Source: Bacteroidales bacterium (lineage in GTDB: Bacteria; Bacteroidota; Bacteroidia; Bacteroidales; UBA932). From it: DNA of 64,000 nucleotides. Each line of letters starts with the position of its first letter. The first letter of the stretch is position 1. Positions 1 through 64,000 of this stretch are shown here, piece after piece. Where the stretch lies: contig JAFYUS010000003.1 in the NCBI GenBank assembly GCA_017549505.1, positions 1-64,000 of the forward strand, read 5' to 3'. The position numbers and the translations under genes are program-made. The notes under the pieces were generated by a model. It saw only the letters and a program-made list of their open reading frames with translations. It did no database searches and was not told the DNA's origin.

Positions 1-136
1 AGTGGCGGTAGGGTAAGTTTGGCTTGGTTCCGTCGGAACAAGTTCCGACTTCATCCCTCCCACGACTTCGTCGCGGGCCCCTCCCGTTCACGAGGCCACG
101 GGCGGCCACGCCATCCAAACTTACCCTACCGCCACT
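1..136. repeat. Fold-back element E1: GC-rich core between perfect 22-bp inverted arms
   Basis: Bases 1-22 and 115-136 are exact reverse complements. The 92-bp interior is GC-rich and holds GGGCCCCTCCC and a GGCCACGCC block. Both blocks recur, in the opposite orientation, in the element at 295-452. The left arm begins at the window edge, so the element may continue outside. It encodes nothing convincing. The sequence directly shows the palindrome and the shared core; that it is a mobile or terminator-like repeat is inference. Confidence 0.75.
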
Positions 137-231
137 TCAGAGAATACACAATAGACTTTTGCTATCATCTTTCTGATATTATGAGCTACAGCTATGGCGG
201 CGAACTCTGCATTTCCTCCGCTGTCATCACA
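136..231 (-). pseudogene. Possible C-terminal remnant of an IS transposase
   Basis: On the minus strand one frame reads about 31 residues, including AEFAAIAVAHNIRKM. This resembles the C-terminal end typical of DDE transposases of the IS5/IS1182 type (a hydrophobic stretch followed by HN-[IL]-RK). The frame is closed by stops upstream and no start, catalytic core or terminal repeats are present. If real, it is a dead fragment lying between two fold-back elements. The match is short and from memory, so it may be chance. Confidence 0.3.
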
Positions 232-294
232 TTGTCGGACTCATCTTTGAGCTCCATGTTGAGAACTCTTTTCGCTTCACACCCAGATTTGAGA

Positions 295-452
295 GGGAGG
301 ATAGTTGTGATTGCGGAGGCGTGTCCACCCCCGGACTCGGGCAGGGGGAGGGGCCCGACGGAGACAAGTGGTCGAAGACCACGCAGGAAACGTTGGGAGG
401 GGCCGGAGTGAGCGAAGCGAACGGAGTCCTCAGCAATCACAACTATCCTCCC
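295..452. repeat. Fold-back element E2: GC-rich core between perfect 20-bp inverted arms
   Basis: Bases 295-314 and 433-452 are exact reverse complements and differ completely from the arms of E1. The 118-bp core, read on the minus strand, contains GGGCCCCTCCC and a GGTGGACACGCC block aligning with the E1 core. It also holds a smaller internal palindrome around 350-410 and a CGGAGTGAGCGAAGCGAACG motif. ORFs crossing the element follow the repeat and are not believable genes. It is homologous in its core to 1-136 but not in its arms. Confidence 0.75.
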
Positions 453-472
453 GGTGTAACAATATATATAGA

Positions 473-519
473 AAAGAGGCTGACTAATCTGTCATATTGA
501 CTTTTTAGTCAGCCTCTTT
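473..519 (-). terminator. Intrinsic terminator of the cytochrome c operon
   Basis: A perfect 14-bp stem (473-486 with 506-519; AAAGAGGCTGACTA and its complement) lies just past the stop of the peroxidase gene. Read on the minus strand the stem is followed by a T-rich run, as in a rho-independent terminator. Confidence 0.75.
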
Positions 520-524
520 GTCTA

Positions 525-1925
525 TTAATGCCCGTGGATTTCATCACGGGAGTTTGTAGTGGTGATAGGAACACCATTATATTCTCCAGTGAGTGTTTTC
601 AGGAATGATACGATCTGACCTGTCTGCACATCAGAAAGTTCTACATCACTCTGATAGATCGCCATGTCACGGACAGCTTCTTCAAGGGTGTGACGGGTAC
701 CGTCGTGGTAGTATGGCCATGTGTGCTCGACATTACGGAGTCCAGGCACTTTGAAACGATGACGGTCACGCTCCAGATTGGTCTCCTTGAATCGTCCGTT
801 ATCCTCATTCGTGAGTTCCAGTCCCCTGTCGGCGAAATAATGTCTGCGAAGACCCATGAGTTCATATGACTGACCTCCGAGATTAGGACCTACATGACAA
901 GTCGCACAATCATAAGTCTTGAAAAGCTCATAACCCGCAAGTTCATCTGCCGTAATGGCAGAATCATCGCCGCGCAGCCATTTGTCAAACCTTGAGTTCG
1001 GAGTAATGAGCGTACGCTCGAATTCTTCAATCGCATCTGTGATGTTAGCCTCTGTAAGGCCATCAGGATATACTGCATTGAAAGCCTTTGTAAACGCCTT
1101 ATCAGCTTTGAGCTTGGCAATGATCTCATCAAATGATGTGGAAGCCATCTCTACAGGATTGAGAGGAGGACCTGCAGCCTGGTCAGCAAGAGTCTTCGCA
1201 CGGCCATCCCAGAACTGAACGAAATTATACACTGCATTGAATACTGTAGGAGCATTCACTCCGCCGAGTTGGTCATCTACACCATGAGAATACTGATGAT
1301 TGTCCACACCCGCTGTTTCAAGAGCATGACAGCTGGCACATGAAACAGTATTGTCGACAGAAAGACGAGGGTCATGGAAAAGGGCAAATCCAAGAGCAGC
1401 CTTCGCTTCATCCACCGTCACTTCAGTATCGATCGGACGTACTGGCTCAGATGCACGTTCACCGGCAAGTCCGTCATCATACATCGCCATACGGCGGTTG
1501 CGTACCCATGAAAGCACGATATCACGCTTTGCATCTGTAAGCGAACTGCCCCAATGTACAAGATAATACTTCGGCATAGGCATGCGGTCATCAAGGACGA
1601 CCTTCTCGATTTTCGCCAGATCTACAGGACTTACTTCACCGTCGACAGCAAGAGCTTCCATGAAAGGCTCGATATCGAATGCTCTGTATCCGGAATCGAT
1701 ATCCTTCATCACAATCTTTCCTGCTACAGGAAGTTCTGCATAGAAAGGGATCTTAGGATCAGCTGAATGACAGCTTAGACATCCGCCATCCTCAAAAATC
1801 TCCAGAACCTGAATATTGGCAGGAAGATCAGGATCCGGAACCTGATTGACCAGTCTGTAGACCAATGTCATCGCGGCTGCCGCCACCAGCAGCAGACACA
1901 CGCACCATCTCAAAACTTTTTTCAT
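525..1925 (-). CDS. Three-haem cytochrome c peroxidase (CcpA/MauG family)
   Basis: This is a periplasmic di-haem peroxidase-type protein that reduces H2O2 with electrons from the respiratory chain. A hydrophobic N-terminus (about residues 5-25) acts as signal or anchor. Three CxxCH haem sites are visible: CLSCH at 49-53, CASCH at 196-200 and CATCH at 340-344. The last two belong to the classic CCP_MauG core, and NPVEM near 260 is the usual conserved loop. The first lies in an N-terminal haem-binding extension of about 150 residues. At 466 aa it is longer than the roughly 330-aa two-haem enzymes. It is the last gene after the ResB-like and CcsA genes (3-bp gap), which fits haem attachment by system II. 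Physiological substrate is inferred. Confidence 0.9.
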   Translation of the reverse strand: MKKVLRWCVCLLLVAAAAMTLVYRLVNQVPDPDLPANIQVLEIFEDGGCLSCHSADPKIPFYAELPVAGKIVMKDIDSGYRAFDIEPFMEALAVDGEVSPVDLAKIEKVVLDDRMPMPKYYLVHWGSSLTDAKRDIVLSWVRNRRMAMYDDGLAGERASEPVRPIDTEVTVDEAKAALGFALFHDPRLSVDNTVSCASCHALETAGVDNHQYSHGVDDQLGGVNAPTVFNAVYNFVQFWDGRAKTLADQAAGPPLNPVEMASTSFDEIIAKLKADKAFTKAFNAVYPDGLTEANITDAIEEFERTLITPNSRFDKWLRGDDSAITADELAGYELFKTYDCATCHVGPNLGGQSYELMGLRRHYFADRGLELTNEDNGRFKETNLERDRHRFKVPGLRNVEHTWPYYHDGTRHTLEEAVRDMAIYQSDVELSDVQTGQIVSFLKTLTGEYNGVPITTTNSRDEIHGH

Positions 1926-1928
1926 AAA

Positions 1929-2747
1929 CTATCTGTTATAAACATGTATGCTGTCTTGTGCTGTCGGAAGATAATTCACTCCCCACCAGCACATCTGAAG
2001 ACACAGGAACGAGAATATCAGCAAAAGGCACAAAGTCCTTTGCGAGGCCCTGCCCATAAGTCTCAGATGAATATAAAAAACATAACAAAGCCAAGTCACA
2101 AGTGCCCAGGTCTCTTTAGGGTCCCAACTCCAGTAATGCCCCCATGCTTCTTTTGCCCATATTGCACCTGAAAGCATGCCGAATGTAAGGAAGGCAGTTC
2201 CTATATATACCAAGGTATCGGCAGCCTGCAATGCATCCTTCCCTGATCTGAACAATCCGAATACCGCTATCAGGAATGCACATCCCAAAAGGGAATATGA
2301 GAACATATAGACGGTGACATGAGGTATGAACCACGGACTCTGGAGGGCTGGCATCAGGGATTGGTCGTGGATTTCCGGCTTCAGGATATTTATGACGACG
2401 AAAACTGTAGCCAGAACAGTAGAAAAAGAAAGCACCCATTTATAACGCCACCTCAGATATGTGAACAATCCTGAAAGCAGGGCAAAGAATGAATACCACA
2501 GACGAGTCTCCCCCATCGTCTTCAACGGAGGCCTGCCCAGACTGGCCCATAAGAGGACAATGAACCCCGCCAGGACAGAAACAGAAAGAGAGGTCAACGC
2601 AATCGCCCAGCCTCTGCGCTGGCGATATCGTACCGATGACACTGACCAATGGTCATTCGCACATAGCGCCGATATCGCCCCACCAGCTGATAGGACGACC
2701 GAACATATTCCGAACCATATGAAATAATCCCAAGTCATAGTCTTCAA
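1929..2747 (-). CDS. ccsA: Cytochrome c biogenesis protein CcsA/ResC-type
   Basis: This is a multi-spanning haem-handling protein of system II cytochrome c maturation. It presents haem at the outer face of the inner membrane for ligation to apocytochromes. The diagnostic tryptophan-rich WWD-type motif is seen as WGHYWSWDPKETWAL, with several flanking hydrophobic helices and conserved histidines. At 272 aa it has the usual length for CcsA. Its ATG overlaps the stop of the upstream ResB-like gene (2744-2747, ATGA), implying translational coupling. It directly precedes the three-haem peroxidase, the likely client. Confidence 0.9.
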   Translation of the reverse strand: MKTMTWDYFIWFGICSVVLSAGGAISALCANDHWSVSSVRYRQRRGWAIALTSLSVSVLAGFIVLLWASLGRPPLKTMGETRLWYSFFALLSGLFTYLRWRYKWVLSFSTVLATVFVVINILKPEIHDQSLMPALQSPWFIPHVTVYMFSYSLLGCAFLIAVFGLFRSGKDALQAADTLVYIGTAFLTFGMLSGAIWAKEAWGHYWSWDPKETWALVTWLCYVFYIHLRLMGRASQRTLCLLLIFSFLCLQMCWWGVNYLPTAQDSIHVYNR

Positions 2748-3523
2748 TCCAATTCGTTATTTCTTCTTCGCGGTCCGCCGACAAACAGCATGAACGCTCC
2801 TATGAGCATCATGATGATTCCGACAATAGCACCGTATCTCCAAGGCTCCCTGACGATCTGCAACATGCAGAATTCTTCATAGGCCGTATCATATCCGGAG
2901 AGATACAGGTCCACGCCAGGCTTTATGCTATACGGATGATTCACTCTAAGCTCTACCTGCTTCCCGTCAACGGTAATATCCGCGCGATAATCCGACGGCA
3001 TGCCGTCATCGCCATAAGTGACTGCAAAACCGTTCAGGACCAGGCTATAATCCAGCCATCGTATCTTTCCGTCTTCAGCATATGCTTCAGTGACCGGTGT
3101 ATCTTTATAGGAACGGACTAAAAGAGTCTCTGAATCCGGTGCTCCCCAGAAAGGAGACGCTATGGCGGTCAGCAATCCGACATGAAGAAACAGGAAACGC
3201 CATCTTAACGGCCCAAGTCTTGCACCTGTTGCAGTCGGTTGACGCCATCCTCGGAGTATGACAAAGGCAAGAACAGTCTGGAAATACAGCAGGAAGATTA
3301 CGAAAGGCCAGGTCTTTACCAAAGACCTCTGGCCAGTAATCCCGATGATAAGGGAAAATATCAGAAATACTCCTATAGCCCAATATGTAGCCGCTGGAGA
3401 CAACATGATTCTTATGAACCCGCATTTACGGTTCTTCTTCCACATCATCAGGAGCAGAGCTGCCCAGATTATCAGCAGAAGAAGGTTCAAAGGGAACTTC
3501 AGTAGTGCTACCGGAAATGTCAT
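2744..3523 (-). CDS. ResB-like (CcsB) cytochrome c biogenesis protein, short form
   Basis: This is the partner of CcsA in system II. It has about five hydrophobic segments (near residues 6-25, 45-62, 72-90, 105-120 and 232-250) with a periplasmic beta-rich region carrying the ResB-type VNHPYSIKPGVDLYLSGYD stretch. At 259 aa it is much shorter than typical ResB proteins (about 400 aa or more). It appears to keep only part of the usual periplasmic domain. It is first in the ResB-like/ccsA/peroxidase operon. Assignment rests on that motif, topology and context. Confidence 0.8.
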   Translation of the reverse strand: MTFPVALLKFPLNLLLLIIWAALLLMMWKKNRKCGFIRIMLSPAATYWAIGVFLIFSLIIGITGQRSLVKTWPFVIFLLYFQTVLAFVILRGWRQPTATGARLGPLRWRFLFLHVGLLTAIASPFWGAPDSETLLVRSYKDTPVTEAYAEDGKIRWLDYSLVLNGFAVTYGDDGMPSDYRADITVDGKQVELRVNHPYSIKPGVDLYLSGYDTAYEEFCMLQIVREPWRYGAIVGIIMMLIGAFMLFVGGPRRRNNELD

Positions 3524-3620
3524 GACTGTAACTGCTTAAACCACAAACTTACACAAAATTTTGAAATTCTGCTACAAATAAAGAAGTTTTACAAACTATT
3601 GACAAGTAAACGGCTTATGA

Positions 3621-3652
3621 TTTTGCCAATACAACAAAAATTAGTATCTTTG
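3621..3652 (+). promoter_or_regulatory. Bacteroidetes-type promoter of the BASS-acyltransferase-Omp85 operon
   Basis: A TTTG -33 element (3622-3625) and a TATCTTTG -7 element (3645-3652, matching TAnnTTTG) are separated by 19 bp. The predicted start lies about 20 bases before the ATG at 3681. Confidence 0.75.
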
Positions 3653-3680
3653 TTTACTAAATCTTTAAACCTATATAGAA

Positions 3681-4652
3681 ATGAGTGAAGAAGTCATTCG
3701 AAATCTGGACGCGCTGAACGTCACAATGAACGGAGGTTCTACCCTTCTTAACATAGTACTGGCCTTCGTAATGTTCGGTGTAGCTCTTGGCATCAAGCCT
3801 TCTACATTTGTAGATATCATCAAGAATCCGAAATCAATCATAACAGGTATCGTATGTCAGCTGGTTCTTCTTCCTGCTCTCACCTTATGCCTTATCATGA
3901 TCTGCGGACATTGGATTTCACCGATGATTGCATTGGGTATGATTCTAGTGGCAGCATGCCCGGGAGGTAACATATCTAACTTCATTACTTCCCTTTCCCG
4001 CGGCAACTCGGAATTGTCAGTATCATTGACAGCTTTCAATACAGCAGCATGCGTGATAACAACTCCTCTGAACTTCGCATTCTGGGGCAAGCTTTATCTC
4101 AACTTTGCAGGAAACCACGGAATCGCCACTCTTCCGGAACTGGAAATTCCTCTTGGAGAAATATTCCAGAGCATCTTTATAATCATGGGTATTCCTCTTG
4201 TACTGGGCATGCTTTGCGGACAGTACCTGCCAAAAGTTGCAAACATCTTGAAGAAACCGCTTCAGTATCTGTCAATTGCAGTATTCATCGCCATGGTGAT
4301 CATTATCTTTACAGGTAACCTTGACGTATTCATGAAATGCATCAGATACATATTCCTCATCGTTCTTCTTCACAATCTCCTTGCGTTGGGTATCGGATTC
4401 GGTACAAGTACACTCCTGAAACTTCCATACAAGGACCGTAGAACATTGACTATCGAGACCGGTATACAGAATTCAGGACTTGGACTCATCCTTCTTCTGA
4501 ATCCTAACATCTTCCCGGATACCGGTGCATGGGCCAACAACGGAGGTATGCTCGTCATCACCGCCTGGTGGGGAGTATGGCATATTATTTCCGGTCTTAC
4601 CCTTGCTTTCTTATGGAAAGTAAGAGGACGTAAGGAACCAAACGAAGCATAA
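3681..4652 (+). CDS. Bile acid:sodium symporter (BASS/SBF) family transporter
   Basis: This is a polytopic inner-membrane transporter of the BASS family, which moves bile acids or other organic anions (pantoate, pyruvate, steroid-like compounds) with Na+. The 323-aa length and about ten hydrophobic segments fit. The family-typical ACPGGNISNF stretch (about residues 94-103) is present, followed by SLTAFNT in the crossing helix. It opens a three-gene operon: the next gene starts 10 bases downstream. Substrate cannot be read from the sequence. A choloylglycine-hydrolase-family gene lies 10 kb away but not in the same operon, so a bile-acid role is only a possibility. Confidence 0.85.
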   Translation: MSEEVIRNLDALNVTMNGGSTLLNIVLAFVMFGVALGIKPSTFVDIIKNPKSIITGIVCQLVLLPALTLCLIMICGHWISPMIALGMILVAACPGGNISNFITSLSRGNSELSVSLTAFNTAACVITTPLNFAFWGKLYLNFAGNHGIATLPELEIPLGEIFQSIFIIMGIPLVLGMLCGQYLPKVANILKKPLQYLSIAVFIAMVIIIFTGNLDVFMKCIRYIFLIVLLHNLLALGIGFGTSTLLKLPYKDRRTLTIETGIQNSGLGLILLLNPNIFPDTGAWANNGGMLVITAWWGVWHIISGLTLAFLWKVRGRKEPNEA

Positions 4653-4662
4653 GACTTTAAAA

Positions 4663-5976
4663 ATGAGAAAAATTTACGAAAAGGATCCTGCATATTCGCT
4701 TCTGAAACCTATTGTTGACTGGTGCACTAAGCACAGTTACAGAAAAGTTGAAGTAAGAGGTCAGGAGAATCTTCCTACGGACGGACCTGTGATTCTTGCA
4801 GCAAACCACTGCAACACTCTCATGGACGCCATCGTCATCCTCCGGGCACATAAGGACACCACAGTCTTCGGAGCAAGGGCAGACATGTTCAACAACAAGC
4901 TGATAGCCAAGATCATGTACTTCCTTCGCATCCTCCCTATGGTACGACAGAGAGACGGCCTCAGAAATGTGCTCAAAAATGTAGAAACTCAGGACATAAT
5001 CGTCGAGATACTTGAAAACGACGTAAGGTTCTGCATGTTCCCGGAAGGAAGACACAGGCCGGAAAAATCGCTTCTCCCGCTTGGAAAGGGAATCTTCCGT
5101 GCCGCACTTGCAGCCAATGCCAAGTTCGGCGACAAGAAACCGATCTACATCGTACCTGTCGGCATCGAGTATGGAGATTTCTTCAGATATAGAGGCACGT
5201 CATTGGTAACCTATGGAAAACCATTGAATGTGACTGAGTTCATCAAAGGTCTTGACGTTGAGAACGAGGCGCAGATGATGGAACCTCTCCGCAAGGAACT
5301 TACGGCAAGAATGTCTGAGCTGTTCTCATATATCCCTAATGGAGATAATCTTAAAGAGAAATGGGTTCTTACAAAAATACTCTCGATCTCTTCAGGCAGG
5401 AAACCATATGGAGATTTCGGTACTTGCCTGTATGACAACATGTTGAAGAACCGCGAGATCATCGCAGGTATTGAACATAATTGCCAGGAGCATCCTGAAA
5501 CAATGGGAAAACTTCTGGAAGATGTAGCGGAATTTGACAGATACAGAAGAAAGGACGGAATATCCATCTATTCTTTCCGTAAGAAGAACAACACGCTCAA
5601 TATTATCGGAAAGAGCTTCGCAGCACTGATCGGCCTGCCATATTTCATTATCAGCGCCGTACTCAGCCTGCCGATGTGGGTGACTGAAAAGATCGTAAGA
5701 AACATTGTCAAGGACAGAGCATTCAGAAACACAGTAAGTTTCGGAATGAAGCTCGGATTCGGACTGGTGTGGTTCCCTATCCTTGCCACCCTTGCATTCT
5801 GCCTTACACCATGGTACATTGCCCTTGGCATACTTCTCTTGTTCATCCCTTCTTACAGTTTCTTCCATGATTATCTGGAAGGTATGCGCAGATTCATCTC
5901 CGATATCCGCATCATCAGATGCAAGAAACTCAGAAAGAGATTCAAGTCAATCGTGAAGGATTACTCAAATCTGTAA
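4663..5976 (+). CDS. PlsC-type 1-acylglycerol-3-phosphate acyltransferase domain protein
   Basis: The enzyme probably transfers an acyl chain to a lysophospholipid-like acceptor at the inner membrane. The acyltransferase signature is clear: NHCNTLMD at 48-55 (the catalytic NHx4D box) and FPEG at 126-129. The first 230 residues form the PlsC domain. A linker follows, and the C-terminal third has two to three hydrophobic helices (about residues 310-330 and 355-400). At 437 aa it is longer than PlsC (about 240 aa), as in many Bacteroidetes paralogues. It lies between the BASS transporter and an Omp85-like barrel, suggesting an envelope function; acceptor unknown. Confidence 0.85.
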   Translation: MRKIYEKDPAYSLLKPIVDWCTKHSYRKVEVRGQENLPTDGPVILAANHCNTLMDAIVILRAHKDTTVFGARADMFNNKLIAKIMYFLRILPMVRQRDGLRNVLKNVETQDIIVEILENDVRFCMFPEGRHRPEKSLLPLGKGIFRAALAANAKFGDKKPIYIVPVGIEYGDFFRYRGTSLVTYGKPLNVTEFIKGLDVENEAQMMEPLRKELTARMSELFSYIPNGDNLKEKWVLTKILSISSGRKPYGDFGTCLYDNMLKNREIIAGIEHNCQEHPETMGKLLEDVAEFDRYRRKDGISIYSFRKKNNTLNIIGKSFAALIGLPYFIISAVLSLPMWVTEKIVRNIVKDRAFRNTVSFGMKLGFGLVWFPILATLAFCLTPWYIALGILLLFIPSYSFFHDYLEGMRRFISDIRIIRCKKLRKRFKSIVKDYSNL

Positions 5977-6000
5977 ACTAAAACCTTAAAATAACGCATT

Positions 6001-7425
6001 ATGAAAAGGATTTTGATTACCGCTGTTGCGGCAATGGCATTCTGCATACCTGCACTTGCAGAATCCTCAGACAATACTGATGGAAATGCCCCAAAGAAAG
6101 CAAAGAAGGAAGTCAAATACAACGAGAATGGAGAAATCATCAAGACCGGGCTTAACTTCGGTCCCCTGCCGGTAGTCGCATTCGATGCTGACCGCGGCTT
6201 CCAGTATGGTGCACTTCTCAACATCTACAACTTCGGCGACGGAAGCACATATCCGAATCCGAAATCATGGTGGTACATAGAGGCATCTGCATATACTAAA
6301 GGCACCTGGAACCTTTATCTTAACTATGACAACAGAGAGATCTGGGACAATACCAGACTTTCAATATGTACGAACTACAGCAACGAATCCGCTCTTGACT
6401 TCTACGGTTTTAACGGATATCAGAGCATCTATACATATGCAGAGCCTGATTTCTTCAAGAACAATCCAGGCGAGTTTACATTCGACGAATCAGAGAAGGG
6501 ACAGAAGGCCGAGACAAAGTTCGACAACGGAAACGGAAAGGCTCCGAACGGATTCTACAGATACAGCAGACAGTCCTTCCGTGCAAAGGCAGACCTTACC
6601 GGAGAGATTGCTAAGAACTTCTTCTGGGAAGCAGGTTACACATTCTACTGGCTCAAGCATAATGCATTCCAGCCGGACGGATACACTCCTGCAGACGGTT
6701 CACTCTACCAGCTTTACAAAGATTGGGGGATATTAAACGATACGGGTTCAAACCAGTTCGTATCAGCAATCAAGGCCGGACTCATGTATGATTCAAGAAA
6801 CGTACAGAACAATCCTACCAAAGGTATCTGGGCTGAGGCACATGCCATTGTAGCTCCGAAATGGCTCGGATCATCAATGGATTCGTATAAGATTTCTGCT
6901 ACTTACAGACAGTACATTCCACTCGGAACAGACAAGCTCGTCTTCGCATACAGACTTGCATATCAGGGATTCCTCGGCAATAACACCCCATGGTACCTGA
7001 TGCCGTTCTATTCCAACATGGGCTATACAAGAGACTTCGATGCCATAGGAGGTTACCGTACGACACGCGGTCTCATGCTTGACAGGGTTCAGGGTCTGCA
7101 CACAGGATTCTACAACATCGAGCTCCGCTACAGATTCGTCGACTTCCAGCTGGCAAATCAGAACATAGCTTTCGCTCTCAGCGGATTCACCGATGGTGCA
7201 CATGTATTCAAGGGATACGACCTCACCAACAGGACTGGTGTAAAACAGGAGCTATACAAGAAATACATAGACACATCCCGCAAGGACGGTCTCCACGCAT
7301 CTGCCGGTGCAGGTCTGAGATTCATCATGAACCAGAACTTCATCGTGGCATTCGAATATGCACGCTGCTTCAACAAGCAGGATGGAAAGGGAGCATTCTA
7401 TATCAACACCGGCTTCCTTTTCTAG
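6001..7425 (+). CDS. Outer-membrane beta-barrel, Omp85/BamA-TamA C-terminal type with DUF5982-like start
   Basis: An N-terminal signal peptide of about 20 residues ends at ALAES. A Lys-rich linker follows, then a segment containing GPLPVVAFDADRGFQYGAL that I recognise from DUF5982/BamA-like Bacteroidetes proteins. The rest alternates aromatic and polar residues as in transmembrane strands and ends in Phe (GFLF), the usual outer-membrane insertion signal. No POTRA repeats are visible, so it is a barrel-only member. It is third in the operon after the acyltransferase (24-base gap). Role in lipid or protein handling at the outer membrane is inferred. Its stop shares a CTAG tetranucleotide with the convergent gene. 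Confidence 0.8.
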   Translation: MKRILITAVAAMAFCIPALAESSDNTDGNAPKKAKKEVKYNENGEIIKTGLNFGPLPVVAFDADRGFQYGALLNIYNFGDGSTYPNPKSWWYIEASAYTKGTWNLYLNYDNREIWDNTRLSICTNYSNESALDFYGFNGYQSIYTYAEPDFFKNNPGEFTFDESEKGQKAETKFDNGNGKAPNGFYRYSRQSFRAKADLTGEIAKNFFWEAGYTFYWLKHNAFQPDGYTPADGSLYQLYKDWGILNDTGSNQFVSAIKAGLMYDSRNVQNNPTKGIWAEAHAIVAPKWLGSSMDSYKISATYRQYIPLGTDKLVFAYRLAYQGFLGNNTPWYLMPFYSNMGYTRDFDAIGGYRTTRGLMLDRVQGLHTGFYNIELRYRFVDFQLANQNIAFALSGFTDGAHVFKGYDLTNRTGVKQELYKKYIDTSRKDGLHASAGAGLRFIMNQNFIVAFEYARCFNKQDGKGAFYINTGFLF

Positions 7426-9977
7426 AAGCCGATGTTCTTTCTACGGGTCTCCTTCCAGACGAACTCATCCACATCATCCAGGATGACGACACCAGTCTGA
7501 GCACCCTTTGACTGACTCATCCTGAAGAGGTATTTGTCCTGGATCATATTTGAAATATACTTCATAGTACGGGCCGACGCCAATCCATAGGTGTTGGCCT
7601 TTTTCATTTCGCTGATATACATGGAAAGATGTGCTGCTGCCTGTTCTTCAAGAACAAGTCCTTTCTTTTCAAGAATCTTCGTCACTACCATAAGCAGCTG
7701 GTCAGCATCATAATCTTCAAACATGAGGTGATATGGGCTGTCAGCAGGCAGCATTATTGTATCAATGGTCTCCATATCATGTTTGCATACACCTACAACT
7801 AGAGCGCAGCGACCACGGAGTTCTGCAATCTTGCTTTCGATCTTAAGCTTGATTGCAGAAGCGTCGATTCCATATCCTTTTGATCCGTCACGATCATCAC
7901 CATCAAAGAAGAGTACTCCTTCAAGGGCTTTGTTGACAGCCTCCTTTATGCGCTCTTCCTGTCTGTACTCCGGCAGTCCTGACAGTTCCTCACCATTGAG
8001 TTCCACAAGGTGTCCACGATCCAAGGCATTCATGGACTTGAGGATTTCACCGAGAACTGAAGCTACAGTACTCTTTCCGGTACCGGTATTTCCGGCAAAT
8101 GTCCATTTAAGCGATCTGCTGTTGAAATATGGCTTACCTGCATTCCTGAGCCATACTGCAGTATCGACCATACCATGAATCATTTCCTTTACATGCGTAA
8201 GGCCGACCATTGCATCAAGTTTGGAAAGAGCCCTGTTGACCCCTTCCATATCAAAACGGTCATCAAATTTCTCCGAAATGACTCGCGTTGATATATCTTC
8301 AGCCTGTATATGGGTAAGATCTTTTTCCGTCGGCTCTTCGATCTTATTGACTCTCAATGAAAAAGCAGGAATGACTTCTATCTTGAAAAGATTATTGACA
8401 AATCTTGCGTTTCCGAACTTGTTGTCCCGCATACCATACTCACGCTCTACTCTTTCACGCATCTTGGCACGTGCATCATCGGACAGTTCATATCCGTTCT
8501 GTGAGCAGAAGAGATCGGCGATCTGCATGAGTTCGTCTACCGTATAATCATCGAAGATGAAACGGTTCTGTTCAGGAATTCTGGATTTCAGACCGGCATT
8601 CTGTTCGAGAAGTCTAGTCATAGGTTCTGTATAACCGGCGATCAGAAGCATCCAGTCCTGCTGTTCAGGATCAGCCAATGCTGTAAGCAGAGTCTCTATC
8701 ACATTGATGCCCGGATCACGAGGATCATCCGGCTTATAGAGGAGGTAAGCTTCATCGATGAAAAGTATACCCCCCTTCGCACGTTCAAGAGCACTCAAGG
8801 TCTTCTCCTGTTCAGAAGCATAGTTCTGTCCCATGAGCGTGCTTCGTTCTTCAACAACCACATGACCGCTGCTCAAGAGCCCCAGTTCCTTCATCATGGA
8901 GCCGAGAATTTTGGCGACAGTGGTCTTTCCTGTACCGGGGTTACCCATGAATGCCGCATGGAGGACAGGTCTGACCGTCGGAAGTCCCATCTCAGCACGT
9001 TTCCTTGAAAGCATTACCACACTGCGATATTCCTCTATCTTCTTCTTGACATTGCCAAGTCCTATGAGTCGATTGAGCTTTTCCATTGAGCCCAAGGCAT
9101 CTCCGGCCTGCAGATGCTTCTTGCCCGTCACACTCAAGCGCGGGGTAAGTTCCACTTTGGTGTACTGATATTCAATATTTCTTGTGCCTATATGGAATGT
9201 ACAGACATTGACTGTTTCATCAAAGAAGCGCACCTCGGCACGGTATGTACCCTGATTCCACTTAAGCGATTCCCTGCTGCCTATTTCATAGAAGGCACAT
9301 ATGTACTTGTTTCCTTCGATATCGTACGGTTCCACATCCTGACATTCGTGCCATACTGAATATCCTAGTTCATTATACACATCAAGAGTCAGAGGTAGTT
9401 TTAGGTCAGATGAATGATCACATATATCTTTCTTGAGTTCATAAGAGACCCCCATCAGCACCATCTCAAGGTTTTCAATGTCGAATGTTCCGTACTGGGG
9501 ACCAAGATCTTTATAATCAATCTCCTGTCCTTTATCCACTCTGTGCAGGAACAAGGTATTGAACAGAGCACCTGAAACGTATGGTTGGGGCATCTCCAGG
9601 ATATGGATCGTATCCGAGCAGATGCATTGATGACCGTCATAAAATGAAACGATGTATGAACCGGGCACTTTGCATGCTCTAAGGTCATACCATGTCTCTA
9701 TTACCGGAGTATGAGGATCATAAAAAGACTCCTCATATGTATTTTCAAAAATAGGATTCGTGCTGTCTGATGTCTTGGCGATTCTGATTGTCAAAGAAAA
9801 TTCATAGGACTCACCGTAATCCTCATACATGGTATTGAGGAACTTGAGCCTGAGTTTCGTATATCCGTCACGATACCATACCATCGAGCGTGACTCGGAC
9901 ACATGCTGAATATTGACACCTTTCCTGAAGAAGACATAGTCTGATTTCAGAATCTTTATATCTGAGGAAGCACTCAT
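7422..9977 (-). CDS. CbxX/CfxQ-like protein with two AAA domains and N-terminal beta-rich region
   Basis: This is a cytosolic AAA ATPase. Numbered from the start used here (851 aa), residues 1-300 contain two similar beta-rich blocks of unknown role. AAA domain 1 follows with GNPGTGKT (345-352) and Walker B FIDEA (DE at 408-409). AAA domain 2 has GNTGTGKS (629-636), but its Walker B reads FFDGDD, lacking the catalytic Glu. The second ring therefore probably binds but does not hydrolyse ATP. The ORF is open up to 10061, but a TATATTTG promoter box at 10001-10008 lies inside that extension, so I place the start at 9977. Partner or substrate is unknown; SpoVK/CbxX relatives act as remodelling chaperones. 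Confidence 0.85.
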   Translation of the reverse strand: MSASSDIKILKSDYVFFRKGVNIQHVSESRSMVWYRDGYTKLRLKFLNTMYEDYGESYEFSLTIRIAKTSDSTNPIFENTYEESFYDPHTPVIETWYDLRACKVPGSYIVSFYDGHQCICSDTIHILEMPQPYVSGALFNTLFLHRVDKGQEIDYKDLGPQYGTFDIENLEMVLMGVSYELKKDICDHSSDLKLPLTLDVYNELGYSVWHECQDVEPYDIEGNKYICAFYEIGSRESLKWNQGTYRAEVRFFDETVNVCTFHIGTRNIEYQYTKVELTPRLSVTGKKHLQAGDALGSMEKLNRLIGLGNVKKKIEEYRSVVMLSRKRAEMGLPTVRPVLHAAFMGNPGTGKTTVAKILGSMMKELGLLSSGHVVVEERSTLMGQNYASEQEKTLSALERAKGGILFIDEAYLLYKPDDPRDPGINVIETLLTALADPEQQDWMLLIAGYTEPMTRLLEQNAGLKSRIPEQNRFIFDDYTVDELMQIADLFCSQNGYELSDDARAKMRERVEREYGMRDNKFGNARFVNNLFKIEVIPAFSLRVNKIEEPTEKDLTHIQAEDISTRVISEKFDDRFDMEGVNRALSKLDAMVGLTHVKEMIHGMVDTAVWLRNAGKPYFNSRSLKWTFAGNTGTGKSTVASVLGEILKSMNALDRGHLVELNGEELSGLPEYRQEERIKEAVNKALEGVLFFDGDDRDGSKGYGIDASAIKLKIESKIAELRGRCALVVGVCKHDMETIDTIMLPADSPYHLMFEDYDADQLLMVVTKILEKKGLVLEEQAAAHLSMYISEMKKANTYGLASARTMKYISNMIQDKYLFRMSQSKGAQTGVVILDDVDEFVWKETRRKNIGF

Positions 9978-10000
9978 ATAACTTATATTTATATAACGTA

Positions 10001-10008
10001 CAAATATA
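10001..10008 (-). promoter_or_regulatory. -7 promoter box for the double-AAA gene
   Basis: On the minus strand this reads TATATTTG, a full match to TAnnTTTG, 23 bases before the ATG at 9977. No clear -33 TTTG is seen. It excludes the longer reading frame start at 10061. Confidence 0.6.
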
Positions 10009-10046
10009 CTAAAAAACCATTCATCGCTTGGATTTAAGTCAGAATA

Positions 10047-10062
10047 TTTGCAAATTTGCAAA
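10047..10062. promoter_or_regulatory. Palindrome TTTGCAAATTTGCAAA between divergent genes (candidate operator)
   Basis: A perfect 16-bp dyad, which is also a direct repeat of TTTGCAAA, lies midway between the divergent AAA gene and gdhA. It sits about 40 bases upstream of the gdhA ATG, where an operator controlling gdhA would be expected. No cognate regulator can be named. Confidence 0.4.
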
Positions 10063-10101
10063 GATATCCGAATTACAAACCCCTAACAGATAGATACGAT
10101 T

Positions 10102-11457
10102 ATGGACCAGTACACACAGAATTATGTTGACGGTTTCATGGCAGATCTTATCGCCAGAAACCCGGGAGAAAAGGAATTCCATCAGGCTGTCAAGGAAGTA
10201 CTTGAGAGCGTAGCGCCTTATATTGTTGAGCATCCGTATCTTATGGACCTCAAGATTCTTGAAAGAATCGTAGAACCAGAAAGAATCATCATATTCAGAG
10301 TTCCTTGGCTTGATGATGAGGGACAGATCCAGGTCAACAGAGGATTCCGTGTACAGTGCAGCAGCGCTATCGGACCATACAAGGGCGGTATCCGTTTCCA
10401 TCCTAGCGTAAACCTCAGCATCATGAAGTTCCTTGCTTTCGAGCAGACTTTCAAGAACAGCCTTACCACCCTGCCTATGGGTTCTGCAAAAGGTGGATCG
10501 GACTTCAATCCTAAGGGCAAGTCCGACAATGAGGTGATGCGCTTCTGCCAGAGTTTCATGAGCGAACTTCACAAACATATCGGAGCAGATACCGATGTGC
10601 CGGCAGGCGACATCGGAGTCGGCGGACGAGAGATCGGATACATGTTCGGCCAGTACAAGAGACTCCGTGACGAATTCACCGGCGTACTCACTGGAAAAGG
10701 CCAGACATGGGGAGGCAGCCCTATGAGACCTGAGGCTACAGGATATGGTACCTGCTACTTCGCCTCTGCAATGCTTGCAACACGTGGAGACAGCTATGAG
10801 GGCAAGACCGTAGCGATTTCAGGATCAGGCAACGTGGCTCAGTTCGCCGCTCAGAAGGCGATCCAGCTTGGAGCCAAGGTGGTTACAATGTCTGATTCGA
10901 ACGGATCTATCTATGACCCGGACGGAATCGACGCAGAAAAGCTCGCATACATCATGGAGCTCAAGAACATATACAGAGGACGTATCAAAGAGTATGTGGA
11001 GAAATATCCTACCGCAAAATACTTCCCTGGCGAACGTCCATGGAGCGTGAAATGTGACATCGCAATGCCATGCGCTACCCAGAACGAGCTCAATGAAGAG
11101 GAAGCAAAGACCCTTGTGGCAAACGGATGCATGTGCGTTGCTGAAGGTGCGAACATGCCATGTACTCCAGGAGCTATCGAGGTCTTCCAGAGCGCAAAGC
11201 TCCTCTACTCTCCTGGCAAGGCATCAAATGCCGGCGGCGTAGCTACTTCAGGTCTTGAGATGACCCAGAATTCGATGAGACTCAAGTGGACGCGTGAAGA
11301 AGTGGACTCACATCTGAGACAGATCATGACAGATATCCACGAAGCATGCGTGAAGTATGGTACAGAAGAAGACGGATATGTAAATTACGTAAAGGGTGCG
11401 AACATCGCGGGCTTCATCAAAGTAGCAGAGGCGATGATGGCCCAGGGACTTGTATAA
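10102..11457 (+). CDS. gdhA: Glutamate dehydrogenase, NADP-type hexameric
   Basis: The enzyme interconverts 2-oxoglutarate plus ammonia and glutamate in the cytosol, the main ammonium-assimilation route in many Bacteroidetes. The 451-aa protein shows the substrate-binding block GPYKGGIRFHPSV, the catalytic-lysine region PMGSAKGGSDFNPKG, and the Rossmann stretch ISGSGNVAQFAAQKA. The length and the opening YTQNYVDGFMADLIARNPGE are typical of the small hexameric enzyme. It is transcribed divergently from the AAA gene, with a 16-bp palindrome between them. The deoxynucleoside kinase gene follows after 6 bases and may be co-transcribed. Confidence 0.95.
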   Translation: MDQYTQNYVDGFMADLIARNPGEKEFHQAVKEVLESVAPYIVEHPYLMDLKILERIVEPERIIIFRVPWLDDEGQIQVNRGFRVQCSSAIGPYKGGIRFHPSVNLSIMKFLAFEQTFKNSLTTLPMGSAKGGSDFNPKGKSDNEVMRFCQSFMSELHKHIGADTDVPAGDIGVGGREIGYMFGQYKRLRDEFTGVLTGKGQTWGGSPMRPEATGYGTCYFASAMLATRGDSYEGKTVAISGSGNVAQFAAQKAIQLGAKVVTMSDSNGSIYDPDGIDAEKLAYIMELKNIYRGRIKEYVEKYPTAKYFPGERPWSVKCDIAMPCATQNELNEEEAKTLVANGCMCVAEGANMPCTPGAIEVFQSAKLLYSPGKASNAGGVATSGLEMTQNSMRLKWTREEVDSHLRQIMTDIHEACVKYGTEEDGYVNYVKGANIAGFIKVAEAMMAQGLV

Positions 11458-11463
11458 TATAAT

Positions 11464-12075
11464 ATGCATATAGGTATAGCAGGCAACATCGGTTGCGGAA
11501 AGACAACACTCACAAGAATGCTCTCGCAGCATTACGGATGGACTCCCAAATACGAGTCCGTCACATATAATCCGTATCTGGAAGATTATTACAAGGACAT
11601 AGAACGATGGTCATATAACCTGGAAACCTATTTCCTTGCACAACGTTTCCAGGACCTGTTGGAGATCGCAAAATCAGACGATGTGATCATCCAGGACAGA
11701 ACGATCCTCGAAGGCGTACATATCTTCGTAGCCAACAACAAGGCCATGGGAAATCTTTCAGACCGTGATTTTGACACGTACATGCAGCTTTTCAATCTGA
11801 TGATGTCGATGGTCCGTGAACCGGATCTGCTTATATACCTTAAATCATCTGTCCCCCACCTGGTTTCACAGATCCAGAAACGAGGCAGAGACTACGAAAA
11901 GAGCATCAGTATCGAATATCTGAACAATCTTAACGAAAGGTATGATGCCTGGATAGCAAATTACCCAGGAAAAGTATTGGTAATCGAAGCTGACGACATG
12001 GATTTCGAGAACCGTCCGGAAGATTTTGCACAGATTACAGACAAGATCGACGCACAGCTCTACGGTCTCTTCTAA
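11464..12075 (+). CDS. Deoxynucleoside kinase (deoxyadenosine/deoxyguanosine kinase family)
   Basis: This is a salvage enzyme that phosphorylates deoxynucleosides with ATP. Visible motifs are the P-loop GNIGCGKTT (7-15), the DRTILEG substrate/catalytic block (about 79-85), and an Arg-rich lid region (QKRGRDYEKS, about 138-147). The 203-aa length matches bacterial dAK/dGK-type enzymes. Base preference cannot be decided. It starts 6 bases after gdhA, and its stop overlaps the stop of the convergent LytTR gene (12072-12075). Confidence 0.9.
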   Translation: MHIGIAGNIGCGKTTLTRMLSQHYGWTPKYESVTYNPYLEDYYKDIERWSYNLETYFLAQRFQDLLEIAKSDDVIIQDRTILEGVHIFVANNKAMGNLSDRDFDTYMQLFNLMMSMVREPDLLIYLKSSVPHLVSQIQKRGRDYEKSISIEYLNNLNERYDAWIANYPGKVLVIEADDMDFENRPEDFAQITDKIDAQLYGLF

Positions 12076-12869
12076 AGCATTTCTGAAAGACGGTCGTAGT
12101 ACTTCTTGGAAACAGGAATATGACGCACGTCATTAGCATCAAGTTCAGCATACATTATCCCGTCCTTGTCTTTTCTCAGCACCTTGACATGGACGGGATT
12201 GATGTAGAATGACCTATGGCAACGGATAAGGCCGTTATCCTGGCATAATTCATCCAATGCCTTCATCGAACTCCTAAGTGAGTATTCCCTTACACGGCCG
12301 TTTTCAACATAAAATATGTTCACATAATTTTCTTCAGCCGCAATATAGAGCACGACTGGAGCTGTCAGGACTATCTTCAGATTGTGCTGGTTATCGTAAA
12401 AACGCATTCGTTGTGCCGTATTGTCGTCATGACTGAATTCCTTATGACGATACTCATATATTCTGAGAGAAAGAGCCAGAATTACATATGCGAATATAAG
12501 CGAGAAGAAAAGATATTGAAAAGAGGAAGTGACGAATTCAAAATACAGCATCTTCTTGTCCATGACAAGCCATAGATATAATGCATTGAAGAAGGACATG
12601 AAGATGATTTCAGCAAGACACCAGAATGAATATAGCGTGTAATTCAGCTTCATCGGTATATAATAATAGAGCACTCTTGTAATTACAACCGACAGAAATA
12701 TTATACACGACATTATTGTCAGATGGACACCAAACCATTCACTGCTGAGAAACTCTACGATACCTTTCGGACGCAGAAGGAGCATGAAAGTGAAGAAGAA
12801 AACCGGAAGCACAATCATGTGCAGGAACTGAGGAACAAACTTCCTGAAAATCGACGCAATCTGGGCCAT
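12072..12869 (-). CDS. Membrane-anchored LytTR-family transcriptional regulator
   Basis: The N-terminal half has four hydrophobic helices (about residues 13-30, 45-70, 78-103 and 113-135). The C-terminal 100 residues form a LytTR DNA-binding domain with the characteristic AAEENYVNIFY start, the RSSMKALDE segment and the ICRCHRSF-like LIRCHRSFYINP block. There is no receiver domain, so signal input is probably through the membrane part. This one-component layout is common in Bacteroidetes. Its promoter and a 20-bp phased array lie immediately upstream (12894-12983), implying autoregulation and control of the opposite transcript. Ligand and remote targets are unknown. Confidence 0.9.
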   Translation of the reverse strand: MAQIASIFRKFVPQFLHMIVLPVFFFTFMLLLRPKGIVEFLSSEWFGVHLTIMSCIIFLSVVITRVLYYYIPMKLNYTLYSFWCLAEIIFMSFFNALYLWLVMDKKMLYFEFVTSSFQYLFFSLIFAYVILALSLRIYEYRHKEFSHDDNTAQRMRFYDNQHNLKIVLTAPVVLYIAAEENYVNIFYVENGRVREYSLRSSMKALDELCQDNGLIRCHRSFYINPVHVKVLRKDKDGIMYAELDANDVRHIPVSKKYYDRLSEML

Positions 12870-12893
12870 ATTGTTGTCACTATTTTAGTGTGA

Positions 12894-12925
12894 CAAAATT
12901 ACAAAATATATTTTTTAGTCACAAA
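12894..12925 (-). promoter_or_regulatory. Promoter of the LytTR gene
   Basis: On the minus strand TTTG (12922-12925) and TAATTTTG (12894-12901) are separated by 20 bp, matching the Bacteroidetes -33/-7 consensus. The predicted start is near 12887, giving an 18-base leader. That leader includes an inverted repeat (TTGTCAC at 12874-12880, GTGACAA at 12890-12896). The -33 element overlaps a TCACA core of the array. Confidence 0.65.
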
Positions 12926-12992
12926 TAATTGATTTTAGTCACAAAAACAGGAGTGATATCACATTTCTACCCCACATATCACATTTTCTTTT
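12899..12992. promoter_or_regulatory. Array of TCACA cores at exact 20-bp spacing (candidate LytTR operators)
   Basis: TCACA occurs at 12919, 12939, 12959 and 12979, exactly 20 bp apart. A one-mismatch TTACA sits at 12899, in the same phase. The first two share TTTTAGTCACAAA (12913-12925 and 12933-12945) and the last two share ATATCACATTT (12956-12966 and 12976-12986). LytTR proteins such as AgrA and ComE bind pairs of 9-bp direct repeats separated by about 11-13 bp, so a 20-bp period fits. The array lies upstream of the LytTR gene on one side and of a TACCTTTG promoter on the other. Binding is inferred. Confidence 0.7.
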
Positions 12993-13011
12993 AAATACAT
13001 TTCATTCGTCC

Positions 13012-13019
13012 TACCTTTG
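13012..13019 (+). promoter_or_regulatory. -7 box TACCTTTG facing away from the LytTR gene
   Basis: This is a full match to TAnnTTTG on the plus strand, about 20-30 bp downstream of the last array unit. The phased sites would therefore occupy the activator region from roughly -35 to -107. No protein-coding ORF follows on this strand before the hairpin at 13120-13149. Confidence 0.6.
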
Positions 13020-13025
13020 CTTCCA

Positions 13026-13150
13026 GAAGGTAAAAACAGATAAACTAAAACTGACATAACAATATTGTTAGCACCAGAAATTTACTGCTTGAACCTAAAT
13101 CAAAGTTAAAGTACAATAGAAAGCCGCCGCCTGTGAAGGTAGCGGCTTTT
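13026..13150 (+). ncRNA. Candidate small RNA under LytTR control
   Basis: A promoter box (13012-13019) and a GC-rich hairpin with a T-run (13120-13149) bound about 125 bases that contain no ATG or GTG at all on the plus strand. The stretch holds a perfect 14-bp palindrome (TAACAATATTGTTA, 13057-13070) followed by an A-rich single-stranded region. This is the layout expected of a short regulatory RNA. Alternatives are a promoter remnant of a lost gene, or an antisense leader toward the YfcC gene, whose 3' end lies just beyond. Existence of the RNA is inferred. Confidence 0.4.
13120..13149. terminator. Hairpin terminator shared by the candidate RNA and the YfcC-type gene
   Basis: AAAGCCGC (13120-13127) pairs with GCGGCTTT (13142-13149). 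A T-run follows on the plus strand and a weaker T-rich stretch follows on the minus strand, so it can work in both directions. Confidence 0.65.
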
Positions 13151-13169
13151 GAATTTCACACCAGAGAGG

Positions 13170-14696
13170 CTAAAATCCCGGAAGATCCAGCCAGAGGGTG
13201 GGTAGAAGGAGAATGAAACCGAGAACGACAAGGAGAAGGATGAACTTCCAAACCCATCTGAACCATTTCTCATATGGTATTCTCGCTACAGAAAGAACAG
13301 CCATAAGGACACCGGAACATGGAGTTATCATGTTGGTGAATCCGTCGCCGAACTGAAATGCAAGGACAGTAGCCTGTCGGGAAACCCCTATCATATCTGA
13401 GAAAGGTGCCATGATCGGCATAGTTACAGCCGCCTTGGCAGAAGCTGATGGAATAAAGAGATTGATGAAGGTCTGTATTCCGTACATCGTTCCAAGAGCC
13501 CCTGCCCTACCGGCTCCGTCAAGAGCGGAAGCCATCGACCCGAGCATAGTATCAATGACCTGACCGTTCTTGAGTATCACGATAATACCTGCAGCAAAAC
13601 CTATGACCAGAGCAGCGGAGAATATATCTTTTGCTCCTGCTATGAATTCCTTTGAAATATCGTCTGCCGAGTATCCGGCTGAAAATCCGGCTGCTACTCC
13701 TAATACCATGAAGAGTGCGCAGATTTCAGGAAGATACCAGCCGTAGCCCATGACTCCGATCACCATATACACGATAGTGAACATCAATAGATCAAGTATA
13801 TACATCCTGACGGAAGCCCTCAAAGACAGGATAGAGAAGAATACAAAGAAGGCATCTGCCACCCACATGAGCCACGGAGCAGCAAATTCTGACTGGCCAA
13901 GCTTTATGCTGCACTCATCTGCATAGGACACAGAAAAGAGAACAGTGACTACAGTCAGTAATGCCATACATATCCATGCCTTTTTCTTCGGTAGTTCCTT
14001 TGACTCTGCTCTGGTATCTTCATGTACCTTTTCAGAAGTCAGAAAGTCTGTATTCTTTTTTCTTATCTTAGCGGCATACCACAATACAAACGCTATAGCA
14101 ACAAGCATGAGTATAGTCCAGCAGAAAACTCTGTATTCAATACCGGAGAAAAGAGGTAGTCCCGACATATCCTGGGCAATGCCGATAGTGAAAGGATTCA
14201 ACATGGCACCTGCAAAACCCACATGTGCTGCGACATATACCATACATACGCCTACAATTTCATCATAGCCCAGTGACTTCGCCAGAGGGATGACTACAGC
14301 TACGAACGCAATAGTCTCCTCACTCATGCCGAAAACCGCTCCGAACAGTCCGAAAAGCAGCATTATCAGCACAATCACGATGTTTCCTACACCCATCTTG
14401 CGTACAAGAGAGAATCTTTCCAGAGAATTGACTTTGGAAATGAAGGCCATGATGCCTTCATCAACAGACTTGGTACTGTTGACTACCCAGAATGCGCCAC
14501 CGATTATCAGCACGAAGGCTATGATGCCTGCCTGCTGGCTGAATCCTTCATATAATGCGGAGAAAACCTGCCATGTCTGCGGGTTACCTCCTGGCACAAA
14601 CCATGTCGAGATTGCACATATGGCGATTACAGTAAAGATTATTACATAAGTATTGGGTACCTTGAACTTCTTCATACGCGGTATCTGTTTTTGCAA
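13170..14696 (-). CDS. YfcC-family (DcuC/C4-dicarboxylate-carrier-like) transporter
   Basis: This is a 508-aa inner-membrane secondary transporter with about 12 hydrophobic segments. Family-typical features are the opening KKFKVPNTYVIIF...TWFVPGG, the GAVFGMSEETIAF block (about 118-130) and the re-entrant-like NPFTIGIAQ (about 166-174). YfcC relatives are annotated as basic amino-acid or dicarboxylate carriers; substrate here is not decidable. An internal ATG at 14675 starts closer to the conserved KKFKVP and may be the real start. The gene stands alone, between the LytTR regulatory region and the amidase gene. Confidence 0.8.
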   Translation of the reverse strand: MQKQIPRMKKFKVPNTYVIIFTVIAICAISTWFVPGGNPQTWQVFSALYEGFSQQAGIIAFVLIIGGAFWVVNSTKSVDEGIMAFISKVNSLERFSLVRKMGVGNIVIVLIMLLFGLFGAVFGMSEETIAFVAVVIPLAKSLGYDEIVGVCMVYVAAHVGFAGAMLNPFTIGIAQDMSGLPLFSGIEYRVFCWTILMLVAIAFVLWYAAKIRKKNTDFLTSEKVHEDTRAESKELPKKKAWICMALLTVVTVLFSVSYADECSIKLGQSEFAAPWLMWVADAFFVFFSILSLRASVRMYILDLLMFTIVYMVIGVMGYGWYLPEICALFMVLGVAAGFSAGYSADDISKEFIAGAKDIFSAALVIGFAAGIIVILKNGQVIDTMLGSMASALDGAGRAGALGTMYGIQTFINLFIPSASAKAAVTMPIMAPFSDMIGVSRQATVLAFQFGDGFTNMITPCSGVLMAVLSVARIPYEKWFRWVWKFILLLVVLGFILLLPTLWLDLPGF

Positions 14697-14715
14697 CCGC
14701 GAATATACGAAATTT

Positions 14716-14746
14716 CGCCGGAGCCTGAGCCATCAGGTTTCCGGCG
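14716..14746. other. Stem-loop in the gap between the YfcC and amidase genes
   Basis: CGCCGGA (14716-14722) pairs with TCCGGCG (14740-14746), with an inner CCTGA/TCAGG stem. No clean T-run follows. It lies upstream of the YfcC start on the same strand and could be part of a terminator or leader structure. Confidence 0.4.
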
Positions 14747-14774
14747 AACGGAAATAAAGATGAAATATGATGAG

Positions 14775-14808
14775 CCTCTGCAGATGGCTGGCCTCGCCAC
14801 AGCAGAGG
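14775..14808 (-). terminator. Possible terminator of the choloylglycine-hydrolase-family gene
   Basis: CCTCTGC (14775-14781) pairs with GCAGAGG (14802-14808) just after the stop codon. On the minus strand a moderately T-rich tract follows. The stem is only 7 bp with a long loop. Confidence 0.4.
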
Positions 14809-14817
14809 ACGAAGTGA

Positions 14818-15900
14818 TTATTTGACCTTGACGATCTCTACAGGCTGTACCTGAGTCTGGTCAAGAGGATGAGACTGGTACTTTACCTTATGGAAATCTA
14901 TATCCATAAGATCTATGCATCTGATATTGCTGTTCCACGCAGTCCTGTAGTACAACTTCATGGATTTCAGGTCTGTAGCAGCCGTGAACTGAGTCGCGCT
15001 AGGCATATTCTTAGGTATTTCACTCTTTATATGCTGCGAACCGATAGGTATATCGAAGTTGTTCAGGATGTGAAATGCCTGGATAACTGTATCAAAACCC
15101 GTAGCCCATACAGGAGATGTTGTCTGGAAAAATGTAGCACGCACAAATCTTGAAGGAGATGTAAAGTCTCCCGGGAGTCCGAGCATTCCTCCGCCATGTC
15201 CCAACTGCTTCAATGTAATGCCGGGCTTGATCGTGTTATCTGGAGCGGAACCGGGCTGCAGGTTCACATAATTGTTGAGATTTGTCATATGCCATTGGAA
15301 ACCAGGAGCATTGGTGATCACTCCGAGCTTGTTTTCATAGAAGTGAGGTACACCGCCGACAACTTCAAGCACTACCATACGTCCGTTTGGCTCGGTAATC
15401 CTCCAATGTACAGCGCCGATCTTGCTGTCAAGAGTGACAAGGGAAAGTTCTGAAAGTTCTTCCTTTACCTGATCTATGGTAGAACACTGGGAAAGGACCC
15501 ATGAAACGAACTGCATGTCGCAGATCGTCTTGTCGTTGTCGGCAGAATTGTATGGAGCATATTCTCCGTATTGAGGGAAGAAGAACAGACCGGCAGAGAG
15601 ACCCGCCTCATTCACACCTTCGACGACAAAAGGCTCATATTCAGTATAGATTCCCACATAACCATATACACCTTTATATTTGAGTCCATTCTCCCCTGTC
15701 GGAGTATATGACTGATGCATATGTCCTCTTGGAGCAACTACATAACCGCACTGCATAGGAGTGGCAGCCCATTCGACAGTTCGTGCGACAACCCTGCTGC
15801 CGTCTTGAGCAGTCAGACTGATTCCTGTGCATGCACTTGCCTTATCTGCATACAGCGCTACTGCGAACGCCATTGCAATAAATACTATAAAACGTTTCAT
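14818..15900 (-). CDS. Choloylglycine hydrolase / linear amide C-N hydrolase (Ntn hydrolase)
   Basis: This is an exported N-terminal-nucleophile amidase of the bile-salt-hydrolase/penicillin-V-acylase family. The signal peptide ends at ASA and exposes Cys24 as the catalytic nucleophile. Other family landmarks are VARTVEW (Arg40), the ITNAPGFQWHMTNLNNY block around residue 200 and SPSRFVRATF (Arg) near 245. The 360-aa length fits the Gram-negative branch. Members cleave conjugated bile acids, penicillin V or acyl-homoserine lactones, and the sequence alone does not choose between them. It is transcribed alone, divergent from the methyltransferase gene. Confidence 0.88.
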   Translation of the reverse strand: MKRFIVFIAMAFAVALYADKASACTGISLTAQDGSRVVARTVEWAATPMQCGYVVAPRGHMHQSYTPTGENGLKYKGVYGYVGIYTEYEPFVVEGVNEAGLSAGLFFFPQYGEYAPYNSADNDKTICDMQFVSWVLSQCSTIDQVKEELSELSLVTLDSKIGAVHWRITEPNGRMVVLEVVGGVPHFYENKLGVITNAPGFQWHMTNLNNYVNLQPGSAPDNTIKPGITLKQLGHGGGMLGLPGDFTSPSRFVRATFFQTTSPVWATGFDTVIQAFHILNNFDIPIGSQHIKSEIPKNMPSATQFTAATDLKSMKLYYRTAWNSNIRCIDLMDIDFHKVKYQSHPLDQTQVQPVEIVKVK

Positions 15901-15967
15901 ACTATATTATAATTTAATCATCGGCCTGACATATAGCAATGTCCAAGCCAATACGGAAAATTATGTG

Positions 15968-15975
15968 TATCTTTG
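15968..15975 (+). promoter_or_regulatory. -7 box of the THUMP-like methyltransferase gene
   Basis: TATCTTTG matches TAnnTTTG. Its predicted start point is around 15981-15983, which places the longest reading frame (from 15939) upstream of transcription and points to an ATG at 15990 or 15993. Confidence 0.55.
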
Positions 15976-15992
15976 TCCAAATGGAATACATG

Positions 15993-17249
15993 ATGGAACA
16001 GTTGGCAAAGTTCGTTTCGGATCATCTTGGAGATGACACCTCAAAACTGCTGCTTGCAAGGGGCAAGTGGCCGGAAATCGATATGGACCTTGCAGTCAAC
16101 TGTATCGAAAGCAGAAGGAAGCTTAAAGGGAAAGTCCAGGACTGGTACGAGAATCCAAGACTCATATTTCCAGCAAAACTGTCGGCCGAACAGTGCAGCA
16201 GTTCGGCCACAGGACGTTACAAGGCCGCTCTTGCAGAGCGTATTGCCGGAACCTCCGGCCAGGTATGGAAGATCGCTGATTTGACGGGAGGGCTGGGAGT
16301 TGATTCATGGTTCTTCTCTCAAAGAGCGTCAAAAGTATTGTATAACGAAATGCAGGATGGTCTATGCAATGCGGCCGTACATAACTTCAGGGTTCTGGAA
16401 GCGGACAATATCGTTGTAAGCAATAACGCAGTAGGAAACGCTGCTGAACAGGTCTCACCTACTGTCCTTCTTTCTGAATTCGGACCGGACATCGTATATA
16501 TGGATCCGGCAAGACGTGGTGAAGGAGGAAAGAAAGTCTTCCTTATCGAGGAATGTACTCCGGATGTCCTTACTCTTAGGGAAGAGATATTCAAGATTTC
16601 CCGTCATATCCTTATAAAGCTATCTCCTATGGCTGACATTTCAATGGTCTGCGACCGTCTCGGCCCGACCTGCAGAGAGGTGCATGTAGTCGCAACAGGA
16701 GGCGAATGCAAGGAACTTCTCATCTGGATGGACAGGGAGTGGGCAGAAGAATATCATATCCATGCCGTGGAACTGCCGGCTGATTATCCGGAATCAGAGC
16801 CGTCTGTATTCACATTCCGTCCTTCTGAAGAACGCGGATCAACCGCCAGGACAGTCGCAATGACAGATCTGACCGGCAATGACTTCCTCTTTGAACCTGG
16901 CAAAGCTATGATGAAAGCAGGTGCATACAATCTCGTCAGCACAAGGATGGACATCTTAAAGCTTGGAAAATCGACCCATTACTACATTTTCGCTGACTCT
17001 GATAAAATAAATATTCTGAAGAGTCTGGGTAAAGTCTATGAAATCCTGCGATGCCAGCCTTTGGACAAGAGAACGATGAAGACAGCAGGCAAAGACTTCC
17101 CTAAAGCGGAAGTGACTTCCCGCAACCTCCCGATGGACACAGATACCTTACGCAAAAAATTAGGCGTCATCTCAGGAGATGACGCCCATATATTCGGTCT
17201 TAAGTCAGACTCACAAGGGAACCTTATTCTTTGTACCCGTAGAATATGA
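15993..17249 (+). CDS. THUMP-like domain SAM-dependent methyltransferase
   Basis: This is probably an RNA or protein methyltransferase of a conserved but uncharacterised Bacteroidetes family. From this start (418 aa) the SAM-binding motif is DLTGGLGVD at about 96-104. The DPARRG motif at 171-176 stands where amino-methyltransferases carry DPPY/NPPY. The C-terminal 170 residues match the THUMP-like domain placed after the catalytic domain. The frame is open from 15939, but a promoter box at 15968-15975 and the conserved EQLAKFVSDHLGDD opening support the later ATG. It ends one base before the convergent mntP stop. Target is unknown. Confidence 0.8.
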   Translation: MEQLAKFVSDHLGDDTSKLLLARGKWPEIDMDLAVNCIESRRKLKGKVQDWYENPRLIFPAKLSAEQCSSSATGRYKAALAERIAGTSGQVWKIADLTGGLGVDSWFFSQRASKVLYNEMQDGLCNAAVHNFRVLEADNIVVSNNAVGNAAEQVSPTVLLSEFGPDIVYMDPARRGEGGKKVFLIEECTPDVLTLREEIFKISRHILIKLSPMADISMVCDRLGPTCREVHVVATGGECKELLIWMDREWAEEYHIHAVELPADYPESEPSVFTFRPSEERGSTARTVAMTDLTGNDFLFEPGKAMMKAGAYNLVSTRMDILKLGKSTHYYIFADSDKINILKSLGKVYEILRCQPLDKRTMKTAGKDFPKAEVTSRNLPMDTDTLRKKLGVISGDDAHIFGLKSDSQGNLILCTRRI

Positions 17250-17819
17250 TCATGCCCCCAATGTGTGTTCCAACAGAATCTTCAGTCCCATCGCAACAAG
17301 AATAAAACCTCCGGCGAATTCCGCTTTTGATTTCCATCGTGATCCGAAGAAATTTCCGATAAAGATACCGGCTCCGGAAAAAAGAAAGGTTGTTATACCG
17401 ATTAAAAGTATAGCCTCCCAGATATTTACCTGAAGAAACGCGAAGGATACACCTACGGCAAGAGCATCTATACTGGTTGCTACGGCTAATCCAAGCATTG
17501 TCCGGAATGAGAAATCCGGTACCTGACAGCAGCAGACTTCTTCTTCCTTCTGTGTTGATTCCTTTATCATATTGGCACCGATCAGTCCTAAAAGAACAAA
17601 GGCGATCCAGTGGTCAACCGTCCCTACCAATCCGGCAAAACTCACCCCGGCGAGATATCCTATCAAAGGCATAAGTGCCTGAAATCCACCAAACCAGATA
17701 CCGGCCTTCATCACATACTTAAGGCGGACCTTCTGCACAGACAAGCCCTTACAGATTGACACAGCAAAAGCATCCATGGATAGTCCTATAGCTATCACAA
17801 TCAGTTCCGCTATACCCAT
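17250..17819 (-). CDS. mntP: Putative manganese efflux pump MntP
   Basis: The protein exports Mn2+ across the inner membrane. It is 189 aa with six hydrophobic helices and two internally repeated halves. GLSMDAFAVSICKGL near the N-terminus and ATSIDALAVGVSFAF in the second half carry the paired Asp residues typical of MntP. It is last in a minus-strand operon, starting one base after the metallophosphatase gene. No manganese (yybP-ykoY) riboswitch fits in that gap, so control must come from an upstream promoter or another mechanism. Confidence 0.92.
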   Translation of the reverse strand: MGIAELIVIAIGLSMDAFAVSICKGLSVQKVRLKYVMKAGIWFGGFQALMPLIGYLAGVSFAGLVGTVDHWIAFVLLGLIGANMIKESTQKEEEVCCCQVPDFSFRTMLGLAVATSIDALAVGVSFAFLQVNIWEAILLIGITTFLFSGAGIFIGNFFGSRWKSKAEFAGGFILVAMGLKILLEHTLGA

Positions 17820-17820
17820 C

Positions 17821-18630
17821 TTAGTATGCCACTTTAAGATTTCCCACGCTCATTCCCCAGCACCAGTCCTGTACGATGACGACATCTTTTCCGTCAAGAT
17901 CGGCAACCACTTCCATAGATTCCAGCTGTGTATGCGAATGTCCTCCCACAATCACATCTACATTACGTATCTGAGATGCGGTCTCCTTGTCACCGGAGAA
18001 TCCCAGATGGCTCAGACAGAAGACAAGGTCACATCCTTTCTCATTCTTAAGATATGCGGCATATCTGTTCACGACTTCTGCAGGATCCTGATATTCAAGA
18101 TTTCCGACAAGTTTCATATCCACAACTCTGGTTATGTCAGTCAAAAGGCCTATAATTCCTATCTTAAGTCCGCTCCTGCGTACTATTACATAAGGTTTTA
18201 CATGTCCTTCGAGAGGAGTGCCGTTGAAATCATAGTTTGCACATACGACATCTGCTTTCAGATTGCCGAGACGGCGAGCAAGTTCTACTATACCATTGTC
18301 AAATTCATGGTTTCCCAAGGCTACCACATCGAATTTCATGGAATTCATGACATCAATCTCGATATTTCCACCCAATTCCGTGAAATATGATGTACCCTGA
18401 CCGAAATCCCCGGCATGGAGAAGAAGGACATTCTTCTTTCCGTCAGCTCTACGAACGCTGTCTACATATGCAGCCTGCTCAACGACACCGCCAAGGCCTT
18501 TATATTCTCCGGAACGCTGAGGATCGACATGGCTGTGGGTGTCATTGAAATGAAGCACGGTAAGGCTCTGTGCATCAAGCGATATCACTGTCAGGACAGC
18601 CGCTATGATCAAAATGGTCTTCTTCATCAT
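17821..18630 (-). CDS. 5'-nucleotidase N-terminal half: calcineurin-like metallophosphatase
   Basis: This is a periplasmic metallophosphoesterase (signal peptide about residues 1-20). Two-metal motifs appear in order: FNDTHSHVD, HAGDFGQG, GNHEFDNG, and GGHSHTQ near residue 230. These equal the catalytic domain of UshA-type 5'-nucleotidases. At 269 aa the substrate-binding C-terminal domain is missing; it is encoded by the gene immediately upstream. The ATG overlaps that gene's TAA by one base, with GGAGGA just upstream. Together they likely form a two-chain nucleotidase; the precise substrate is open. Confidence 0.88.
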   Translation of the reverse strand: MMKKTILIIAAVLTVISLDAQSLTVLHFNDTHSHVDPQRSGEYKGLGGVVEQAAYVDSVRRADGKKNVLLLHAGDFGQGTSYFTELGGNIEIDVMNSMKFDVVALGNHEFDNGIVELARRLGNLKADVVCANYDFNGTPLEGHVKPYVIVRRSGLKIGIIGLLTDITRVVDMKLVGNLEYQDPAEVVNRYAAYLKNEKGCDLVFCLSHLGFSGDKETASQIRNVDVIVGGHSHTQLESMEVVADLDGKDVVIVQDWCWGMSVGNLKVAY

Positions 18631-19502
18631 TATTTCCTCCTTTTATAATTCCTGACCTCTACCCTTCCATCCTTCTCATATTCGATCGCTCGTCCTGCTG
18701 CAGTCTCTGCCTGTACATATTCAAGTACAGCGTCTATTATCTGCACATCATCATATCTGATAACAGATACGGCATTCTCCTCAAGCTTCAGGCCGTCTCC
18801 TCCGGTAAGAAGGAATGAGATGGTTGCCATTCCATATATCTTTTCGTCATCAAGAGGTTCACCGTCGATCTCTACAGAAACGAGTTTTCCGTCGTCAGCC
18901 ACTACCCTTACTCCACCAAGAACCTGAAAGCGACGAGCTGCCATTTCTTCCAGAATCGCACGAATCTGCTTACCCGTATGTTCTACATATGCAAGCTGGT
19001 TCTTGAAAGGAAACATGGAAAGCATATCATCCAGAATGATTTCACCTTCTGGCATATCAACACGTATACCGCCGAAATTGGCAATGCCTATATGGACCTT
19101 CTTACCAGAAAGTTTCTCTGTCTTTCTCATCAGAAGATCGACAAACCAGTTGGAAAGTTCGCTCTCAGGATAGTGAGCAGACATAGCCTTGGTCGAATAA
19201 CCGATCACATCCTTTACTCTGGCCATCTGAGGCTGCGCATCGATAACCACACGCGCTGTCTTGGCCACGACAGAATTCTTCTTATATACGGTTCCGTCCG
19301 GAGCAATATATTTTCCTCCCTTGAAAACTCCCAGAGCCTCAGGAACATTGTCCTTGGAAGGCGAGATGCATCCGGTCATATGGCCGTCCACCTGTACCGC
19401 CTCCCAGCTGTACTCCTGTCCCCACAAATGTGCGTTTCCCCCAAGAAGTGAAATAAGAACAACAATAATAAATTTAACTTTCATCATCGATATTGAGTTC
19501 AT
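18630..19502 (-). CDS. 5'-nucleotidase C-terminal (substrate-binding) domain protein
   Basis: A separately encoded 5_nucleotid_C domain with its own signal peptide (about residues 6-28). Recognisable parts are KTEKLSGKKVHIGIANFGGIR, where the NFGG-type loop binds the base, and the GDGLKL region near residue 235. It lies directly before the metallophosphatase gene, so the usual domain order of UshA is inverted at gene level. Start could also be 19487 or 19484 (Met6/Met7), which would put the signal peptide nearer the N-terminus. Nucleotide or UDP-sugar scavenging in the periplasm is inferred. Confidence 0.85.
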   Translation of the reverse strand: MNSISMMKVKFIIVVLISLLGGNAHLWGQEYSWEAVQVDGHMTGCISPSKDNVPEALGVFKGGKYIAPDGTVYKKNSVVAKTARVVIDAQPQMARVKDVIGYSTKAMSAHYPESELSNWFVDLLMRKTEKLSGKKVHIGIANFGGIRVDMPEGEIILDDMLSMFPFKNQLAYVEHTGKQIRAILEEMAARRFQVLGGVRVVADDGKLVSVEIDGEPLDDEKIYGMATISFLLTGGDGLKLEENAVSVIRYDDVQIIDAVLEYVQAETAAGRAIEYEKDGRVEVRNYKRRK

Positions 19503-19525
19503 GTTTTATTGACAGCATATGAATA

Positions 19526-20893
19526 CTACTTCTGCTTGAGCCACTTCCAAAGGTCCTTGAAAGTAGTCTTCTTGCCAAACATAAGGATACCGATCTTATA
19601 AATCTTCGCCGACAGCCAACCGCATGCCACGAATGTACCGACAAGCAGTACAATCGACAAAGCCAATTCCCATCCCGGCACTCCGAAAGGAATACGCGCA
19701 AGCATGACGATAGGAGATGTCAACGGTATCATCGATCCCCACCATACTACGGCACTGTCCGGAGCATTGAATGCATATAGAGCCACAAAGAATGCAAGCA
19801 TCAGAGGGATGGTTACAGGAAGCTGAAGCTGGTTGGTATCAGCTTCGTTCTCAACAGCAGAACCTATAGCAGCAAAAAGAGATGCATAAAGAAGATAACC
19901 AAGAGCAAAATAGATTACAAAGGCAAGAATCATCTGACCCCAGTTGATGTTGCCGAGAGTGCTGATTACCGCTCCCATACCACTTTCAGCGGCCATAGCT
20001 TCGGTCATCTCCTGCATATCCACACCACCCATCTGCATCTGGGAGGTCATCTGCATCATCTGTTCTGTCTGCTCAGGATCACCCATAAGCGAATCGAATC
20101 CTACAAATGCCGAGAATCCTCCGACAAGAAGCAAAGTCAGGACGATCCACAGGAAGAACTGCGTAAGAGCCACGCAGGCCACACCGATGATCTTGCCGAA
20201 CATGAGTTCGGTTGCCTTGACAGATGAAACAAGCACTTCAACTACTCTGCTGGACTTTTCCTCGATGACACTCTGCATCACCATTCCGGAGAAGAGGGCA
20301 ATGAACATGTAGATGATGATGGAAAGGACCATAGAGATGATCATATAGACCTCAGATGAAGTGATCTGCTCTTCTCCTGACTCGTCAAGTGTATATGTAG
20401 ATACAGAGACATCAGCTTTCACATCCTCCATGATCTGTTTGAGATCGCCCATATCGTAGAGAGAGATCCTGTAATCCTCGACAGCCTCTTCTGCACGCGA
20501 ACCTATCCTGTCCTTGAGGTCGACACTCAGCGGTTTGTTGGAATATGAAACCACAGATACTGTCTTTGCCACACTGTCAAGCGGCGACACGACCACAAGA
20601 GCATCAAGTCCAAGAGATTCGAAACGAATCTTCATCGAATCTACCGGCTCTGACGAATAGTCTTCATACGTAACAGCGTCACTGTCTTCAAGATATGGAA
20701 GAACGATGCCAGACTGGTCCACTACAGCAATCTTCTTTCCTTCATCCTTCGCCATGAACATTATGACGCTAGGTAGTATACACATTGCGGCAAATAGTAT
20801 AGGTACGAGGAAAGTAGTGAGAAGGAATGATTTCTTCTTTACACGTGTCAGATACTCTCGCGATATGATTATGCCAAGATTCTTCATTTTCAT
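19526..20893 (-). CDS. ABC-2 type exporter permease (NatB-like)
   Basis: This is the membrane subunit of an ABC exporter, partner of the ATPase encoded 3 bases upstream. The layout is typical: a first helix near residues 23-47 preceded by REYLTRVKKKSF, then a large extracytoplasmic domain (about 50-185), then five to six C-terminal helices from about 185 onward. A Met/Gln-rich loop (about 270-300) is inserted between helices. At 455 aa it fits NatB-type Na+/drug exporters; substrate unknown. Confidence 0.88.
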   Translation of the reverse strand: MKMKNLGIIISREYLTRVKKKSFLLTTFLVPILFAAMCILPSVIMFMAKDEGKKIAVVDQSGIVLPYLEDSDAVTYEDYSSEPVDSMKIRFESLGLDALVVVSPLDSVAKTVSVVSYSNKPLSVDLKDRIGSRAEEAVEDYRISLYDMGDLKQIMEDVKADVSVSTYTLDESGEEQITSSEVYMIISMVLSIIIYMFIALFSGMVMQSVIEEKSSRVVEVLVSSVKATELMFGKIIGVACVALTQFFLWIVLTLLLVGGFSAFVGFDSLMGDPEQTEQMMQMTSQMQMGGVDMQEMTEAMAAESGMGAVISTLGNINWGQMILAFVIYFALGYLLYASLFAAIGSAVENEADTNQLQLPVTIPLMLAFFVALYAFNAPDSAVVWWGSMIPLTSPIVMLARIPFGVPGWELALSIVLLVGTFVACGWLSAKIYKIGILMFGKKTTFKDLWKWLKQK

Positions 20894-20896
20894 AGC

Positions 20897-21811
20897 TTAT
20901 TCCTCCTCTGTAACTAATTTGATGAATATATCGTTCATTCTCGGAACAAGCTCCTTGAATGAGTTTACTGTAAGTCCTTGAGCAATAACGGCCTTGAGAG
21001 CATCATTGCTGCCGGTTCCGGCTTCCAGGGCAAGAACTGCTGTATGTCTTCCGGCATCATCCCTGTCGGAAAGAACCTTGAAGATTCCAGGTTCAGACTG
21101 TACTGTCAGTCGGTCAGTATAGATAAGTTCCACATTATTGTTTCCGTATTTGCGTCGTATTTCATCGACACCTCCGGAAATTACTACATGTGACTTGTTG
21201 ATGAGAGCGATATTATCGCAAAGCTCTTCTACTGATTCCATGTTGTGGGTAGAAAGTATGATTGTCGATCCTTCATCTTTGAGACGAAGAATCTCTTCAC
21301 GGATGAGCTGGGCATTTACAGGGTCAAAACCTGAGAACGGTTCATCAAGGATAAGGAGAGAAGGCTTATGGACAACGGTTGTGATGAACTGTACCTTCTG
21401 GGCCATACCCTTGGAAAGTTCCTCTACCTTCTTGTTCCACCAGCTCTCTATGCCGAACTTCACGAACCATTTCTTAAGTTCCTTTGCAGCTTCTCTCTGT
21501 GACATTCCCTTGAGCTGCGCAAAGTACATGGCCTGGTCACCTACCTTCATCTTGCGGTAAAGTCCGCGTTCCTCAGGAAGATATCCGATCTTTTCGACAT
21601 CGTCCTGCGTGATCGGACGACCGTCGAAAAGGACAGAGCCTGAATTAGGGATGGTAATACGGTTGATTATACGTATCAACGTGGTCTTGCCGGCCCCGTT
21701 AGGGCCAAGCAGACCGAATATCTTGCCTTTCGGGATGTCTACCGAAACATGATCAAGAGCGACTTTCTCGCCGAAGCTCTTGCAGACATCTTTACATCGG
21801 ATCAATTCCAT
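20897..21811 (-). CDS. ABC exporter ATP-binding subunit (NatA-like)
   Basis: This is a cytosolic nucleotide-binding subunit with Walker A GPNGAGKTT (36-44), signature LSKGMAQK (a usual variant in this subgroup), Walker B LLILDEPFSGFDP and the switch histidine in STHNM. The C-terminal 80 residues form a DUF4162-like tail. It follows holA by 13 bases and precedes the permease by 3 bases, so all are probably one transcript. Confidence 0.92.
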   Translation of the reverse strand: MELIRCKDVCKSFGEKVALDHVSVDIPKGKIFGLLGPNGAGKTTLIRIINRITIPNSGSVLFDGRPITQDDVEKIGYLPEERGLYRKMKVGDQAMYFAQLKGMSQREAAKELKKWFVKFGIESWWNKKVEELSKGMAQKVQFITTVVHKPSLLILDEPFSGFDPVNAQLIREEILRLKDEGSTIILSTHNMESVEELCDNIALINKSHVVISGGVDEIRRKYGNNNVELIYTDRLTVQSEPGIFKVLSDRDDAGRHTAVLALEAGTGSNDALKAVIAQGLTVNSFKELVPRMNDIFIKLVTEEE

Positions 21812-21824
21812 AGTCTTATATGTT

Positions 21825-22865
21825 TTATACGTTCAATATCTTAGCTGTAAGTTCGACCATAAGTTCAGCAGGAGTAGCTTCACCGACATCTCCACCCTTT
21901 CCTTTATAATCGTATTCCCTCAGAAGCGAGATTACCGCCATGCATTTTGTCAGAGGGTAGTTGCGCACGGCCGTATCATATTCCGAAAAGAAGTATGGAT
22001 TGACTCCCAGGACCTTTGACTTCTGTTCGTTTGTCGGACGCTGGGTCTTCATCAGGAGCGCATTGTACTTCAGTATCCTGTAGAAATGTGTATAGAAGGC
22101 ACTGACGGCCATCGGCATGGCAAACTTGGCAGATGAACCCATATAAGCGGCAATCCTCAATGCTTTCGCCGAGTTCTTCATGGACAGTTCCTTGGTAAGC
22201 TCGAATATGCTGAACTGACGGCTTATACCGACATTCTTCTCTATATCGGATGCAGACACCTCTGTAACACCTTCAGGGAGATTCTTAAGCATCTTCTCTG
22301 TCTCAATAGCTATCTTATTGAGATCCGTACCCGCGTGCTCGGCGAGAAGTGCAGCGGCATCAGGAGCAATGGCAAGTCCTTTGGTCCGATAGAACATCGA
22401 AATCCACTTTGGCATTTCAAAGTCCCTCAACGCCTGCGAATCCACAACAGTTCCCATCTTGGATACAGTCTTGTAAAGAGATTTCCTCTTGTCAGCAGAA
22501 GCGCCATGCATTGCTATGACAAGCACAGTCGACTCAAGAGGATTCTGACAATAAACAGCCAGTTCTTCAAGAGATTTCATCATCTGGGCTTCCTTGACGA
22601 CCACAAGCTGTCTTTCAGCAAACATCGGATAGCGACGTGCAGCTGTGATCACCGCATCGGCATCGACATCAGCACCATAACACACCGTCTGGTTGAAGTC
22701 CCTTTCGCTTTCGTCAAGACAATATTCCAGAACAGCATCGCATACCATATCCACATAATACGGTTCATCTCCCATCAGGAGATAAACCGGACTGAAGATG
22801 CCGCTGCGGGCATCCTGAACTATCTGTCTGCACTGAGTGTCAGTCTCTACAAATCCTTTTGCCAT
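21825..22865 (-). CDS. holA: DNA polymerase III delta subunit
   Basis: This is the clamp-loader subunit that opens the beta sliding clamp. The 346-aa protein has the expected opening (SPVYLLMGDEPYYVD, where the degenerate P-loop of HolA lies). It also has AERQLVVVKEAQMM and the conserved TDLNKIAIETEKML and SIFELTKELSMKNSAKAL stretches of the middle and C-terminal domains. It is first gene of a long minus-strand operon. The promoter box TATCTTTG ends only 7 bases before the ATG, suggesting a leaderless transcript, and no other Met is near. Confidence 0.92.
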   Translation of the reverse strand: MAKGFVETDTQCRQIVQDARSGIFSPVYLLMGDEPYYVDMVCDAVLEYCLDESERDFNQTVCYGADVDADAVITAARRYPMFAERQLVVVKEAQMMKSLEELAVYCQNPLESTVLVIAMHGASADKRKSLYKTVSKMGTVVDSQALRDFEMPKWISMFYRTKGLAIAPDAAALLAEHAGTDLNKIAIETEKMLKNLPEGVTEVSASDIEKNVGISRQFSIFELTKELSMKNSAKALRIAAYMGSSAKFAMPMAVSAFYTHFYRILKYNALLMKTQRPTNEQKSKVLGVNPYFFSEYDTAVRNYPLTKCMAVISLLREYDYKGKGGDVGEATPAELMVELTAKILNV

Positions 22866-22872
22866 AATCTTA

Positions 22873-22880
22873 CAAAGATA
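22873..22880 (-). promoter_or_regulatory. -7 box of the holA operon
   Basis: On the minus strand TATCTTTG, a full TAnnTTTG match, ends 7 bases before the holA ATG at 22865. Transcription would then start at or within a base or two of the start codon. Confidence 0.6.
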
Positions 22881-22894
22881 AGAAGATTATAACA

Positions 22895-22932
22895 AAAATG
22901 AAAGGCACCCGGATTCAGGTGCCTTTCATTTT
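22895..22932 (-). terminator. Strong intrinsic terminator after hpf
   Basis: A perfect 15-bp stem (22895-22909 with 22918-22932) with an 8-base loop, followed on the minus strand by a T-run, separates the hpf operon from the holA promoter that begins about 15 bases further on. Confidence 0.9.
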
Positions 22933-22935
22933 CAA

Positions 22936-23226
22936 TTATTCTGCTCTCTTCTCTTTTTCTTTCACAAGTTTCTCTTTGAGAATGTCAGCGCAGTCGACTA
23001 CTGCGTCCTCGAAGGTCTTGGCATTCTTCTCGACCACAATCGTACGGCCTGGAATCGAAACCACAACCTTTACATTCTTGTTTTCGTGGTCTGGAAGTAA
23101 TGACAGTGCCACATCTACTCCTGTTACTGCATCATAGAACTTCTCGATCCTTGAGAACTTCTTCTCGATAAAGTCCAACAGTTTCTGATCTGCATTGAAC
23201 TTGATGCTCTGAACTCTAATCTCCAT
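22936..23226 (-). CDS. hpf: Ribosome hibernation-promoting factor (HPF/RaiA family, short form)
   Basis: The protein binds the 30S decoding region and protects or inactivates ribosomes in stationary phase. From the ATG at 23226 it is 96 aa, beginning MEIRVQSIKFNADQ, with the HPF beta-alpha fold and the FSRIEKFYDAVTGVDV segment. It ends in a Lys/Glu-rich tail. The reading frame is open to 23265, but the family start and the 11-bp overlap with the end of xerC favour 23226. A strong terminator follows. Confidence 0.9.
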   Translation of the reverse strand: MEIRVQSIKFNADQKLLDFIEKKFSRIEKFYDAVTGVDVALSLLPDHENKNVKVVVSIPGRTIVVEKNAKTFEDAVVDCADILKEKLVKEKEKRAE

Positions 23227-24208
23227 GTTTACCTCCGTTTTTAGCCCTTGGATGGGCGCGTTCATAACTATCTTTAAGCCGGGCGATACTGCTGTGGGTG
23301 TAGACCTGTGTCGCAGCCAGGGAAGAGTGTCCCAGAAGTTCCTTTATGGAATTCAGAGGCGTCTCCTCGTTCATAAGTTCCGTAGCCAGGGAATGTCTGA
23401 GTACATGCGGAGATTTCTGTCTCCTTATGTTTCCCACTTCCCCAAGCGCGGACTTTACGGCCCTGTCCACATACGCCGGATACAAAGGCGAACCGTCATA
23501 TGTGACAAAAAGCGGCTCTTTCAAAGATCTCTTCCTTCCGCACATCACCTCAACTGCTTTCAAATATAATAAAATTTCTTCAGACAATAAAGGGACGAGA
23601 GGAATTTCACGCATTTTATCACCTTTTCCCCTTACTTTTACAACATTTCGGCCAAAATCCACATCTGAAATACACATCCCTATCAGTTCGGAACGGCGGA
23701 GGCCAAGGGAGTATAATGTAGAAACGATTACCCTTTCAATAATTCTGGAATAGGCCTTCCTGCCGCTTTTTGTATGACATTCTTTTATGAAACCGTCATA
23801 TGTATCTTCAAGAGAATGTTGAGACAAGGAAAAATATTCCTCCATCGCATCCTTGCGATAGAACTGAGGAATACGTTTCTCTGTCTTCGGCTTGGTTACA
23901 AGCTTGACAGGATTCGACTTCAGGAGGCCATGCTGCATCAGATAACGGCAGAATCCGCTCAAGGCAGAAAGATGAAGATTGACGGTCCTGGCAGACTTCG
24001 GGCTCTTGTCGTCAAGCATATGAGCCACGTAACTTCTCAGTTCAGAGACGTTGAATGTCTGGGCAAACTGCTCATCTGAAGAAATCGGGGTCTGACGTGA
24101 AACATAAGCAAGATAATCGGAAAGAACTCCGTCATATATGGATACCGTCCTGTCCGAGTATCGTCTGACCACCCTGACATAAGTCAGATATGAATCTATG
24201 ATATCCAT
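23216..24208 (-). CDS. xerC: Tyrosine recombinase XerC-like
   Basis: This is a site-specific recombinase of the chromosome-dimer-resolution type. The N-terminal SAM-like core-binding domain (about 1-95) is followed by the catalytic domain. The full set of active residues is visible: Arg171 in LGLRRSEL, Lys195 in GKGDK, His268 and Arg271 in HVLRHSLAT, His294 in LGHSS, and Tyr303 in QVYTHSS. The C-terminus is basic. Placement between cca and hpf argues for a housekeeping XerC rather than a mobile-element integrase. An insert of about 20 residues near 130-150 is longer than in E. coli XerC. Confidence 0.88.
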   Translation of the reverse strand: MDIIDSYLTYVRVVRRYSDRTVSIYDGVLSDYLAYVSRQTPISSDEQFAQTFNVSELRSYVAHMLDDKSPKSARTVNLHLSALSGFCRYLMQHGLLKSNPVKLVTKPKTEKRIPQFYRKDAMEEYFSLSQHSLEDTYDGFIKECHTKSGRKAYSRIIERVIVSTLYSLGLRRSELIGMCISDVDFGRNVVKVRGKGDKMREIPLVPLLSEEILLYLKAVEVMCGRKRSLKEPLFVTYDGSPLYPAYVDRAVKSALGEVGNIRRQKSPHVLRHSLATELMNEETPLNSIKELLGHSSLAATQVYTHSSIARLKDSYERAHPRAKNGGKHGD

Positions 24209-24212
24209 AACA

Positions 24213-25724
24213 TCACTTTACTGGAAAGAGGCCCAGCTCCGCGGCTTTGGCGCGCATCAGCGCGTCAGCCGCCTCGAATGTGTTCTCTATCTCTCCGTCA
24301 AGGATGGCATTCTTGACGTGTTCCTTGAGAAGACCTATTGTATTGCAAGGTTCGATTCCGAAAAGTTCCATGACATAGTCACCTGTAATAGGATTCTTGA
24401 AGTTGCGTATTGCATCCTTGGCCTCGACTTCGACAAGCTTAGCCTTGACCAGTTCAAAGTTCGCATGTAGACGTGCCACCTTTCTCGGATTCTTGGATGT
24501 GATATCCGCATTACAGAGAAGCATAAGGTCATCGATGTCGTTTCCCGCATCGAAAAGAAGACGTCTTACTGCAGAATCTGTAACTTCATCCGTCACAAGG
24601 GCTATCGGACGCAGATGGAGGTTGACAAGCTTCTGGACGAACTTCATCTTCTCATTCAGAGGCATCTTCATGCTCTGGAATATCTTCGGTATCCATCGTG
24701 CTCCCACTACCTCATGTCCATGGAAGGTCCAACCGAGAGCCGGATCATACTTCTTTGTGGCAGGCTTTGCAATATCATGCAAAAGAGCAGCCCACCTGAG
24801 CCACACATTCGGCTCTGTCCTTATCTTTTCCGTCTCGACTCCATCCTCGAACACATAGTCCTTCAGACGTCCTTCGGCTATTGCTTCCATCTCAAGTACA
24901 GCGACATTGTCAAGTACTTCGAGCGTATGTGAGAAGTTCTCCTTATGACCCTTTCCTTCAACTGTCTCCACACCTTTCAGCTTGGCAAGCTGAGGAAGGA
25001 TGTAGTCAAGAAGTCCGGTCTCATCAAGAAGACGGAAGCCGATTGAAGGCTTCGGAGTAACAAGTATCTTGTTCAGTTCCTCGACAATCCTTTCCTTAGA
25101 AAGAATTTCCATCCTGTTCCTGTTCCTTCTGATAGAATCAAGGGATTCAGGGACAATCGTAAAAGTCAGTTCCGGAGTAGACAGCTTGGTGGCAAACCTG
25201 ACAGCACGGACCATTCTCAAAGGGTCGTCGCTATATGTGGTATCCGGATCAAGAGGCGTACGGATAATGCCGGCAGCAAGGTCACGGATGCCGCCGAAAG
25301 GATCTACCAGGGCGCCGAAATCCTCTTTCTGGAGGCTGAAGGCCATGGCATTGATTGTAAAGTCTCTTCTGAGCTGATCGTCTTCCAGGGTTCCGTCCTC
25401 AACTATAGGCTTACGCGAATCACGACGATATGATTCCTTTCTAGCACCGACAAATTCCACCTCTATGCCTCGATAGCGGAGCATTGCTGTTCCGAAATTC
25501 CTGAATACTGAGACATTGCTGCGAACCTTGGCACCGACAGCCTCAGCCAGTTCGATTCCACTGCCCTCGACTACAATGTCAATATCCTTGCTCGGACGTC
25601 CAAGGAAGCAGTCGCGCACATAACCTCCGATCACAAAGGCACGCACGCCAAGTTCAGCTGCAGTTTCAGATACGATGGAAAAGACCTTATGGTCAAGAAA
25701 ACCTTGTGTTATTGTTGCTGACAT
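24213..25724 (-). CDS. cca: CCA-adding enzyme / poly(A) polymerase family tRNA nucleotidyltransferase with HD domain
   Basis: The enzyme adds or repairs the 3' CCA of tRNAs. The N-terminal class-II nucleotidyltransferase head shows GGYVRDCFLG (about 33-42), the catalytic pair DIDIVV, and the RRDFTINAMA template motif. DDPLRMVRAVRFA follows in the neck. A C-terminal HD phosphohydrolase domain has LLHDIAKPATK. The 503-aa length is usual for Bacteroidetes. It sits 4 bases before xerC and overlaps the HsdR-N gene end by 16 bases, so one operon is likely. Confidence 0.93.
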   Translation of the reverse strand: MSATITQGFLDHKVFSIVSETAAELGVRAFVIGGYVRDCFLGRPSKDIDIVVEGSGIELAEAVGAKVRSNVSVFRNFGTAMLRYRGIEVEFVGARKESYRRDSRKPIVEDGTLEDDQLRRDFTINAMAFSLQKEDFGALVDPFGGIRDLAAGIIRTPLDPDTTYSDDPLRMVRAVRFATKLSTPELTFTIVPESLDSIRRNRNRMEILSKERIVEELNKILVTPKPSIGFRLLDETGLLDYILPQLAKLKGVETVEGKGHKENFSHTLEVLDNVAVLEMEAIAEGRLKDYVFEDGVETEKIRTEPNVWLRWAALLHDIAKPATKKYDPALGWTFHGHEVVGARWIPKIFQSMKMPLNEKMKFVQKLVNLHLRPIALVTDEVTDSAVRRLLFDAGNDIDDLMLLCNADITSKNPRKVARLHANFELVKAKLVEVEAKDAIRNFKNPITGDYVMELFGIEPCNTIGLLKEHVKNAILDGEIENTFEAADALMRAKAAELGLFPVK

Positions 25725-26125
25725 ATCATTTCGTTATAGGAAGGCACCGTGTCAATGAAGGAATAATGCAGTTTACCGTCAGTCTCCATCCTTCTGCAGG
25801 CGAAGGTCTGCCTTCCGTTCGTAATAATCATATATGCTACATTAAGGACCATATTGTATCTGACCGCCTGGTCAAGCACTTCCCTGCTAAGTTCCACTTC
25901 GGGCCTCTTGCATTCGACGACAGCCAGAGGTCTGGCCTGTCTGTCATAAACAATGATGTCCGCACGGAACTTCTTCTCACCCAGCTTGAATCCAACCTCG
26001 CTCATCATCATGTGCATCGGTACCTGAAGCTGCCCAGCGAGTACCTTTATACACCATTGGCGCACTTCCTCCTCGGGAGTTAGCGCAACCTCTTTTCTGC
26101 GTAATGGATCAAATACCGTTCTCAT
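25709..26125 (-). CDS. Orphan HsdR N-terminal-like (PD-(D/E)xK) protein
   Basis: This small protein (138 aa from this start) matches the type I restriction R-subunit N-terminal nuclease fold. RADIIVYDRQARPLAVVECKRP gives the Asp and Glu-x-Lys of the catalytic core. No helicase or HsdM/S genes are nearby, and it heads the cca-xerC-hpf operon, so classical restriction is unlikely. The frame is open to 26137, but the promoter box at 26139-26146 is one base from that ATG, so the next Met (26125) is preferred. Function is unknown; a housekeeping nuclease is possible. Confidence 0.75.
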   Translation of the reverse strand: MRTVFDPLRRKEVALTPEEEVRQWCIKVLAGQLQVPMHMMMSEVGFKLGEKKFRADIIVYDRQARPLAVVECKRPEVELSREVLDQAVRYNMVLNVAYMIITNGRQTFACRRMETDGKLHYSFIDTVPSYNEMICQQQ

Positions 26126-26138
26126 ATCCTCAATCATG

Positions 26139-26146
26139 CAAAGATA
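26139..26146 (-). promoter_or_regulatory. -7 box of the HsdR-N/cca/xerC/hpf operon
   Basis: On the minus strand this reads TATCTTTG, a full TAnnTTTG match, 13 bases before the ATG at 26125. Confidence 0.6.
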
Positions 26147-26160
26147 GTCAAAATAATTGT

Positions 26161-26168
26161 TAGATTTG
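26161..26168 (+). promoter_or_regulatory. -7 box of the RluA-family gene
   Basis: TAGATTTG matches TAnnTTTG and lies 19 bases before the ATG at 26188. It is divergent from the box at 26139-26146. Confidence 0.6.
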
Positions 26169-26187
26169 CAGGGAGAAACACATAAGA

Positions 26188-26862
26188 ATGGGAAAGAGAC
26201 TAAAGATAGTATATGAAGACGACTGGCTTATCGTCGTCAACAAACCGAGCGGACTGCTGAGCATGTCCGCCGGGCATCCCGAGCATGAAACAGCGTACTC
26301 AATGCTCTATGATTATGCGGAAGGGATCTATATCGTGCATCGTCTGGACCGCGACACTTCCGGACTCATAGTTTTCGCGAAGGACGAAGATACAAAAAGA
26401 GCCTTGCAGGACAACTGGGACGAAGCCGTAAGGGAAAGAAGGTATTTTGCCATACTTGAGGGACACATAGAGGATGAGGAAGGATGGATAGAATCATGGA
26501 TGTATGAACATCCGAAATCGCTTAAGGTGCATTGCTATCCGGTAAACAAGGGAGATGACAGGAACAGACCTCCGCGTAAGGACTGGAAGTTCGCCGCAAG
26601 CCACTGCCGCACACTAAGGCACATGGAAAAGAACGGTCAGAAATACACCTGCGTGGAGTTCAATCTCGAGACAGGCAGAAAGAATCAGATCAGAGCACAC
26701 TCCGCATGGATAGGTCATCCTGTCGCCGGAGACCGCAAATATGACGCTTCCACAAACCCTTTCGGACGGCTTGCCCTTCATGCGCAAGGCCTGTCGTTCA
26801 TCCACCCATGGACAGGAAAGGTAATGAAGTTCAACGCCGATATCCCCAAGGAACTAAGATAA
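26188..26862 (+). CDS. RluA-family RNA pseudouridine synthase
   Basis: The enzyme converts specific uridines in rRNA or tRNA to pseudouridine. The catalytic block is HRLDRDTSGL with Asp54, preceded by VVNKPSGLLS and followed by the RLETGRKNQIRAH-like NLETGRKNQIRAHSAWIGHPVAGD. At 224 aa it lacks the N-terminal S4 domain of RluD/RluC and resembles short RluA/TruC types. Target site cannot be assigned. The lipase-like gene follows after 10 bases. Confidence 0.9.
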   Translation: MGKRLKIVYEDDWLIVVNKPSGLLSMSAGHPEHETAYSMLYDYAEGIYIVHRLDRDTSGLIVFAKDEDTKRALQDNWDEAVRERRYFAILEGHIEDEEGWIESWMYEHPKSLKVHCYPVNKGDDRNRPPRKDWKFAASHCRTLRHMEKNGQKYTCVEFNLETGRKNQIRAHSAWIGHPVAGDRKYDASTNPFGRLALHAQGLSFIHPWTGKVMKFNADIPKELR

Positions 26863-26872
26863 AATAACCGCA

Positions 26873-27796
26873 ATGAATACCACAGAATACACACTGGACT
26901 CGCAGTCAGACCAGCTGGGCATCAGCGTTCTGGTCGCAACACCTGATACGGAAGAACCCAAGGCAGTGGTGCAGTTCGCCCACGGAATGTGCGAATACAA
27001 GGAAAGATATCTCCCTTTCATGGAATTCCTTTGCAGAAACGGTTATGCATGCCTGATTCATGACCATAGAGGACACGGCAAGTCTGTAAAGAATCCGGAT
27101 GACACAGGTTATTTCTACGACAGCGGATGGGAAGGAATAGTCGGAGACATATTCGGAGTAAATGTAATGGCCAGGAACATGTTCCCGGGAAAACCCATTT
27201 ATCTTTTCGGCCACAGCATGGGATCTCTCGCCGTAAGATGCTTCGCAAAGAGGTTTGACGATGTAATAGACGGTCTTGTAGTCTGCGGAAGTCCTAGCAG
27301 AAATCCGGCCACAGGAGCCGGACTCCTGCTGACCCGCCTGATTGCCTCGGTCAAGGGAGAAAGGCATCGTCCGGAAATCATCCGGAAGATGGCATTCGAC
27401 GGCTTCAACAAGAAATTCGAAAACGAAGGCCCGAACTCATGGCTTGCCACTGACAAGGATGTAGTAGATGCCTACAATGCGGATCCTCTCTGCGGCTATA
27501 CCTTTACAGCCAACGGATTCATCGGTCTGTTCAACCTCATGAAAGATTGCTACAGCCTGGTGGAATGGCAGGTATCGAAGCCTGCCATGCCGGTCATGTT
27601 CATCGCGGGATCGGATGACCCATGCATCACAAGCTACAAGGATTTCGTCCATGCGACCGACTACATGAGGACTGTAGGATATACAGATGTAAAATCACGT
27701 CTATATAACGGCATGAGACACGAGATTCTTAATGAAACGCATAAAGAGATTGTCTGGAACGATGTTCTCAATACTTTTGACACATGGCTGGCATAA
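26873..27796 (+). CDS. Alpha/beta hydrolase, monoacylglycerol lipase / lysophospholipase type
   Basis: This is a serine hydrolase of the Hydrolase_4 group with no signal peptide, so probably cytosolic. The triad is readable: Ser115 in GHSMGS, Asp248/249 in IAGSDDP and His283 in NGMRHEIL. HGMCEYKERY (oxyanion-hole HG) and HDHRGHGKS are family-typical. The 307-aa length fits. The next gene, a glycosyltransferase, overlaps its 3' end by 13 bases. The natural ester substrate is unknown. Confidence 0.88.
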   Translation: MNTTEYTLDSQSDQLGISVLVATPDTEEPKAVVQFAHGMCEYKERYLPFMEFLCRNGYACLIHDHRGHGKSVKNPDDTGYFYDSGWEGIVGDIFGVNVMARNMFPGKPIYLFGHSMGSLAVRCFAKRFDDVIDGLVVCGSPSRNPATGAGLLLTRLIASVKGERHRPEIIRKMAFDGFNKKFENEGPNSWLATDKDVVDAYNADPLCGYTFTANGFIGLFNLMKDCYSLVEWQVSKPAMPVMFIAGSDDPCITSYKDFVHATDYMRTVGYTDVKSRLYNGMRHEILNETHKEIVWNDVLNTFDTWLA

Positions 27797-28878
27797 GGAT
27801 AACTGAAGAACTGGCCTCGAAGGTCATCATGTCCGGTGATTATTATCTCAAGAATCACCCCGGGGGCATTTCCGCAGTAGTCAGATACTGGAGCGGATGT
27901 TTTGACGGATTGCAGTATTACCCTATCTATAAGATCGGAGGAAAACCGGTCAAGGCATGGTGGTACATCACATCATATGTCAGAATGGCCTTGAAGATGG
28001 CCTTCGACAGAAAGGTAAGCATCATGCATCTTCATACGGCAGCGGACGGATCCTTCTGGAGAAATGCCGACCTGGTCAGACTAGGACGATTCTTCGGCAA
28101 GAAGATCATACTTCACATACACGCAAGCCGCTTCAAGGACTTCTATAATGAAGCTTCGCCTGAAAACAAAGAAAAGATTACCGGAACATTGAAGAGCGTC
28201 GACAGGATCATCGTACTGTCACAGTCCTGGAAAGAATGGTTTGAATCGATAGGAATAAGGAAAGAGTCCCTTACAATCCTGCATAACATAACACCAGAAC
28301 CGACATATATCCCCTCCGCAAAAGTCGATGATGGAAAGATTCATTTTCTCTTCCTGGGAGAAATAGGACAAAGAAAGGGAGTGTTTGACATAATCAGGGC
28401 AATAGCTCAACACAAGGATGAAGCTGAAGGAAAGATCGAATTGAGAATCGGAGGCAACAGAAATGAAGAGAAGCTCATCAGTGCAATAAAGGAGAACGGG
28501 CTTGAAGAGACAGTCATATTCGAAGGATGGGTCAGCGGTGAGAAAAAGTTACGCCTTCTTAACTGGGCGGACGTGTACATCCTGCCTTCGTTCAATGAAG
28601 GACTGCCTATCAGTATCCTTGAAGCCATGAGTTACGGGCATCCTGTCATATCCACTCCTGTAGGTGGCATTCCTGAAGTAGTAGACGGAAACGGTATTCT
28701 CGTCACACCGGGAAATGCAGACGAAATATGGGCAGCAATGTCAAGATACATCGACAACCCATCTGCCATCAGCCAGGAAGGCAGCATCAGCCTCAGGAAT
28801 GTCAGGCCTTATCTGCCTGACAGCGTAATGGAGCAGCTCAGGCAGATCTACCTTGACATCATGGAGGTAAAGCGGTAA
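27784..28878 (+). CDS. Glycosyltransferase family 4 (GT-B)
   Basis: This is a retaining GT-B transferase that probably adds a sugar to a lipid-linked glycan at the cytoplasmic face. The acceptor-side half has HPGGISAVVRYW. The C-terminal half has FLGEIGQRKGVFDII, the nucleotide-sugar site PSFNEGLPISILEAMSYG and TPVGGIPEVV. The start overlaps the hydrolase gene by 13 bases; Met16 (27829) is a weaker alternative. Its 3' end overlaps the convergent GT2 gene by 31 bases. It borders the surface-polysaccharide operon on the opposite strand and probably works with it. Confidence 0.88.
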   Translation: MAGIRITEELASKVIMSGDYYLKNHPGGISAVVRYWSGCFDGLQYYPIYKIGGKPVKAWWYITSYVRMALKMAFDRKVSIMHLHTAADGSFWRNADLVRLGRFFGKKIILHIHASRFKDFYNEASPENKEKITGTLKSVDRIIVLSQSWKEWFESIGIRKESLTILHNITPEPTYIPSAKVDDGKIHFLFLGEIGQRKGVFDIIRAIAQHKDEAEGKIELRIGGNRNEEKLISAIKENGLEETVIFEGWVSGEKKLRLLNWADVYILPSFNEGLPISILEAMSYGHPVISTPVGGIPEVVDGNGILVTPGNADEIWAAMSRYIDNPSAISQEGSISLRNVRPYLPDSVMEQLRQIYLDIMEVKR

Positions 28879-29858
28879 AACGCCATGGTGAATGATGGCT
28901 TGCCTATCTTGTAGAGCAGGATATTGACAATCTGGCCAGGCCTTAATGAAAACAGGCCAAGACGATTGTCTTCGGACATATATGAATATAGAGTCGAGAT
29001 ATTCGATTCTGTCATCAGCGATGACTTGCCTCGTGCAAAGACCGTCAGAATCCTGCACACGTATCTCCCGATGAAATCCACATGATAAAGTTCCGCAAGC
29101 CTGATGCTCGAAGGGAACCTCGACTTCAGGCCGTCAAGAACAGGCCGGTATCTTTCCAACAGAAGGAATAACTGGCTCAGATGGCGGTCAGAGGTAAGAT
29201 CGCTGCTGAGAGATTCCGGCTGAAGAATATAATCATACACAATATCCGGAACAGTAAGCACCTTATTGACATAAGACAGAAAGGTAAAGACAAACATCTT
29301 GTCCTCACCATATCTGAGTTCCTCGTCAAACCTGATTCCGTTATCCCGTATGATTGAAAGGCGGAAGAGTTTGAAACATGCAGAATTGAGCAGATAACTA
29401 TGCTTGCGTGTTATTGTCCTGTCCAGGAAGTTCGCGACTTCATTGACATCACGGTACTCTATTTTTGCCGACGGCTTATATGACTCGACAACTGACATTT
29501 CGCATAACTTGGCAAAGCCGCCGAGAATCATGTCAAACCCACGTCGGTACATCATCTGCAATGTATCGAACCTGACAGCATCATCTGCATCCAGGAACAT
29601 CACATACTCGCCGGCAGCGACATCAAGGCCGGCATTCCTGGCAGAGCTGACACCTCCGTTTTCCTTATGAACGACCTTGATTCTATCATCCTGTGATGCA
29701 AGACAATCACAAAGGTTTCCGGAATTGTCTGTACTTCCGTCATCAACAAGAATCACTTCAAGAGGTTCATACTCATGTATGGTGATACTGTTGACGGCTC
29801 TCTCTATTGTATCTTCGGCATTGTAGACCGGTATTATTACAGATATATTTACCTTCAT
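28848..29858 (-). CDS. Glycosyltransferase family 2 (GT-A)
   Basis: This is an inverting transferase with the standard start ISVIIPVYNAEDTIERAV. It carries VDDGSTDNS and the metal-binding DADDA (DxD-like), then a C-terminal region typical of capsule/LPS sugar transferases. It is last gene of the four-gene polysaccharide operon. The frame extends to 29864, but the ATG at 29858 gives the same ATGA stop/start overlap seen at the other two junctions. Donor and acceptor are unknown. Confidence 0.88.
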   Translation of the reverse strand: MKVNISVIIPVYNAEDTIERAVNSITIHEYEPLEVILVDDGSTDNSGNLCDCLASQDDRIKVVHKENGGVSSARNAGLDVAAGEYVMFLDADDAVRFDTLQMMYRRGFDMILGGFAKLCEMSVVESYKPSAKIEYRDVNEVANFLDRTITRKHSYLLNSACFKLFRLSIIRDNGIRFDEELRYGEDKMFVFTFLSYVNKVLTVPDIVYDYILQPESLSSDLTSDRHLSQLFLLLERYRPVLDGLKSRFPSSIRLAELYHVDFIGRYVCRILTVFARGKSSLMTESNISTLYSYMSEDNRLGLFSLRPGQIVNILLYKIGKPSFTMAFYRFTSMMSR

Positions 29859-30925
29859 ATCCATTCTTCAATAAATGCGAAAGATTTCCTGCGCAATGCT
29901 TCCAATGAAGTCCTTATGACGGAATAATCCATAGGAGAAGGAGTCATGGGATTATACCTTTCGACCAGTCGGTCCGAAGCTCCCAAAGAATCTAGAAGTT
30001 CCCTGTACCTGAGGTCGTAACCGTTCCATAGAGGAAGAGCATAGAACGGGCGCTCGAACAATATCGAGAAGACACATCCGTGAAAGGAGGTCGTCACGAC
30101 ATATTCTGCATATCTGAACAAGGAGACAAAATCCGTCACGGACCTGTCTACACGGGACAGATCGATCACTTCACACCCGTCCCCTATATGGGAAGCTATC
30201 TGTTCAGCCTTCCTTATCAGAAGCCCTTTATCTTCATCCTTACGTCTGACTTCATATACAAGCACATATTTACGTCTCTTCCATCTCTCATTGATCAAAG
30301 GAGTCCATATCGAAGAATCTGTCAGCAAAGTAGGGTCTACACAGACTTCGCATGGCCTTCCAGTATATGAAGACACCCTTTCAGCGACCTCTTTTTCCCT
30401 CATTGACAATGCATCGAATCCCGACACAAGGAACGGGAGTTCAGCTTCGACTGCCTCAATGGATTTCATATCTGCACTTACAGCATATCCTATGACACGA
30501 CTTCCGGCGCCATGGTGAAATTTACCGAAATACACATCATCGGTTTCTCCGCCCAGGCAATGGAGGCTCCACAACTGGTCGCTTCCTATCACATAGCAGT
30601 CGAAGTCTTGAGGAACATCATTGCCGCAAGGCAATGTGAGCTCAAGGAAATTGAGCCTGAATGAGCTGAAATTCCTGCTTCTGTGCGGAGCCAGAAGAAA
30701 CTTCTTGAGATTCTTTCTGACATATGCCGCTTTTCCTGCAATTCCATCCGCATCACTAAAGAGCTTCCGGCTGAACACCTTATAGAATTCTTCTATCCAG
30801 GGCTGACGATAATCTATTATCCGCACATCATGTCCCCTGCGTTTCAGGATTTCCTGCAACGCATAGCATTGGAGCACGGCGCCATAATTATGCGCGCGAT
30901 GAAATGTCAAAATACCTACTTTCAT
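29855..30925 (-). CDS. Polysaccharide pyruvyl transferase family protein
   Basis: The protein probably adds a ketal pyruvate to a sugar of the surface polysaccharide. The opening KVGILTFHRAHNYGAVLQCYALQ, VIGSDQLWSL, and TSFHGCVFSILF near the C-terminus are hallmarks of the CsaB/WcaK-type fold. Translation from 30925 forms an ATGA overlap with the upstream gene, so the longer frame to 30982 is not needed. It lies directly after an FrhB-like gene, a frequent pairing in Bacteroides capsule loci. Confidence 0.85.
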   Translation of the reverse strand: MKVGILTFHRAHNYGAVLQCYALQEILKRRGHDVRIIDYRQPWIEEFYKVFSRKLFSDADGIAGKAAYVRKNLKKFLLAPHRSRNFSSFRLNFLELTLPCGNDVPQDFDCYVIGSDQLWSLHCLGGETDDVYFGKFHHGAGSRVIGYAVSADMKSIEAVEAELPFLVSGFDALSMREKEVAERVSSYTGRPCEVCVDPTLLTDSSIWTPLINERWKRRKYVLVYEVRRKDEDKGLLIRKAEQIASHIGDGCEVIDLSRVDRSVTDFVSLFRYAEYVVTTSFHGCVFSILFERPFYALPLWNGYDLRYRELLDSLGASDRLVERYNPMTPSPMDYSVIRTSLEALRRKSFAFIEEWI

Positions 30926-32079
30926 TTCCTTCCGGTCATTTTCCTTATCAACACCTTTAATTTCCACGCCCTGTATCTCCAACCCAGATCACCCCATCTG
31001 CGCGCAGCATATATGAAGCCCTTTTCAGGATAGGATTCCTCAAACATACGGCTTTCGTGATATATCTTGGACGGGCGCATGAGGTTCGGATTACGTCGTG
31101 ATATAAGTTCTGACGGAACCTCTGCAGCCTCCAGCATCAGGTCCTCGGAAGCCCGGGCAATCCACTCATGACCCTTTGCTGAAAGAGCCATCAGCATTGA
31201 AGTGCCCGAATTACCATCCCAATGTGTCAGAAATTCTTCTATCCCCCAGAAATCAGCCATGACAATGTCGCTCTTCCTTCCCTTATAGTCATAAGGGCAG
31301 GAAGCGCAGCTTCGCCTGAGCATCACGTTCTTATAGTACATGACCTTGTATGTCTCTCTGAAGACCTTCTTTCCGTGCGCATATGTGAACGATTCGGCAT
31401 GGACCTTCCAGCCTCCGGCTGACTTATCACGGAAATTAACAGACATGATCTCTCCTTTCTTCCTCATATACCGTACATAATCCTTCCAGACGGCAGGAGA
31501 AGGTACTCCATGACATATAAAATCTACAGTAACCAGATTTTGACGGAGCCGTTCGGGAAGATATGAAAGCAGACCGGCCACCTGACATGGAGTGCCGGAG
31601 AACAATACGGTCTTACCATCTTCCAGATCATTTCTGACGTTTATGAAAGAGTCTCCAAGTTCACTCTGAACATATTTGCTGCCCCTGAAAGCGGCGCAGC
31701 CTTTCAGGTCGGCAGAACGCATGTGAGCTACCGTGAAGTCAGGTCTGAAAGCAGCTCCATATACGACACCTCCGACAGAGATTACAGCCTTGGACAATGC
31801 CGGGAAGACACCTCCGCTCTGACTGGACTCCAAAACCTGAGGATCAGCATTTCTTGCGGCGAAGACAGATAGTTTTTCAGGAAAGGACATAGAGGATGGC
31901 TGCGCATTGACAAAATCACATTTACGCTCGCACAAGCCGCAGTCGGTACATCTGTCCATATCCACCTCCGGATACAGAAATCCCAAGGCATCAGGCTTCA
32001 TGGATATGGCCTGATGAGGGCAAACCGCATAGCATGCGGTGCATCCTGAACATTTGGACTTATCCGTGACCTTTATCAT
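30922..32079 (-). CDS. Coenzyme F420 hydrogenase beta-subunit-like (FrhB) ferredoxin-type protein
   Basis: An N-terminal two-cluster ferredoxin module shows CSGCTACYAVCP and CTDCGLCERKC (residues about 10-50). FrhB N- and C-terminal domains follow, with SGTPCQVAGLLSYL and the CHGVPSP motif. Family members in polysaccharide clusters are not linked to F420 metabolism and are thought to act on glycan precursors or pyruvyl groups; the reaction here is unknown. ATGA overlaps at both ends (32076-32079 and 30922-30925) place it firmly in the operon. Confidence 0.87.
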   Translation of the reverse strand: MIKVTDKSKCSGCTACYAVCPHQAISMKPDALGFLYPEVDMDRCTDCGLCERKCDFVNAQPSSMSFPEKLSVFAARNADPQVLESSQSGGVFPALSKAVISVGGVVYGAAFRPDFTVAHMRSADLKGCAAFRGSKYVQSELGDSFINVRNDLEDGKTVLFSGTPCQVAGLLSYLPERLRQNLVTVDFICHGVPSPAVWKDYVRYMRKKGEIMSVNFRDKSAGGWKVHAESFTYAHGKKVFRETYKVMYYKNVMLRRSCASCPYDYKGRKSDIVMADFWGIEEFLTHWDGNSGTSMLMALSAKGHEWIARASEDLMLEAAEVPSELISRRNPNLMRPSKIYHESRMFEESYPEKGFIYAARRWGDLGWRYRAWKLKVLIRKMTGRK

Positions 32080-33611
32080 TTACCAAGGGCTTTTTTAATC
32101 CAACAAGAAATCTCATGTCTTTCCCCACGCGAAAGGCCGAAAGTCAGGACAGAAAGTCCGGCAGATATCACGCATAATGTGACACTTATGATGACCCCCC
32201 AGATTGTATCAGGAAGGAACCCATGTATAACAAAAGGAACTGCAAGTGACAAGGCTGTAGTACCAAGGACATTCATATATACCTTCTTCAGGAAGTCACC
32301 GACAGGAAGCCCTATCATTCCCTTAAGCATGAAAAGTCGCGCAAAGAAACATATCTGCGATATGGCTATGGCGACCATCACAGTAACTTCAGGGGCGGCT
32401 CCTGCCTTAAGGAAAGCATATGAGACAGGTATGTTCAACAATTGAAGTCCACCAACGACAAGCTGGTAATTACGTATGTTACCGGTAGCAAGCTGTGCAG
32501 TTATGAGCGGATTGGAGAGGGACTCACTGAGAGTGAATATAAGAAAAAGCTGAACAAAGAGGGCTGAATGAGCCGGCACATCCTCAAGCCATATGTCGAG
32601 TATATACCCGGTATTGAAGAGCACAGGCAGGGCAAGTACAAACAACAGATAATATGACATCCTCGAAGACTTGGATATCAGGTAGTACATATATCCTTGA
32701 TCTCCCGAGGCGTATGATTTTGTTATCTGCGGGTTTACCGCGGTCATGAAGTTCGTCACAAATCCCTGTACAGCACCGTTGAGCTGCATCGCAACTCCCC
32801 TTGCAGCATTGACGGCTGTTCCGTAGAACAGGTTGACAAGTATCTTGCCTCCCTGATCCCTAAGCACTCCGGAAGATGCTCCTATGAAGTTCCATCCCGC
32901 GAAAGAGAACATCTCCTTTACAAGCGAAGCATCATTTACCCATCTGTATCTGCATTCAGGAAAGCTTCTTCTGCAATATATTCCGTAAGCAGCCCTTACC
33001 ATAAGCACCGTGACCATCATAAGAGCTGAATATAGAACAAGTCTGTCTGAAGAGGATCGTGAGATAAGAACAGCAACCGCGAGACGAAGAAGGCCCTCCA
33101 TGGTTCCGATATATGCATAGGCAGACATCTTCTCATGGGCAGTTATGGAAGCCATCTGAGGCACGCTCATGAGATTGATGACAAAGGATGCAAGAGAGAA
33201 ATGCAGTACCCATATGGCCGCAGGTATTCTCGAGGGGTCAATAGTCATCTCGTTTCTGATGAACCATAGACCGGCAGGTTCAGCAATGATCGCTACAACA
33301 GCTGCAATGACAAGCTGAATGGTGACTGCTGTGGAATATACCTTGTTCATTCGTGACTGGTCACCCTTGCCCATCTCAAACGTGATGAATCGTGAAATTG
33401 CCGAATTCAACGAACCGGAAATAATGGTGAACATCGCGACGACTCCACCGACAACGTCATATATGCCGAAATCATTTTCTCCGAGGGCGCTCAGAACCAC
33501 CCTTGAGGTATATAATCCGACAAGCATAAGCACAAGCATCCTGACATAAAGTACCAGGGTGTTCTTGGCAATTCTTCTCGTATTATGGGCATTCTGATCC
33601 ATCAGTTTCAT
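32076..33611 (-). CDS. Polysaccharide flippase (Wzx/MATE-like)
   Basis: This is an inner-membrane lipid-linked oligosaccharide flippase of the MOP superfamily, 511 aa with 12-14 hydrophobic helices. The N-terminus has the family-typical TLVLYVRMLVLMLVGLYTSRVVLSALG stretch (NtLYVRM...GLYTSRV) common in Bacteroidales. It is the first gene of the surface-polysaccharide operon. A promoter box at 33619-33626 is only 7 bases from the ATG at 33611, so the message is leaderless or begins translation at Met4 (33602). Confidence 0.9.
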   Translation of the reverse strand: MKLMDQNAHNTRRIAKNTLVLYVRMLVLMLVGLYTSRVVLSALGENDFGIYDVVGGVVAMFTIISGSLNSAISRFITFEMGKGDQSRMNKVYSTAVTIQLVIAAVVAIIAEPAGLWFIRNEMTIDPSRIPAAIWVLHFSLASFVINLMSVPQMASITAHEKMSAYAYIGTMEGLLRLAVAVLISRSSSDRLVLYSALMMVTVLMVRAAYGIYCRRSFPECRYRWVNDASLVKEMFSFAGWNFIGASSGVLRDQGGKILVNLFYGTAVNAARGVAMQLNGAVQGFVTNFMTAVNPQITKSYASGDQGYMYYLISKSSRMSYYLLFVLALPVLFNTGYILDIWLEDVPAHSALFVQLFLIFTLSESLSNPLITAQLATGNIRNYQLVVGGLQLLNIPVSYAFLKAGAAPEVTVMVAIAISQICFFARLFMLKGMIGLPVGDFLKKVYMNVLGTTALSLAVPFVIHGFLPDTIWGVIISVTLCVISAGLSVLTFGLSRGERHEISCWIKKALGK

Positions 33612-33618
33612 TTAAAAG

Positions 33619-33626
33619 CAAATTTA
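33619..33626 (-). promoter_or_regulatory. -7 box of the polysaccharide operon
   Basis: On the minus strand this reads TAAATTTG, a full TAnnTTTG match, 7 bases before the first ATG of the flippase gene. No invertible promoter repeats are visible around it. Confidence 0.55.
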
Positions 33627-33700
33627 ATAATCTTTTTTGGTAATGTTAGGGATAATTACTAAATTAGTGGTCGAATATGAAACTAAAAACCCAAACGGAT

Positions 33701-34000
33701 ATGGTCAGATATTGTGTAATGTGGAAGTTCAAGCCATCAGATGGCAAGACTTCAAAGGAACTCGCTGAAGACGTCAAGGAAAAATATGAGTCCCTCTTGG
33801 GACTCGTGCCAGGTCTTAAAAGCATCGAAGTAGGTGTGAACCGTAACGAGGGAAAGACATCGTACGACGCAGTGATGCTCGCAGATTTCGACTCATGGGA
33901 AGCACTTGCGGCATACAAGGCAGACACCTTGAGGGACAACGTGATACAGTATGTGAAGACTATCGCGGATGTACGCGCAAAAGTCGAGTACGAAAGGTAG
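33701..34000 (+). CDS. Dabb-family stress-responsive A/B-barrel protein
   Basis: This is a small (99 aa from this ATG) dimeric alpha/beta-barrel protein of unknown reaction. Dabb hallmarks are the first strand MVRYCVMWKFK, the GLVPGLKSIEVGVN stretch and DFDSWEALAAYKAD before the last helix. The reading frame extends back to 33677, but the family normally starts at the strand residues. It is a single gene closed by the hairpin at 34023-34046. Confidence 0.85.
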   Translation: MVRYCVMWKFKPSDGKTSKELAEDVKEKYESLLGLVPGLKSIEVGVNRNEGKTSYDAVMLADFDSWEALAAYKADTLRDNVIQYVKTIADVRAKVEYER

Positions 34001-34022
34001 TTTCTCTATTCACAAAAAAAGA

Positions 34023-34046
34023 AAAGCCTCCTGTGAAGGAGGCTTT
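34023..34046. terminator. Bidirectional terminator between Dabb gene and trpS
   Basis: AAAGCCTCC (34023-34031) and GGAGGCTTT (34038-34046) form a perfect 9-bp stem with a 6-base loop, flanked by A-rich and T-rich tracts so that it serves both convergent genes. Confidence 0.85.
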
Positions 34047-34058
34047 CATTGTATCTGA

Positions 34059-35174
34059 TTATTTCTGGAACTTTCTGGTGTGTTCTGCTATAAGTTCCGC
34101 ATCATCAAAATAATCGATCTTCATTGCACGACGCACATCGGCGAGGGTCTTTGCAGCTTCAGCTCGTGCGACTTCTGAACCCTTTCTAAGTATTTCGTAT
34201 ACCTGAGGGATATTCTGCTCATACTGAGCTCTTCTTTCACGGATAGGCTGAAGCATATCCTCCATTATATTGAAGAGGAACTTCTTGCATGTACCATCTC
34301 CAAGACCTCCTCTACGGTAGTGATCCTTCATCTCATCAAGATCTGCATATTCAGGAAGGAACTTTGCAAAATGCTCAGTAGTACTGAAGGCATCAAGATA
34401 TGTAAATACGACATTACCCTCAACATGGCCAGGATCTGTAATCTGCAGATGTTCAGGATCGGTATACATGCTGTTCACCTTCTTCTTGATTTCCTTCGAT
34501 GTATCTGAAAGATAGATGCAGTTGCCCAGAGACTTGCTCATCTTGGCCTTGCCGTCAGTACCCGGGAGACGGCAGCATGTAGCGTTCTCAGGAAGCATCA
34601 TCTCGGGCATCACAAGAGTCTCCCCATAAACAGTGTTGAACTTGTGTACGATCTCACGTGTCTGCTCGATCATAGGGGCCTGGTCAACACCCACTGGCAC
34701 TGTCGTGGCACGGAATGCTGTAATATCTGATGCCTGGCTGATAGGATACGTGAAGAATCCTACAGGAATACCCTTCTTGTTCTGATTTTCCTCCTCGTCA
34801 TTATCCGAGAATCCTCTAAGGACAATCTCCTGCTTGACGGTAGGATTGCGCTGAAGCCTCTGAACTGTAACAAGATTCATATAGTAGAACGCCAGTTCGC
34901 AAAGCTCAGGTACCTGAGACTGAATGAATATAGTGACCTTCTCAGGATCGAGACCTGCAGAAAGATAGTCAAGAGCCACTTCAATGATGTTCTGGCGAAC
35001 CTTCTCAGGATTGTCAGCATTATCAGTAAGTGCCTGAGCATCAGCAATCATGATGAAAATCTTCTCATACTCTCCTGAGTTCTGCAGTTCAACCCTTCTT
35101 CTAAGAGATCCCACATAATGTCCGAGGTGAAGTTTACCGGTCGGACGGTCGCCTGTCAAAATGATCTTTCCCAT
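34059..35174 (-). CDS. trpS: Tryptophanyl-tRNA synthetase
   Basis: The enzyme charges tRNA-Trp. This is a class I synthetase with [10 protein letters not shown] (HIGH box, about 13-22) and [11 protein letters not shown] (KMSKS loop) near residue 212-222. The 371-aa length is at the longer end for bacterial TrpRS, with an insertion around 125-140 rich in Asp/Glu/Lys. It starts 15 bases after the GH84-like gene with no clear promoter in the gap, so the two may be co-transcribed. Confidence 0.95.
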
Positions 35175-35189
35175 ATATTTTTCAATTTA

Positions 35190-36902
35190 TTACTTTACAA
35201 ATACTGTTTCAAATACCGGAACATCTCCGATGACCTCCACTTTGACTGCATCGCCCTTCATCTCGAATTCAAGATAAGAATCGACGATACAGAACTCTGC
35301 TGTAAACATGCCATAAGCATCTGAGAGACGGACAATAACCTCACTTCGATGAGGATTATCGAGAACAAGATGGCATACGGATGCCTCATCCGGAGCGATA
35401 TAAGTCTGTATTCCCTCTCCAGGGATAAGAGTATATTCCACCTGATCCTTATATGAGGCGTCGAATGCATCGGCAAGTTCCTTCATCATTCTTTCGTAAT
35501 ATGGATAAAGAACAGCCATACCTGACGGATATGCCCGGAAGGCTTTCATATCGTCATCACTCATAAGATTCGACGCGTATGTAGACCAGAATCCAGGTAC
35601 ATCGCCGGCATTGAAGAACTTGATGCACTCAAGGATTCTACGGCAACGTGAAGCCAGGTTGCCGAATTCCGAAATCCAAGGCTTCAGATCTTCGTAAAGC
35701 AGGGTATCGGCAGCTGCAGCCATAATCTCCGGAACCTTTTCCATTGCCACGAACCTATCCATCAGCTTGTCATATGAATCCTGACTATATCCTTTGATTT
35801 CGATCAGTTCCACATCACCTGACTCATCCATGCCGAATCCTTCAGATGCTACTTCTGAATCAATGACATATCTGACATATGCATCGGCCACATCAGGGGA
35901 AATCTTACCTGCAGCCCATTCGAGACTAGCCATGGGATCGTAATCTTCTGAATTCCAACCACGGTCAGCAAAACCGTATAGTCCTAATTTGAGGGATTCC
36001 AGGCGGGAACCTGCATTGTAATATCCATCCAATGTAGACAAAAGAGGCTTGACATCCTTCTTTCTTGACACGAATTCGGAATTGAGACGATCTATAAACT
36101 CCTGCTTCCTGACTTCGAAACCTTCCGAATACGGAACATCATCAAAGAGAATTCCGAAAGAACGGACTCCCAAGAAATGCATCATCTCGAACTTGCCCAG
36201 AAGCAGACCGTAATCAGATTCGCTCCATGAGAACTCTTCATTGGGGCGTATGCACCACGTAAAAGCCATACGGTTGCTCTTGCAGGCATCGACAAGAACC
36301 TTGAGACTGTCAGCAGCACCCTGCGGATAAGGCATATACCAATCGGGACCACTTACATAAGGATCATCCTCAGGGGCGTATACATATTCATTCATCTTAA
36401 GGCTTCCGGCAAGACCGATGACAGAAAGACGGAAGTCCTGGGACCATCTACCGTCATAAGAACAGTCAGTCATGCCACGAGTATCATTATCCGGCCAGTC
36501 TTTTATCGTACAGCACGGGATTCGCAAATCATCAGATTCTTCAACCATATGGCGTAGGGTCTGAAGTCCCCAGAATGCCCCCTGTTCATCATATCCGATA
36601 ATGATTATACCTTTCGGAGTAACTGTAAGTTTATATGCCCCAGGAACAGATTTAACACCGGCAGGACCGGAAACTGCCGGTCCGAAGTCAATGGACAGGT
36701 ATGTTCCTTTTGTCCTTGCCTTGAGAAATCCGCAATCATCGGTAAAAACACCTTTCGGATCGATCAGAGCGACACCTTTGGATATATTAAGAGACTTCTT
36801 GCCTTCCTGGTAAAATTCATGCGGCACAGGTCTGAACAACTGTGCTGAAACAGTGGTGACCAGTACAAGGTACAATAATGTTATTGAAAAAAGTCTCCTC
36901 AT
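35190..36902 (-). CDS. GH84-like beta-N-acetylglucosaminidase (hyaluronidase family) variant
   Basis: This is an exported protein (signal peptide ends about SAQ, residue 21) with the Bacteroides GH84 layout. It has an N-terminal GH-auxiliary domain to about residue 130, a TIM barrel, then a helical and beta C-terminus. The catalytic Asp pair is present (FDD, 254-255), as are KMNEYVYAPEDDPY (169-182) and the PYP loop. However, the conserved GxxEGFYGxPW substrate loop reads GMTDCSYDGRW (143-153), losing the Glu and Phe-Tyr. Activity may therefore differ from O-GlcNAcase. It lies upstream of trpS, with a TATCTTTG promoter at 36927-36934. Confidence 0.8.
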   Translation of the reverse strand: MRRLFSITLLYLVLVTTVSAQLFRPVPHEFYQEGKKSLNISKGVALIDPKGVFTDDCGFLKARTKGTYLSIDFGPAVSGPAGVKSVPGAYKLTVTPKGIIIIGYDEQGAFWGLQTLRHMVEESDDLRIPCCTIKDWPDNDTRGMTDCSYDGRWSQDFRLSVIGLAGSLKMNEYVYAPEDDPYVSGPDWYMPYPQGAADSLKVLVDACKSNRMAFTWCIRPNEEFSWSESDYGLLLGKFEMMHFLGVRSFGILFDDVPYSEGFEVRKQEFIDRLNSEFVSRKKDVKPLLSTLDGYYNAGSRLESLKLGLYGFADRGWNSEDYDPMASLEWAAGKISPDVADAYVRYVIDSEVASEGFGMDESGDVELIEIKGYSQDSYDKLMDRFVAMEKVPEIMAAAADTLLYEDLKPWISEFGNLASRCRRILECIKFFNAGDVPGFWSTYASNLMSDDDMKAFRAYPSGMAVLYPYYERMMKELADAFDASYKDQVEYTLIPGEGIQTYIAPDEASVCHLVLDNPHRSEVIVRLSDAYGMFTAEFCIVDSYLEFEMKGDAVKVEVIGDVPVFETVFVK

Positions 36903-36926
36903 GAATTCATATCCGCATATATCTTA

Positions 36927-36934
36927 CAAAGATA
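36927..36934 (-). promoter_or_regulatory. -7 box of the GH84-like gene
   Basis: On the minus strand this reads TATCTTTG, a full TAnnTTTG match, 24 bases before the ATG at 36902. Confidence 0.55.
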
Positions 36935-36951
36935 AGCAAAAAATAAATAAA

Positions 36952-37569
36952 TCAGTACTGGTCTTTTTCCAATACTATCCTATACAGGTTACATCCCACG
37001 AGATTGCCAAGAACGATACATATATAAAGAGTCAGGACCTGAAGGATATGAGACTTGACGAATGCCACAGGGACACACAGGAAATAAAAGGCATCAGCAA
37101 CACAGTGAGGGAAGCCACAGACAATGAAAAGCGGAACTCCGAGAAGAAGAGGCAGGTACTGTCCCTGCCTTCCGAACTGGACGCATGTAGTCATTATGAA
37201 ACCGCATCCTATGGCAAGAAGGCCACATCTGAGAGGACCTGTACCAAGCCGCAGCTCCATGATCTTCTGAGCGGAAGCCTGGATATCCATAGGTGACATT
37301 CTTGTAAGAAGGGCAACACATAGACATCCGATTATATTGCCAAGAAGAATCAGGAACAACTGTCCGACTTCGTTCCTGTTTATATATCCTGCCGTTCCCG
37401 TATAAAGTTTCAGCTTATATCCTAAAACGGTCAGGAGTCCAAAAGAAAACAATACGGCACCTACAAGGGAACCGTATACTTCTGACTGTATTCCAGAGGC
37501 AAGGAATCCGAAACCGGCGGTTCCGATTGCAATGCCGGCAAATATAGAGGAACGAAGGAGTTTGATCAT
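36952..37569 (-). CDS. Formate/nitrite transporter (FNT) family channel, short
   Basis: This is a six-helix pentameric-type anion channel for formate, nitrite, lactate or hydrosulfide. The 205-aa protein keeps the family pattern: AGIAIGTAGFGFL in helix 1, and GFPHCVADAFYFL, where GFxHxxAN is the pore-histidine block in FocA (here with His and Ala-Asp). It is shorter than FocA (about 280 aa), lacking long termini. Substrate is not assignable. Its own promoter box sits at 37590-37597. Confidence 0.82.
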   Translation of the reverse strand: MIKLLRSSIFAGIAIGTAGFGFLASGIQSEVYGSLVGAVLFSFGLLTVLGYKLKLYTGTAGYINRNEVGQLFLILLGNIIGCLCVALLTRMSPMDIQASAQKIMELRLGTGPLRCGLLAIGCGFIMTTCVQFGRQGQYLPLLLGVPLFIVCGFPHCVADAFYFLCVPVAFVKSHILQVLTLYICIVLGNLVGCNLYRIVLEKDQY

Positions 37570-37589
37570 AGGTTTCTGATTTTGGGAGT

Positions 37590-37597
37590 CAAATATA
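37590..37597 (-). promoter_or_regulatory. -7 box of the FNT gene
   Basis: On the minus strand this reads TATATTTG, a full TAnnTTTG match, 20 bases before the ATG at 37569. It lies between the trmO stop and the FNT start. Confidence 0.55.
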
Positions 37598-37603
37598 ATC
37601 CAT

Positions 37604-38290
37604 TCATTCGATTCCTACAACATTCAGCACTCCGTCCTTCACTTTAAAACGGACATTAAGGTCTGCGAATGAAAGTCCATATACCCGTTCAGGATCATCA
37701 TGATATGATGGTCTTGGATCCAGCGACAGGGTTTCAACAAGAGCGGGGATGACTGTCTTATCTTCAATCAGGGACGAACACTCTTCAGGAAGAACCACTT
37801 TCAATGTACGTTCAGGCAAGTCATCGACATAACCGCATATGGCATGTGGGCGGGAATCAGAGTATTTTATATAAGGTTTTATATCAAATATCGGAGTCCC
37901 GTCCATCAGATCGGCTCCCCTGACATGGATGACAGGACCTTCCCTGTCATCCATGTCAATCCGTTCCAGCTTGACACAAGAAAGTCCGAGAGGATTGGGT
38001 CTGAATGGAGATCTGGTCGCAAATACGCCCATATGCACATTACCTCCTAATCTAGGTGGACGTACTGTGGGCTGCCAGCAGGAACGCCTGTTGGCGGAGA
38101 ACTCCCATATAAGCCAGATATGCGAGAATCCCTCAAGACCTCTTACAGCATCTTGATTACGATATTCCGGTTCAAAGATGATACGGGCCCGCAGATTATC
38201 TGCAAGCCCGCTCTGACGTGGAATTCCGAACTTTTCAGGAAATTCTGTCCTGATATATGCAATGGGATTTATGTCCATCTTATCGTTCAC
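37604..38290 (-). CDS. trmO: tRNA (N6-threonylcarbamoyl-A37) methyltransferase TrmO (TsaA/YaeB)
   Basis: The enzyme N-methylates t6A37 in tRNA-Thr using SAM. It has an unusual beta-barrel methyltransferase fold with the visible signatures FPEKFGIPRQ near the start, GLEGFSHIWLIWEF and GVFATRSPFRPNPLGLS. The 228-aa length and C-terminal small domain (DPRPSYHDDPERVYGL) match E. coli TrmO. Its start overlaps the end of nhaA by 11 bases, so it is translated from the same message. Confidence 0.92.
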   Translation of the reverse strand: MNDKMDINPIAYIRTEFPEKFGIPRQSGLADNLRARIIFEPEYRNQDAVRGLEGFSHIWLIWEFSANRRSCWQPTVRPPRLGGNVHMGVFATRSPFRPNPLGLSCVKLERIDMDDREGPVIHVRGADLMDGTPIFDIKPYIKYSDSRPHAICGYVDDLPERTLKVVLPEECSSLIEDKTVIPALVETLSLDPRPSYHDDPERVYGLSFADLNVRFKVKDGVLNVVGIE

Positions 38291-39638
38291 ACTTTGGAAG
38301 TGTATGATTCAGCAAGATACATCCCAACAGAGCAGATACGACAGAACCGACAAGAACTCCGAGTTTTGCCTGATCAAGAAATGCTGCACCCTCGGCACCA
38401 AGACCAGCGTATGAAAGATCCGCTATGAACATTGATACGGTAAAACCGATTCCGCAGACTACGCATACGCTGGCAAATGCCTTCCAAGTGGTATTTGCAG
38501 GAAGTTTCACAATTCCCATACGTACAGCAACCCATGAAAATGAGAACACGCCTACGAATTTTCCGATTATCAGACCGAGCATTACAGAAAGTCCTACTCC
38601 GCTGAAGAGTCCCCCGATGCTCATTCCGGCCAGACAGACTCCTGCATTTGCAAAAGCAAACAGAGGAATGACTATGTAGTTGATAAGGAAATGGAGGTTG
38701 TCTTCAAGATCCTGAAGAGGACTGATCATCTTGTCTGCTGCAGATTCTATGCTCTTGAGAGTGTGGATCTCTTCATTTGTAAGTACTATAGTGTTATGTC
38801 TCTCATCAACATCAATGACAGGGAAAAGATTCACCTGTTCACGTATCCTCTCGAGATAATGGCCCGTTCCTTTCTTGAGGGTCGATGGGATACAGAACGC
38901 CGTAATCACACCGGCTATGGTTGCATGGATACCGGAATTGAGCATCATGTACCACAGAACAAGTCCGAATGTTACATAGCATGCCTTTGAACGGCAGTTC
39001 AAGACATTTGCAAGTATCATTGCAACGACACATAGCGCAGAAAGTATAAGGAACAAAGTATCTATATGGGATGTATAGAAAAGCGCTATCACTATTATTC
39101 CGCCAAGGTCGTCTGCGACTGCAAGAGCGGCGAGGAAGATCTTAAGGCCGAGAGGAACCCTTGTCTTGAAACTTGTCAGTACTCCTAGAGAGAAAGCTAT
39201 ATCTGTAGCCATAGGGATAGCGAGTCCCCTCTGCATGGCAGGATCACCAGGACAGACCAGATAGAAAACTATAACAGGAACAATCATACCACCGCAGGCT
39301 CCTATAATAGGCAGAAGGGCCTTCTCACGGGTTGAAAGTTCTCCCACTTTGATCTCACGTTTGATTTCAAGGCCTACCGACAGGAAGAAGATAGCCATCA
39401 GGAAGTCGTTGATCACGGCCCCGAGCGACATTGAATGTCCGTTGTGACTGAAGAAATTGAAGTTTCCTATTGAGAGACTTACGGTATTCTGCCAAAGGCT
39501 GAAATACCAGTCCTTGACTGCAGGAATATTAGCGCATAAGAGTGCCGCGATTGTAAAGAAAATAAGTACGGCACTGGATGAAACATGTTCCTTGAGTTTA
39601 CTTAAGAAACTATAATTTACTGACTGCGTCTGTGGCAT
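38280..39638 (-). CDS. nhaA: Na+/H+ antiporter NhaA
   Basis: This is an electrogenic inner-membrane antiporter for pH and sodium homeostasis. The 452-aa protein has about 12 helices. It carries the ion-binding Asp pair in AVADDLGGIIVIALFYT, GLEIKREIKVGELS after the first helices, and NSGIHATIAGV. A 40-residue cytoplasmic insertion (about 255-300) with charged residues is longer than in E. coli NhaA (388 aa), as in other Bacteroidetes. A possible promoter (TACATTCG on the minus strand, 39687-39694, one mismatch) lies upstream. trmO overlaps the end. Confidence 0.93.
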   Translation of the reverse strand: MPQTQSVNYSFLSKLKEHVSSSAVLIFFTIAALLCANIPAVKDWYFSLWQNTVSLSIGNFNFFSHNGHSMSLGAVINDFLMAIFFLSVGLEIKREIKVGELSTREKALLPIIGACGGMIVPVIVFYLVCPGDPAMQRGLAIPMATDIAFSLGVLTSFKTRVPLGLKIFLAALAVADDLGGIIVIALFYTSHIDTLFLILSALCVVAMILANVLNCRSKACYVTFGLVLWYMMLNSGIHATIAGVITAFCIPSTLKKGTGHYLERIREQVNLFPVIDVDERHNTIVLTNEEIHTLKSIESAADKMISPLQDLEDNLHFLINYIVIPLFAFANAGVCLAGMSIGGLFSGVGLSVMLGLIIGKFVGVFSFSWVAVRMGIVKLPANTTWKAFASVCVVCGIGFTVSMFIADLSYAGLGAEGAAFLDQAKLGVLVGSVVSALLGCILLNHTLPKCER

Positions 39639-39810
39639 GATGATAAATTATAATATGGTTAAACTTCGGTTTTTAAAAAACGGCCGCGAATGTAGTCAAA
39701 TTTTCAATACGTTGTCACAAAAAATTAACCAAAATACCAGATACATCAATCCCGAATATGCTATCAATTGAATTTAAAAGAAAAAAACATCATAATTCAG
39801 AAGTATTTCG

Positions 39811-39818
39811 TACTTTTG
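39811..39818 (+). promoter_or_regulatory. -7 box of the permease / glycine-lipid operon
   Basis: TACTTTTG matches TAnnTTTG, 31 bases before the ATG at 39850. It is part of a small AAGTA-TACTT dyad (39801-39815). Confidence 0.5.
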
Positions 39819-39849
39819 GAACTTAAACCAGTACTAAACTAACCTCAAG

Positions 39850-41223
39850 ATGTCAAATTCTAAAGGAAACTTCAAGAAGGCCATGCGTCCTATCGATGTA
39901 TGGGGCCTTGCGCTTGGTGCCATAATCGGTTGGGGCTGCTTTGTCCTTCCGGGCAGTGCTTTTCTTCCCAAAGCCGGTCCTCTCGGTACAGCTCTAGGTA
40001 TGCTCATCGGAGCGTTCCTGATCATTGTCATAGCCCTCAGCTATGGATATCTTATCCGTAAGTTCCCTGTCAGCGGAGGCGAATTCATCTACACAAAGGA
40101 AGCCATCGGCAAACGCAATGCATTCGTATGCGGATGGGGAATGATTCTCGCATATTGGAGTCTTATCCCGCTGAATGCGACTGCACTTGCATTGATAAGC
40201 CGCTACCTCTTCCCCGGAATAGTCCAGCAGGGACTTCTTTATCAGATCGCAGGGTGGGATGTATATGCCGGCGAGGTGATTCTTGCATCCGCCTTCATCA
40301 TCTTCATGGCCATCATCAACATACGAGGCATCAAGGAAGCCGCATGGCTTCAAACAGCAATCGCTCTTACCCTTGTAGGCTGCATATGCATCATAACATT
40401 CATAGTGATGGGTACTGCAGACTGGTCAAACCTCACACCGGGATTCCCGGACGGAAGAAGATGGTGGAAAGGCGTATTCAGCATCGTGGCCATGGCCCCA
40501 TGGGCATTCATCGGCTTTGACTGCATACCTCAAAGTGCAGAAGAATATAACTTCAGCCACAAGAAATCAACCGGCATAATGATTTCAGCAATCCTTGTCG
40601 CAGCAATCCTATATATCGCTGTCTGCGCAGTCACAGCGGTCGGACTCAAGCCATGGCAGGAACTGCTTGCCGACAGAAACAACTGGCCTACAGGATATGT
40701 AGTACGTAACACCGTGGGTCTGGTAGGAATCATTATCCTTGGTATTGCCATGTTCTGTGCAGTGGTATCGGGAATGAATGCGTTCTACATATCGACTTCC
40801 CGTCTTATGTATGCAATGGCAAATGAAGGCAGCCTCCCTCAGTGGTTCGGACAGCTTTCGCCAAAATATGGAACTCCAAAGCACGCCATCCTGTTCACAA
40901 TGGCAGCCAGTCTGTTTGCCCCATGGTTCGGAAGAGAGATTCTTCTCTGGATTGTGGACATGACAAGTGTAGGTGCAGCCATAGTATTCGGATACACTAC
41001 CATTTCCGCAGCAATTCTTGCCAAACGCAAGAATGACAGAAAACAGATGTGGATCGGCTTCATCGGATGCCTTTTCTCAGTATTCTTCCTTTCGCTGCTG
41101 ATAATTCCGGGAATGCCTGGTTATCTCTCATTCCAAAGCCGTGTCGTACTGCTGATATGGATAGGTATCGGATTGTTGTTCTACCTTAAAATCAGAAAGA
41201 CCTATGTCAGAAAACAGGACTGA
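39850..41223 (+). CDS. APC-family amino acid permease
   Basis: This is an inner-membrane amino acid transporter, 457 aa with about 12 helices. The first helix carries the broken-helix GAIIGWGCFVLPG motif (GxG-type substrate site), and helix 6 has APWAFIGFDCIPQSAEE, typical of APC members. The next gene, a GlsA-like acyltransferase, starts 20 bases inside its 3' end, so the genes are translationally coupled. That suggests it supplies an amino acid such as glycine or serine for lipid synthesis, but substrate is inferred only from context. Confidence 0.85.
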   Translation: MSNSKGNFKKAMRPIDVWGLALGAIIGWGCFVLPGSAFLPKAGPLGTALGMLIGAFLIIVIALSYGYLIRKFPVSGGEFIYTKEAIGKRNAFVCGWGMILAYWSLIPLNATALALISRYLFPGIVQQGLLYQIAGWDVYAGEVILASAFIIFMAIINIRGIKEAAWLQTAIALTLVGCICIITFIVMGTADWSNLTPGFPDGRRWWKGVFSIVAMAPWAFIGFDCIPQSAEEYNFSHKKSTGIMISAILVAAILYIAVCAVTAVGLKPWQELLADRNNWPTGYVVRNTVGLVGIIILGIAMFCAVVSGMNAFYISTSRLMYAMANEGSLPQWFGQLSPKYGTPKHAILFTMAASLFAPWFGREILLWIVDMTSVGAAIVFGYTTISAAILAKRKNDRKQMWIGFIGCLFSVFFLSLLIIPGMPGYLSFQSRVVLLIWIGIGLLFYLKIRKTYVRKQD

Positions 41224-42049
41224 TTACTTACTCGATATAAATTCCGTACTTGGTCCGGAATTGGTCAAGAAACTTCCAAGATTCGCCATCAATTTTCTCA
41301 AGAGACGTATCCACCAGGACGAGATCAATGACTGCATCATGAAGGCCGAGCATTACAAAGGTGCGGAGTTCTTTGATGAGGCACTGAAATACGTAAACAT
41401 CACATTCAGGATACGCGGTGAAGAGAACCTTGATCCTGAAAAGAGATATCTGTTCGTATGCAATCATCCTATCGGTGGCCCGGAAGCACTGATCATCGGA
41501 TCCGTACTCAAAAGGATATACGGAGACGGATTCATGGTACCTGTAAACCATCTGATAGCAAACCTGAAACCTCTCAGAGAGTTCTTCGTTCCGGTAAAGG
41601 TCTTCAGTTCTCGTCAGAGCCGCGACATAGGCGAACAGATTGCAGATATGTTCCGTTCTGACAAGCAGGTACTCGTCTTCCCAGCCGGTCTCTGCGCCAG
41701 GAAAATCAAAGGTAAGGTCACAGAGATGCCATGGAAGAAGATGTTTGTAACTCAGGCAAAAAGATATGAAAGAGATGTGGTTCCTATGCATATCTCCGGA
41801 TTCAACTCAAAGAGATTCTTCTTCTTCACCAAACTGAGCATGTTCCTTAAGCTGAAGTTCAACATAGGTATGCTCTTCCTTGTGGACGAATTATTCAACA
41901 AGAGAGGTGAAGAGTTCGTCATCACTATCGGTAAGCCTGTTCCTTATACAACTTTCGACAAGTCCAGAACAGACATCCAGTGGGCTGCAGAAATGAAGGA
42001 CATGGTCCAGAAACTTTCCGAAGGCAACGGATGCCTGCCAAACATGTAA
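41204..42049 (+). CDS. glsA: GlsA-like O-acyltransferase (glycine-lipid synthesis)
   Basis: This PlsC-fold acyltransferase resembles the second enzyme of Bacteroides glycine-lipid synthesis, which O-acylates N-(3-hydroxyacyl)glycine. The motif block is NHPIGGPEA (a variant of NHx4D with Glu) near residue 87, and FPAGLCARKI replaces the FPEG box. This divergence from PlsC is typical of OlsA/GlsA types. It is 281 aa. The neighbour downstream is the GlsB-like N-acyltransferase, the diagnostic pairing. Assignment rests on that pair and on my recollection of the B. thetaiotaomicron glsB-glsA locus. Confidence 0.78.
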   Translation: MSENRTDYLLDINSVLGPELVKKLPRFAINFLKRRIHQDEINDCIMKAEHYKGAEFFDEALKYVNITFRIRGEENLDPEKRYLFVCNHPIGGPEALIIGSVLKRIYGDGFMVPVNHLIANLKPLREFFVPVKVFSSRQSRDIGEQIADMFRSDKQVLVFPAGLCARKIKGKVTEMPWKKMFVTQAKRYERDVVPMHISGFNSKRFFFFTKLSMFLKLKFNIGMLFLVDELFNKRGEEFVITIGKPVPYTTFDKSRTDIQWAAEMKDMVQKLSEGNGCLPNM

Positions 42050-42060
42050 ACAAAGAACGT

Positions 42061-43017
42061 ATGTTACCACCAATCATAGACCCCGTAGACGTCACTCTCC
42101 TGAAGAAGGAGCTGAACGAAGAGACATTCCTCCGTACAACTAACAGAGGAAACAATGAATTATATGTAGTAAACAACGAGAACGCTCCTAATGTCCTCAG
42201 GGAAATCGGTCGTCTACGTGAAGTTTCATTCCGTGCAGTAGGCGGAGGAAGCGGAAAAGACTGCGACCTTGACCATTTCGACTTGGAAGACAAGGCTTGT
42301 TTCCAGCTCATAGTCTGGAATCCTGAAGCAGATGAGATAATCGGAGGATACAGGTTTACAAGGTGGAAGATGGCATCTTTCCACGATAACGGACAGCCAT
42401 ACGTCAATACCGAGCATCTGTTTGACTTCTCTCAGGAGTTCATCAATGATTATTTCCCTTATTGCATCGAGATGGCAAGGGCATTCGTACAGCCAAAATA
42501 TCAGTCAGCTCAGGCTGGACGCAAGGCCCTTTTCGCTCTTGATAATCTTTGGGACGGCATCGGCGGTCTCATTGCCACCGACCCTTCTGTAAAATATCTT
42601 GCAGGAAAGGTAACTATCTATAGCTCAAGCCCTGAACTCAGCAGAAAGGCGATGATATATTATCTGGACATGTGTTTCGGCGACCGTAAGGGGCTTATAA
42701 CATCAAAGAACCCGGAGACATGTACTCCAGAGCAGGTAGAGATGTTCAAGGAAATGTTTACAGGAGCCGACTATAAGGAGAATTATCAGATCCTTAACAA
42801 TTATGTCAAGTCCTTCGGAGACACAATTCCTCCGCTTATCCACTCATACATCGGTCTGTCATCTAGCATGAAGACCTTTGGAACAACTTTCGACCCTGAC
42901 TTCGGGGACTGCTATGACACCGCCATGATGATCACCATAGCAGACATTTATCAGGAAAAGGCGGAAAGATATATTGATTCGTATGAATCAAGCAAGGTAA
43001 AGATTACGCAAGAGTAA
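42061..43017 (+). CDS. glsB: GlsB-like N-acyltransferase (glycine-lipid synthesis)
   Basis: This GNAT-fold N-acyltransferase is related to OlsB and hemolysin-like proteins. It is predicted to transfer a 3-hydroxyacyl chain from ACP to glycine. Features include REIGRLREVSFRAVGGGSG, the DHFDLEDKACFQLIVWN block and EIIGGYRFT, followed by CIEMARAFVQPKYQ. From this ATG it is 318 aa. The frame extends to 41980 inside the previous gene, but the ATG at 42061 is 11 bases after the glsA stop and begins the conserved protein. Its 3' end overlaps the convergent methyltransferase gene by 14 bases. Confidence 0.8.
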   Translation: MLPPIIDPVDVTLLKKELNEETFLRTTNRGNNELYVVNNENAPNVLREIGRLREVSFRAVGGGSGKDCDLDHFDLEDKACFQLIVWNPEADEIIGGYRFTRWKMASFHDNGQPYVNTEHLFDFSQEFINDYFPYCIEMARAFVQPKYQSAQAGRKALFALDNLWDGIGGLIATDPSVKYLAGKVTIYSSSPELSRKAMIYYLDMCFGDRKGLITSKNPETCTPEQVEMFKEMFTGADYKENYQILNNYVKSFGDTIPPLIHSYIGLSSSMKTFGTTFDPDFGDCYDTAMMITIADIYQEKAERYIDSYESSKVKITQE

Positions 43018-43732
43018 GTCTGGCGAGATAATCATAATGCTCGCCTTCGGCAACAAGTTCAGCCTTGAAGCCGTTCTCTTCAGCATAATATGCAAGGGTG
43101 TTGAAATCGAGATAAAGCCAGTCAAAAGGCTCTCCGACAACACCCTTGTATTGCATCTGATAGTCAAGCTGACCATAATAATCATCCGCAAGGTCAATCA
43201 TCAGACTTCCGTCCTCTTCCTCAAACAGATATCTCAAGTCACTTGAATCGATAAGGACACATCCATCCGGATTCAGCACAGCCTTGATTCTGGTAAAGAA
43301 ATTTCCTATGTTATCAAGATTACCTATGATGCCTGTTCCGTTCATCAGCATGAGGACGGTATCGAACTTTTCATCATAAGCAGGGTCATAGAAATTGACC
43401 TGTCGTGCATGAACTCCCCTATCCAGCATTACCTGAACCGACAGAGGCGATATATCTATAGCAGTGACATCTTTACCCAACTTCATCAGCGCGATGCTGT
43501 GGCATCCGCTGCCTGCACCGACATCCAGAATTCTACCATGCGCAAGTTCAAGAGCCTTCTGCTCAAGAAAAGGCATATCCTCAAAACTTCTGAACAGGTC
43601 AGCGACAGGAATCTCATCGTCATCAAACATGCTCGATCGGACCACAAGAGTATCAGCTTTACCATTCTTATGATAGTCATAAATAGCCGCGCCCATAGGG
43701 TCGCCTGAAGTCGGAAGTATTGAATTTGTCAT
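43004..43732 (-). CDS. Class I SAM-dependent methyltransferase
   Basis: This is a Rossmann-fold methyltransferase of unknown substrate (242 aa from this ATG). The SAM motif is ILDVGAGSGCHSIAL near residue 70, followed by VTAIDISPLSVQVM, and a VLMLMNGTGIIGN segment that is the motif IV region. The reading frame extends to 43750, overlapping the upstream DUF1593 gene; Met7 at 43732 begins 4 bases after that stop. It is probably co-transcribed with the DUF1593 gene. Small-molecule or protein target cannot be decided. Confidence 0.8.
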   Translation of the reverse strand: MTNSILPTSGDPMGAAIYDYHKNGKADTLVVRSSMFDDDEIPVADLFRSFEDMPFLEQKALELAHGRILDVGAGSGCHSIALMKLGKDVTAIDISPLSVQVMLDRGVHARQVNFYDPAYDEKFDTVLMLMNGTGIIGNLDNIGNFFTRIKAVLNPDGCVLIDSSDLRYLFEEEDGSLMIDLADDYYGQLDYQMQYKGVVGEPFDWLYLDFNTLAYYAEENGFKAELVAEGEHYDYLARLTLA

Positions 43733-43736
43733 AATT

Positions 43737-46442
43737 CTATTTTGATACATTGATGATTACACGACGGTACGATGTCAGTGCAGGCTGACCGGCATCACGG
43801 ACTTCGCAAATGACATGAACAGTGTGACCGGAGGCATCAGCAGGAACCATGAGCTCAGCTGTTGCGGAATTACCGACTTTTATATCCACCGGACCATCCC
43901 ATGTTCCTGATTCCGGCATGATCCACCATCTGAAAGAGAGAGAATCATCGTCAGGGTCATAAGAGGATGATGCATCCAGAACGACAGTCGAACCAGGGGT
44001 CGCATCCATCCTTATCATATCCAATCCCTTGACTCCATTTACCTCAACAACCGGATTCCTGTTGCCTCTGCCATATTCAGCCCAATCCATTCGCGCCGCA
44101 AAGTTATTGAAAACTGCCGGATAAAAATAATGTTCATACTTTTCTGACACTTTTTTTGTCGTGCCGGTATGGTTGGTATATGAATATGTGGCATCATCCA
44201 TACCTTTCCCCCATCTGAAATATCCGCCCCAACCGGCCATTTCAGGAACAGAAGGGTCATGAAGACCATTAGGAAGAACATGAAGGAAGGATGGGGTATC
44301 ACCTTCTACACCCCATTTGTTCTTGGGATATATAGAACCTAGATACCCGTGCATCTGAATATGTTCTGCATATTCTCTCCATTTTGAAGAACCTATGGAA
44401 TTTTGTGACAACCATGCGCTTTCGTCCCATATGAAGATAAGGTCATCTGAAAGGTCACGGCGCATCTCATAATGGGAACTGAAAGGATAATTGCTATGCC
44501 GTTCTCCCCACGGAACATCCTGATCAGTAATCGTATATACTCTGAATTTTCTTAGGAAAGCCTTCACCTGTTCAGGCGTACGTTCCTGCTGTACCTGCCA
44601 TATTGCCTGGGCAAATGTGTTTGCTCCGCCCCATGCAAGAATCCAGATAGGTCTTTCATCATCCTCATCTGCAAGGCTTATGATATGGTCGCTGCCTGCA
44701 GAACGGTTAGCTTCCCCTATCTTATGACGTCCAAGCTCAAGACTGCCAAGCATAGATCTGCTTCTCATATAAGCGGCACTCGGCCAATAACCGACAGACT
44801 GCTTGTCCTGTTCTTTCTTCAATGACATGAAACCTTTCTGACAACTTCTTTTCATAAGATTAGGAAGATCCTTTTCATATGCAATTATAGTTGTGCTCAG
44901 GCTGTCTTTCCAGCCGACGGGATAAGGACGTCCGCTGCTGTTCCATCCTCCGGATGTGATGAGACCCTCTATCTCAAAAAGGTCGGCATGTGACATAAGA
45001 CGTATCATAGACTCCATATCGTCAGGTTCTATATCACCGGGAGCAATATCGGTAAGTACTACGATTCTTGGCTTAAGACCCATCACGTTCTTCTCCGGCC
45101 TTCCCTTGACATTGATTACAACTCTTCTGTAAGATGTCAGGGCAGGGGTACCACTATCCGTCACTTCAAGAACAAGATGGATCACAGATCCGGCGGCTTC
45201 ATCAGGAATCATGACCGAGCATTCCGGCAAATCTGCTCCCTGAAGCTGAATCCGTCCCTTATATGTTCCAGGTTCCTTGTATATTTCCCATCTGAAAGTC
45301 ATAGGATCACCGTCAGGATCGTATGTGGAAGAAGCATCAACCTTCAGCACAGTACCTGGACGAACAGATTTTGTCAGACATTCCAAAGTGCGGTCACGTC
45401 CTATCATGGCTACAGGATGGTGGTTTGCTTCTTCATATATACCGGCAGCAGTCCATGACATCCTTGCAGCGAAGTTGTTCCAGATAGCCTGACGCCACTT
45501 ATTGATGGCTCCGACCCCGTCTTTTGCGCTTGCTGTCATATAATACGGATCGTACTTCGATTCATCCTTGCCACTACGGCTGATAAAGGACATGCCACGG
45601 ATTCCTTTCTGTTCAACCAGATCAAACCGTCCTCCCCAACCTCCATATTCCGGGTGTTCGGGTACATTAAGGCCGTTTGCGAGCAGATAAAGGAATGATG
45701 GAGAATCTCCTTCTGTAGCCCATATCCTGTCCGGATAAGCTGTCCCCAAAGGGACAACTGACTGAATATTGGCATCAGTCCAATCATCTGATGGAGCCCA
45801 TCCATATACTTCTGTATTCCTTATATATATAAGATCCTGAAAAGTCTTTGCAATCCATGCTCCAGCATCATCCTGACCCAATATATCATATACACGGATC
45901 TTTGACACAAACTCGGCCACTTCTTTTTCAGTCCTGGTTTCGGCAACTTTCCACAGAGCCTGAGCAATGGAATTTGTTCCTCCCCAAGCGAGAACCCATA
46001 CAGGCCTTGCATCACTCTTATTATCGACAGCGCGTATTATAAGGTCTGATCCTTCCGAGTCCTTACCCTGACCGACTCCATCCATATGACATCCTCTCTG
46101 TCCGAAAACGGTGACAGACTTCAGGTATTCGGGATCGGGAAAACCGGCAGAATGGACCTTAAGATTAGCGAAGACCTTTGCATATTCATCAACATATGTC
46201 CTTATCAGGGAAGAGTTGTCCGGAAGGTCAATCCAGGTCTGGGAACTGACAAGTCCTTCAATATCGACCATATCAGAGCACAAAAGAAGATGTATCATCG
46301 ACTGTATGTCATCAGGGTCAGATCCTCCGAGATCTGTTGTAACTATCACTCTTGCCTTATCCTCGGTTCTGATCTGCGCAGATATCTGGAAAGGAAGAAT
46401 AAGCAGAACATATAATAGCAGATATTGAAAATGTCTATACAT
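43737..46442 (-). CDS. Tandem DUF1593 / Sde182-like nucleoside-hydrolase-fold protein, exported
   Basis: This is a secreted 901-aa protein (signal peptide about 1-22, ending ISA) made of two copies of the same module. Copy 1 (about 24-460) starts RVIVTTDLGGSDPDD; copy 2 (about 465-901) starts RIVVLTDIAPGDIEPDD. Each keeps the nucleoside-hydrolase-like Asp cluster and ends in a PKD/Ig-like domain with SSTYDPDGDPMTFRW or SSSYDPDDDSLSFRW, then TSYRRVVINV. Family members (cellulose-binding Sde182-like) normally carry one module of roughly 450 aa. Substrate unknown; a glycan or nucleoside role is possible. It heads a two-gene unit with the methyltransferase gene. Confidence 0.85.
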   Translation of the reverse strand: MYRHFQYLLLYVLLILPFQISAQIRTEDKARVIVTTDLGGSDPDDIQSMIHLLLCSDMVDIEGLVSSQTWIDLPDNSSLIRTYVDEYAKVFANLKVHSAGFPDPEYLKSVTVFGQRGCHMDGVGQGKDSEGSDLIIRAVDNKSDARPVWVLAWGGTNSIAQALWKVAETRTEKEVAEFVSKIRVYDILGQDDAGAWIAKTFQDLIYIRNTEVYGWAPSDDWTDANIQSVVPLGTAYPDRIWATEGDSPSFLYLLANGLNVPEHPEYGGWGGRFDLVEQKGIRGMSFISRSGKDESKYDPYYMTASAKDGVGAINKWRQAIWNNFAARMSWTAAGIYEEANHHPVAMIGRDRTLECLTKSVRPGTVLKVDASSTYDPDGDPMTFRWEIYKEPGTYKGRIQLQGADLPECSVMIPDEAAGSVIHLVLEVTDSGTPALTSYRRVVINVKGRPEKNVMGLKPRIVVLTDIAPGDIEPDDMESMIRLMSHADLFEIEGLITSGGWNSSGRPYPVGWKDSLSTTIIAYEKDLPNLMKRSCQKGFMSLKKEQDKQSVGYWPSAAYMRSRSMLGSLELGRHKIGEANRSAGSDHIISLADEDDERPIWILAWGGANTFAQAIWQVQQERTPEQVKAFLRKFRVYTITDQDVPWGERHSNYPFSSHYEMRRDLSDDLIFIWDESAWLSQNSIGSSKWREYAEHIQMHGYLGSIYPKNKWGVEGDTPSFLHVLPNGLHDPSVPEMAGWGGYFRWGKGMDDATYSYTNHTGTTKKVSEKYEHYFYPAVFNNFAARMDWAEYGRGNRNPVVEVNGVKGLDMIRMDATPGSTVVLDASSSYDPDDDSLSFRWWIMPESGTWDGPVDIKVGNSATAELMVPADASGHTVHVICEVRDAGQPALTSYRRVIINVSK

Positions 46443-46514
46443 GATTTTAAAATTTTGTGTAAATTTAGCATCAAATATCTAAGTATCAAGTCATATTCCT
46501 CTAAATTCATAAAT

Positions 46515-47138
46515 ATGAGAATCTTCAGAATCATCATCGCAGGGATCTTACTGATGTGTTCGGTTTCCTGCAACAGACAGCAGAAGGCCATAGAGGCGTC
46601 TTCAGATTATGAAAACCAAGTGATAGAAAACATCATGACCCGCCGCAGCATACGCAAATATGCTGAAGGTCCGGTTGCACGCGAAACCATGCAGACCATC
46701 ATGGAATGCGGAATCAATGCTCCGAGCGGTCAGAACAAGCAGTCCTGGGAGATACGTATTGTCGACAACGCGGAAGTCATGAAGGAAATCATCGGTCTGA
46801 TGCAGGCCGGAAATCCGGAGGCAGACCCTGGAATGATCAAGGGCTGTTTCAGAGGAGCTCCTACAATGGTCTTCATAGCTAATGACCCGTCATATGATTT
46901 CTCAGTCATCGACTGCGGTATCCTCTCGCAGAACATCATGCTTTCCGGATGGTCACTTGGAGTTGGTTCTGTATGCCTCGGAAGTCCAGTCCGCTTCCTT
47001 CGCAATGCCCCTGAGGCGATTGCAAAACTCGGATTCAGCGAAGGATATACTCCGGTTATCTGCATCGGCATGGGATACCCTGCCGAAAGTCCGGAGGCAA
47101 AGCCTCGCGACTTCGGCAAAGTCAAGTTCATAGACTAA
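46515..47138 (+). CDS. Nitroreductase-family lipoprotein
   Basis: This is an FMN-dependent oxidoreductase fold (nitroreductase family) with an unusual lipoprotein signal. From the ATG at 46515 the start MRIFRIIIAGILLMCSVSC ends in a lipobox Cys19. The catalytic domain follows with MTRRSIRKYAEGPVARETM (FMN phosphate site), NAPSGQNKQSWEI, and GMGYPAE at the C-terminus. It is 207 aa. The open frame reaches back to 46425, but the signal-peptide start is preferred. The protein would sit in the periplasm or outer membrane, unlike classical cytosolic NfsB. A fold-back hairpin follows immediately. Confidence 0.85.
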   Translation: MRIFRIIIAGILLMCSVSCNRQQKAIEASSDYENQVIENIMTRRSIRKYAEGPVARETMQTIMECGINAPSGQNKQSWEIRIVDNAEVMKEIIGLMQAGNPEADPGMIKGCFRGAPTMVFIANDPSYDFSVIDCGILSQNIMLSGWSLGVGSVCLGSPVRFLRNAPEAIAKLGFSEGYTPVICIGMGYPAESPEAKPRDFGKVKFID

Positions 47139-47239
47139 AAAATACAGCGGATATTAATTCCGGTGACCCCCGCCCTCTACGAGGGCACCCCCTAGCCGGG
47201 GGTGGCATGTCACCTGCATTAATATCCGCTGTATTTTTT
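47138..47239. repeat. Fold-back element E3 between convergent genes: 22-bp perfect arms, GC-rich core
   Basis: Bases 47138-47159 and 47218-47239 are exact reverse complements, starting with A6 and ending with T6. The 58-bp core is GC-rich and itself palindromic in parts (GGTGAC at 47162-47167 and GTCACC at 47209-47214; a CCCTC/GAGGG stem). Its minus strand carries CCACCCCCGG and AGGGGG as in E2. It starts on the last base of the nitroreductase stop and ends 9 bases from the flavodiiron stop. It probably terminates both transcripts. The arms share nothing with E1 or E2. Confidence 0.8.
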
Positions 47240-47248
47240 ACAATATAG

Positions 47249-48427
47249 TTATCGCAGCAGCTGAGCAACTGCAGCCATGTCGACCTTTTCACGTGTATAG
47301 GCCTGTGGGAAGGAGAGGCCTGCACCAAGGATCTCGAAATTCATCGTCGATGCCATTTCATTGAGAAGGCGGACGCTTGCACCGGCCCATGTATATGAGC
47401 CGAAGGCATAGAAGCGTCTGTTCTTTATCATGCGTGCCTGAAGCGCCTTCATGAACGTCTCTACTGGAGGATAGATGCCGTTGTTGTATGTAGGAGAACC
47501 GACTACAATAGTGTCGTACTTGAAAACATCCCTCAAAGCACCGGAAACTCCAAGTTCACCTGCATTGTTTCCTGCAAGATCGTGGATTGCATATGGGATT
47601 CCCAAGGCTTCAAGTTCCATAGCAAGAGCGTCAGCCGCTGCAGCTGTATTGCCGTACATCGAGCCATATACAAGGCATACTCCCCTCTCGGTTTCATAAC
47701 GGCTCATCTTGTCATAAAGAGAGATGACTTCTGATATATTCTTTTCCCATACCGGGCCGTGAGTGCTGCACACTCTCTTGATATCGAGTCCGGCAAGTTT
47801 CTTCAATGCAGTCTGGACAGGACCGCCGTACTTGCCGACAATATTCGAATAATAACGCATCATTTCATCACGATACTGCTCGAATGTATCTTCAGTGTCC
47901 ACGACATCTTCATCGATGGAACCGAATGTACCGAAGGCATCTCCACTGAACAATGTACCTTCTTCTGCGAGCCATGTCACCATGGTCTCAGGCCAATGTA
48001 CCATCGGAATCATATGGAATGAGAGCGAACATGAACCTAGAGACAGAGATTCACCTTCTGCCATGACCATTACCTTTTCTTCAGGTACTCCATAATATCC
48101 GGCGAGCATAGGAAGGGTCTTTGCATTTGCTACGATCTTCAGTTCAGGGTATTTTTCAAGCATAAGGGCAACAAGCGACGAATGGTCAGGCTCCATATGG
48201 TTCACGACAAGATAGTCTATCTGCCTTCCCGGAACTGCTTCTTCTATGTTTGCTATGAACTCGTCTTCAAATCCGCACTCGACTGTATCTATCAGCACAA
48301 CCTTCTCATCTGCAACTATATACGAATTATAGCTGACACCTACAGGAAGTGGCCAAAGGCCTTCAAAAAGAACCTTGTCATCGTCATTGACACCTACATA
48401 AAATATTCTTTCGCTTAACTGTTTCAT
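47249..48427 (-). CDS. Flavodiiron protein (A-type flavoprotein, O2/NO reductase)
   Basis: This is a cytosolic enzyme that reduces O2 to water (or NO to N2O), protecting anaerobes. The N-terminal metallo-beta-lactamase-like domain carries the diiron ligands: NHMEPDHS (His77, Glu79, Asp81, His82), MVHWPET, SGDAFG and STHGPVW. The C-terminal flavodoxin domain starts near residue 245 with VYGSMYGNT (FMN phosphate loop). It is 392 aa from this ATG. The frame is open to 48472, but that extension is not conserved-looking. The electron donor (rubredoxin or NADH-dependent reductase) is not in the window. Confidence 0.92.
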   Translation of the reverse strand: MKQLSERIFYVGVNDDDKVLFEGLWPLPVGVSYNSYIVADEKVVLIDTVECGFEDEFIANIEEAVPGRQIDYLVVNHMEPDHSSLVALMLEKYPELKIVANAKTLPMLAGYYGVPEEKVMVMAEGESLSLGSCSLSFHMIPMVHWPETMVTWLAEEGTLFSGDAFGTFGSIDEDVVDTEDTFEQYRDEMMRYYSNIVGKYGGPVQTALKKLAGLDIKRVCSTHGPVWEKNISEVISLYDKMSRYETERGVCLVYGSMYGNTAAAADALAMELEALGIPYAIHDLAGNNAGELGVSGALRDVFKYDTIVVGSPTYNNGIYPPVETFMKALQARMIKNRRFYAFGSYTWAGASVRLLNEMASTMNFEILGAGLSFPQAYTREKVDMAAVAQLLR

Positions 48428-48452
48428 TGTATCTATAAAGTTGTTTTTGAAA

Positions 48453-49163
48453 TTACATAAGATATACCACAAAGCCCAATCCCGTCAGAACAGAAAAGGC
48501 AAAGACAGACCAATCTGAAAACCTCTTGATAAAGAATAACGGAAGAGAGAGCAGGAAAAGGAAATGCCATGGATCGAACATCCTGAGGCATGCATATGAA
48601 ATCATAGCCATCCATCCTGCGGATGTCATGGCGAGCCTTAATGTCTTCCGGGATTCTCCCGTCCTGGCGGCAACGCTCAGCAGGCCTATTGACAAGGCTG
48701 GTAACAGAAGCGGCCATGACCCGAAAGAATGCGAACAGATATAATAAGTTCCGAATACTGCCAGAAATCCGAAAAGCAGGAGAATATAGAATACACCCTT
48801 GCCTCGACTTACGAATTCAGTATGTCTGACTGCACGTATGATCATATATCCCGATGCGATAAGTACCAGAGGTTCCATGAGGAAGATGGTACCGAAGCTG
48901 AAATTCAGCATGGCAAGTCCGGAGACTATAGTTGCAATCAGAAATACCTTTGTTGCAGCTGGAGACTTTTCAACTTTCCCTGTAACTGAATACAAGTGAA
49001 GAAAAGCAACAGTAGTCATCAGCAGAAGTGCAACTTTCCAGTCCACATGGTAATCTGCTGCAGCAAGGGCGATGCCTAGTGCAACGCCGGATAAAGAAAG
49101 CGGTAATGATTTCATGAGTGCAAAGATAAGATTTCTTTCTGACGAATCAGAAAATTGTTCCAT
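48453..49163 (-). CDS. UbiA/MenA-like membrane protein lacking the Asp-rich motifs
   Basis: This is a polytopic membrane protein of about 236 aa from this ATG, with eight hydrophobic segments. The stretch SLPLSLSGVALGIALAAAD..DWKVALLLMTT closely recalls the first helices of 1,4-dihydroxy-2-naphthoate prenyltransferase (MenA). However, where MenA has NLANDYGD the protein reads HLYSVTG, and no second Asp-rich box is seen. The protein is also shorter than MenA (about 300 aa). Catalysis as a prenyltransferase is therefore doubtful; a degenerate paralogue or decaying gene is possible. The frame is open to 49367, but that overlaps the divergent AraC gene; Met at 49232 and 49211 are alternatives. 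Confidence 0.6.
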   Translation of the reverse strand: MEQFSDSSERNLIFALMKSLPLSLSGVALGIALAAADYHVDWKVALLLMTTVAFLHLYSVTGKVEKSPAATKVFLIATIVSGLAMLNFSFGTIFLMEPLVLIASGYMIIRAVRHTEFVSRGKGVFYILLLFGFLAVFGTYYICSHSFGSWPLLLPALSIGLLSVAARTGESRKTLRLAMTSAGWMAMISYACLRMFDPWHFLFLLSLPLFFIKRFSDWSVFAFSVLTGLGFVVYLM

Positions 49164-49220
49164 ACGTACAGACTCATGGCCATAATCGAACCTATAGAAC
49201 ATCAATGACATAGTATTTGC

Positions 49221-49228
49221 TACATTTG
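49221..49228 (+). promoter_or_regulatory. -7 box of the AraC-type gene
   Basis: TACATTTG matches TAnnTTTG; predicted start about 49234, giving a 35-base leader before the ATG at 49270. It faces the box at 49243-49250 on the other strand. Confidence 0.55.
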
Positions 49229-49242
49229 CCATGAGAATAAAA

Positions 49243-49250
49243 CAAATATA
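49243..49250 (-). promoter_or_regulatory. -7 box of the MenA-like gene
   Basis: On the minus strand this reads TATATTTG, a full TAnnTTTG match; predicted start about 49236. The two opposing promoters would start transcription within a few bases of each other, heading apart, but each polymerase footprint covers the other start. Confidence 0.5.
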
Positions 49251-49269
49251 ACAACCCAATTTCATAGAA

Positions 49270-50157
49270 ATGAAGAATAGCCTTATAAAAGAACTGCAGA
49301 AATTGCTGCCTGACAGCGTTTCGTATGGAAAATTCTGGATATACAGACATCTTGGCACTAGAGTCAACAGTCAGGTGAACAAGCCAGGTAAGTTGAATGC
49401 ATTGACGATAATCATATGCTCAAAAGGACAGATGGAAATAACCTGTAATTTCAGAAAGTTCATTCTTAAGGAGAATACCGTATTCATTTCTCATTCTCAT
49501 AATACGCTCAGCCTGTCAGTGACAGAGAATTTTGACGGATATATCATGGCAGCTGAAGAGCAGGAGCTGTCTGAATTCGCAATTGACCCCAAACATATTC
49601 CTGAACTGATGGACAAGGCTTATGACTCTCCATTGATATATCTCAAGGAAGAGGAGTGCCTGAAGATATGTCGTGCCATGGAAATGATTTCTGAATACAT
49701 AAGGGAAAAGGAAGAAACTCCTTTCAAGTCATGCATTCTTAAATCGGCATTGAGCACTTTCGCTTATACCATGGCAGACATACTATATAGACATCTGCCC
49801 ACAATAGAGTATGAAATCAGATCCCAAAAGCGGGAAAAAGAGCACTTCAACAGATTCATGAAACTTCTCAGCGAGAACTACATCATGCATAAGGAAGTTA
49901 ACTGGTACGCAGATAAGATGAATCTTACTCCACGCTATCTTACAACTACAATTCGCAAGGTCAGTGGATATACTGTATCCGACTGGTTGGTACGATTTAT
50001 CATAAAGGATGCAAAATACCTGCTGAAACACTCAGATATGACTGTCCAGCAGGTAGCATATGAACTCAATTTTCCGAATCAATCCTTTTTCGGCAAATAC
50101 TTCCGCAAGCACACAGGAATGAGCCCTGGAAAATACAGGAATTCAGCAGAAGAATAA
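49270..50157 (+). CDS. AraC-family transcriptional regulator
   Basis: This is a 295-aa one-component regulator. The N-terminal half is a cupin-like sensing region (about 1-160), and the last 100 residues form two helix-turn-helix units. The first is around NWYADKMNLTPRYLTTTIRKVSG, the second around TVQQVAYELNFPNQSFFGKYFRKHTGMSPGKYR, the AraC signature. The neighbouring GH53 galactanase is convergent, with stops 4 bases apart, and the MenA-like gene is divergent. Either could be a target; effector unknown. Confidence 0.9.
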   Translation: MKNSLIKELQKLLPDSVSYGKFWIYRHLGTRVNSQVNKPGKLNALTIIICSKGQMEITCNFRKFILKENTVFISHSHNTLSLSVTENFDGYIMAAEEQELSEFAIDPKHIPELMDKAYDSPLIYLKEEECLKICRAMEMISEYIREKEETPFKSCILKSALSTFAYTMADILYRHLPTIEYEIRSQKREKEHFNRFMKLLSENYIMHKEVNWYADKMNLTPRYLTTTIRKVSGYTVSDWLVRFIIKDAKYLLKHSDMTVQQVAYELNFPNQSFFGKYFRKHTGMSPGKYRNSAEE

Positions 50158-50160
50158 TTA

Positions 50161-51276
50161 TCACTCCGACCAATCCATGAAGGCATCCATGATGACTGTA
50201 GGATGTCCGTCCTCAGTAAATGCTCCAAGTTTATACTGTGAAGGCCTGCATTCAGGTTCCCAGTAGAACACACCCTTGCATCTGCCGTTAGTTTCATTGA
50301 TTGATTCACGAATGACGCGGGCAAGCTGCTTCCTGCCTCTTTCAAGTCTTGCAGGATCATTTTCATCGACGTAGAAGCCGGTCTCGACTATCATTATATC
50401 GGAACCGAACTTCTCGCTGACATATCTTATGTTCTCGATACAGTCGGTGATGGTCTGGTCTTCGTCAGTGCGGAATCCTCCGTCAAGAGCCCAATATGGA
50501 TAGAGGGACATACCTATCATATCCCATTTAGCTCCATTATCTCTCAAGACACCGAGGTTAAAGTCATACAGGTCCTTATCAAAGCCGTTATCCAGATGGA
50601 CCATTACAATGGAATTCGGGAATACTCTCTTGCATGCGTCATAACCGGTCGCAAAGAATCCGGCATACTGCTCAGGATTATTTACGACGTGTCCCATAGA
50701 CTCGACTATGGTCGTATTACCGTTTTCATCGAGTTCGGGCCATCCGAACTCATTTGACTTCACAGACCACAGGAAACCATTGCGTGTCTCGTTTCCGACC
50801 TGTATCCATTTAGGCTCTATTCCATTATCCTTAAGCATCTGAAGTACATCAACGGTATGATTCCACAGATCCTTCTTCATCTGCTCATAACTATGACCGC
50901 TCCATGAGGCAGGGATATTCTGCTTCTGAGGATCTGCCCACCAGTCGCTGTAATGGAAATCCAGAAGAATCTCCATATCAAGAGCCTTGGCTCTCTGACA
51001 TTTTACAAGAAGATCCTCCTTGCCGCACCAGTTTCCATGTGCAGAAGGATCCACCCATACACGATGGCGCACAGCGTTAAGACCAAGCTCCTTCATCAGC
51101 TCGGTGCATTCACGTTCCTGTCCGTCCTTATTGTAGAACTTATAACCTTTTGATTCATACTCGGTGCACCATCCGATATCGGCTCCTAGCCAGAATTCGG
51201 GTTCATTCTGTTTCTGCGTACAAGAAAACAGAGAAACAATAATGATCGCTAATAAAAAACGTGCGTTATAATACAT
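50161..51276 (-). CDS. GH53 endo-beta-1,4-galactanase lipoprotein
   Basis: The enzyme cleaves beta-1,4-galactan side chains of type I arabinogalactan/pectin. A lipobox signal (IVSLFSC, Cys19) suggests outer-membrane anchoring. GH53 landmarks are FWLGADIGWCTEYE near the N-terminus, NAVRHRVWVDP, LLDFHYSDWWADP, the acid/base Glu163 in QVGNETRNG and the nucleophile Glu298 in MIVETGFY. It is 371 aa, a single catalytic domain. No SusC/SusD pair is next to it, so it is not part of a standard polysaccharide-utilisation locus in this window. Confidence 0.92.
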   Translation of the reverse strand: MYYNARFLLAIIIVSLFSCTQKQNEPEFWLGADIGWCTEYESKGYKFYNKDGQERECTELMKELGLNAVRHRVWVDPSAHGNWCGKEDLLVKCQRAKALDMEILLDFHYSDWWADPQKQNIPASWSGHSYEQMKKDLWNHTVDVLQMLKDNGIEPKWIQVGNETRNGFLWSVKSNEFGWPELDENGNTTIVESMGHVVNNPEQYAGFFATGYDACKRVFPNSIVMVHLDNGFDKDLYDFNLGVLRDNGAKWDMIGMSLYPYWALDGGFRTDEDQTITDCIENIRYVSEKFGSDIMIVETGFYVDENDPARLERGRKQLARVIRESINETNGRCKGVFYWEPECRPSQYKLGAFTEDGHPTVIMDAFMDWSE

Positions 51277-51302
51277 TGTAAATCAATTTCTTATTTGTTT
51301 AT

Positions 51303-51333
51303 CCTGCATTCCAATCCATGCAGGACAAACATA
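51303..51333 (-). promoter_or_regulatory. Promoter box and leader hairpin of the GH53 gene
   Basis: On the minus strand TATGTTTG (51326-51333) matches TAnnTTTG. The hairpin CCTGCA/TGCAGG (51303-51308 with 51319-51324) begins right at the predicted start, so it would form the 5' end of the message. No T-run follows, so it is not an obvious terminator for lpd. Confidence 0.45.
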
Positions 51334-51369
51334 TAAACAACAATACACCAACAAGTTACGCCGCACACA

Positions 51370-52785
51370 TCAAGAATGCGCAGCAGACTGGAGGACCTCT
51401 GCAAGGGTCGGATGGGTGTGGATTATATCCTTGAACTCATCAAGAGTTGCCTTTCGTGTCACCAGAGCGCATGCTTCCTGGACTATGTCAGAAGCATGAG
51501 GGCCATAGAGGTGGCAACCAAGAAGCTGACCTGTCTTGAACGGAGAAGTCTGATTATCCTTAGGTTCTGCCGCCACAACCAGCTTGCAGAATCCGTCGGT
51601 CTGTCCCATGGTCACAGCCTTTCCGTTTGCTCGGAAGAATGACTTGAGACATTTTACGGGAATACCTTTCTCCTTGCACTCGTCTTCAGTCATTCCTACA
51701 CTCGCAGCTTCAGGTGATGTGAATACAGCCGCAGGCATGACTGACAGATCGATATGATTCTCTATTCCCATGATATGGTCAAGAGCCACGATTCCCTGGA
51801 AGGTAGCAGCATGTGCAAGCATCATCTTTCCGTTGATGTCACCGACGGCATAGATATGAGGGATATTGGTCTGCATGGTCCTGTCATCAACAGTAATTCC
51901 ACGCCCTGTGTATTCAAGGCCGATATCAGCAAGATTGAGGCTGCCGACATTCGCCTTTCTTCCGACTGCCATCAGCACCTTGTCTGCAAGAACTGCTTCC
52001 TCCTTGCCTTTACGTAGGTATGTTATCTTATATTCCGAACCCAGCTGTTCGATGGAAGTCACCTGAGCCTGGGTATTGATTTCTACACCTCTCTTTCCGA
52101 GACTCTGCTTGAGCCTCTTTGCAAGGTCGGTATCAAAACGAGGCAGGATGTCCTTGCAGTATTCAAGAACTGTTACCTGACTACCGAAACTACAGAATAC
52201 AGATGCGAATTCAAGTCCTATCACGCCACCTCCGATGACGCAGAGCCTCTGCGGAACCTCTTCAACATCAAGGATTTCCTTAGAGGTCAAGATGCCAGGC
52301 AGATCTGCACCAGGTATCGGTAAAGATGCCGACACCGAACCGGTCGCTATTATTACATAGTCAGCAGTGTATTCCTGTGGGGATCCCTCGACTTCGCTCG
52401 GGATGACAGTTGAAAGGCTCGGGATAACAGTTATGGTATGCTCATCCTTGAAGGATGCCTTTCCACGCACCAAAGTGATATTCTTATGACCGAGAAGTCC
52501 TTCTACTCCCCCACGCAGCTGTTCAACAACCGCGTTCTTTCGAGAAACGACAGAACTGAAATCAAACCCGAAGTCAAGTCCTGTTATACCGAAGGATTCC
52601 GCTTCACGCAATCCGTCCAGTACCTCTGCATTCTTACAGAAAGACTTCGTAGGTATACATCCCTCATTAAGGCATGTACCTCCCACATGTCCCGATTCAA
52701 CCAGGACAACTTCGACTCCCCTTTCAGCAGCCAGCAGGGCGGTCTCATAACCGCCCGGCCCTGCTCCTATGATTATTATCTTCAT
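51370..52785 (-). CDS. lpdA: Dihydrolipoamide dehydrogenase (glycine-cleavage L protein)
   Basis: This is the FAD enzyme that reoxidises dihydrolipoyl-H protein with NAD+. It shows the N-terminal GAGPGGYETA Rossmann motif, redox disulfide GGTCLNEGCIPTKS (Cys38, Cys43), second nucleotide motif IGGGVIGLEFASVF, and the C-terminal His-Glu dyad HTHPTLAE. At 471 aa it carries an odd segment at about residues 120-138 with VIPSEVEGS. That segment is encoded by a dispersed palindromic repeat (52379-52430) inserted in frame between beta-strands. Last gene of the complete gcv operon, one base after gcvPB. Confidence 0.95.
   Translation of the reverse strand: MKIIIIGAGPGGYETALLAAERGVEVVLVESGHVGGTCLNEGCIPTKSFCKNAEVLDGLREAESFGITGLDFGFDFSSVVSRKNAVVEQLRGGVEGLLGHKNITLVRGKASFKDEHTITVIPSLSTVIPSEVEGSPQEYTADYVIIATGSVSASLPIPGADLPGILTSKEILDVEEVPQRLCVIGGGVIGLEFASVFCSFGSQVTVLEYCKDILPRFDTDLAKRLKQSLGKRGVEINTQAQVTSIEQLGSEYKITYLRKGKEEAVLADKVLMAVGRKANVGSLNLADIGLEYTGRGITVDDRTMQTNIPHIYAVGDINGKMMLAHAATFQGIVALDHIMGIENHIDLSVMPAAVFTSPEAASVGMTEDECKEKGIPVKCLKSFFRANGKAVTMGQTDGFCKLVVAAEPKDNQTSPFKTGQLLGCHLYGPHASDIVQEACALVTRKATLDEFKDIIHTHPTLAEVLQSAAHS
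52379..52430. repeat. Dispersed repeat inside lpd (encodes VIPSEVEGS)
   Basis: On the minus strand CTGTCATCCCGAGC is followed by GAAGTCGAGGGATC, the widespread bacterial intergenic repeat whose translation gives xIPSEVEGS. A second partial copy, CTGTTATCCCGAGC, sits 21 bp away (52417-52430, with the main copy at 52396-52409). The insert length keeps the lpd frame open. Origin by insertion is inferred. Confidence 0.85.
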
Positions 52786-52786
52786 A

Positions 52787-54244
52787 TTAATTCATATCCT
52801 TATAACGTAGAATCGGCTGACGGGCAGCTGTGGTTTCGTCGAGACGGCGCACAGGAGTAGTGTGTGGAGCCGTCTTCAGAGACTCAGGGTCTGAGCCAGC
52901 CTCTGCTGCAATGTGCTTCATGATCTCTATGAATCCGTCAAGTGTCTCCTTAGACTCAGTTTCTGTCGGCTCGATCATGATTGCCTGATGGAAGAGAAGC
53001 GGGAAGTAGATTGTCGGAGCATGGAATCCATAGTCAAGCAATCTCTTCGCGATATCAAGGGTTGTCACTCCGGTTGACTTGTCCTTAAGTCCGTCAAACA
53101 CAAACTCATGCTTACATACCGACTCAATAGGGAGTTCAAAGCAGTCCTTCAACGATTCCTTGATATAGTTGGCACCGAGAACAGCAAGAGGACCTACCAT
53201 CTTGAGATTCTGCTTTCCAAGCATGAGAATATAGGTATATGCTCTGAGAAGGACACCGAAGTTACCCATGAACCCGGAGATACGTCCGCATGGTTCACCC
53301 TCAGCATCGACAATCTGAAGGGTACCGTCCTCTGACTCAACTACCTTCGGAACAGGAAGATGTCCGACAAGATGGGCGGCAACGCCTACAGGACCTGCTC
53401 CAGGACCTCCGCCACCGTGCGGAGTCGAGAATGTCTTATGGAGATTGAGATGAAGCACATCGAATCCCATGTCACCAGGACGTACTACTCCCATCAGAGG
53501 GTTCATGTTGGCTCCATCATAATACAGAAGACCTCCACAATCGTGTACAAGTGCAGCAATCTCCTTGATATCCTTTTCAAAGAGACCGAGAGTGTTAGGG
53601 TTGGTCATCATGATGCCGGCAATGGTATCGTCAAGCAGCGGCTTGAGATCCTCGACATCCACAAGACCATTAGCTTTTGATTTAACCTGAACGATCTCAA
53701 GTCCGCAGACAGCTGCAGAAGCAGGATTGGTACCATGGGCGCTGTCAGGAACTATGATTCGCGTACGTTTAATGTCTCCGCGTGACATATGGTACTGGCG
53801 AATCACCATCAGACCTGTAAGTTCACCATGTGCTCCGGCAAACGGATTAAGGGTGAACTCAGCCATTCCGGTAATCTCGGAAAGCGCATGTGAAAGGTCC
53901 TTGTACAGTCTCAGCACTCCCTGAACTGTCTGATAAGGCTGGAGAGGATGCAATCCTGCGAATGCTGGCATTGCTGCGATCTCTTCATTGATCTTCGGAT
54001 TATACTTCATAGTACAGCTGCCGAGAGGATAGAAACCGCTGTCGACACCGAAGTTCATCTGAGAAAGATTCGTGTAATGACGCACGACATCAAGTTCACT
54101 TACTTCCGGAAGCGCCGGAGCCGCACTGCGGCGAAGGCCTGCCGGAAGCTCTGAAACAGAGTTTTCCCACCTGTTTACCGGTAACGAATATCCTTGTCTT
54201 CCTGCCTTGGAAAGATCAAAGATCAGTTTATCGTAGTACTTCAT
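52787..54244 (-). CDS. gcvPB: Glycine decarboxylase (P protein) subunit 2
   Basis: This is the PLP-bearing half of the split glycine dehydrogenase, which decarboxylates glycine and transfers aminomethyl to lipoyl-H protein. The PLP lysine lies in [21 protein letters not shown], preceded by the [12 protein letters not shown] motif. The 485-aa length is normal for the beta subunit. Its start overlaps the gcvPA stop by 4 bases (54241-54244), so the two subunits are made in equal amounts. Confidence 0.97.
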
Positions 54245-55569
54245 GCCTCCAGTTCCTTAAGATATTCAACAACAGCATCAATATTCTCCTTGGACACCTT
54301 TTCGGTAACACAGAAATTGACAAGTCCTTCTTCAACCTCAACTGCTCCGAAGACGCCAATAAGCATAAGAGCATCCTGGATCTTTCGCGCAGGTACAAGA
54401 GCCTTCAAGGTAAATTCCTTCAGGAACGGCTTGTCAAACGCCTTCTCAAAAAGGCCTGTTTCAAGAAGTCTGTCATGGAGATAATGGGCACCTCCGTATG
54501 AAAGTTCATTTACTTCACGAAGTCCCTTCGGTCCCATAAGAGACATGTATACGGTCACATAAAGAGCCATGAGCGACTGGTTCGAGCATATGTTGCTGGT
54601 AGCCTTCTCACGGCGGATATGCTGCTCACGAGCCTGGAGGGTAAGCACATATGCACGTTTCCCGTCCACATCCCTGGTCGCGCCTACGATACGGCCCGGA
54701 AGCTTGCGCACATGTTCTTTCTTACATGCAAGGAAACCTACATATGGACCTCCGTAGCAGAGAGGTATGCCGAGCGACTGCGAATCGCCGCAGACTATAT
54801 CCGCGCCCCATTCGCCAGGTGTCTTTATGACAGCAAGCGATGATGGATCCGAATATACCATGTACAGACCCTTCTGCGCATGGACCGCGTCAGCGAATCC
54901 GGTCATGTCCTCGATGATACCATATCTGTTTATACCTGGAACGAGCACACCGGCGACATCGCCGGCAGCAAGTTCTGCGGCAAGAGCACCATATGATGTC
55001 TGTCCGTCCTGGCACGGGATGAATCCAAGCTGTACTCCGTTGAACTTGGCGTACGTCTTCACGACACCGACCACCTGCGGAAGCAGGCCTTCCGAAAGAA
55101 GGACACGGGTCTTCTTCTTTGTAGACGCCATGGCCATCATCATAGCTTCGGCTGCAGCGGTAGCGCCGTCATACATGGATGCATTGGTACAATCCATGCC
55201 TGTCAGCTCTGTGATCATCGACTGATATTCGAAGATATAGCGGAGTGTACCTTGCGAAACCTCAGGCTGATAAGGTGTATAAGCGGTCAGAAACTCGGAA
55301 CGGGAGATGATATGAGGGATGACGGCTGGAGAATAATGGTCATATGCACCAAGTCCGCAAAGACAGAAAAGGCTGGTGTTATACTCAGCCAGCCCTTCGA
55401 AGTACTGGCGCACTTCGAGTTCGGACATTGCGTCCGGCAGATCAAACTCATCGCGGTAGATTACGTCCTGAGGGACATCGGAGTAGAGATCCTCCAGGGA
55501 TCCTACTCCGATTCTGTCCAGCATCTGGCGTACATCATCTTCCGTATGTGGAAAATAAGCAAAAGCCAT
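54241..55569 (-). CDS. gcvPA: Glycine decarboxylase (P protein) subunit 1
   Basis: This is the non-PLP-binding half of the split P protein, completing the active site with GcvPB. Diagnostic stretches are [15 protein letters not shown] at the N-terminus, [37 protein letters not shown], and [16 protein letters not shown]. 442 aa is standard. It lies 11 bases after gcvH and is coupled to gcvPB by ATGA overlap. Confidence 0.97.
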
Positions 55570-55580
55570 AAGCGTATGTA

Positions 55581-55964
55581 TTACTCGTTAGCGCACATTG
55601 CTTCGTAAGCGGCTGCATCCATGAGTCCCTCAAGTTCTGAAGGGTCACTCATCTCTACCTTCATGATCCAGTTAGCAAAGGCGTCCTGGTTAAGAAGCTC
55701 CGGAGCATCCTCGAGTTCTTCATTGATTTCCACCACTGTTCCTGAAACAGGGCAGAAAAGATCACTGGCAGCCTTTACGCTTTCAACTGCACCGAACTCC
55801 TCGCCTGCTTCGAATTCATCGTCCACTTCGGGCATATCCACATACGAGAGGTCTCCCATCGCATGCTGTGCGAAATCAGTGATACCGATAACCGCTACAT
55901 TGCCTTCAACCTTTACCCATTCATGTGACTCGCTGTAATAGAGTCCTTCTACTGTCTTTGCCAT
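55581..55964 (-). CDS. gcvH: Glycine-cleavage H protein (lipoyl carrier)
   Basis: This small 127-aa protein carries lipoamide between P, T and L proteins. The lipoylation site is Lys64 in GAVESVKAASDLFCPVSG, with the usual beta-sandwich sequence SHEWVKVEGNVAVIGITDFAQ upstream and LLNQDAFANWIMKVE downstream. It lies between gcvT (18-base gap) and gcvPA (11-base gap). Its lipoate is probably attached by LplA, encoded at the head of the operon. Confidence 0.97.
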   Translation of the reverse strand: MAKTVEGLYYSESHEWVKVEGNVAVIGITDFAQHAMGDLSYVDMPEVDDEFEAGEEFGAVESVKAASDLFCPVSGTVVEINEELEDAPELLNQDAFANWIMKVEMSDPSELEGLMDAAAYEAMCANE

Positions 55965-55982
55965 AATGTTATAGTTTTATTG

Positions 55983-57083
55983 TTATTTTTTATAATTGGT
56001 TTCGTAAAAACGTTTCTTTGTGACGATGCCTGGGAAAACCTTCTTGCGGATACGGATCTCGACCTGGGTTCCAAGCTCTGTATAAGCCTTATCAACCATG
56101 GCGACACATACGCTGCGGTCAGTTGAAATAGAGCGGTATCCGGTTGTAACGACACCTACCTGTACTCCATCGACCTCGACAGGGTATCCTGCACGTGGAA
56201 TAGCCTTGTCCTGAAGTTCGATTCCGACGATCTTGCGTGTCAATCCTGCCTCCTTCTGGGCCGCAAGGGCATCACGTCCGATGAAATCCTTCTCCTTTAT
56301 CTTTGCAAACATTCCGAGGCCTGCTTCCAAAGGAGTGATTTCATCACTGAGTTCATGTCCATAAAGCGGAAGTCCCGCCTCGAAACGAAGGGTGTCTCTA
56401 CATCCGAGGCCGCAAGGGGCTACGCCCGCGGCGAGGAGGATGTCCCAAATCTCATTGACAGCCTCATGGCTGCAATATATCTCGAATCCGTCCTCTCCGG
56501 TATAACCGGTACGGCTGACTATCATCCTGGTACCTTTCCACTCAGCCTCATAATAAGTATAGAATCCAAGACCGGCAGCAGGCTCCAGTCCAAGAGTATC
56601 GACTGCAAACTTTTCAGCTTCAGGGCCCTGAAGTGCAATCTCTCCCCATGTATCGGATGCATTATCCACTTCCACATCGAATCCATCCTTCTGTGCGCAT
56701 ATCCATTCATAATCCTTTGCGATGTTCGAGGCATTTACTACAAGAAGATACTTGCCAGGCTCGAATTCCTTATATACCAGAAGGTCATCAACAACAGTTC
56801 CGTTCGGATATAGCATCATTCCGTAAAGGATCTTTCCATCTGGAATGCCTGTAACATTGTTAGTAAAGATATGATTCACGAATTTCTCTGCATCAGGACC
56901 GCTGACGAAGATCTCTCCCATATGGGACACATCAAACATTCCGGCACGATGGCGCACAGCATTATGCTCGTCAGTAATGCTTGTATACTGGATAGGCATG
57001 ATGAATCCACCGAACGGACTCATGAGGGCACCCAAGGCCACATGCTTGTCATAAAGACAGGTTTTCAAAAGGTTATCTTCCAT
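55983..57083 (-). CDS. gcvT: Glycine-cleavage T protein (aminomethyltransferase)
   Basis: The enzyme releases ammonia from aminomethyl-H protein and forms 5,10-methylene-THF. From this ATG it is 366 aa, starting EDNLLKTCLYDKHVALGA. Conserved blocks include FDVSHMGEIFVSGPDAEKFV, the folate-site Asp in GMMLYPNGTVVDDLLVY, SRTGYTGEDGFEIY, and GHELSDEITPLEAGLG. The frame is open to 57125, inside lplA, but the family start is the ATG at 57083. Confidence 0.96.
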   Translation of the reverse strand: MEDNLLKTCLYDKHVALGALMSPFGGFIMPIQYTSITDEHNAVRHRAGMFDVSHMGEIFVSGPDAEKFVNHIFTNNVTGIPDGKILYGMMLYPNGTVVDDLLVYKEFEPGKYLLVVNASNIAKDYEWICAQKDGFDVEVDNASDTWGEIALQGPEAEKFAVDTLGLEPAAGLGFYTYYEAEWKGTRMIVSRTGYTGEDGFEIYCSHEAVNEIWDILLAAGVAPCGLGCRDTLRFEAGLPLYGHELSDEITPLEAGLGMFAKIKEKDFIGRDALAAQKEAGLTRKIVGIELQDKAIPRAGYPVEVDGVQVGVVTTGYRSISTDRSVCVAMVDKAYTELGTQVEIRIRKKVFPGIVTKKRFYETNYKK

Positions 57084-57087
57084 GTTA

Positions 57088-57789
57088 TTATATGTATTTC
57101 GTATATTCTTTCGCCAATTCTTCAATGACAGTTATCTGCTGTGGAGAAAGCATAACTGCGACATCAGTAAAATGACTGACTAAATAATCTTCCAGCTGCT
57201 CCACACTGCCGATCACTGACGGATCCAGACATTCGGAGAGATTTGTCACACGTTGCCTTACAGAGGCCACTCCGTGGCGTTCCAGCTTCTCGACCGGAGG
57301 TCGGATCGCTGCTTCCAGCGCATCGAAATCCGTAGAATAAAGCAATGTGCCATGCACAATGCTTCGGTCCGGAAGCATATGGAAGGCATTTCCGCTGACC
57401 TTACGTCCGTCGACCAGGACATCATTTCTTCCTGACTTCTCCGCCGGGAGCCCCAGCGACCGAAGGCATGAAGTCAGCATGTCCAGATACCTTTCGAACA
57501 CCTCCGAGACATCACCACGGCCGGATATGTATGAAATCATTATGTTTCCCTTATCAGAGTATACGCATCCTCCCCCGCTCTTTCTTCTTACGACTTCTAC
57601 TCCGTGCTCACGACAATAATCCATATTGACCTCTGCCTCAAGGTCCTGATTTCTTCCGATTATGACAGTCGGATCAACTCTCCAGACGAAAAACGCCTCA
57701 CCTTCTATCTCCCTCGCCACGAACTCCTCCATGGCAAGATAAAAGACAAGACTGCGGTCCTTGACCTCGGGCAAAACGATATGTTTCAT
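57088..57789 (-). CDS. lplA: Lipoate-protein ligase A family protein
   Basis: The enzyme attaches scavenged lipoate to the H protein. Motifs: VIIGRNQDLEAEVN near the N-terminus, RRKSGGGCVYSDKGN (lipoyl-AMP loop) and the catalytic-lysine segment DGRKVSGNAF. At 233 aa it lacks most of the C-terminal accessory domain of E. coli LplA (338 aa), so it may be a ligase with a shortened adenylation module. First gene of the gcv operon, with a TAAATTTG promoter box at 57810-57817. Confidence 0.9.
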   Translation of the reverse strand: MKHIVLPEVKDRSLVFYLAMEEFVAREIEGEAFFVWRVDPTVIIGRNQDLEAEVNMDYCREHGVEVVRRKSGGGCVYSDKGNIMISYISGRGDVSEVFERYLDMLTSCLRSLGLPAEKSGRNDVLVDGRKVSGNAFHMLPDRSIVHGTLLYSTDFDALEAAIRPPVEKLERHGVASVRQRVTNLSECLDPSVIGSVEQLEDYLVSHFTDVAVMLSPQQITVIEELAKEYTKYI

Positions 57790-57809
57790 CTGTCAGTGTT
57801 AAAATCTCT

Positions 57810-57817
57810 CAAATTTA
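57810..57817 (-). promoter_or_regulatory. -7 box of the lplA-gcv operon
   Basis: On the minus strand this reads TAAATTTG, a full TAnnTTTG match, 20 bases before the lplA ATG. The resulting leader is too short for a glycine riboswitch, and none is visible anywhere in the operon gaps. Confidence 0.6.
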
Positions 57818-57894
57818 AGAAAAAATAATTCACATTCGGACCCTGTCCGGCACTTTTTCTGCCAAAAAAGACAGCCGACAATAAATCCAGTGAC

Positions 57895-58368
57895 ATGAAG
57901 ACAAGTCTGAACATGAGAAGCATCTTCAGATGCATGATGGAAGAGGGTTATTACCCTGTTTATGAGAACACACATATTACATTCGGGCTGGAGGACAACC
58001 TGGCTGTCGTGGAGTACGAGGAAGGTATCCTTTCAGTAAGATTGTTCTTCTCGATCGAAAGGGAGACTTACCCTCTGTTTCTTGAAGCAGCCAATGAAAC
58101 GATGATGAAGGCTTTCATCGTCAAGCCGGTGGTCCTGGACGATATGAAGAACCTCATGTTCAGTTGTGAGATGTTCTGCGACAATGTGCGTGAATTCAGG
58201 AAGTTCTTCCCTCGAAGCATAGAATTACTGCGCGAAGCCCTCAGACAGCACAGAAAGGAGATGAAGAGACTCCTTCTGGCTGAGGAACTCGTATCAAAGA
58301 CAGTTCCTGCCAAGGACGAGTATCCGTCCTTGGCAGGAACCACTAAATCTCACAAGGTTGTTTCCTAG
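57895..58368 (+). CDS. Uncharacterised 157-aa protein, YbjN/chaperone-like appearance
   Basis: I do not recognise the family with certainty. The protein has no signal or membrane segment. The pattern of short strands (HITFGLEDNLAVVEYEEGILSVRLFFSIE) between helices is like the YbjN/secretion-chaperone fold, followed by a charged helix (about 115-135). The last 25 residues are encoded by a perfect hairpin (58303-58340), giving a low-complexity tail. It overlaps the convergent DUF4301 stop by 4 bases. The gap upstream (57818-57894) shows no clear promoter. Confidence 0.65.
   Translation: MKTSLNMRSIFRCMMEEGYYPVYENTHITFGLEDNLAVVEYEEGILSVRLFFSIERETYPLFLEAANETMMKAFIVKPVVLDDMKNLMFSCEMFCDNVREFRKFFPRSIELLREALRQHRKEMKRLLLAEELVSKTVPAKDEYPSLAGTTKSHKVVS
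58303..58340. repeat. Perfect 16-bp hairpin inside the 3' end of a coding region
   Basis: GTTCCTGCCAAGGACG (58303-58318) and its exact reverse complement (58325-58340) flank a 6-base loop. It lies within the last codons of the gene ending at 58368 and about 25 bases beyond the stop of the convergent DUF4301 gene. No T-run follows on the plus strand. Confidence 0.75.
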
Positions 58369-59945
58369 TTCTGATGAGCAGGCCTGAGGAGGTCGAGGAC
58401 GACCTTCACAGGGTTGAAGGTTTCGAGCGGAACCTCAACGAAGAGAGTGTTCCAGTTGCTCATCGCACCGTTCCAGAGTCCAGGAAGCTCGAGCGCCTTG
58501 AGCTCGCGTCCCTGGTAGCTCTTCGAGCTGATGAATCCTGCATCCTCGTCAACATACTGGAGAAGGTCGAAGCTCTGTCCCTTGTAGTCGTGGAGACAGC
58601 ATACGATATCTACAGGGTTGAAGTGAGTAGCTGATGCGAGTGCGTTGCGTGCATGGTCGTCAGACATGTTGATCTGTACGCTCTCCAGAACCTGAAGTGA
58701 AGTCGAACCGTCCTTCTCTGCGATGATGAAAGGACCACCGCCTGGCTCACCCTGATTCTTAACCATACCTGCGACTCTTACCGGACGGTTAAGTTTTGCA
58801 CGAAGAGCCTCTACGCGGTCCTTAGGGGTCTCAGCTACAGGCATATCGATGCAGAGAACGTTCTTGAGGAATGCCTCGATGTCGTCGCAAAGTGCAACGG
58901 CTTCAGGAGTAGCACAGAGATCCTCATAAAGTGGATCATAGCCCGGTACACCTACTGTAACCATTCTTGATCCCTCTATAGGATTGCATACGAGGTCAAG
59001 CTCACGGAGATATCCGTGGAGAGTATCTCGAAGTTCGAGAGCCTTTCCAAGAAGAACCTTCTTCCATGTAGCTGTCTCAGGAAGGAGACGCTCGTTTGCT
59101 ACGTTGTCGATATTCTTGATCGATACGACTTCCTCTTCGATCTTATTGAGGTTGTAGATGAGCGCACCGTGTCCTGCAGGACGGAAAAGGAGCGCATCTG
59201 TCTCAGTTCTGAAAGGCTTGTTCTCAACGTCTACTGCAACTGTATCTGTAGCCTTGTCCTGGAATGTGAAGGTAATGTTGTACTTCACTCCGTATTTAGC
59301 CTCATATGCTTCCTTTACCTCAGCATAAGCCTCTTCGAAAAGATGCTGATGCTCTGGAGAGATGGTGACAACTAGATTTGCAGTTCCGTCATCATTTCTC
59401 ATATAGTTCTGAGCCTCTACAAGATGCTCTGCAAATGCAGTACGGATCTCACCGTCAGTATACTTATGGAATTTGAGGACACCCTTAGGCTTTGCTCCAT
59501 ACCCAAGACCCTCGTCTGTGAGAGTCTTTGCAAGGACATCCATCCTGTATTCCGGACACTTGCATGTCTGCTCTCCGAAAAGTTCAGGAGTATAGAATGC
59601 AAACTCTGCGATCTTGTCGACAAACTTTGCTGCAGGAGCATCATCAGCAAGCTCCTTGCCTGCCTTGAGGGCATCAAGACCGCTGAAAAGGTCCTTGAAC
59701 ATACGCGAAGCAGCTCCTGAAGCAGGAACGAACTTGCATTTTCCGTTGATCTTTGCTCCTTCATAATACTTTGCAGCTGCCTCAACAGCTGCCTCGTCGA
59801 GCACCTGGATACCTCTTTCAGGAGTTGCAGGGGCAACAATCTTCAGCCAAGGGAAACCTTTCTTAAAACGCTCAACCTGTCCTTCGACAGTCTGCACTGA
59901 TGAGCCTCTCTGCTCTATCTGCGCGATATCTTCTTTAGTAAACAT
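58365..59945 (-). CDS. DUF4301 family protein
   Basis: This is a cytosolic 526-aa protein of a Bacteroidetes-specific family of unknown function. FVPASGAASRMFKDL near residue 70-85 is the signature. It resembles the Gly-rich loop plus Arg of sugar-nucleotide transferases, which is the only functional hint. ALLFRPAGHGALIYNLN and KNQGEPGGGPFI follow. It lies 21 bases after pdxB on the same strand and probably ends the recF operon. No substrate can be proposed from sequence alone. Confidence 0.85.
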   Translation of the reverse strand: MFTKEDIAQIEQRGSSVQTVEGQVERFKKGFPWLKIVAPATPERGIQVLDEAAVEAAAKYYEGAKINGKCKFVPASGAASRMFKDLFSGLDALKAGKELADDAPAAKFVDKIAEFAFYTPELFGEQTCKCPEYRMDVLAKTLTDEGLGYGAKPKGVLKFHKYTDGEIRTAFAEHLVEAQNYMRNDDGTANLVVTISPEHQHLFEEAYAEVKEAYEAKYGVKYNITFTFQDKATDTVAVDVENKPFRTETDALLFRPAGHGALIYNLNKIEEEVVSIKNIDNVANERLLPETATWKKVLLGKALELRDTLHGYLRELDLVCNPIEGSRMVTVGVPGYDPLYEDLCATPEAVALCDDIEAFLKNVLCIDMPVAETPKDRVEALRAKLNRPVRVAGMVKNQGEPGGGPFIIAEKDGSTSLQVLESVQINMSDDHARNALASATHFNPVDIVCCLHDYKGQSFDLLQYVDEDAGFISSKSYQGRELKALELPGLWNGAMSNWNTLFVEVPLETFNPVKVVLDLLRPAHQN

Positions 59946-59966
59946 GTGATTATTAAATATTTAGAG

Positions 59967-60998
59967 TTATTCTACGTAAACCTCCCTACGATACTGATAC
60001 TCAGACCTGAGCTTCTCAAATTTCGCCGGCTCCATACGGAATCTGAAATCGTCCGTAAATATAGGATAATTATATTGGAAAACCGCGGCTATCTGGCCAT
60101 GATTTTTTCCTTTAAGATCAAGGAGCACAGGCTCATGATCCGGTTCATCTTCAGGAAAAAAATCATACAGAGCCTCAATTCCGAAATGACGTGCTACCGC
60201 TCTTACCGCCATCGCCGTGCCCATCTGCTTTCCCTGGTAGGAGTATCCGGCTATATGAGGAGTGGCGATATCCACCATATCGACCAGCTCGACATCTACA
60301 TTAGGTTCGTTATTCCATGTATCGATCACTGTAGCACCTAGTTTAGGCATAGCTGTCTTCAAGGCGTCTTCATCAACGACTTCGCCTCTTGAAGCATTGA
60401 TGAATATTGAACCCGGCTGCATGAGCGCGAAGAAGGCTTCATCAGCCATCTTGCGTGTGGTATCGTCCAGAGGAACATGCATCGTCACTATCTGCGAGTT
60501 GGCAAGAAGATGTTCCAATGAACAGAAACCCTCAGGTCCCTCGGCCTCTGCGCGGGGAGGGTCGCATCTCAAGACATTGAATCCAAGATATTCAGCCATC
60601 TTTTCCACCTTTTTACCGACATTGCCTACACCGACAATGCCTAATGTGCCACCATCAATCTTTATGCCCTTGCGGGCAGCGACTCCGTAAAGGGCAGAAA
60701 AGACATACTGCATCACACCTCCTGCATTGCAGCCGGCAGCATTCTGTACCATGATACCATGGTTGTTGCAGTAATCGAAGTCAACATGATCGGTACCGAT
60801 TGTGGCTGTAGCTATCAGCTTGACTGACGAACCTTCCAGCAATTCGGCATTGCATCGGGTTCTTGTACGAAGAATCAGGGCATCTGCATCACGGACATCA
60901 TCGCTTGTGATTTCAGTTCCTTTCTTGTATACAACTTCACCATACGGTTCCAGAACGCCTTTGAGGAAAGGCACATCCTTGTCACAAACTACCTTCAT
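59967..60998 (-). CDS. pdxB: Erythronate-4-phosphate dehydrogenase
   Basis: The enzyme oxidises 4-phosphoerythronate in pyridoxal-phosphate synthesis (DXP-dependent route). This is a D-2-hydroxyacid dehydrogenase fold with GIVGVGNVGKKV (NAD site), NASRGEVVDEDAL (Arg), a Glu in DTWNNEPNVD and the catalytic His in ATPHIAGYSYQGK, the PdxB-specific stretch. 343 aa fits the shorter members. It lies one base after the DUF721 gene. Confidence 0.93.
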   Translation of the reverse strand: MKVVCDKDVPFLKGVLEPYGEVVYKKGTEITSDDVRDADALILRTRTRCNAELLEGSSVKLIATATIGTDHVDFDYCNNHGIMVQNAAGCNAGGVMQYVFSALYGVAARKGIKIDGGTLGIVGVGNVGKKVEKMAEYLGFNVLRCDPPRAEAEGPEGFCSLEHLLANSQIVTMHVPLDDTTRKMADEAFFALMQPGSIFINASRGEVVDEDALKTAMPKLGATVIDTWNNEPNVDVELVDMVDIATPHIAGYSYQGKQMGTAMAVRAVARHFGIEALYDFFPEDEPDHEPVLLDLKGKNHGQIAAVFQYNYPIFTDDFRFRMEPAKFEKLRSEYQYRREVYVE

Positions 60999-60999
60999 A

Positions 61000-61335
61000 T
61001 CATTTCAATATCAAATTCCTTATAACGGGTCCTTCCTTACCGTCACGCACATACATTCCGTCCTTGTCAAGATATTCATTCATCTGCCGTACAAGCACGT
61101 CACGCTGGAAATACAGCTGATTACGGACAACGGACGAACTTATCGTACAATACAGCATACCGTCTCTGAAGAAACGGTCAATGGTATAACGGGAAGCTCC
61201 TGAAACAGCATCCCACGCTTCAAAGACGCGCTGACGGTTGAACCCGGACGAGAGCTTCATCTCACGGATGTACAGCCTGATCAGTTCCTCCATTCCCTGG
61301 GCATCCTTGCGTCCTATCCTGTTACCACCTGCCAT
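61000..61335 (-). CDS. DUF721 (DciA-like) protein
   Basis: This is a 111-aa protein of the DUF721 family, which includes the replicative-helicase loader DciA. The family pattern is visible: MEELIRLYIREMKLSSGFNRQRVFEAW, then a KH-like beta-rich part with GMLYCTISSSVVRNQL and RDVLVRQMNEYL. It is encoded directly after recF (one-base gap), a common partnership in Bacteroidetes and other phyla that supports a replication or repair role. Helicase loading here is inferred. Confidence 0.88.
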   Translation of the reverse strand: MAGGNRIGRKDAQGMEELIRLYIREMKLSSGFNRQRVFEAWDAVSGASRYTIDRFFRDGMLYCTISSSVVRNQLYFQRDVLVRQMNEYLDKDGMYVRDGKEGPVIRNLILK

Positions 61336-61336
61336 A

Positions 61337-62434
61337 TCAGATTGTGCTGAAAGTACCTGAAACAGTTTCGAAATATGCTCTGTCCTGGGTAAGCCTGTCG
61401 ACTATTCCGGACATACGCACCTTATTGCTGTCAGTTATGAATATCTGGCCGAAGTCGTTGCTCGCCACCATCTGAAGCAGATTGGAGATCCTGTTCATGT
61501 CCAGCTTGTCAAAGACATCGTCAAGCAGAAGGACTGGTGCGAAGCCATAGTTCTTCTTCATTATCTCGTACTGCGCGAATTTAAGGGAAACAAGAAAGGA
61601 CTTCTGCTGTCCCTGCGACCCGTACCTTCGGATCGGATGACCGTTCATCGTGAAGATGAAGTCATCCCTCTGGAGACCGGATGAAGTATATTTCAGGATC
61701 CTGTCCTTGTCGAACGATGCGGAAAGGAGCTGTTCCAGACCTGCCCTTGAAAGTTCAGATTCGTATTCGATATCAACCGGTTCAGAACCTCCGGAAACGT
61801 ATTTGTAATATTCCGAGACAATAGGCTTGAGATCCTCTATGAACTTCTTCCTTTTCTGATATATCGGCTCGGCAAGAGCTCCCATCCTCATATCTATCAC
61901 TTCAAGCAGCGACCTGTCAGGCTCCATCTCCTTGAGCATCCTGTTGCGTTGCATCAGAAGACGGTTATATTGCTGGAGCGAGGACATATATTCATGGTCC
62001 ATCTGCGAGAGTACTGCATTGACAAAGCGACGTCTTTCCTCACCGGAATCGCTTACCATGGAGATATCCGCCGGAGATACCATGACTATCGGCAGCACTC
62101 CTACATGTTCCGAGACCTTCTGATACGGTTTATCATCACGTCTGATCTTCTTTTCACCTTTTGAGTTGACCTTCAATGCAAAGCGGCTTGAAAGACCGTT
62201 CTCCATGCGGTATGTACCAGCAACGGAAAACTCATCGGTACCATGACGGAAGTTGAATTTCTCGGAGGTTGCAAAAGCGCTTTTTGTCATTGAAAGATAA
62301 TAGATTGCATCAAGAAGATTGGTCTTTCCTTCGCCATTGTTTCCGCTGATGCAATTGACATTTGGCGAGAACTCCAGTTCCTGAAGCTGTATGTTCCTGA
62401 AGTCGGATATGACGATTTTTTCGAGTACAGGCAT
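61337..62434 (-). CDS. recF: DNA replication and repair protein RecF
   Basis: This is an SMC-like ATPase that helps load RecA at gaps. From the ATG at 62434 it is 365 aa: MPVLEKIVISDFRNI, Walker A GNNGEGKTN (31-39), the signature region RRYGSQGQQKSFLVSLKFA and Walker B LLLDDVFDKLD. The frame is open to 62557, but a TATCTTTG promoter box at 62454-62461 leaves only the later start. First gene of recF-DUF721-pdxB-DUF4301. Confidence 0.95.
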   Translation of the reverse strand: MPVLEKIVISDFRNIQLQELEFSPNVNCISGNNGEGKTNLLDAIYYLSMTKSAFATSEKFNFRHGTDEFSVAGTYRMENGLSSRFALKVNSKGEKKIRRDDKPYQKVSEHVGVLPIVMVSPADISMVSDSGEERRRFVNAVLSQMDHEYMSSLQQYNRLLMQRNRMLKEMEPDRSLLEVIDMRMGALAEPIYQKRKKFIEDLKPIVSEYYKYVSGGSEPVDIEYESELSRAGLEQLLSASFDKDRILKYTSSGLQRDDFIFTMNGHPIRRYGSQGQQKSFLVSLKFAQYEIMKKNYGFAPVLLLDDVFDKLDMNRISNLLQMVASNDFGQIFITDSNKVRMSGIVDRLTQDRAYFETVSGTFSTI

Positions 62435-62453
62435 ATTCTTTCTTATATCAAGG

Positions 62454-62461
62454 CAAAGATA
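62454..62461 (-). promoter_or_regulatory. -7 box of the recF operon
   Basis: On the minus strand this reads TATCTTTG, a full TAnnTTTG match, 19 bases before the recF ATG at 62434. Confidence 0.65.
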
Positions 62462-62494
62462 ACCATTTTTATTGGGAGTTTGGACATTTTTTTC

Positions 62495-62502
62495 TAAATT
62501 TG
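62495..62502 (+). promoter_or_regulatory. -7 box of the TPR-protein/yebC operon
   Basis: TAAATTTG matches TAnnTTTG; a TTGG-like -33 element lies at 62472-62475. The leader to the ATG at 62564 is about 55 bases. Confidence 0.55.
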
Positions 62503-62563
62503 CCGCCTGTTTGTGCAAAGCATAATCATAACACATTAAAAGACAATATAAAATCATTAAAAT

Positions 62564-63229
62564 ATGGCAAAGGAAATCAAAAATGAAAATGCCGAAGCAG
62601 TAGTTGAGGCGGTTTCGAAGACAGAGAAGTTCTTCCAGGACAACGGAAAACTTATTTCAATCATCTGCGCAGCATTCGTAGTGGCATGCGCACTCGTGTT
62701 CTGCTGGTTCAAGTTCGCTTATCAGCCAAAAGTAAATGAGGCTCAGGGCCAGATGGCTGCTGCAGAGCAGAACTTCCGTGCAGGAGACTTCGAGCTCGCC
62801 CTCAACGGTGACGGCAACGCTCTCGGTTTCGTTCAGATCATCGACGAGTATGGCAAGAAGGCAGGTAAGGCTGTTTACTTCTATGCAGGTGTATGTGAAC
62901 TCCAGCTCGGAGAGTGGGAGCAGGCGATCAAGTATCTCGAGTCTTACAAGGGTAAGGACACTATCCTCGCAGCACGCGCTACAGCATGCATCGGTGATGC
63001 ATACGTAGGTCTTGAGGACTACAAGAAGGCTCTTGGTTATTTCGAGAAGGCTGCTCAGGCTGACAACATGTATGCAGCAGGTTACCTCCTCAAGGCAGGT
63101 GCAGTAGCAGAGGCTCTCGGAGAAAATGACAAGGCTCTGTCATTCTACAAGAAGATCAAGGATCAGTATCCTCAGTCAGTCGAGGCATACGATGTGGACA
63201 AGTATATCGGACGTATAGAGGTGAAGTAA
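62564..63229 (+). CDS. Membrane-anchored tetratricopeptide-repeat protein
   Basis: This is a 221-aa protein with a charged N-terminal cytoplasmic segment, one transmembrane helix (about residues 29-52) and a periplasmic part made of TPR-like helical pairs. GKAVYFYAGVCELQLGEWEQAIKYLES, ATACIGDAYVGLEDYKKALGYFEKA and AVAEALGENDKALSFYKKI carry the TPR spacing. It is a scaffold for protein contacts, as in YfgM/TPR_21-like proteins. It sits divergent from recF and 1 base before yebC. Partner unknown. Confidence 0.85.
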   Translation: MAKEIKNENAEAVVEAVSKTEKFFQDNGKLISIICAAFVVACALVFCWFKFAYQPKVNEAQGQMAAAEQNFRAGDFELALNGDGNALGFVQIIDEYGKKAGKAVYFYAGVCELQLGEWEQAIKYLESYKGKDTILAARATACIGDAYVGLEDYKKALGYFEKAAQADNMYAAGYLLKAGAVAEALGENDKALSFYKKIKDQYPQSVEAYDVDKYIGRIEVK

Positions 63230-63230
63230 T

Positions 63231-63962
63231 ATGGGACGCGCGTTTGAGTTCAGAAAAGAAAGAAAGTTCAAGAGATGGGGTCACATGGCCCGCGTCTTCA
63301 CAAAGATCGGTAAGGAAATCACTATCGCTGTAAAGCAGGGTGGTGCTGATGTTACAGGTAACCCACGCCTTCGCGCGCTTATCCAGACAGCACGAAGCGA
63401 GAACATGCCTAAGGACAACATCGAGCGTGCGATCAAGAGAGCTACCGACAAGGATCAGGCAGACTACAAGGAGGTTGTATTCGAAGGATACGGTCCTCAT
63501 GGAATCGCAGTTCTCGTAGAAGCTGCTACTGACAACAACAACCGTACTGTTGCAAACGTACGTTCATATTTCACAAAGAGCGGCGGATCGCTTGGAACAT
63601 CAGGAAGCGTTGACTACATGTTCGACCGCAAGTGCATGTTCCGCATGAAGACCACCAACCCTTATGACCTCGAGGAGCTCGAGCTCGAACTTATCGACTA
63701 CGGTGTAGAGGAGATTTTCGAGGAGGAGAACGAGAACGAAGAAACAGAAATCGTTCTTTACGGTGAGTTTACAGCATTCAACGCCATCCAGAAGTGGATC
63801 GAGGAAAACGGTTACGAACTCGTGGCAGCTGAGTTCACCCGCCTTCCAAACGTAGAGCTCAAGGTTCTTGAAGGCGATGCAAAGGCTGATGTCGAGAAGC
63901 TTATCGAGCGCATCGAGGAAGACGACGACGTACAGAACGTATATACTACAATGCAGCCGTAA
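63231..63962 (+). CDS. yebC: YebC/PmpR (TACO1) family protein
   Basis: This is a conserved DNA- or ribosome-associated protein; members act as transcription regulators or ease translation through proline stretches. The 243-aa protein shows GRAFEFRKERKFKRWGHMARVFTKIGKEI, ARSENMPKDNIERAI and GPHGIAVLVEAATDNNNRT, all family-typical, and ends in an acidic C-terminal region. A 30-residue acidic stretch (EEENENEETE, about 164-173) lies in the third domain. It follows the TPR gene by one base. The last 38 bases of the window beyond its stop hold nothing I can identify. Confidence 0.95.
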   Translation: MGRAFEFRKERKFKRWGHMARVFTKIGKEITIAVKQGGADVTGNPRLRALIQTARSENMPKDNIERAIKRATDKDQADYKEVVFEGYGPHGIAVLVEAATDNNNRTVANVRSYFTKSGGSLGTSGSVDYMFDRKCMFRMKTTNPYDLEELELELIDYGVEEIFEEENENEETEIVLYGEFTAFNAIQKWIEENGYELVAAEFTRLPNVELKVLEGDAKADVEKLIERIEEDDDVQNVYTTMQP

Positions 63963-64000
63963 TCGAGGGAATATCCCTTTACGATATGAAACAGTACCGC

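Follow-up and report, generated by a model that had tools for sequence, protein, structure and literature searches.

A phased array of putative LytTR half-sites separates a membrane LytTR gene from an apparent divergent small RNA gene with a predicted acyl-CoA-ligase-like target in Bacteroidales

The locus described here lies in a 64,000-nucleotide stretch (the window) of a Bacteroidales contig whose genome is 2.1 Mb in size, with a completeness of 78%. The product of the lytTR gene (12072..12869, minus strand) has four predicted membrane helices and, C-terminal to them, a LytTR DNA-binding domain. Kyte-Doolittle peaks place the helices at residues 14-32, 46-64, 84-102, and 120-138, and the Pfam search assigns residues 172-265 to PF04397 (E 3.2e-14; 53.3 bits vs a cut-off of 22.6); an MHYT domain was absent from the product in the Pfam search. 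The neighbors of lytTR are a convergent deoxynucleoside kinase gene and, on the same strand and running toward lytTR, a DcuC-family, YfcC-like transporter gene. All 12 named records in which lytTR has a close relative are Bacteroidales MAGs, and 11 of them are labelled as hindgut sections (goat, sheep, deer, water buffalo). An orthologue set of 21 distinct loci (56-70% protein identity) was assembled, with duplicates between two collections dropped and two loci cut at a contig end (L036 and L065) excluded; aligned with the window, their intergenic regions give 22 sequences. Comparison of the intergenic region with phages gave zero matches.

Four perfect TCACA cores are found on the plus strand of this region at 12919..12923, 12939..12943, 12959..12963, and 12979..12983 (half-sites 1-4), in an exact 20-bp phase. 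The first-pass annotation, made from the letters alone, had reported these cores, their phase, and two types of flank, and all of this is borne out. The pattern TCACA-N15-TCACA occurs three times in the window, always within the array, where 0.20 occurrences are expected, and none of 100 window shuffles reached three. Half-sites 1 and 2 are embedded in TTTTAGTCACAAA (12913-12925 and 12933-12945) and half-sites 3 and 4 in ATATCACATTT (12956-12966 and 12976-12986); both flanks are recognizable in the orthologues. The orthologues, which retain the gene, also keep the 20-bp phase, so that the refuting condition set for the first-pass interpretation did not arise among them. The cores themselves vary among the 22 sequences. 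Half-site 1 reads TCACA in 6 and TCCCA in 16, and half-site 2 reads TCACA in 9, TCCCA in 10, and otherwise in 3. TCACA prevails at half-site 3 (15, other 7), which has the most variants, and at half-site 4 (14, other 8). The TTACA at 12899, previously taken as an in-phase fifth site, belongs to the lytTR -7 box. The lytTR leader does hold a fifth half-site that is conserved (12877..12881, plus strand), 42 bp from half-site 1; it is TCACT in the window and one other sequence and TCACA in 20/22. Near the inferred lytTR start point lies an inverted half-site, TGTGA (12889..12893, plus strand; TGTGA in 18 and TGGGA in 4 of the 22). An RNA hairpin in the lytTR leader is unlikely, as the change from TGTGA to TGGGA in 4/22 is unmatched in the opposite arm. 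Since the arm at 12877-12881 is TCACA or TCACT in all 22, a protein site is the likelier explanation.

The half-sites stand between two oppositely directed promoters that were compared with the consensus TAnnTTTG/TTTG, as quoted in PMC7366714. The lytTR -7 box, TAATTTTG (12894..12901, minus strand), and the -7 box of the divergent promoter, TACCTTTG (13012..13019, plus strand), both retain TAnnTTTG in 22/22, and the 125 bp between them are gap-free in all 22 aligned sequences. The lytTR -33 element, TTTG (12922..12925, minus strand), is 19-21 bp from its -7 box in 22/22 and overlaps half-site 1, in agreement with the overlap claimed earlier. The divergent promoter carries TTTG at -33 in just two of the 22 sequences and is without it in 20; half-site 4 lies immediately upstream of this -33 region and ∼44 nt before the inferred transcript start. 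Because half-site 1 covers the lytTR -33 and the fifth pair covers the inferred start, the arrangement suggests that LytTR represses its own gene. Activation of the divergent promoter by LytTR is likewise suggested, because half-site 4 adjoins a -33 region that mostly lacks TTTG.

LytTR regulators bind direct repeats spaced by roughly two helical turns, and similar sites accompany LytTR genes well beyond the orthologues. Upstream of 32 more distant LytTR genes (27-45% identity, with L053 and L054 nearly the same sequence), the gene strand holds 27 pairs of [ATG]G[GT]GA spaced 20 bp apart, vs a mean of 0.14 and a maximum of 2 in mononucleotide shuffles. A phased pair precedes 18 of the 32 genes, for which reason the LytTR protein is the likely binder of the half-sites; the other 14 are without any. 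In six distant loci (L052, L053, L054, L057, L059, and L063), the divergent partner of LytTR looks by eye like a protein gene, with GDSL-type or glycosyltransferase-like starts, and not like an sRNA; phased sites are present in five of them and absent from L059. As the divergent genes differ by eye in several distant loci, the array appears to track the LytTR gene and not its neighbor. A two-site scan of the genome for the paired operator, of the kind the first-pass annotation had proposed, gave two overlapping placements at this locus and one match with one mismatch, vs one and one in the control. The operator is therefore essentially unique to the locus, the sole extra match being at background level, and the scan points to no clear further LytTR targets.

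The first-pass annotation left the product of the divergent promoter unnamed. That product is apparently an sRNA. A putative small RNA gene with a predicted start and end (13025..13155, plus strand) is conserved in the 22 aligned sequences, at lengths of 67-137 nt; it has its own promoter box and a terminator-like hairpin and is without a generally conserved reading frame. Downstream of the promoter, AAGTTAAAGTACA is exact in 18/22 sequences, the departures being one change or deletion in L038, L043, and L050 and an altered end in L074. The sRNA motif AAGUUAAAGUACA, exact in 18/22, stays unpaired in all but one of six folds, that of L066, where it is partly paired. In the window the seed is ATCAAAGTTAAAGTACA (13099..13115, plus strand), which is unpaired in the fold. 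The hairpin that follows (13119..13150, plus strand) is indicated by both folding and covariation, with 93.9% of cells paired and double-sided changes at 8 of the 12 pairs across the 22 sequences; this covariation is above all controls, except that 1 of 500 shuffles reached one measure, and the alignment was fitted to the structure. Since the same GTGA-loop type of hairpin is found in an ordinary terminator of this genome (L078), the sRNA hairpin is read as a terminator.

An Rfam search of 12000-15000 returned just mir-788 (E 0.45), outside the sRNA, and searches of five loci returned nothing up to E 0.5; a FopS model may be absent from the Rfam copy searched. The next-best match of the sRNA search (R1) in the genome was a terminator (E 0.0055). 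Among 200 genomes of the genus, 13 were matched by R1 at E 0.001, 11 of them at the lytTR locus, one at a terminator (G275), and one through the hairpin only (G329). Second copies of the sRNA were considered and rejected, as the extra R1 matches inspected are terminators (L078, L098, and L099) or the ligase site described below (L080). The sRNAs of the window, L042, L043, and L074 are longer by a segment (∼13045-13095 in the window) that contains a palindrome, TAACAATATTGTTA in the window, and is missing from shorter orthologues. In the sRNA of L074 (504-641, minus strand) the end of the seed is altered (GTTAAAGTTGA).

The YfcC-like gene converges on the sRNA promoter with the hairpin between them, and the hairpin could terminate that gene too; the facing transcript might then be a terminator or untranslated scrap of the YfcC-like gene, leaving only a bidirectional autoregulatory switch. 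We consider this improbable: the facing -7 box is kept in 22/22 and the exact seed in 18/22, lytTR keeps the sRNA beside it even at loci whose next gene differs by eye (L044, L045, L046, L049, L050, and L051), and complementary leader sites accompany it. That the product of the rightward transcript is instead a short peptide, which the LytTR protein would sense or which would act on that protein, is very hard to credit. Although the window holds a 14-codon TTG-started frame, and L047, L067, and L074 have in common a TTG-started frame, LKP(D/E)SKLK, through the conserved block, that frame is found in just 3/22 sequences; the longest closed ATG/GTG/TTG frame is two codons or none in 15/22, and 16/22 have no ATG. 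As for the array, its TGTGA/TCACA core resembles a CRP half-site, and a regulator other than LytTR, such as a CRP-like factor, might bind it. This too is quite improbable, because the repeats run in one direction, TCCCA equals or outnumbers TCACA at two half-sites, and the sole inverted pair, TCACA-N-TGTGA, has a polarity opposite to that of a CRP site. The sites also travel with LytTR genes at 36-45% identity. A bidirectional region that holds LytTR-type half-sites, as first proposed, is well supported by the phase in the orthologues and upstream of 18/32 distant genes, but the locus appears to be more than an autoregulatory switch, as the facing promoter heads a conserved sRNA.

By sequence, the unpaired seed of this sRNA complements the translation initiation regions of genes to which it is not linked. 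In this genome (G000), the exact complement of the 13-nt sRNA motif occurs in two places, the sRNA itself and the leader of an AMP-binding, acyl-CoA-ligase-like gene, where it lies four nucleotides before the start codon and belongs to a perfect 17-bp duplex. Two genes on one strand, probably an operon, are separated there by 21 nt, and the site takes up this gap. The candidate target gene resembles long-chain acyl-CoA ligases but falls below the family cut-offs shown, so that any substrate assignment is tentative. The ligase was sought in 30 genomes: 16 with the module and an orthologous ligase, 13 without the module, and G211, with the module and a distant paralogue only. Genomes without the module are those with no LytTR orthologue of the clade (best identity 38-47% in ten, none at E 1e-40 in three). 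A recognizable site precedes the ligase start codon in 16/16 module genomes with the gene vs 0/13 without the module; as the 16 belong to one LytTR clade, such co-occurrence counts, and the permutation test given below, are not independent. The exact 13-mer is found in 5/16 main ligase leaders, the others being off by one or a few bases, and anywhere in the genome in 14/17 module genomes vs 0/13 others. A whole-genome scan for a G-U-tolerant seed complement gave four matches vs four in the control, so only the exact 13-mer is informative.

Predicted duplex energies also differ between these two groups of genomes. In the 16 genomes they range from -16.0 to -26.5 kcal/mol (mean -19.9), vs a mean of -8.6 and a best value of -15.5 kcal/mol for 208 seed-leader combinations with the 13 non-module genomes; the weakest true duplex is thus barely beyond the best control. 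The ligase duplex of this genome reaches -22.3, vs -13.1 for the best of 96 start regions in the window. Seven of 6,392 window stretches of 85 nt reach -16: four are the sRNA's own antisense, and three overlapping ones at 29761-29885 do so by chance (-16.3). At its longest, the duplex runs without interruption for 11-19 bp in 15 of the 16 genomes and for 8 bp in G173, where the site is broken up by two bulges; 2/221 controls reach 11. In the 16 genomes this longest run ends 2-13 nt upstream of the start codon. When 250 genomes of the genus were searched for TTTAACTT-N-ATGGARTT, 23 matched, 16 at ligase leaders and 7 elsewhere; one of the matches outside the ligase leader, in G267, was not recovered on re-scan. 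The 16 comprise 11 of the 17 genomes with a LytTR orthologue, two incomplete MAGs (61% and 72%) in which no LytTR orthologue was found, and three with the 8-nt core only. These last (G371, G301, and G282) carry the core at the ligase leader without a LytTR orthologue, and one of them is 99% complete, so the core alone is no proof; it is the full site that tracks the module.

The core is altered in 3 of the 16 sRNAs (G384, G179, and G377), and in each of these genomes the ligase leader is altered correspondingly. In G384 AAATTAAAG is matched with CTTTAATTT, in G179 TAGTTAAAG with CTTTAACTA, and in G377 one base is deleted on both sides, giving a 19-bp duplex that includes three G-U pairs. The changed sRNAs of G384, G179, and G377 reach -18.1, -17.3, and -26.5 with their own leaders vs -13.0, -13.5, and -15.4 with the other 15. 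When the other 15 sRNAs are placed on the changed leaders, pairing is clearly worse for G377 (-15.0) and nearly at its own level for G384 (-17.1) and G179 (-16.3). The match is therefore strong in one direction only for G384 and G179 and in both directions for G377. Pairing of each sRNA with its own target exceeds all 20,000 random re-pairings, to which relatedness contributes. A motif present in two places would also change in step if the preference of a DNA-binding protein had changed, and the shared TGTACTTTAACTT might accordingly be a DNA motif of another transcription factor at both loci, with no RNA pairing; the sequence TAACTTTG before the ligase in this genome is -7-box-like. We regard this explanation as unlikely, although it deserves some weight. 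The -7-like reading is not retained in most relatives, and at the ligase, as at those fabF and fabZ genes that have it, the complement directly precedes the start codon. Complementarity goes past the core in a genome-specific manner (17 bp in G000, 19 in G377), and in G000 it occupies the 21-nt gap inside the probable operon. Pairing between the sRNA and the ligase leader probably accounts for the sites better, and judged from sequence, the first-pass interpretation covers one half of the case, while a conserved sRNA with a conserved, co-varying target makes up the other.

Fatty-acid-synthesis genes are further candidate targets. The names of the fab genes come from reading of the sequences, except for a FabA-like Pfam match of the fabZ-like fragment. 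A complement is found before fabF as TACTTTAACTT in G173, G179, and G379 and as TACTTTAAC in G000, and before a fabZ-like gene adjacent to fabF in full in G353 and in part in G388; G266 has a further complement ahead of its second ligase copy. Matches to the loose pattern TACTTTAAC-N-ATG were fewer than in the control, and the pattern is uninformative alone; just its TACTTTAACTT subset was followed. The fabF leaders reach -12 or better in 11/17 module genomes vs 4.7% of 170 cross-controls. The fabF and fabZ sites are weaker and variable, and weak in several genomes; the G000 fabF site (-12.9) does not rise above what the window gives as background (-13.1 for the best of 96 start regions; 64/6,392 stretches at -12.9 or better). 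In G171 (L159, contig C28), a full seed complement lies shortly before a multi-helix gene, AraC-like by eye, which is possibly a species-specific extra target. In non-module genomes, ACTAAAACC stands shortly before the start in 2/13 ligase leaders (L121 of G284 and L128 of G153) and in 3/6 fabZ leaders read (G280, G161, and G164). A similar block occurs in sense in many sRNAs, and ACTAAAACC might serve as a translation element or as another site for the sRNA.

Taken as a whole, the membrane LytTR protein, the half-sites, and the divergent sRNA probably constitute a circuit that controls acyl activation and fatty-acid synthesis. The membrane-anchored regulator would bind the half-sites between its own promoter and the oppositely transcribed sRNA promoter. 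At half-sites 1-4 it would activate the sRNA promoter, which mostly has no -33 box of its own, and it would limit its own promoter, where the -33 and the start point are covered. The sRNA, if expressed as predicted, would pair through AAGUUAAAGUACA just upstream of the ligase start codon and in many genomes of fabF or fabZ too, and would block translation of the target mRNA. Translational repression is the likeliest outcome of pairing, because the duplex ends 2-13 nt before the start codon and FopS-10 is reported to have abrogated translation in vitro via the translation initiation region in Bacteroides (PMC11697453). Acyl activation and fatty-acid synthesis would in this way be tuned to a membrane signal; from the membrane domain and the targets, our guess is that the signal is the state of the membrane or its lipids.

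The arrangement has partial counterparts among known systems. CoxC of Afipia is a membrane MHYT-LytTR one-component repressor that binds three direct repeats over a -35 box (PMC11347149). Like the protein described here, for which binding is predicted, it is a single membrane protein with a C-terminal LytTR domain and several direct repeats overlapping a promoter box. In contrast, its three repeats lie at one target promoter, its MHYT domain senses CO, and the portion of the report drawn on mentions no sRNA. In the LRS-like operons of Bacteroides, 11-bp direct repeats with 11-bp spacers occur upstream of membrane-spanning LytTR genes and are presumed to be autoregulatory (PMC6193735). Both systems have a LytTR regulator with transmembrane segments and direct repeats adjoining the regulator promoter. 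Here, however, four 20-bp-phased half-sites and a fifth replace two 11-bp repeats 11 bp apart, and the array is common to a divergent sRNA promoter. Compared with the S. mutans type of LRS, there is no separate membrane inhibitor gene at this locus, the neighbors being kinase and transporter genes. GcvA-GcvB and OxyR-OxyS of enterobacteria have the same divergent layout, a regulator gene opposite the sRNA that it activates, but those regulators are soluble and of the LysR type, whereas this one is a membrane LytTR protein.

The mRNAs of this phylum lack Shine-Dalgarno sequences, and in 2020 it was described as an open question whether and how trans-encoded sRNAs control their targets there (PMC7366714); GibS and FopS have since shown such control in Bacteroides (PMC7366714, PMC11697453). 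As in the published accounts of GibS and FopS of Bacteroides thetaiotaomicron, the present sRNA is short, has an unpaired seed and a terminator, and pairs by prediction with translation initiation regions. It differs in having one copy, a divergent candidate regulator, and acyl ligase and fab targets instead of glycan genes, and in giving no Rfam match, with the reservation on the FopS model made above; the regulator of FopS is called unknown in the portion of its paper used here (PMC11697453). Within the literature searched, neither this sRNA nor a LytTR-sRNA pair was found to be described. With the candidate regulator, its operators, the sRNA, and the main target all visible, natural variation across genomes provides a test of sRNA control outside Bacteroides. 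If the circuit is as proposed, a membrane-spanning LytTR protein gains a lipid-related output. The broader view, that a one-component membrane LytTR sensor acts mainly via one dedicated sRNA in a membrane-lipid triad of uncultured Bacteroidales and that LytTR proteins are general lipid regulators of this group, is tentative, and we put it a little short of an even chance. A LytTR paralogue was examined upstream (L005), and 20-bp phased sites were absent there by simple pattern. This second membrane-spanning LytTR gene (L234:10184-11077, contig C51 of G000; 27% identity) is divergent from a fabH-fabK-fabF-fabZ-like run.
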